Shown here in pieces: positions 1-20,030 of a stretch of DNA of 20,030 nt. Where the stretch lies: IMG/VR virus record IMGVR_UViG_3300034062_001868, positions 1 through 20,030 of that record; one strand, 5' to 3'. Positions within the stretch are counted from its first letter, which is position 1. The number at the start of each line of letters is the position of its first letter. The notes beneath the pieces are model-generated. The model saw only the letters and a program-made list of their open reading frames with translations. It was not told the DNA's origin and did no database searches. The DNA is from a virus. Both the position numbers and the translations under genes were made by a program.

Positions 1-444
1 CCAACCTGACACATAGTCATCAAAGGACTCACTGAATGGCAACATTTGAATTGGGTAATCAATATCCAAGTTACAATAACATTCCATTCCTGTAGCATAT
101 TTTAATTGAGCAATAACGTCTTTAAGAATATCCAATGTATCACTCCAAACATCAGTCTCATTCTCAAAGTTCTTAACATTAAGAATGTCCATAATCATAA
201 TGTTAAATGTATATACGGTTTCTCTACCATCAGTAGTTGATTCTTCTGGCATAACCCACATCAATGGATAGTATGGGGCATAGTTTTGTTCGGTATTGTC
301 AACTTTTAATCTTTCCTCTGTGTAATAGATTAATTGATTAACATCACCAATACCCCAACCTTGAAGTTGTTCGTGGTATGTTTGTAGTTGTTTTAATAAA
401 TCAACTATCTTTTTAAAATTGTAATATCCTACTGCGTTTGCCAT
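1..444 (-). CDS. Tail terminator/completion-like structural protein (partial, 3' end outside window)
   Basis: An open frame starts at an ATG at 442-444 and runs through the window edge with no stop; 148 codons are visible. It begins MANAVGYYNFKKIVDLLKQL and contains a hydrophobic strand followed by VWSDTLDILKDVIAQLK and, near the edge, PFSESFDDYVSGW. That order (beta strand, D-rich turn, long helix, then an SESFDD-like end) resembles tail terminator/completion proteins of Bacteroidota phages, but I recognise this from pattern only. The start lies 3 bases after the stop of the upstream tail-chaperone reading frame, so the two are probably co-transcribed and coupled. The leader is A/T-rich with no Shine-Dalgarno sequence. 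The C-terminus lies outside the window. Confidence 0.6.
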   Translation of the reverse strand, partial: MANAVGYYNFKKIVDLLKQLQTYHEQLQGWGIGDVNQLIYYTEERLKVDNTEQNYAPYYPLMWVMPEESTTDGRETVYTFNIMIMDILNVKNFENETDVWSDTLDILKDVIAQLKYATGMECYCNLDIDYPIQMLPFSESFDDYVSGW

Positions 445-447
445 ACT

Positions 448-732
448 TTATACTTTATATTTCATTTTTTGTTTTTGAATCTCTCTCGCTCTTATGTCGT
501 TTAAATCCTTTGTATATGATAAATAGTTTAATACAAATATTAACGGGTATTGCGTAATTTCGTCCATCTTTGTGATATCTTCATTGGCAAGCGTGACAAT
601 AGTGCCAAACCAACCCCAAAACTTATTAAAAGAAGAAATTTCACGGAGAGATAAATCATCCTCGTCATCATCTTCACTTTGTTCCAAAAAGAGAGCGTCA
701 TATTTCCTTGTGATATTTTTCCTAAACGCAAA
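448..732 (-). CDS. Tail assembly chaperone C-terminal part, read in the -1 frame (gpGT-like extension)
   Basis: If the reading frame slips back one base in the T9 tract, translation continues FFAFRKNITRKYDALFLEQ, an acidic EDDDEDD stretch, then FNKFWGWFGTIVTLANEDI, TKMDEITQYPLIFVLNYLSY and a charged end, stopping at 448. The fused product would be 169 + 94 = 263 residues. The FWGW...DEIT...P...VLNYLSY pattern is what I associate with the C-terminus of tail chaperones and related baseplate-hub chaperones, so this frame appears to be under selection. I would not call it a separate gene: its first internal ATG lies inside the acidic stretch. Either the frameshift is programmed, or the tract is mis-called or mutated by one base. 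Confidence 0.6.
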   Translation of the reverse strand, partial: FAFRKNITRKYDALFLEQSEDDDEDDLSLREISSFNKFWGWFGTIVTLANEDITKMDEITQYPLIFVLNYLSYTKDLNDIRAREIQKQKMKYKV

Positions 733-1238
733 AAAAAACTTGAAGCTCCGTTCACATATTTGACAGGTAGTTTTTTAAACTCTTCTGACCTTAGTTGAAC
801 TTTACTTGAATCGTATGGTAGATAGTTCCCATTCTCATCAACCTCACGATATAACATTGCCATTAACAAGTTCATCTCTTTCTTCTTCTCAATAACTGGC
901 TTGGTTAAGAATCCATCTATGTCAATGAACTCCCCGAACTTTAAGTTTGGTAAATCTAAGAATCTATATTTCTTACCATTAAACTCAAACTCATTTTTAA
1001 ACTCTGAACTATCAACTAAGAAGTATTGTGAAATGGTTTGTGCTGCATCAAGTATTTCTTGGTAATCAGCATTCTCAATCTCTTCTTGTGATAGTCCTGT
1101 TATCTGTGATAACAATATGGTTGAGAACTCTCTTTCATCACTCCATTCTTGAAGAATCATTATCTTTGACCAGTCTTCAATTGTTGGTTCATTGATTAGG
1201 TAGTTCTTCCCTTTGTATTTAACGTATTGTTTTTCCAT
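540..1238 (-). CDS. Tail assembly chaperone, zero-frame product (232 aa)
   Basis: The N-terminal ~169 residues look like a phage tail assembly chaperone of the gpG/T4 gp26-like kind: an acidic alpha-helical domain with LLMAMLYREVDENGNYLPYD at about residues 123-142. After residue 169 the frame reads through a run of nine T (730-738) and continues for 63 residues of unconvincing composition (LRLGKISQGNMTLSFW...). The natural-looking C-terminus, with conserved-looking Trp and aliphatic residues, is instead in the -1 frame (see 448-732). In siphophages this protein and its frameshifted form bind the tape measure protein during tail assembly. The gene starts 38 bases after the large terminase stop and is preceded by a promoter-like element. 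Start: first ATG after that element. Confidence 0.7.
   Translation of the reverse strand: MEKQYVKYKGKNYLINEPTIEDWSKIMILQEWSDEREFSTILLSQITGLSQEEIENADYQEILDAAQTISQYFLVDSSEFKNEFEFNGKKYRFLDLPNLKFGEFIDIDGFLTKPVIEKKKEMNLLMAMLYREVDENGNYLPYDSSKVQLRSEEFKKLPVKYVNGASSFFLRLGKISQGNMTLSFWNKVKMMTRMIYLSVKFLLLISFGVGLALLSRLPMKISQRWTKLRNTR
730..738 (-). other. T9 slippery tract, candidate -1 frameshift site
   Basis: On the coding strand the zero frame is AGT TTT TTT TTG, so the heptamer T TTT TTT fits the X XXY YYZ rule for -1 slippage. The -1 frame stays open for 94 codons to 448 and encodes the plausible C-terminus. A GGAG lies about 7 bases upstream; whether it can act as a stimulator is doubtful in a host that does not use Shine-Dalgarno pairing. 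An equally long tract at 3901-3909 lies in a gene whose frame is intact. Confidence 0.55.
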
Positions 1239-1246
1239 ACTACTTT

Positions 1247-1276
1247 AAAATATCTTTTTTAATTTTTTTATACACA
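1247..1276 (-). promoter_or_regulatory. Promoter-like element upstream of the tail assembly chaperone
   Basis: Reading the minus strand: TGTG directly after the terminase TAA, an 18-base A-rich spacer, then GATATTTT, then 8 bases and the ATG. The same layout with the same 18-base spacer precedes the genes starting at 9673 and 18580. It loosely matches the Bacteroidota promoter pattern (TTTG, about 19 bases, TAnnTTTG). Confidence 0.45.
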
Positions 1277-2515
1277 TTATCTAACCACATACTTCCCGTA
1301 GTTAATTTTCTTTTTCAAACATTCATTCGCCATTGCTAGACTCATAACCATATCATCATGGAACCCATTAGGAGCTCCGTATTTAACTCTTCTTGTCTTG
1401 GGTGAGTATTCATATGTAAAAACACTTAACTCCTTGTAGAGGTCAGGATTTAGTTCTTTAGAGGGTAACTTAATCTTATCCTCATTCATGGTCATAATTA
1501 AATCTTCAATGATATTTTGTTTTGAGTCGTTTGTTGTAACAAATGGTTCCACATTGGAATATTGTTTTTTAACCTGTTCATATACAGGGTCACCAACTCC
1601 GTTAATCTCAATGATACATCTGGCATTATAAGTTCTTAATACTTTAACCACTTCTGAAACAATGATGTTCCACGAGTTTTGTCTTTGTCTATATATGTTA
1701 ACGACATCACCATTTGAATTTAGAATGGTTAATACCGTGTAGTCATTTGCTCTACCAACGTCCAATCCTGCATAATACTTCTCACCTGATACAAATGGGG
1801 GATATGAACTTAAGACACTGGTTAATTCCAATGATGAGAATACTTCCCCACCATCATCCAAGAACTCAGCTAATATCTCTTGACGATATATTCCATCAGG
1901 TAATGAGTTCTTTGCATCAATCAATTCTTCTTCACTAATGTATGGGGAATCAAATGATGATGCTTTAATTGTTTTGTATTGTGGGTAATCTTCGTTATCA
2001 CCTCTTATTGCCATTTCATAGAACCAGTTCCTTCCTTTGGGTGTGGATAAGAATAATACCTTCTTACCCTTAACCAAGATGGTTGCTCTTAATACTTCAC
2101 TCCATACGTTATTCTTGATGTATGCCGCCTCATCTACCACAAGGTATGTCAATGTATTACCACGTAGGTTATCTTCTCTCTCAGCTGACCTAAAGTACAT
2201 TATAGACCCATTGATGAATGTGATTGTTAAGTCTGATTTGTTAACTGACTTTGTAAGACCTGAACTAGCTAATGATAATGCTAATTCTTGGAATACTTTT
2301 TTGGATTGAGCAAAGATTGGTGCTACCCACATTCCGATTGCACCGTTATCTTCCAATAACCATTTCAATATAATGTTAATACCAAGAAAAGACTTACCCA
2401 CCTGTCTACCACAGTTAGCAATAATGTACTTGACATTCTCATCCAAACAGGCATTGATAATCTCCTGTTGTTTTTTGTGTGGGGTAAATCCTTGAACTGA
2501 TATTGTTTTAATCAT
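1277..2515 (-). CDS. terL: Terminase large subunit (DNA-packaging ATPase/nuclease)
   Basis: The 412-residue protein carries the full large-terminase motif set. Walker A is GRQVGKS (residues 36-42), Walker B is LVVDEAA (125-131), and the coupling motif is FLSTPKG (155-161). The C-terminal RNase H-like nuclease has acidic residues in LDVGR (D252), IIEINGVGDP (E303) and HDDM (D387/D388). It packages phage DNA into the prohead through the portal and cuts it. Length is usual for compact terminases. It overlaps the small subunit by 8 bases, so the pair is translationally coupled. No frameshift or missing residue is seen. Confidence 0.95.
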   Translation of the reverse strand: MIKTISVQGFTPHKKQQEIINACLDENVKYIIANCGRQVGKSFLGINIILKWLLEDNGAIGMWVAPIFAQSKKVFQELALSLASSGLTKSVNKSDLTITFINGSIMYFRSAEREDNLRGNTLTYLVVDEAAYIKNNVWSEVLRATILVKGKKVLFLSTPKGRNWFYEMAIRGDNEDYPQYKTIKASSFDSPYISEEELIDAKNSLPDGIYRQEILAEFLDDGGEVFSSLELTSVLSSYPPFVSGEKYYAGLDVGRANDYTVLTILNSNGDVVNIYRQRQNSWNIIVSEVVKVLRTYNARCIIEINGVGDPVYEQVKKQYSNVEPFVTTNDSKQNIIEDLIMTMNEDKIKLPSKELNPDLYKELSVFTYEYSPKTRRVKYGAPNGFHDDMVMSLAMANECLKKKINYGKYVVR

Positions 2516-2963
2516 TTATCTCTCCAAAGTTTAATTTTATTGATGTACCAGTTACATGAACTTTATCTGGTTCAGCTAGTCCTTGTAATTTTGCAATGTC
2601 ATTAAGGGTTTGTCTTGCATTCCCCATATCTCCATTGTTCTTTGCTTGTTCATATACATCCCAATACTTTTGAAGATGTTTAAGGATTAGTTTGTCTTTC
2701 TCCAATTCAAACTTCTTCTTGATTACAGCCCATATCTTTAACCAATACTCATTTGCTTGAGGTGCTGATAATTCTCTTGTCTTACAAAAATCAACGTAGT
2801 CTGTATAAGATAGATGTCCGTCTAATACGACCTTAATTGATTCGTTGATGAATGCTTTACGTTCTGCATCATTCATTCTTTTCTTATGACTTCCAACTGG
2901 TCTACCAGGTTTCTTTCTTGGTGGTTCTATTGGAAGGTCATCATCTGCTATGAAATGTTCCAT
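2508..2963 (-). CDS. terS: Terminase small subunit
   Basis: The 151-residue protein sits directly upstream of terL and overlaps it by 8 bases, the usual place for the DNA-recognition subunit. The N-terminus has a basic AT-hook-like segment KKPGRPVGSHKKR (about residues 17-29). It is followed by helical sequence with a helix-turn-helix-like part (ADERKAF to LSAPQANEYW region), a long charged helix (IKKKFELEKDKLILKHLQKY) and a short beta end (VHVTGTSIKLNFGE) that could form the C-terminal channel strand. It would bind the packaging start site and regulate the ATPase. The assignment rests on position plus architecture; sequence identity in this family is low. Confidence 0.75.
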   Translation of the reverse strand: MEHFIADDDLPIEPPRKKPGRPVGSHKKRMNDAERKAFINESIKVVLDGHLSYTDYVDFCKTRELSAPQANEYWLKIWAVIKKKFELEKDKLILKHLQKYWDVYEQAKNNGDMGNARQTLNDIAKLQGLAEPDKVHVTGTSIKLNFGEIND

Positions 2964-3136
2964 GTGTTGTCTTCTGTTTTACCTGATTGCTCAGCTTCGT
3001 AACGAGCCTTTGCTTCTAAAAAGATTTGTTTTCTTATTCTTTCAATCTCTCGTTCTTGTTGTTTTATGTTGTTGTTTCTCTTTTGGACACGTTTTTTGTG
3101 AGCTTTCGCTCCGCCCCTTAGTTTTGACTTACCCAT
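2948..3136 (-). CDS. Small basic coiled-coil protein, unknown function
   Basis: A 62-residue, strongly basic protein: MGKSKLRGGAKAHKKR, then a Gln/Arg/Glu-rich helix (KQQEREIERIRKQIFLEAKA) and a polar end. It overlaps the start of the small terminase gene by 16 bases, which supports it as a real coupled gene. The Lys/Arg-rich N-terminus could contact nucleic acid and the helix could form a coiled coil. I do not recognise the family. Confidence 0.65.
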   Translation of the reverse strand: MGKSKLRGGAKAHKKRVQKRNNNIKQQEREIERIRKQIFLEAKARYEAEQSGKTEDNTWNIS

Positions 3137-3189
3137 TACTTTTTTATGATTTTATTTTATTATTATTAAATCTAATGACATCAATGTAA

Positions 3190-3243
3190 AAATAAATATG
3201 GGGTAATTAGAAAATGTTCAATCTAATCCCCCATTATTTATTT
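3190..3243 (-). terminator. Intrinsic terminator-like hairpin after the CxxC protein gene
   Basis: On the minus strand the upstream arm (3243-3223) and downstream arm (3210-3190) pair through AAATAAATA/TATTTATTT, TGGGG/CCCCA and ATTAG/CTAAT, with a few unpaired bases and a 12-base loop. T-rich sequence follows (TATTTATTTTTA). It lies 12 bases after the stop at 3255 and is the likely end of the accessory block. The remaining gap to 3137 is A/T-rich with no other structure I can support. Confidence 0.55.
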
Positions 3244-3254
3244 TAAATTAAAAA

Positions 3255-3566
3255 CTAAACCCCATATAATCTTATATAGGCGTTCCTAAGGTTTCTTAAT
3301 ACTTGGGTAAAACATTTACCACAACTCAACCTTTTATTGTCATTTAATACCCTATTATTTAAATTAACTAACCATTGTTGTTGTTCTTTGGTTATATTCT
3401 GTTTATCAATTAGGGTCATTGCTAAATCTAACTCTTCTTTCGTCCAGTTTTGGAATTTAACATTCTGTTCTTTTTTGTTTTTACATGTGCTACATGGTGG
3501 TGTGTCAATTGGAACAAACTCCAATTCTTCTTGTACCTTACTGGTATCTTCTACTTTATTTTTCAT
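3255..3566 (-). CDS. Small double-CxxC protein, putative zinc binder
   Basis: 103 residues with an acidic N-terminus, CSTC (C25, C28) and CGKC (C82, C85) separated by a helical WTKEELDLAMTLI...EQQQWLVNLNN segment. The four Cys could bind one zinc ion, or two copies could do so in a dimer. The start overlaps the end of the sigma-like gene by 11 bases, so it is expressed with it. It may assist the sigma-like neighbour or the packaging genes downstream, but this is only inferred from position. Confidence 0.65.
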   Translation of the reverse strand: MKNKVEDTSKVQEELEFVPIDTPPCSTCKNKKEQNVKFQNWTKEELDLAMTLIDKQNITKEQQQWLVNLNNRVLNDNKRLSCGKCFTQVLRNLRNAYIRLYGV

Positions 3567-4056
3567 GATTTTTATATTTATTCCATTTATAGTTTAACCA
3601 TTCCTTCATTTCTTTTAATGTTATTCTTAACGAGTACTTTGGTATCTTTGTTAATCTGTGTAGTTGTTCTAACTTCTTGTGTTCCAAATATAATGTGTAT
3701 ATCCCGTGATTATACCAAAAAGTAGGGTTGGACTTCAACTCATTATCTAAAGTCTCTGTAATCCAATCTAATGTGGGTAATTCGTTATACTCTTGGTCTT
3801 TACGTTCATAGTTAATTGGAATCTCTTGGAACACATATTTTCTATATGTTTTATGATATGATGAGTTGTTTGAATAATACTGATTGGTGATTGCTCTTAC
3901 AAAAAAAAATACTTTGGACTTTTCATCCAAAGCATTATATACCTTATTAGATTTTAATTGGATTAATACATCGTGAAGCAAGTCACTAGTATTCTCATCA
4001 TTCTTACAAATCTTATTTGCAATCTTTCTTAACTCATTATATTCTTTACTCTCCAT
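3556..4056 (-). CDS. Sigma-factor-like / DNA-binding regulator
   Basis: The 166-residue protein has DLLHDVLIQL near residues 25-34, which resembles the core of sigma-70 region 2 (Dxx(Q/H)(D/E)V), and a helix-turn-helix-like segment at about residues 127-150 (KLEQLHRLTKIPKYSLRITL), where a region-4-like domain would be. The middle (YYSNNSSYHKTYRKY) is basic and aromatic. Similar small sigma-like proteins occur in Bacteroidota phages. It could direct host RNA polymerase to the promoter-like elements seen here; that is inference. A T9 run at 3901-3909 is read in frame (FFF) without disruption. It overlaps the HNH gene and the CxxC gene by 11 bases each. Confidence 0.55.
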   Translation of the reverse strand: MESKEYNELRKIANKICKNDENTSDLLHDVLIQLKSNKVYNALDEKSKVFFFVRAITNQYYSNNSSYHKTYRKYVFQEIPINYERKDQEYNELPTLDWITETLDNELKSNPTFWYNHGIYTLYLEHKKLEQLHRLTKIPKYSLRITLKEMKEWLNYKWNKYKNHEK

Positions 4057-4534
4057 CTAAGAACTTATCCCATGAACCACGTTTTAAAATCATGTGTATA
4101 TAGTTTGTTGGGATACCATATTGTTTCATAACACCCCATGTAGTTAATTTACCTGATTTTAATTTACTGATGATATTTTTTTTATCATCATTGGTTAAAT
4201 TATATTTATTTGTTGTACTATGATAATTATCACGGTTCTTTGAATTATCCTTATGACTAACACATCTTAAGTTAGAAATATGATTATTCTTTGGGTTTCT
4301 GTCTATGTGGTCAATCGTTTGCTTACACTCACATTCATTGAAGGAATCATATATTAATCTTCCTATATTCTTTGTATACTTCTTCTTATTGTAATATATT
4401 GAAATAACAAGATAATCTCTTGCCGTTTCCATTATTCCGAGCTTTAAAACTCTTTGATTGAGTGCTCTTCTGATTAATCCTGTGTTGGAACATTCATAGT
4501 TGGGGAAATAAGGTATTGGTCTCCATTCTTCCAT
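4046..4534 (-). CDS. HNH homing endonuclease (NUMOD4-HNH type)
   Basis: 162 residues. An N-terminal NUMOD4-like motif (EEWRPIPYFPNYECSNTG, residues 2-19) is followed by the HNH core TIDHIDRNPKNNHISNLR (73-90; H76 and the Asn residues are the expected metal/catalytic side chains) and a C-terminal DNA-binding helix-turn-helix-like part (GVMKQYGIPTNYIHMILKR, 134-152). Free-standing enzymes of this family cut a recognition site and spread by repair. It is joined to its neighbours by a 1-base overlap at 4534 and an 11-base overlap at 4046-4056, so its insertion does not disrupt a recognisable gene. Confidence 0.88.
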   Translation of the reverse strand: MEEWRPIPYFPNYECSNTGLIRRALNQRVLKLGIMETARDYLVISIYYNKKKYTKNIGRLIYDSFNECECKQTIDHIDRNPKNNHISNLRCVSHKDNSKNRDNYHSTTNKYNLTNDDKKNIISKLKSGKLTTWGVMKQYGIPTNYIHMILKRGSWDKFLDGE

Positions 4535-4746
4535 TATTCTTCAAATTTTGACTTGATAAATTTATCAATGGAGTCCAATCTTTCTCCGATTTCTTTTGAA
4601 TAACCATTTAAACAATAATCAACTAATACATTACAAATCCCAACGGTTTCTTTTAATGTAAGATTAACATTTAATTGTCTTGAGTAGTCCTGAACGAACT
4701 TGAGTTGTGATTGAGTTACAATCGTTTTTTGTGTGTCCTGTGCCAT
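4534..4746 (-). CDS. Small helical protein, unknown function
   Basis: 70 residues, almost all predicted helix: QSQLKFVQDYSRQLNVNLTL, then KETVGICNVLVDYCLNGYSK and a charged end (RLDSIDKFIKSKFEE). Its last base overlaps the start of the HNH gene (ATGA type). I do not recognise the family. The gap before it (4747-4758) is a run of ten T on the plus strand, giving an A-rich leader. Confidence 0.6.
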   Translation of the reverse strand: MAQDTQKTIVTQSQLKFVQDYSRQLNVNLTLKETVGICNVLVDYCLNGYSKEIGERLDSIDKFIKSKFEE

Positions 4747-4758
4747 GTTCTTTTTTTT

Positions 4759-4941
4759 TTAGTTAAATTGTTCTAATTGTTTTATCTCACCATAGGTTAA
4801 TCCACATGATGAAGTTCTTTCAAACCATTCTTGGTCTATAATTCTTGTGATTGAATCTTCTTTTGATTCTACTTTGAGGATGCTTTCAATATCCCAATCT
4901 GTTGTTACGAGTGTGTCCCCGCTTATTCTTAATGTTGCCAT
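4759..4941 (-). CDS. Small protein, unknown function (start at 4941 preferred)
   Basis: 60 residues starting MATLRISGDTLVTTDWDIES and ending in a charged helix (LTYGEIKQLEQFN). A longer in-frame start at 5001 would add MLLLILLLPLIIFIYIKEKN. I reject it because that stretch coincides with a promoter-like element and repeated A/T-rich leader sequence, and its Leu/Ile composition follows from the T-rich DNA. If the long form were used it would be membrane-anchored. The function is unknown. Confidence 0.6.
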   Translation of the reverse strand: MATLRISGDTLVTTDWDIESILKVESKEDSITRIIDQEWFERTSSCGLTYGEIKQLEQFN

Positions 4942-4961
4942 GTTCTTTTCTTTTATATATA

Positions 4962-4992
4962 TAAATATAATCAAAGGCAACAAAAGTATCAA
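4962..4992 (-). promoter_or_regulatory. Promoter-like element upstream of the gene starting at 4941
   Basis: Minus strand: TTGA, 19-base spacer, TATATTTA, then 20 bases to the ATG, including an A-rich AAAAGAAAAGAAC leader. The -7-like box is identical to the one before the gene at 5681. The region also holds two copies of GCAACAAAA on the plus strand. Confidence 0.45.
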
Positions 4993-5007
4993 GAGCAACA
5001 AAAAAAA

Positions 5008-5367
5008 TTATTTCATTGCAGATAACATTTCTCCATCAGGGGAGTTCTTCTCTACTCTTGTAATTTTCATATTCTCAAGAACTGATGTAAGACGTTCTAT
5101 ACGACTTTGATAAAGGTCATAAGGTAAATCCTCAATCTCTCCTTTATCTGTCTCAAAAACTAATTGAATGGTGGTTAAAAAGATGTTTGCAAATACTTTG
5201 TGATGGTCTCGTTTGAGTTTTTTATTTGCTTGGATTACAAAGTATTGTAATTCTAATTGATTGGTGAGTAATTCTAATAACTCATACCTAATGGTTTCTA
5301 TTGGAAAAGGATAAGTTGGATTATCCTGAACAACTGACTCTAACAAAGGGCTTATTTCTTGTTCCAT
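5008..5367 (-). CDS. Helical protein of unknown function (119 aa)
   Basis: Mainly alpha-helical: an acidic start (MEQEISPLLESVVQDNP), a Leu-rich helix (IRYELLELLTNQLELQYFVI), a basic turn (KKLKRDHHKVF) and a further helix. No motif is recognised. The start is the first ATG after a terminator-like hairpin (5378-5451) and lies 5 bases beyond its T-run, which suggests control of this gene at the leader. Overlaps no neighbour; the next gene downstream starts after a promoter-like element. Confidence 0.65.
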   Translation of the reverse strand: MEQEISPLLESVVQDNPTYPFPIETIRYELLELLTNQLELQYFVIQANKKLKRDHHKVFANIFLTTIQLVFETDKGEIEDLPYDLYQSRIERLTSVLENMKITRVEKNSPDGEMLSAMK

Positions 5368-5377
5368 AGATTAAAAA

Positions 5378-5451
5378 GAGGGGGTGTAGGTAAAAAAAAA
5401 GAAAGGTAATTTAATATAGAGCACATTAGAATCAAACCCTACAACCCCCTC
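5378..5451 (-). terminator. Hairpin with long loop between two small genes (terminator or attenuator)
   Basis: Minus strand: GAGGGGGTTGTAGG starts 3 bases after the stop at 5454 and pairs with CCTACACCCCCTC, giving 13 pairs with one bulged base and a 47-base loop. A T5 run (5377-5373) follows, then AATCT and the next ATG. The stem is strong, but the loop is longer than in a typical intrinsic terminator and encloses a promoter-like sequence. Confidence 0.5.
5406..5436 (-). promoter_or_regulatory. Possible promoter inside the hairpin loop
   Basis: Minus strand: TTTG, 19-base spacer, TAAATTAC. This fits the spacing and half of the Bacteroidota -7 box (TAnnTT). Transcripts started here would lack the 5' arm of the surrounding hairpin. 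Weak match; AT-rich background makes chance likely. Confidence 0.25.
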
Positions 5452-5453
5452 GG

Positions 5454-5681
5454 CTAAATAATATCAAACTCTAATACATCAAAGTTTTCGTTGAGTCTAT
5501 ATTTTAATTTCTGTCCAACCATTCCTGGTTCTAATACGTTATTGACTTCAACAACTACTGGGTCTTCAATATCTTCCAATAAAAAGTTATAATAATACTT
5601 TGGTTGAACACCATCTCTAAATGATTTTTCAACTTTCATTAATTTAACTTCAAGTATCTTCTTTGTAATTAATTTTCCCAT
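5454..5681 (-). CDS. Small beta-rich protein, unknown function
   Basis: 75 residues with alternating hydrophobic strands: KLITKKILEVKLMKVEKSF, YYYNFLLEDIEDPVVVEVNN, then GQKLKYRLNENFDVLEFDII. The pattern suggests a small barrel such as an OB or SH3-like fold, but no motif allows a functional call. The gene starts 5 bases after a promoter-like TATATTTA box and is closed by the hairpin at 5378-5451, so it may be its own short transcription unit. Confidence 0.65.
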   Translation of the reverse strand: MGKLITKKILEVKLMKVEKSFRDGVQPKYYYNFLLEDIEDPVVVEVNNVLEPGMVGQKLKYRLNENFDVLEFDII

Positions 5682-5686
5682 ACATA

Positions 5687-5717
5687 TAAATATATCAAAG
5701 TTTTAAAAAGTTTCAAT
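5687..5717 (-). promoter_or_regulatory. Promoter-like element upstream of the gene starting at 5681
   Basis: Minus strand: ATTG (overlapping the TGA stop of the previous gene), 19-base spacer, TATATTTA, 5 bases, ATG. With a start site a few bases after the -7-like box the mRNA would begin at or next to the start codon. Confidence 0.45.
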
Positions 5718-5919
5718 CCTTTATAAAACCAATGTTAATTTCTTCTTTTTGAACTAGCTTTGGAGCTAGTGCTTGTTGAATATTCCATCTATTATATTCA
5801 AGAAATAAATTATTCATATCACTCTTACTCATTGAAGTCATCTCTGATTCAACTCCTTTATTCCAATCTGAATTAAATAGAATATGGAATCTCTCTGGTA
5901 TTGTATCTAAATTTTTCAT
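5713..5919 (-). CDS. Small protein, unknown function (68 aa)
   Basis: Begins MKNLDTIPERFHILFNSDWN, continues with a Met/Ser-rich turn and ends QKEEINIGFIKD. Its ATG shares bases with the TAA of the preceding DUF6291-like gene (TAATG), a strong sign of translational coupling and of a genuine start. I do not recognise a family. Possibly a partner of the DUF6291-like protein. Confidence 0.6.
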   Translation of the reverse strand: MKNLDTIPERFHILFNSDWNKGVESEMTSMSKSDMNNLFLEYNRWNIQQALAPKLVQKEEINIGFIKD

Positions 5920-6356
5920 TATTTAATATTTTTAATTCTTATAATTTTATCTATTTCTAATTCTAAATCTAGTTCTTTATCTAGTTCTTGCACTTGCACT
6001 AGTTCTTGCACTTGCACTAGTTCTTTCTCTTTCTCTTTCTCTTTCTCTTTCTCTTGTACCGAACCTCCTTCAGTATCCCCTACTATACCCCCTTCAGTAC
6101 CTCCTTCGGTAGTATTAAGTTTTTTACCTGTTTTATTCTCATAACCTTCAACTTGTGAATTAATTGCATGTTCTTGACTTATATAGGCAAACTTAGCCAT
6201 TCCTGTAAGATTAGGTTCAATTCCTTCAAATTGTTTTTGAAGTAATGCTTTCATGAATGAATTAAAATTATCATCATCTAATTCCATTGCGACTGAGTAA
6301 TAACTTCTATAAAAGTTAAATGCTTTTCTCAATTCTGTCTCTTTTTTCTTTTTCAT
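5919..6356 (-). CDS. DUF6291-like phage protein with low-complexity tail (start at 6356 preferred)
   Basis: From the preferred start (MKKKKETELRKAFNFYRSYY) the protein has 145 residues. The first ~75 resemble the DUF6291 family seen in phages and mobile elements near replication genes: FYRSYY, LDDDNFNSFMKALLQKQFEG, GMAKFAYISQEHAIN. The rest is low complexity: TEGG repeats, a (KE)5 run and LVQVQE twice. An upstream ATG at 6395 would add 13 residues (MMSMLKHRGFLFI), but those codons lie inside a terminator-like hairpin (6368-6418), so I take the later start. Role unknown; a replication link is a guess from family context. Confidence 0.65.
   Translation of the reverse strand: MKKKKETELRKAFNFYRSYYSVAMELDDDNFNSFMKALLQKQFEGIEPNLTGMAKFAYISQEHAINSQVEGYENKTGKKLNTTEGGTEGGIVGDTEGGSVQEKEKEKEKEKELVQVQELVQVQELDKELDLELEIDKIIRIKNIK
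5983..6053 (-). repeat. Tandem repeats coding the low-complexity tail
   Basis: Two perfect copies of an 18-base unit (plus strand AGTTCTTGCACTTGCACT, 5983-6000 and 6001-6018) encode LVQVQE twice. Just beyond, TTTCTC is repeated five times (6024-6053) and encodes Lys-Glu repeats. Both unit lengths are multiples of three, so copy-number changes keep the frame. Confidence 0.9.
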
Positions 6357-6360
6357 AATA

Positions 6361-6418
6361 AATAAAAAACCCCTATGTTTCAACATGCTCATCACTTCAT
6401 GTTTACTACATAAGGGTT
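6361..6418 (-). terminator. Terminator/attenuator hairpin before the DUF6291-like gene
   Basis: Minus strand: AACCCTTATGT (6418-6408) pairs with ACATAGGGGTT (6378-6368), 11 pairs with one G-U. Inside is a second 6-pair stem AACATG/CATGTT (6403-6398 and 6387-6382) with a 10-base loop AAGTGATGAG. TTTTTTATTTATT follows, and the ATG at 6356 comes only 7 bases later. The loop is complementary to CTCATCAC upstream (6451-6444), and TTTACT/AGTAAA (6424-6419 and 6407-6402) could form an alternative stem. Confidence 0.65.
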
Positions 6419-6499
6419 AGTAAATGCCTTAATGTCCTTTTATGTGATGAGGGACTACAGACAATAAATAGTATTTAAAAATGGAAAAGTCAAGCTCAA

Positions 6500-6991
6500 C
6501 TAAAAAGATTCTTCAACTGAATAATAATCGGGAAATGAATTTAAAGGGATATGAGGAGTTAAATTGTGTTTTAGACAAAACTGCTCATGTATAGAAAGAT
6601 GTGATGTTAAATCGTATCCTAATGAGTCTCTGAGGAAAATATAAGTGTCTTTGTAATCTTGCTTTGTAATATTGACTAATCTTTGTGGACTATACTGTGA
6701 TTTACCAAATACATTCCTTTTTTCTTTTGGAATCAATATGTTATTATTTTTACATAATTTACATCTTGAGGCTTTTAATCCGTTAACACTTGTGGTTGGG
6801 AATTCATCAATTGGCTTTTCAATGTCACATGCTCTACAAACTTTCTTATCACCTTTGTTCGCATTAATTGTAACACAATGTTTACATCGTCTATTACGAT
6901 ATCCGTCTCTACCGTTAATTGAAAATGACGTAATTGTCTTTTCAACTTTACAGGTATCACAAATCTTCGTTTCTTTTAAGTTTCTACTCAT
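6500..6991 (-). CDS. Tandem zinc-ribbon protein (Cys4 x 2), possible nuclease relative
   Basis: 163 residues with two copies of a CxxC...CxxC ribbon: C11/C14 with C36/C39, and C52/C55 with C77/C80. Each copy includes a D/NEF-type spacer (ITSFSINGRDGYRN; IDEFPTTSVNGLKA). Such ribbons are found in recombination-endonuclease-VII-like and HNH-associated phage proteins. Here the C-terminal half (YSPQRLVNITKQDYKDTYIF...HEQFCLKHNL) shows no HNH or other catalytic motif I can name, so it may be a DNA-binding remnant or regulator. It has its own promoter-like element and is followed by 80 bases without a gene and then the hairpin at 6361-6418. Confidence 0.6.
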   Translation of the reverse strand: MSRNLKETKICDTCKVEKTITSFSINGRDGYRNRRCKHCVTINANKGDKKVCRACDIEKPIDEFPTTSVNGLKASRCKLCKNNNILIPKEKRNVFGKSQYSPQRLVNITKQDYKDTYIFLRDSLGYDLTSHLSIHEQFCLKHNLTPHIPLNSFPDYYSVEESF

Positions 6992-6998
6992 ATTAATA

Positions 6999-7029
6999 TA
7001 AGTATACCAAAAGGATAAGATAATTCAAG
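6999..7029 (-). promoter_or_regulatory. Promoter-like element upstream of the zinc-ribbon gene
   Basis: Minus strand: CTTG, 19-base spacer, TATACTTA, 7 bases, ATG. Spacing agrees with the other elements; the -7-like box differs by one base from TATATTTA. Confidence 0.35.
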
Positions 7030-7062
7030 GAAGGGGTATTAAAATAAGAAATAGAAGGTAAA

Positions 7063-7647
7063 TTACTTCCAGCTCTTACCTATGTTTGCAACGTATCTAT
7101 TTTGATACTCAGAATAACAGAATCCTGCTCTTGATGGACGATAAGGTTTTCTCTCTCTAACAACTGAATCACTCATGCAACGAGACATGAACTCATTCAT
7201 TGTTTCTTTGTGTTTTGGTTCAAACTCAAATTTGGTTCTACCAAATGAACTTACTTGACTTACAACACCACCTTGTTGACCATCATTCTTTTTTCTACCA
7301 GAACAAGCCCATTCAGCATATTGTTCTGTATAACCATCTGACTTATGTTTTTCCATACAATCACCTTTTGGTAATGTAGCAAACTCTTCTGAAGCCATAT
7401 TAGCCGCTTTGATTGCACCACAGATTTTAGCAGCAGTTTCTTCATCACCATATCTTTCAGTTTGGTCTAACATACATTCATCCCAAGCATAATCAGCAAA
7501 CTCTTCTGACATTGACTCTTTATCGTATGTACCTTTACACACAGCATAAGCTTGACCTGGTGCATCGTATTCGTCAATTATTTCTCTGATACATGCTGAG
7601 ATATATTCTTTTTCGTCTTGTCCTGAATTGGGTTTTGGAATTGGCAT
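7063..7647 (-). CDS. Structural-module protein with four Cys-pair repeats
   Basis: 194 residues. Eight Cys fall in four pairs: C19/C37, C58/C76, C97/C115 (each 18 apart, pairs 39 apart) and C157/C177. Each unit is a helical hairpin ending in an aromatic or polar YxxC/GFCYSEY-type motif. The last unit (FMSRCMSD...RAGFCYSEYQNRY) matches a short motif common in Bacteroidota phage structural proteins. Between units 3 and 4 is a linker KKNDGQQGGVVSQ. Position next to the connector and portal suggests a virion or assembly role. The ATG overlaps the previous stop (TAATG). Confidence 0.6.
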   Translation of the reverse strand: MPIPKPNSGQDEKEYISACIREIIDEYDAPGQAYAVCKGTYDKESMSEEFADYAWDECMLDQTERYGDEETAAKICGAIKAANMASEEFATLPKGDCMEKHKSDGYTEQYAEWACSGRKKNDGQQGGVVSQVSSFGRTKFEFEPKHKETMNEFMSRCMSDSVVRERKPYRPSRAGFCYSEYQNRYVANIGKSWK

Positions 7648-7907
7648 TATAGTCTTGTTTTTAATTTAAGTTTTTTATTTTCATCCATTAACTCATTAAC
7701 TTTCTCTTCAAGTTTAACAATTTTTAAGTTAAGTTCATGAATCTCTTTTTTAAGGTCTTCTATGATGATTTGATATACTCCGATACTCTTAGATAGATTA
7801 TCAAGAATAGCGTTATCTGTTTCAGCCTGTTGTCTTTTACGACCAACAAACCAAGCAGCAGCGGCAGTTAGAGTATTTGATATGATAAGTAAAAGTTCGT
7901 TGTTCAT
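7647..7907 (-). CDS. Membrane-anchored coiled-coil protein (holin/spanin-like candidate)
   Basis: 86 residues. An N-terminal hydrophobic segment (LLLIISNTLTAAAAWFVG, about 5-22) is followed by a basic stop (RKRQQ) and a long heptad-patterned helix rich in Leu, Glu and Lys to the C-terminus. The layout, a short periplasmic or cytoplasmic N-end, one membrane segment and a coiled coil, fits small phage membrane proteins involved in lysis or virion attachment, but there is no endolysin nearby to support a lysis role. Stop and next start overlap (TAATG). Confidence 0.55.
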   Translation of the reverse strand: MNNELLLIISNTLTAAAAWFVGRKRQQAETDNAILDNLSKSIGVYQIIIEDLKKEIHELNLKIVKLEEKVNELMDENKKLKLKTRL

Positions 7908-7916
7908 AATTAAGTA

Positions 7917-8537
7917 TTAATATCCGCAGTCAACACATCCACCAAGTGTTGGGTCAATATAAAATGGCATGTTTGCAGGAATGCTTCCTCTTCTAACTGG
8001 TTTTCTCATGCCAGGAGTAAACCATACACCACCAAAGTACTGAGTCTTTTGAGGTGGCATATCTTTAATATTACCATATGTGTAATACCAGGGATATTCA
8101 CTTGGATTACCCAATAAATAATCCATCATACGTTGTGCGTAGAAGTTATATCTTGATTGTTCAATATCTCTTAAGTAAGACATTCCCTTGATATCAATTG
8201 AGGTACCTTGTTCTGTATTACCAATCGTAATTGCTTTGTTCATTTTACGAGCAAAGATTTCAGGCATTGCTTCATAAGCTGCCGCGTGAACTAAATACGG
8301 AGCAAAATAATCATCCAACATTGTTCTATCAGCACTTGAGATTGTTGTTCCTGATAATTGATTGTCTCTAACCAAATTCTGATAATAGTGATATCCTTTG
8401 GTTCCAATCAATGCTTGAAGGTGAATCTCTTGAGCAATGAATATGCAACTCGTTAATAGAGCCATATCAATGTTCTGATTTAACGTTGTGTAAGCCTTAA
8501 GCTTAGTTTCTGATATGAGTAATATTTGAGCTGACAT
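7917..8537 (-). CDS. Head-tail connector-like protein (DUF6712-like)
   Basis: 206 residues beginning MSAQILLISETKLKAYTTLN, then NIDMALLTSCIFIAQEIHLQ ALIG, which resembles the start of DUF6712 proteins, common adaptor-like proteins of Bacteroidota phages. A middle helical part (ADRTMLDDYFAPYLVHAAAYEAMPEIF) is followed by an aromatic C-terminus ending GGCVDCGY. It follows the portal gene with a TAATG overlap, matching the position of a connector joining portal to tail. Assignment is moderate: pattern and neighbourhood only. Confidence 0.6.
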   Translation of the reverse strand: MSAQILLISETKLKAYTTLNQNIDMALLTSCIFIAQEIHLQALIGTKGYHYYQNLVRDNQLSGTTISSADRTMLDDYFAPYLVHAAAYEAMPEIFARKMNKAITIGNTEQGTSIDIKGMSYLRDIEQSRYNFYAQRMMDYLLGNPSEYPWYYTYGNIKDMPPQKTQYFGGVWFTPGMRKPVRRGSIPANMPFYIDPTLGGCVDCGY

Positions 8538-9673
8538 TATATTCCTGCTTTTGTGTCTATTGCGGATTGAACATCGTCAGGTAAGATTTGATTTTGTTCA
8601 ATACCTAGTTTTATTGGCTGTTTGTACTTAATGAATAAAACCTTCTCTAACGTCTTTAAAATCTCTTCTTGAATAGGTATGATTACCGTCTGTAAGAAAA
8701 GTTGATATGAGTCAAGTATTTCATTTCTTCCACCTAATGAACCTGGTGTTTTAATACCCAATATCATTGGTGATGTAATTCTCCAAGATGTTAATACGTT
8801 GTTCTCAATTTGAGGAGCCATTGATGTATACCAAGCATCAGATGCGTTATTTGGAATTGGGGTAATTACTGGTGCTGTTTCAGGATTCTCACTAAAGAAT
8901 AAAAAGAATTTACCAGCATTATTTGTTGAAGCATATTTTGATTCAAGTTGTCTTTGAATCATATCCATTTCTTCTTCACCAGGAACTCCATTTGTAAATG
9001 ATACCGCCATTGATGGCATCATTGAGTTTTGCATATTGTTCAAGTGGAAGTTCTTAATCTCAATATCTAATTGGATTGTTGTAAGACCCGCAAGGTAATC
9101 AGGTGCTGGATAATACGACATACCTGGTGTATAACAAGTTTTGTCATAAAATATTTGTGATGGTGCTGAATTTGGTAACATATTAAATGATTCCATTTCA
9201 ACGGGCTTAAATTTGCTTGGATTGATAGTTGTACCTCTCCAATCAATTGAATAAAAGTAACTTCCAATATTTCCAAACTCGTCTTCTTTACCTGCTCTTA
9301 ATCTTGAAAAGTCAGTGTGATAAAATTCGGCAATTCCACCATCGTTTGATTTAACGATATTCATTGCTAGTCCACCAAATAGAACTCGGTCAGTTACAAG
9401 TTTCTCATAAACTTCATAAACTGTTTCACCTCTATTTGCCATTGTTAATACTTCAGGGTTACCTTCTTTAACAATTAAATTCTTTCCTTTAACACCATAC
9501 ATTACTGCATTTGCACAAGCTCTATTGATTGAACTGTACTGATATAAAGCCATTAAGTGGTTTGGAAATAAGTTATCATCACCATAGTAAACCCAAGGCT
9601 TATTTTTAACTACTTCTTGGTATTGTGGTACCTGAGCTGCGTTAAAATCTAATACATGTAAATTATTCTTCAT
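8537..9673 (-). CDS. Portal protein
   Basis: 378 residues, a little short for the family. The N-terminus has WVYYGDDNLFPNHLMALY (27-44) and SSINRACANAVMYGVKGKNL (47-66), the arrangement seen in phage portals just before the wing domain. Later parts include LAGLTTIQLDIEIKNFHLNN and the helix with SWRITSPMILGIKTPGSLGG, typical of the crown/stem side of HK97-like portals, and a long C-terminal helix. As a dodecamer it forms the DNA gate and binds the terminase. The gene has its own promoter-like element and is coupled to the connector gene by TAATG. Confidence 0.8.
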   Translation of the reverse strand: MKNNLHVLDFNAAQVPQYQEVVKNKPWVYYGDDNLFPNHLMALYQYSSINRACANAVMYGVKGKNLIVKEGNPEVLTMANRGETVYEVYEKLVTDRVLFGGLAMNIVKSNDGGIAEFYHTDFSRLRAGKEDEFGNIGSYFYSIDWRGTTINPSKFKPVEMESFNMLPNSAPSQIFYDKTCYTPGMSYYPAPDYLAGLTTIQLDIEIKNFHLNNMQNSMMPSMAVSFTNGVPGEEEMDMIQRQLESKYASTNNAGKFFLFFSENPETAPVITPIPNNASDAWYTSMAPQIENNVLTSWRITSPMILGIKTPGSLGGRNEILDSYQLFLQTVIIPIQEEILKTLEKVLFIKYKQPIKLGIEQNQILPDDVQSAIDTKAGI

Positions 9674-9679
9674 TACTAA

Positions 9680-9709
9680 TAAATATCTAAAGTTTTTATT
9701 TTATCCATA
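9680..9709 (-). promoter_or_regulatory. Promoter-like element upstream of the portal gene
   Basis: Minus strand: TATG, 18-base spacer, GATATTTA, 6 bases, ATG. Layout and spacer equal those before the genes at 1238 and 18580, including GATAAAA after the first box and CTTT before the second. Confidence 0.45.
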
Positions 9710-9711
9710 GT

Positions 9712-10251
9712 TTATAGTGGAGTAGGTGTAGGTGTAGGAGATGATGTTATTGTCACTGTAGGAGTCGGTGTAGGAGATGATGTTATTGTTACTGTAGGAG
9801 TTGGCGTTCCACCTGTAATACAGAATTCTTCTTGTTCTGAAACATAGATAATACTGTAAGCGTCTTCATTAGGGCTAATGTATGGTTCAAATAAACATTC
9901 ATCAGTTTGTGAATCACCAACAATTACGATAGCTCTTCCTGATTCCAATTTATTATATGCCAAAGCAATATCGGTATTTCCTGAACTAACCTGTTCATAG
10001 ATTGAATAGTAATACTGCCCGATATAGTTAAAGAAGGCTTGAGGTGGAGTTAACGATAAATTGGTTGCACCTTCCACAAAACGGAACTTATCATATCGTG
10101 TGTTACTCACAATTACTTGTGGAATAAAACTAACACGCTCTTTTGAGGCGATATGTTGAAATGAGAATAGGTAATATGGATTCGGCAATGTCTTGTTCAT
10201 AGACACTGTCGCAATCAAATTATTTGTTTCTCCTTTTCTAATTATTAACAT
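9712..10251 (-). CDS. Virion structural protein with PT-repeat tail
   Basis: 179 residues. The first ~140 form a beta-rich domain (MLIIRKGETNNLIATVSMNK; PYYLFSFQHIASKERVSF; FFNYIGQYYYSIYEQVSSG) like a conserved structural protein often found near head and tail genes in gut and freshwater phages. The C-terminus is a Pro/Thr/Ser linker made of two copies of PTPTVTITSSPT-type repeats, ending TPTPL. The tail ends abruptly without the usual folded domain, so it may act as a flexible tether or glycosylation-prone stalk. Function unproven. Confidence 0.6.
   Translation of the reverse strand: MLIIRKGETNNLIATVSMNKTLPNPYYLFSFQHIASKERVSFIPQVIVSNTRYDKFRFVEGATNLSLTPPQAFFNYIGQYYYSIYEQVSSGNTDIALAYNKLESGRAIVIVGDSQTDECLFEPYISPNEDAYSIIYVSEQEEFCITGGTPTPTVTITSSPTPTPTVTITSSPTPTPTPL
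9731..9802 (-). repeat. 36-base tandem repeat coding a PT tail
   Basis: Two copies of a 36-base unit (9731-9766, 9767-9802) differ at two bases and encode 12 residues each. In frame with the gene at 9712-10251. Confidence 0.85.
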
Positions 10252-10318
10252 CTTCGCTTATGATATAATGTGCATCAAGTTTATCGTCTATTAGTATAAA
10301 TAAAATATTCATTGTGTG

Positions 10319-10540
10319 TTATTTTATTTGAGTAAATGGATTATTAATTACCCATCTAATCTCATAATTTTCTATATCTAATATCTCATCTAATTTAGAT
10401 TTGTATAGAATAGCATAACCATCATTTATTTGAAATGGAAACTCCCATTTAATATCTGTTGAAACAACTATTAATTCATAGACTTTAAAACATTCCCTAA
10501 AATCTTCAAAGTATAATATCTTAAAATTACCAGCTTGCAT
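10319..10540 (-). CDS. Small protein, unknown function (73 aa)
   Basis: Begins MQAGNFKILYFEDFRECFKV and shows alternating strands (ELIVVSTDIKWEFPF; GYAILYKSKLDEILD; YEIRWVINN). It overlaps the end of the PT/LamG gene by 14 bases, which supports co-expression, and could be a chaperone or accessory of that protein. No family recognised. The 67 bases after it hold no structure I can support. Confidence 0.55.
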   Translation of the reverse strand: MQAGNFKILYFEDFRECFKVYELIVVSTDIKWEFPFQINDGYAILYKSKLDEILDIENYEIRWVINNPFTQIK

Positions 10541-11996
10541 AGTTATATTTTGTTTTAAGATAGTTCATAACTTGTGTATATTCACCAGCAGTTAATTTTC
10601 TGTTATAAACAATATATTCAAATACAGTTAAACTTGCTACAGGACTTCCTGTTGAACCAACAGCTATATTGAATGCTGAGGCGGCTGATGGAGTTGCTCC
10701 TGATGTGTTAAATGATGTAGTAAAGTTTGATGATTTAGCATCATATCTTGCTTCAAATTGACCTGGTGTTCCACTAACACTATAAATCATAGGTAATTCA
10801 GAAATACTATTTGAATCTGCAACAGATAATGATGCGGTTCCAACATAAGTTGTATTAAAGTTATTATTTGCGCCTGATTTATCACTTGTTTGAGTAAAGG
10901 CGGCATTATAAAAACCACTATAAGTATTAGCATTTCTCCATTTAACAACAGCAAATGTTGTTAATCCTGAATATGTTATTGGACTAAAACCAGAATTAAG
11001 TTCATCATTACTTGTAAACTCAACAGCTTGTCCTGAATAAGAACCTAATGATGATGTTACTAAAGATGGTTGAGTTGATACATTACCATTAGCTAATGTA
11101 TTACCTAAATACGATTGATTAGTCCAAGAAGATACACTAGCGTCTACAGTTGAAATATACCATTGTTGTAAATTACTTGTAGGAATTGCTGGAGTTGCAC
11201 TTGGAGTAGGAGTCGGCGTTGATGTTGATGTATTTGTAGGTGTTACAGTAGGAGTCGGCGTTGATGTTGATGTATTTGTAGGTGTTACAGTAGGAGTCGG
11301 CGTTGATGTACTTGTTTGAGTAGGAGTAGGAGTTACACAATCAAGACATCCGTCAGGGTCACTACTTGTAATTTCACCTGCTGTTCCAGCAAATACTCTA
11401 AGCCATCTCAATGTATCAGATAATTGAACAATGTATGTATCATTTGGAACTGGTATTGTAAATGCTGAATCAAGATAAACAAATTCATTAATATTAAGTT
11501 GTGAGCCTTGTGATATTGGACCATATAACGTAATTGAACTTGATGATAAACAAGCAACACATGCAGTTGAACCAGTATAAACCGAATAAGAAATAACTGA
11601 TTGAGTCGGAGTTATAGTAGGAGTCGGTGTTGATGTACTTGTTTGAGTAGGTGTAGGAGTTGGGGTTCCCGTATTAGTTGGAGTTACAGTTGCTGTTGTA
11701 GTGGTTGTAGGTGTAGGAGTTGGGGTTACAGGAGTTGATGTGGGTGTTGGTGTAACTGGAGTTGCTGAAGGTGTCGGAGGAATTTGTCCAATTACAGTAC
11801 CAGATTGTTGACCATCGTTCTTTGGAACTAAATCAATTCTTCTATAACGAGATTTCTTATAATCCCAAGACTCTAAAGGATTAGCGTTTAATGGAACTTT
11901 TTCGCCCATAAAATGAGTAGGTGCGTAAAAGGTTTCTTGTTTACCTAATACACCCCAAGTTTTACTATCGCTTTTTCCTTTTCTAAAATTTTTCAT
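10527..11996 (-). CDS. PT-repeat protein with LamG-like C-terminal domain (virion decoration or adhesin candidate)
   Basis: 489 residues. N-terminal 1-72: a basic, Trp/Tyr-containing anchor ending KNDGQQSGTVIGQ. Then a Pro/Thr linker, a small domain with two Cys pairs (ACVAC and GCLDC) and ITLYGPIS / LRVFAGTAG, a second and longer PT linker with 14-residue repeats, and a C-terminal concanavalin A/LamG-like domain (AVEFTSNDELNSG, LTTFAVVKW, FEYIVYNRKLTAGEYTQVMN). This looks like a virion surface protein whose lectin-like domain binds glycans, held on flexible stalks. It is preceded 14 bases upstream by a terminator hairpin, so expression may be lower than that of the tail-tube gene. Confidence 0.65.
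   Translation of the reverse strand: MKNFRKGKSDSKTWGVLGKQETFYAPTHFMGEKVPLNANPLESWDYKKSRYRRIDLVPKNDGQQSGTVIGQIPPTPSATPVTPTPTSTPVTPTPTPTTTTTATVTPTNTGTPTPTPTQTSTSTPTPTITPTQSVISYSVYTGSTACVACLSSSSITLYGPISQGSQLNINEFVYLDSAFTIPVPNDTYIVQLSDTLRWLRVFAGTAGEITSSDPDGCLDCVTPTPTQTSTSTPTPTVTPTNTSTSTPTPTVTPTNTSTSTPTPTPSATPAIPTSNLQQWYISTVDASVSSWTNQSYLGNTLANGNVSTQPSLVTSSLGSYSGQAVEFTSNDELNSGFSPITYSGLTTFAVVKWRNANTYSGFYNAAFTQTSDKSGANNNFNTTYVGTASLSVADSNSISELPMIYSVSGTPGQFEARYDAKSSNFTTSFNTSGATPSAASAFNIAVGSTGSPVASLTVFEYIVYNRKLTAGEYTQVMNYLKTKYNYASW
11209..11308 (-). repeat. 42-base tandem repeat coding the second PT linker
   Basis: Two full perfect copies (11209-11250, 11251-11292) and a partial third of a 42-base unit starting GGAGTCGGCGTTGATG on the plus strand. 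Each encodes a 14-residue Pro/Thr/Ser unit in frame. Confidence 0.9.
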
Positions 11997-12009
11997 AAAC
12001 TCATTTGGC

Positions 12010-12036
12010 TAAAAAAAGGGGAGGCTAGCTCCCCTT
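12010..12036 (-). terminator. Strong intrinsic terminator after the tail-tube-like gene
   Basis: Minus strand: AAGGGGAG, loop CTAGC, CTCCCCTT, then a T7 run (12017-12011, two of its bases also part of the stem). Eight perfect pairs, G/C-rich and followed by T: a textbook intrinsic terminator, 17 bases after the stop at 12053. The next ATG is 14 bases past the T-run, with no room for a promoter. Confidence 0.85.
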
Positions 12037-12052
12037 CTTAATTTATATTTTA

Positions 12053-12598
12053 TTAACAAGCACAGCTTGATAATGATAAACCTACAAGTGTAGATGTTAA
12101 TGAACCAGCAAGTTTCTTAGCAGGCTCTTTTTCAAAGCCTTCTAATAACAATGTGTATCCATTTCTATCTGCAAATGCGGTTCCAGATTCTGCAGTACCG
12201 CTTGATAAAGCCATACCGAAGTCTTCTCCTAAGTAGAATATACTACCTTCATTTGTCTCAACAAACACTTTCATATTCGTGTTCTGAGCAAGTAATTTAA
12301 TTTGATTTCTCGTAGATTGTTGCAACTTCAAGAACACTAGGTTCACTTGTTGGTTATAAACTACGGTACCATTTTCTAAACTCGCTTGGATGTTTTCAAC
12401 AAAATTAGATGTATTTTTCTCTACTTGGTATGTATAAACAGTTCCGCCTGTAGCGCCTACTGTTAATATTTCTTGGTTAGCATTTTCAGTAACACCAGTT
12501 ACGCATCCCGCAACGATGTAAACCTGCTTAATACCACCTACTGCATCTCTACATCCTTTACAGATATTTGCAGTTGTAAAACAAGATGAAAAACTCAT
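12053..12598 (-). CDS. Tail-tube-like / major tail protein
   Basis: 181 residues, beta-rich: GGIKQVYIVAGCVTG, TVYTYQVEKNTSNFVENIQA, GTVVYNQQVNLVFLKLQQST, then NTNMKVFVETNEGSIFYLGE and a GTAFADRNGYTLLLEGFEKE segment. This strand order resembles major tail/tube proteins of siphophages. Six Cys lie at the ends: C6, C13, C16, C32 and the final SSCAC. It follows the capsid gene and is closed by a strong terminator, fitting a highly expressed structural gene. Leader: A-rich with three TAAACT/TTAAACT-like repeats and no Shine-Dalgarno. Assignment is moderate; it could also be another virion protein. Confidence 0.6.
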   Translation of the reverse strand: MSFSSCFTTANICKGCRDAVGGIKQVYIVAGCVTGVTENANQEILTVGATGGTVYTYQVEKNTSNFVENIQASLENGTVVYNQQVNLVFLKLQQSTRNQIKLLAQNTNMKVFVETNEGSIFYLGEDFGMALSSGTAESGTAFADRNGYTLLLEGFEKEPAKKLAGSLTSTLVGLSLSSCAC

Positions 12599-12626
12599 AA
12601 TTTTATTTTTTTAGTTTAAGTTTAGT

Positions 12627-13571
12627 TTATGATAATCCGTTAGTAATAACGTACTCAGGCCATGCAATTTGCACACCTAAGTTGAAGTTACTTCTCAATC
12701 TAACTTCGTCAAAGTCAACTGCGTACCACATTTTCAATGTTTCAGCATCTGACATTAAGTTTACACCTAATACCATGTAACCAGCTGGAGCTAACATTAA
12801 TAAGTTAGAACCATTCAAACCTCCAACAGGGTGTACTAAGATGTTAGTAGCAGGGTGGAATGTTTTGAAGTCTTCGTAAGAAGATTCTGGATTATAGTGG
12901 TAGTAGTTAGCAGTTCTGTAGTTGATTAAGTACTTACGGTAGTTAGCGTGAGACATAAACACAACCCAGTCAGTTCTGTTAACAACATCATCAGGAATTC
13001 TTTCAATCAAAGCATCCACTTGAGATAATGCAGTTGTTGATGAAAGTGCAGTTTGACCTGTAACAACAATACCACCAGTTACTGTAGTAGTACCTGTTCC
13101 TAATTGAGCAACTAATTGTTTGAATCCTGAGAAACAAGTAGTAGCTGAAGAAGCTCCCCAAATCAAATTCTCACAATATTGAGAGATTTGTTGAGTTTTT
13201 AAGATTGAGATTTGCTCTTCAAATGGAACAGTCTCATTGTAATCACCAGGTTGTAACAATTGTCCTAACCAGTAATCATTTAAGTCACGAGGACAAAGAG
13301 ATTCGTTTACCTTGTATTGACAAGTAGTAATGTTTCTTTGAGTGTAGATAGTTGTACCAGATGCATCCCATCCGCAAGTACCCTCTTGAACGTAAAGGTT
13401 TGAGTTAAGCAAGTTGATTGCTTGAGAACCTACGACACCAGGTTGAACTTTGATAATCTTCGCAGTTTCACCTTCAAGAACAGCTTTTCTGATTAATTCA
13501 CCACCAACTTGGTCTGTATAAGTAGCCAAAGAAGATAAGTTAAAATTAAAGTCATATTTTTTGTTTGCCAT
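12627..13571 (-). CDS. Major capsid protein (HK97-like fold)
   Basis: 314 residues. Likely N-arm: LATYTDQVGGELIRKAVLEG (15-34), then a long beta/P-domain region with several Cys (TCGWD, TTCQYK, LCPRD) and the conserved-looking NESLCPRDLNDYW. Later, LSQVDALIERIPDDVVNRTD and WVVFMSHANYRKYL form the helix and A-domain; the C-terminus (DAETLKMWYAVDFDEVRLRS NFNLGVQIAWPEYV) is typical for capsid proteins of Bacteroidota phages. It follows scaffold and protease genes, the standard order. Start: first ATG after a 36-base, highly A-rich leader. Expected to be the most abundant virion protein. Confidence 0.88.
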   Translation of the reverse strand: MANKKYDFNFNLSSLATYTDQVGGELIRKAVLEGETAKIIKVQPGVVGSQAINLLNSNLYVQEGTCGWDASGTTIYTQRNITTCQYKVNESLCPRDLNDYWLGQLLQPGDYNETVPFEEQISILKTQQISQYCENLIWGASSATTCFSGFKQLVAQLGTGTTTVTGGIVVTGQTALSSTTALSQVDALIERIPDDVVNRTDWVVFMSHANYRKYLINYRTANYYHYNPESSYEDFKTFHPATNILVHPVGGLNGSNLLMLAPAGYMVLGVNLMSDAETLKMWYAVDFDEVRLRSNFNLGVQIAWPEYVITNGLS

Positions 13572-13607
13572 AATTTTTGTTTTATTTTTGTTTTATTTTT
13601 TATTTGT
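13572..13607 (-). promoter_or_regulatory. A-rich leader of the major capsid gene
   Basis: The minus strand is nearly free of G and C: two perfect copies of TAAAACAAAAA (13584-13574, 13595-13585) end just before the ATG. In Bacteroidota, A-rich unstructured leaders replace Shine-Dalgarno sequences and promote strong translation, consistent with a capsid gene. Confidence 0.5.
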
Positions 13608-14387
13608 TTATTTTGTGTAAGACTTTCTTCTTACATTAACTAGCTGAGAAATGTAATCATCCTTTGCTGCGTTAAATTCGTTAATCATGTTCTTTGCTTG
13701 TCTAACAGGTTCACCCGCAGGTTCCTTAGAGAACTTAGCAACTTTAGCTTTCATGTCTTCATAGTTAGAAGCCATCTCTTCCATTTTAGCCATCATGGTA
13801 TCAATTTTCTCCATAATAGATTTTTTGAATGATTCGTCTGCTACATCATTTACATCAGACAATGCTGGAATCATTCCCATTTCTTCACCATTCTCAGGCA
13901 TTTCAGGGTTTGACTCTTCAACATTTTCTCTTTCAGTGATTTTGCCATCTTTAGTTATAATTCTGATAGTAACTTCATTTCCTTCACTATCCTTAAGAGC
14001 AATTTCGTGCTCTCCGTCTGGTGCAGGAGTTTCTTTACCGTCAGTACCAACTACTGATACATCTTCACCCAAATCAAATGTAGGTGATTTTAGAACAGTT
14101 CCATCTTTCATTGTAGCTTCTGTGAAGCTTAGCGATTCGTTTTCCATATCGTATTTTAATTCTTTGACTTTTCCGTCTTCAATTTTTATTTTGGTAGTGT
14201 CCTCCAATTCATACTCACCATCGGGAGCAGGTAGTTGACCATTACTTGTTATTACATAAATAGGCTCTCCTACAGCCAATTCACCTTCAGAAATGATTTC
14301 TTCTCCTGTTTCCGCGATTTTGTAAGATGTAAATTTGTACAATCCCAACAGTTTATTTATTTTTTTGATTGCTTCTTGGTAATTCAT
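13608..14387 (-). CDS. Scaffold-like protein with duplicated beta domain
   Basis: 259 residues. Two related segments, about 21-77 and 88-153, each contain a G-rich turn followed by PAPDGE(Y/H)E and an I..DGK(V/I).E strand end, indicating an internal duplication. Next come an acidic Pro-rich spacer and a helix with heptads (IMEKIDTMMAKMEEMASNYE, about 190-209), then a basic C-terminus. Duplicated N-domain, coiled coil and position between protease and capsid suggest an internal scaffold or an assembly-associated protein cleaved by the protease. Shares ATGA with the upstream gene, so expression is coupled. Confidence 0.6.
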   Translation of the reverse strand: MNYQEAIKKINKLLGLYKFTSYKIAETGEEIISEGELAVGEPIYVITSNGQLPAPDGEYELEDTTKIKIEDGKVKELKYDMENESLSFTEATMKDGTVLKSPTFDLGEDVSVVGTDGKETPAPDGEHEIALKDSEGNEVTIRIITKDGKITERENVEESNPEMPENGEEMGMIPALSDVNDVADESFKKSIMEKIDTMMAKMEEMASNYEDMKAKVAKFSKEPAGEPVRQAKNMINEFNAAKDDYISQLVNVRRKSYTK

Positions 14388-16180
14388 TTTACGTCTTTTA
14401 ATATTTGTTTTATTTCTTGTAATATTTCATTAGATACTGAACTAAACTTAGCTTTCTCCATAAAATATCCTTGAACTGAGAACCCTTTAAGTTTTCCGTC
14501 CTTAACTTTATTCCAAGTATCATCGTTGTTAACTTTCATTGATACCATCCAAGTTCCTTTAGGATAATCCATTCCGAATACTTGTTGTTTATCTAATTTT
14601 TGGTCATCAACAATCCAACTTTCAACAACATCCACACCAGTCAAGAATTTTCTGCCATGTTCAATATTGGTTTTATCCAATAACTTTTCTTGCATAAACT
14701 TTTGTTGTAGTTTCTTAATTGTCTCAGCAGTAAAATAGACATAATATATTTCACCAGTAATCTCATTTCTTCTGATAATCATCTTATCAGGTATCATTGC
14801 TGGTCCAACGACTAATCTTTGTTCATTATTGAACACTTGAAATGTTGTGTCATCGGCAGACATTTCTTGATATTTTTTAATAGTACTTTCAACCCAAGAT
14901 AAAGCCTCCAACCCTCCCCACGCATCCATGGCTAATTTACCACAACCATCGTCATATGACTTGCTTGTTTGTAAATCTTTCTTATGCCTTGAGATATAGG
15001 CTTTCATTCTTTTTACCGTTTCTAAGGATATCGGTTTTCCTTGAGCCAATTGTTGTGCTCTTACTTTACCTACTTGAGTCATACAACCTTTAGGATTACC
15101 TGTCTTCTCAATATAGTCTAAAGCCGCTTGTGCGTTTTTACGAATAAGTGCAGGATAATCATCAAAGCTAAGAAACTCATCGTTCCTATAAGTTCCATCA
15201 TCGTTCATTTCTTCTTTAATTGGAACGCAATTAGGTACTTCTCTACCATCATCACCAATTTTAGTTCCAATTGGTTCATATCCTTCCCAACAAGCATCTT
15301 CTAATCCTGCCATTTGTTCTGGATGTTTCTCACACGGCATATAAAGAATTTTATCACCGTAACTATGTTTATGAGAACCTTTACATCCCATCACTAAAGC
15401 TAATGCTTCAGCATCTTCTTTATTTTCAAATAAAGGAAGTGATGCTAATACAGGTTTTCTAACTAAATCACCACCTACTTCATCAACGTATACTGGTAAA
15501 GCGCTTACGTCAGGGTTTGATGATGAGAATCCTGTTCTTGGAGGAGTATTACCAGCAGCGATTGTAGCTGTTGTTCTTGTATCAGGACCTGGCATTCCAT
15601 CCTCGTCAATTATTCCTCTTTCAACTTTATCACTATTGATAATTCTACCATCTCTACGGTAAATAAGTTGAACCCATTTATGTCTGCAATTGAATGAACC
15701 TCTCCACTCAAATATATCATATCCATCAGGTCCCACAGGATTAACATCTCTGTTTGACATTTCTTGAATATCTTCAATTCTGAATACTCTACCCGCTGAC
15801 ATCATTTCAGCACAGAAGGTTCTATTCTTATCGTCTTTAGGACCAACGTACTTATATCTAAATCTTACTTCATCAGTATCTTGTGCTGATGGTGCATTTG
15901 GATTTGCTAAAATTTGGAACTCTTTTTTGTTCATTGGTCTAATTGAATGGATAAACCATCCTTCTTTTTCTAATAGACCTTGTGGCTCTCCATAAGCATG
16001 AAACATCTGAACTACTTTTGGTATTTCATCGTCAGATAAGACATAATGAGTTGGTTTCTCAGTATTTGAGAAATACTCAAAATCAGCTTCATGCGCTGGC
16101 ATTTCAACTAAGGCAATTCCGTCAAGACCGCCTTGGTCGTCATCGTCTTCTATAATTAATTCAATTATTTTAGGAGTCAT
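14384..16180 (-). CDS. Multidomain minor head / XkdF-like protease fusion
   Basis: 598 residues. 1-118: short alpha/beta segment (GIALVEMPAHEADFE). 119-175: minor-head-like motif NRTFCAEMMSAGRVFR then GSFNCRHKWVQLIY. 230-320: YVDEVGGDLVRKPVL, then a Cys/His segment (GCKGSHKHSYGDKILYMPCEKH). 337-425: a helical domain often fused in phage structural proteins (YPALIRKNAQAALDYIEKTG; KVRAQQLAQGKPISLETVKR). 440-575: XkdF-like putative serine protease, with candidate H508 (NIEHGRKF) and S521 (VVESWIV) and a GFSVQGYF end. It would act in head assembly and processing of scaffold or capsid. Such fusion of several head functions is unusual in length but continuous, with no frameshift. Confidence 0.7.
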   Translation of the reverse strand: MTPKIIELIIEDDDDQGGLDGIALVEMPAHEADFEYFSNTEKPTHYVLSDDEIPKVVQMFHAYGEPQGLLEKEGWFIHSIRPMNKKEFQILANPNAPSAQDTDEVRFRYKYVGPKDDKNRTFCAEMMSAGRVFRIEDIQEMSNRDVNPVGPDGYDIFEWRGSFNCRHKWVQLIYRRDGRIINSDKVERGIIDEDGMPGPDTRTTATIAAGNTPPRTGFSSSNPDVSALPVYVDEVGGDLVRKPVLASLPLFENKEDAEALALVMGCKGSHKHSYGDKILYMPCEKHPEQMAGLEDACWEGYEPIGTKIGDDGREVPNCVPIKEEMNDDGTYRNDEFLSFDDYPALIRKNAQAALDYIEKTGNPKGCMTQVGKVRAQQLAQGKPISLETVKRMKAYISRHKKDLQTSKSYDDGCGKLAMDAWGGLEALSWVESTIKKYQEMSADDTTFQVFNNEQRLVVGPAMIPDKMIIRRNEITGEIYYVYFTAETIKKLQQKFMQEKLLDKTNIEHGRKFLTGVDVVESWIVDDQKLDKQQVFGMDYPKGTWMVSMKVNNDDTWNKVKDGKLKGFSVQGYFMEKAKFSSVSNEILQEIKQILKDVK

Positions 16181-16187
16181 CTTATAT

Positions 16188-16217
16188 TAAATATCAATTT
16201 ATGTTAAAGCGTTAAAA
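16188..16217 (-). promoter_or_regulatory. Promoter-like element upstream of the protease fusion
   Basis: Minus strand: TTTT, 18-base spacer, GATATTTA, 7 bases, ATG. The -7-like box is the same as that before the portal gene, but the upstream box is not a good match. Confidence 0.3.
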
Positions 16218-16218
16218 A

Positions 16219-18432
16219 TTAAATAGTGGAACGAGATTTAATCGCTCTATCCATCATTTGTTGGTTTGTAATATCTCTTGCAACTACGTATGTTTTGATT
16301 GGTTCAGAACTATTCATACCACCCAATGAGTTAGCCAAATCTGTCATTGCTTGAGTTTGATTGAAGTCAGATGATACAATACCACCCGAAGCAAATCTTC
16401 TACCACCACCTATTGAATTAATCGTAGATAATAATGGTTTAAACATTGCAGTTGATGAAGCATTAATTACTGATTCACCATTTGACAATAATGCGGGGAT
16501 TGAGTCACTTGTTCCTGAACCATATCCTGATACGAATCCACCTCTTGCTAATCCTCTTGGTTTTGGAACTGATGGTCCTCCACCTCCTTGTGCCGCTCCA
16601 CTTCCTCCACCTGAACCTCCTGCTGCTGATGGTACTGGTGTGGCAATAATATCTTTAACAGCTTTAAAACCAATCAATCCTGTTGCAACAGCTTGAACGA
16701 TTGCGTAACCAGGAACAGGTACCTTAGCAAAGGCAGCTAATTGACCCGCAATAGCCGTATATGTATTGATTAATGATGCCGCAACCGCCAAAGCTTTACC
16801 AGCCACAGTATTCTTTCCAATGATGTCAGCAACTGCGGTTATTGCCGCTCCTGTCGCATTTAACAATGCTTGTTGAGCTTCAAATTTCTTTTGGTCAATC
16901 GCAATCTGAGCATCCGCATTTGCTTGAACATTTGCGGTCTGTTGGTCTTGTATTAATTTTCTTTGTTCTGCCGTTAGATTTTCTTGAGCAAGTAATGATT
17001 CATAGTATAATCTATCTTGTTCAATCTTGGCGTCTAATATCCCTTGTTGTGCGTCAAAATCATTAGTAGCTGCTTGCATCTTCTGAGCAAATGCCGCATC
17101 ATCAGACTTCTTTTGTTCTTCTTGTTTCTTTAAGAATGTTGCTACATCAGATTCAATTCTTTTTTGGTTTTCAGTTTGAACAGTTGTTGTTAAGTTCTGT
17201 TGTTCAATCGCAATGTTCTTAAGTCTTAAAACTTCAGCATCTGTAAGTTCTTTCTTTTGACTTAATATGTCTTTTTCATTTTGAAGTGCTTGAGATTGTG
17301 CTACAAATACAGCATCCTGTGCTGCTCTTGCTTCTTTGGAGTTCTCACCATAGATTGCTTTAGCTTCATTATAGTTTGCCGTTAATTGGTCAATCTGTAA
17401 TTTACCAGCTTCTTGTAATTGTTTTAAGTCATCATCAAACGCTTTTTGTCTTGCGTCTTTGTCAGCCTTTAATGCTTCATCAACCTTTTTAGCATTCTCA
17501 GCTCTTAATACTTGTTTCTGAGCATCAGTCATTTTTTGACCTTTAATCTCAGCTTGGAATCTTTCCTCATACAATGCCATTAACTTCTCTTTGGAAGTAT
17601 TCTCAGCATCTGTCTCAAGTTTAATCTTTGCTTCAAGGTCAGCCTTTCTTAGAGCCAATGCATCAGCGGCAGCCTTTGCGGCTTTCTCAGCCTTTTCTTT
17701 TCTTATTTTTTCTTGTTCTTCAGCATTCTTCTTTTCAGTTTTTGTCATTTCTGACGCACCTTTATCAAATGCTTCGGCGGTTTTGTTAAACGTATCTCCA
17801 AAACCTGTTACTGAAGATTTAGCGTCTTCCCATGCTCCTTTAAAATCACCACTAAATACTTTGTATAACGCACTACCTAACTTACCAATAGATTGAAGTA
17901 ATGTTGAAATTGAGGTATAAATGTACTTTATACCAGTTGTGAATAATGGCATTGCCTTAATAGCCAAATCAACAAACATATCAAATACAGGCTCTAATGC
18001 TGTGAATATACCACCAAGAATCTGTTCAAATTGAATCATAATTGGTTCAAGCTTCTTCATTGCCTTTTCGTTTTCACTAAAGGCTTTTACAAGCATTCCA
18101 ATCAATCCTACGACTAAACCAATTCCTGTGGCTTTAAGAGCTAATCCAAATTTATTAGTTGAAGAAGTAATAGTATCAAGTCCACGACCAAGCATACCCA
18201 AAGGGCCTGGTGCAGATGCAAGAGTATCAACAAGGTCTTGGGATTGAGTTGTCGCACCCTTTGTCTTGTCTTTAATGTCAGCCATTCTTTGAGCGACTTT
18301 CTTATAGTCCTCACTACCAGCAACAAGTTCTTTTTGAACCTGTTTTAACTCTCTTAAGGTCTTGAGGGTATCACCACCTTCAAGAGCGGTATTAACCCTG
18401 ACATTTAAATCAACTGTTTTTCCTGCCATCAT
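16219..18432 (-). CDS. Tape measure protein
   Basis: 737 residues. Hydrophobic stretches at about 96-117 (GLALKATGIGLVVGLIGMLV) and 138-165 suggest membrane-active parts; a long Ala/Lys/Glu/Gln-rich coiled coil follows (about 225-520). The C-terminus has a hydrophobic Ala-rich part, a Gly-rich linker and GFVSGYGSGTSDSIPALLSN GESVINA, a motif typical of tape measure C-termini. It sets tail length (737 residues at about 1.5 Angstrom each gives roughly 110 nm) and enters the host envelope on infection. The start codon follows TAA by one base (TAATATG), coupling it to the 48-aa gene. Confidence 0.85.
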   Translation of the reverse strand: MMAGKTVDLNVRVNTALEGGDTLKTLRELKQVQKELVAGSEDYKKVAQRMADIKDKTKGATTQSQDLVDTLASAPGPLGMLGRGLDTITSSTNKFGLALKATGIGLVVGLIGMLVKAFSENEKAMKKLEPIMIQFEQILGGIFTALEPVFDMFVDLAIKAMPLFTTGIKYIYTSISTLLQSIGKLGSALYKVFSGDFKGAWEDAKSSVTGFGDTFNKTAEAFDKGASEMTKTEKKNAEEQEKIRKEKAEKAAKAAADALALRKADLEAKIKLETDAENTSKEKLMALYEERFQAEIKGQKMTDAQKQVLRAENAKKVDEALKADKDARQKAFDDDLKQLQEAGKLQIDQLTANYNEAKAIYGENSKEARAAQDAVFVAQSQALQNEKDILSQKKELTDAEVLRLKNIAIEQQNLTTTVQTENQKRIESDVATFLKKQEEQKKSDDAAFAQKMQAATNDFDAQQGILDAKIEQDRLYYESLLAQENLTAEQRKLIQDQQTANVQANADAQIAIDQKKFEAQQALLNATGAAITAVADIIGKNTVAGKALAVAASLINTYTAIAGQLAAFAKVPVPGYAIVQAVATGLIGFKAVKDIIATPVPSAAGGSGGGSGAAQGGGGPSVPKPRGLARGGFVSGYGSGTSDSIPALLSNGESVINASSTAMFKPLLSTINSIGGGRRFASGGIVSSDFNQTQAMTDLANSLGGMNSSEPIKTYVVARDITNQQMMDRAIKSRSTI

Positions 18433-18433
18433 A

Positions 18434-18580
18434 TTAGTCGTTTTTCTTTGCCATAGTTAAAATCTCTGGCATCACTTTTAATGAAGCGATTATTTTGTAA
18501 AATCTCTCTTTATCATAAAAACGTTCATCGTTAATTAACGTTCTTAAATCTGCAACAAAATCTTCTTCTAATTCTTCCAT
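18434..18580 (-). CDS. 48-aa acidic protein directly upstream of the tape measure
   Basis: Start ATG at 18578-18580, stop TAA at 18434-18436. Sequence starts MEELEEDFVADLRTLINDER and ends LKVMPEILTMAKKND. It is acidic and fully helical. Support for it being real: a promoter-like element directly before it and tight coupling to the tape measure gene (one base between stop and ATG). In siphophages this slot usually holds the tail assembly chaperone; this may be a small tape-measure partner, but I recognise no family. Confidence 0.65.
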   Translation of the reverse strand: MEELEEDFVADLRTLINDERFYDKERFYKIIASLKVMPEILTMAKKND

Positions 18581-18585
18581 ACTAT

Positions 18586-18615
18586 AAAATATATTTTAAA
18601 AGTTTTTTATCCACA
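18586..18615 (-). promoter_or_regulatory. Promoter-like element upstream of the tape measure unit
   Basis: Minus strand: TGTG directly after the TAA at 18618-18616, 18-base spacer, TATATTTT, 5 bases, ATG. TAATGTG-G/T-ATAAAAAA at its start is shared with the element at 1247-1276. Confidence 0.5.
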
Positions 18616-18813
18616 TTATTCTTCTTGATTTAAGACCTCTGGTTTCAATTCTATGTTGTAGTAAGACATAGCTTCATCTTTTGAATTAAACTCGTCCCAG
18701 CCTATGTTAATTCCATCAGGAGTGTATGCTATTTCTACCTCCATCATATTGCGGGGTTCTTTGGTATCAATATCTTGATAATCCCCATTTTCTATAAATA
18801 ATTTGTATACCAT
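18616..18813 (-). CDS. Small acidic protein between fibre and tape measure genes (start at 18813 preferred)
   Basis: 65 residues from the preferred start: MVYKLFIENGDYQDIDTKEP then MEVEIAYTPDGINIGWDEFN and an acidic end. An upstream ATG at 18852 would add 13 residues (MLLVKDGQSQDNI) and overlap the LRR gene by 35 bases; the later ATG comes 4 bases after the LRR stop, a better fit to the tight spacing seen elsewhere. Beta-rich and acidic; possibly a fibre chaperone, by position only. Confidence 0.6.
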   Translation of the reverse strand: MVYKLFIENGDYQDIDTKEPRNMMEVEIAYTPDGINIGWDEFNSKDEAMSYYNIELKPEVLNQEE

Positions 18814-18817
18814 AATA

Positions 18818-20030
18818 TTATCCTGTGATTGTCCATCCTTTACCAGTAGCAATGGCTCTTTCAGCAGGTGTTAATGCTGCTGCTCCTGATGCTCCTGTAA
18901 TGTTTATTGTTTTTGAAGTTATAGTTGGTAAGTCCGTGAATACTTGAACCAATGCCGCCTGACTTAAACTTGTATATGAAATGTTAATCTGTGGTGAAGT
19001 ACCTGCATATTGACCAGAGCCAGTGTTTCTTAATCTTAATGAGTTTAATAAAGATTGAATAGTTGCGGTTCCATTCATCTCTAATTTAGAAAATTTACAA
19101 TAAAAATCAGCGTTACCTGTAAATTGATAAGAGCCTGTTGATACACTATCACCAGCAATATAAACCGTTGCTGCGGTTGATGTATTACCAATAAATTGAA
19201 TATTGTTTACTGTCTTTAATGCGGGGCAGTTTTGAATCATTCCAGCAATTGTTGTTATTCCAGTTGTTTGAGTTGTAGGTAATGTTAATGTTTCCAATGC
19301 AGTACAATTAGTAAATGAACTATTATAACTGCTTAATGAAGCATTAACAGTTGTAGGTAATACCAAAGTTTTTAATGATGTACAAGTATTAAACGCAGTT
19401 GCCAAACCAATAGTTGTAAGTGCAGTCATTGATGTTGGTAATGTAACCGATATTAAACTTAGACAACTACTACAAATTGAACCCATAGTTGTAACTGAGT
19501 TCATTGTTGCAGGAAAAGTTAAACTTTCTAAATTAATACAGTTTTGAAATGAACCATTTAAACTAGTTACTCCTGTCATTGATGTTGGTAATACAATAGA
19601 TTTAAGATTATTACATCCTGAACACATTGAAGCCATTGTAGTTATACTATTTTGAGTATTATTTGGAAGTTGAATTTTTCTTATATTACTGCAGTTTTGA
19701 AAACATAGTGATAGTGACGTTATGTTATATGAACTTGGAACAATCACTTCTGATAGTGCTGAACAAGTACTAAACATAGAATTCATCGCTACTGTTGCCC
19801 CGATTGTTGTGGGTAATGTTATTTCTTGTAAGTTGTGACATGCATTAAACATTGAAGACATATCCGTTAAAGATGGAATACTTGTAGGTAATGTTACACT
19901 TGATAATGAATTACAACTTGAGAACATTGCAGACATTGTTGTTGCATTAAAATTTGTAGGTAAGATACAAGATTTTAAATTACTACAACCATTAAACATA
20001 GCATTAGATAAAAATGTGTTTCCTGCCGTT
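18818..20030 (-). CDS. BspA-type leucine-rich-repeat protein, putative tail fibre/receptor-binding (partial, 5' end outside window)
   Basis: The frame is open through the window edge (TAGNTFLSNAM precedes the first internal Met at 19999), so the N-terminus is missing. About eleven repeats of 23-27 residues are seen, pattern (M/S)F..C..L....LPT, with a Cys in nearly every repeat, as in BspA/DUF285-type proteins. The C-terminus (SKTINITGASGAAALTPAER AIATGKGWTITG) matches the end found in many phage BspA-like fibres. BspA proteins bind host surface or matrix proteins; in a phage, a receptor-binding fibre is the likely role. It sits upstream of tail genes. Confidence 0.75.
   Translation of the reverse strand, partial: TAGNTFLSNAMFNGCSNLKSCILPTNFNATTMSAMFSSCNSLSSVTLPTSIPSLTDMSSMFNACHNLQEITLPTTIGATVAMNSMFSTCSALSEVIVPSSYNITSLSLCFQNCSNIRKIQLPNNTQNSITTMASMCSGCNNLKSIVLPTSMTGVTSLNGSFQNCINLESLTFPATMNSVTTMGSICSSCLSLISVTLPTSMTALTTIGLATAFNTCTSLKTLVLPTTVNASLSSYNSSFTNCTALETLTLPTTQTTGITTIAGMIQNCPALKTVNNIQFIGNTSTAATVYIAGDSVSTGSYQFTGNADFYCKFSKLEMNGTATIQSLLNSLRLRNTGSGQYAGTSPQINISYTSLSQAALVQVFTDLPTITSKTINITGASGAAALTPAERAIATGKGWTITG

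Follow-up and report, generated by a model that had tools for sequence, protein, structure and literature searches.

A T9–T10 tract of conserved length joins two reading frames in a probable tail assembly chaperone gene of mostly uncultivated phages

The DNA analysed here, termed the window, is a 20,030-base stretch (34% G+C) of an uncultivated IMG/VR virus. The gene of interest is encoded on the minus strand, from 1238 down to 448; the original prediction had its coordinates right and left the strand unstated. From an ATG at 1238 the zero frame runs for 169 codons, the last of which (...GAS AGT TTT TTT) lead into a run of nine T's (T9, 738-730), and the complete zero-frame ORF (540..1238) encodes 232 amino acids, comprising 169 residues through Phe-Phe and a tail of 63 residues that ends at a stop at 540-542. 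From base 732 the -1 frame can be read for 94 codons, as far as a stop at 448-450, and encodes FAFRKNITRKYDALF...DEDDLS...WGWF...ANEDITK...YPLIFVLNYLSY..., in which an acidic linker is followed by the pattern WGW...ANEDITK...YPL..VLNYLSY. No ATG is present in the -1 frame ahead of residue 56 of this C-terminal part (C-part). The +1 frame is shut two codons past T9 in the window, has a TAG stop within two codons in most relatives and is closed after two codons in 80 of 80 marine loci (the best 80 of more than 500), so that +1 products would end at once. The sequence TTTAG just past the tract (720-726 in the window, and present in nearly all relatives) is read as Phe-Arg in the -1 frame and as Leu in the zero frame, and supplies the TAG stop of the +1 frame.

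Table 1. Coordinates of the two-frame gene, its parts and neighbouring genes in the window
Feature	Coordinates	Strand	Basis
N-terminal domain of short and long forms, 169 residues, probable tail assembly chaperone domain	732..1238	-	Translation, AF2, Foldseek, Pfam
T9 slip tract, AGT TTT TTT TTG	730..738	-	Tract conserved, slip codons without synonymous change
Zero-frame tail of the putative short product, 63 codons + stop	540..731	-	Open-frame test, codon-position diversity
-1-frame C-terminal part of the putative long product, 94 codons + stop	448..732	-	Translation
Terminase large subunit (terL), immediately upstream	1277..2515	-	PHROG phrog_2 E 6.9e-51, Terminase_6N E 1.3e-17
Next downstream gene, tail-terminator-like by position only, cut by window end	1..444	-	
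Tape measure protein	16219..18432	-	PHROG tail length tape measure E 4e-13

The location given in the original prediction, with the terminase gene upstream, a small tail-terminator-like gene downstream and the tape measure gene far away, was confirmed. The downstream gene gave no significant family match, and its place is taken by a 182-aa counterpart in a relative, L181, where the order is terL, a small inserted gene, the chaperone gene, the terminator-like gene, further genes and, ∼9.5 kb downstream, the tape measure gene. The L181 ORF that separates terL from the chaperone gene (4917-5465) encodes 182 residues and is HNH-endonuclease-like by eye. The usual place of tail chaperone genes is just upstream of the tape measure gene; the present gene instead lies directly after terL, as does its counterpart in the cultured phage P12024S. 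Elsewhere in the window (9712-11996 and 18818-20029) are genes for proteins with long Thr-Pro repeats (TPTPT) and for a leucine-rich BspA-like repeat protein, which, judged by eye, are probably virion surface or host-binding proteins.

The N-terminal domain was modelled by AF2 with a pLDDT of 84.5. When this model was compared with the PDB (350,542 chains) using Foldseek, the top match, a weak one, was the HK97 tail assembly chaperone 2ob9 (E 0.21, probability 0.51), and the next best had a probability of 0.08. A match in BFVD annotated 'Tail assembly chaperone protein' was obtained at E 0.0076, and a PDB sequence search with the N-domain returned no match. Among 31 members of the family, 21 matched the PHROG family phrog_166 'tail protein' (best E 1e-4) and eight matched Pfam Phage_TAC_7 (best E 0.002, below the cut-off). 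The search with the C-part found no family of known function, and its AF2 model is of low confidence (pLDDT 62.6). From the short/long design of the gene, its structural-gene neighbourhood, the weak 2ob9 match and the sub-threshold Pfam matches, the product is very likely to be a tail assembly chaperone. The equivalence to G/GT in a Bacteroidota phage that was originally proposed is likely at the level of sequence, where two products are encoded, and stops short of proof with Pfam below threshold, 2ob9 weak and the host judged from distant relatives.

A search of IMG/VR recovered 53 loci with the N-terminal part and 16 with the -1 part alone. Of the 53, 52 carry T9 or T10 at the corresponding joint and in the register seen in the window; their zero-frame tail comprises 58 or 63 codons, and wherever the contig extends far enough the -1 frame can be read through 94-95 codons. 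The sole exception (L053) has T11 and a single frame, which reads as a length variant or an error, its neighbour L027 (99.8% identical) having T10. Independent assemblies of near-identical phages agree, all three of those compared having T9. Profile searches yielded 17 frame-split distant relatives, all with T9 or T10, to which two more with such a tract (L117 and L269) were added, and no frame-split relative, down to 31-41% identity, departs from T9 or T10. A second profile search, from which the best 80 of more than 500 relatives were taken, defined a marine clade with T9 in 79 and T10 in one, and four relatives found in contigs of metagenome-assembled genomes (MAGs) all have T9. Hence, apart from the one T11, the tract is T9–T10 throughout the tract-bearing relatives examined. 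The predicted division of the gene at T9 into 63 zero-frame and 94 -1-frame codons was thereby borne out, both frames and the tract recurring in 52 of 53 loci, far more often than by chance, and the alignment of homologues that had been suggested as a check supports programming, with both frames and the slippery site conserved.

The length of the tract is held while its phase relative to the codons drifts. Among 55 tract-bearing representatives the length is nine in 43 and ten in 12, with T7 or T8 in none, and the tract starts at codon position 3 in 25, position 2 in 28 and position 1 in two. Where the codon ahead of Phe-Phe contributes two T's (CTT, ATT or GTT), the codon behind usually gives one; where it contributes one (AGT, AAT or ACT), the next codon gives two or three (TTG, TTT, TTA). 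On the tree at least five changes of state are needed to account for the three phases and a single-frame lineage described below. A control is provided by a second coding-strand T9 in the window (3901-3909, encoding KVFFFVRA), which lies in a small sigma-factor-like ORF (3556-4056, minus strand). Relatives of this ORF have T9, T7, T6 or no run, and a programmed function for this T9 was rejected; it is probably incidental, and its loss among relatives indicates that a T9 is not conserved by default.

Selection on the two frames was assessed with 33 de-duplicated sequences. Synonymous change was 1.0 times expectation in the N-part, zero in the slip codons and first -1 codon, and 0.35-0.6 over the ∼40 codons after the slip site, beyond which it rose to ∼0.9. 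Elsewhere in the gene Phe is encoded by TTT and TTC at about 50:50, yet the slip codons show no synonymous change. Over codons 13-39 the diversity at codon position 3 was 0.24 versus 0.29 at position 1, a ratio of 0.84 versus 1.87 in the N-part, while over codons 40-57 the ratio was normal again, at 2.54. This flipped pattern is as expected with two coding frames, and the zero-frame tail thus shows the signature of dual coding with the -1 frame for approximately its first 40 codons. When the -1 protein was recoded at random with synonymous codons, the zero frame remained open for a median of 6-15 codons versus the 58-63 observed (median P ∼5e-4), and in a cruder control, based on other genes of these phages, 1.9% of positions had a +1-shifted frame open for at least 58 codons. 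For the marine clade, the recoding test returned a median P of 0.01, the synonymous signal was weaker, and the zero frame of one locus (L262) stops after seven codons. By these sequence tests the short-form tail is under selection in the window clade and is probably selected elsewhere too, more loosely. The original prediction had passed over it as 63 odd residues, and missed this selection. A transmembrane role for the tail was considered and rejected: it contains a hydrophobic stretch in the window clade (19-residue maximum ∼2) and, by eye, is not hydrophobic in the marine clade.

Homologues with an unbroken frame and no slippery site, which the original prediction had named as evidence against it, were found in one divergent lineage (L172-L175 and L179), where the N-domain and C-part are encoded in a single frame without a T tract. 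In an alignment, the spacing from a conserved G to the FR motif at the joint of these single-frame loci is the same as that produced by a one-base shift in the others, which argues that the fusion is a real protein layout. As judged from the alignments, selection acts on both frames as well as on the tract and on the fusion joint. Given that conservation of the two frames and of the T tract extends well past the species, and that the single-frame lineage encodes a fused product, the two-frame expression is almost certainly programmed and not an error.

Searches by DNA or by tblastn with the window protein found no relative in a cultured phage, and such relatives were reached through distant clades and a structure search. 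The latter, using the N-domain model, led to a protein of Nonlabens phage P12024S, whose host is a marine flavobacterium, and tblastn from a distant relative of the window gene (L177) confirmed this protein at 28% identity. In P12024S (JQ823122), terL (21928-23136) is followed by gene 38 with a T9 at 23578-23586 (ATA CTT TTT TTT TAT), and the -1 frame encodes a C-part with FR...WSW, sharing its stop with annotated gene 39. Genes 38 and 39 (23136-23830), both deposited as 'hypothetical', look like one two-frame chaperone gene. Phage P12024L has T9 as in P12024S, and its genes 40-41 correspond to genes 38-39. In Flavobacterium phage 6H (∼10055-10927) the N-domain has a distant structural relative, and T9 is missing; sequence resembling the C-part is present, unannotated, in another frame, the deposited frames do not join simply, and an indel error or another slip site may be responsible.

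A search of bacterial genomes for prophages with the C-part gave no match, and the distant N-domain gave the four MAG contigs, of which three are labelled as Bacteroidota (Winogradskyella, Psychroflexus and 'Bacteroidetes bacterium') and one as Campylobacterota. The last, in a MAG labelled Epsilonproteobacteria (L271), may be a mis-binned viral contig or come from a phage with a non-Bacteroidota host. The nearest cultured phages by terminase infect Thermus, Meiothermus and Halorubrum at ∼30% identity, which is uninformative as to the host. Shine-Dalgarno pairing is little used in Bacteroidota, and the start codons in the window, which have no clear Shine-Dalgarno motif, fit such a host. On the basis of these distant relatives, the window phage probably infects a member of the Bacteroidota.

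We propose that the zero-frame short form, consisting of the N-domain and the 63-residue tail, would make up most of the product and that in a fraction the N-domain would be joined to the 94-residue domain of the -1 frame to make a long form in the manner of lambda gpG/gpGT. RNA polymerase would stutter on the T tract to yield mRNAs one U longer, and on these ordinary ribosomes would pass into the -1 frame. By inference, the N-domain would then act on the tape measure protein and the C-domain on the tail-tube protein. T runs longer than eight are of the class used for transcriptional slippage (PMC3711429), and bacterial slippage occurs on A or T runs that are nine long (PMC5009743). A tract whose length is held while its phase drifts matches the prediction of slippage by RNA polymerase. 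In other genes of related phages, A runs of at least nine occur at 0.23 of the expectation from synonymous shuffling, as do T8 runs, and the length-dependent depletion of A runs of eight or more fits slippage either by the polymerase or during replication. A few chaperone genes are still included in the counts of T9 or longer; outside them there are just two such runs, both in the sigma-like gene.

The main alternative is -1 programmed ribosomal frameshifting, in which tandem tRNA-Phe slippage on U_UUU_UUU in a uniform U9 mRNA would give a G/GT-like pair and the U's beyond the heptamer would only raise efficiency. Such frameshifting is standard for lambda G/GT (PMC5009743), and most phage tail chaperones are assumed to use it too (PMC10885494); the frameshifts studied experimentally, in lambda and in an HK97-like cluster (6-7%), are treated as ribosomal (PMC3711429), which gives this reading a high prior, and a shift of a few percent is enough. 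The original prediction had relied on the agreement of T TTT TTT with X XXY YYZ, and the heptamer is indeed in frame in all tract-bearing members; however, any T9 contains an in-frame T_TTT_TTT, so that this agreement is automatic and carries no weight. In-frame T7 is mildly depleted in other genes (23 seen versus 40 expected, 0.57), out-of-frame T7 much less so (16 versus 18.6), which hints that ribosomes also slip there, and both machines may slip in these hosts. The ninth T could also be held partly by zero-frame coding, which counts against the polymerase. On the other hand, seven T's would suffice for the ribosome, yet nine or ten are kept in three phases, and in E. coli U_UUU_UUU is much less shift-prone than A_AAA_AAG (PMC5009743). 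With the 33 sequences RNAalifold found no consensus for a local, pseudoknot-free RNA structure, and folding energies compared with synonymous permutations gave no signal (z∼0). Neither is there a conserved Shine-Dalgarno-like motif before the tract, where the window has GGAG and others have GGTTC, AGTTC, CATTC and so on. Ribosomal frameshifting is therefore a serious possibility that falls somewhat below even odds. The evidence mildly favours the polymerase over the ribosome for the slippage step, and we place programmed expression by RNA-polymerase slippage at a probability of about 0.55. Thus, of the two options originally offered, a programmed -1 frameshift or a one-base error, the programmed one stands, though not necessarily as a ribosomal event, and the error does not.

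It is very improbable that two separate proteins are made, with the C-part translated alone from an internal start and no fusion. A TTG-started ORF at 448-687 would allow this, and the annotators of P12024S called a separate gene at the C-part, but the -1 frame lacks an early ATG as noted above, an invariant tract would be needless if the C-part were translated independently, and N and C form one protein in the single-frame relatives. The least probable reading, that a single frame with a true tract of T8 or T10 is obscured by a point mutation or by a mistake in sequencing or assembly, draws on the error-prone nature of homopolymers and on the single-frame T11 of L053, and is ruled out by homologues: P12024S and P12024L, both cultured, share the two-frame layout with well over 100 independently assembled loci, and selection acts on both frames.

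Tail chaperones with two products are a conserved feature of long-tailed phages, and their expression is discussed in terms of ribosomal frameshifting. What is new here is a site made up of T's alone and locked in length, in a large family of mostly uncultivated phages, together with a selected tail on the short form. In the searchable literature, outside subscription journals, we found neither a tail gene of a Bacteroidota phage described with a site of this kind nor any phage tail gene reported to use transcriptional slippage. The family is widespread, with a slip site of fixed length and free phase, no stimulator found, and hosts that are probably Bacteroidota. The proposal in full, that in these phages RNA-polymerase slippage on T9–T10 sets the ratio of the two products and that the short form has a selected, dual-coded tail, has in our estimation about an even chance of being correct. 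If polymerase slippage is indeed used, two products in a fixed ratio would be achieved at a different step of expression, as with dnaX. The dual-coded tail of the short form adds a second layer. Even cultured phages such as P12024S have the gene and its C-part wrongly annotated as two independent hypothetical genes, and for practical purposes the T9 tract offers a simple way to find and join both parts.

Compared with lambda gpG/gpGT and HK97-type chaperones, the present gene is similar in that one gene in the structural-gene region of a tailed phage would give two products with a common N-domain, of which the longer would enter the -1 frame at a slippery run, and in having HK97 2ob9 as its best PDB structure match. 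It differs in its all-T slip site, 9-10 long and with no stimulator found, in the conserved 25-63 residue tail of the short form, which appears dual-coded in the window clade, in its position after terL rather than adjoining the tape measure gene (∼9.5 kb before it in L181), and in having no significant sequence similarity to known chaperones. A homopolymer of at least nine A's or T's at a two-frame joint is shared with Thermus dnaX (A9), Shigella mxiE/spa13 (A/T runs) and Citrobacter tssM (A11), where there are likewise two length variants and no RNA structure is needed; unlike these cellular genes, which were proved by mRNA, the present example is a family of phage structural genes known from sequence. 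The closest parallel among cultured phages is provided by genes 38-39 of P12024S and 40-41 of P12024L (Inhavirus). The P12024S gene shares only ∼28% identity with a distant homologue of the window gene, has a short-form tail of only 25 codons and was deposited as two hypothetical genes, but in these phages, as in the window, terL is followed by a T9 gene with an FR...W.W C-part in the -1 frame.
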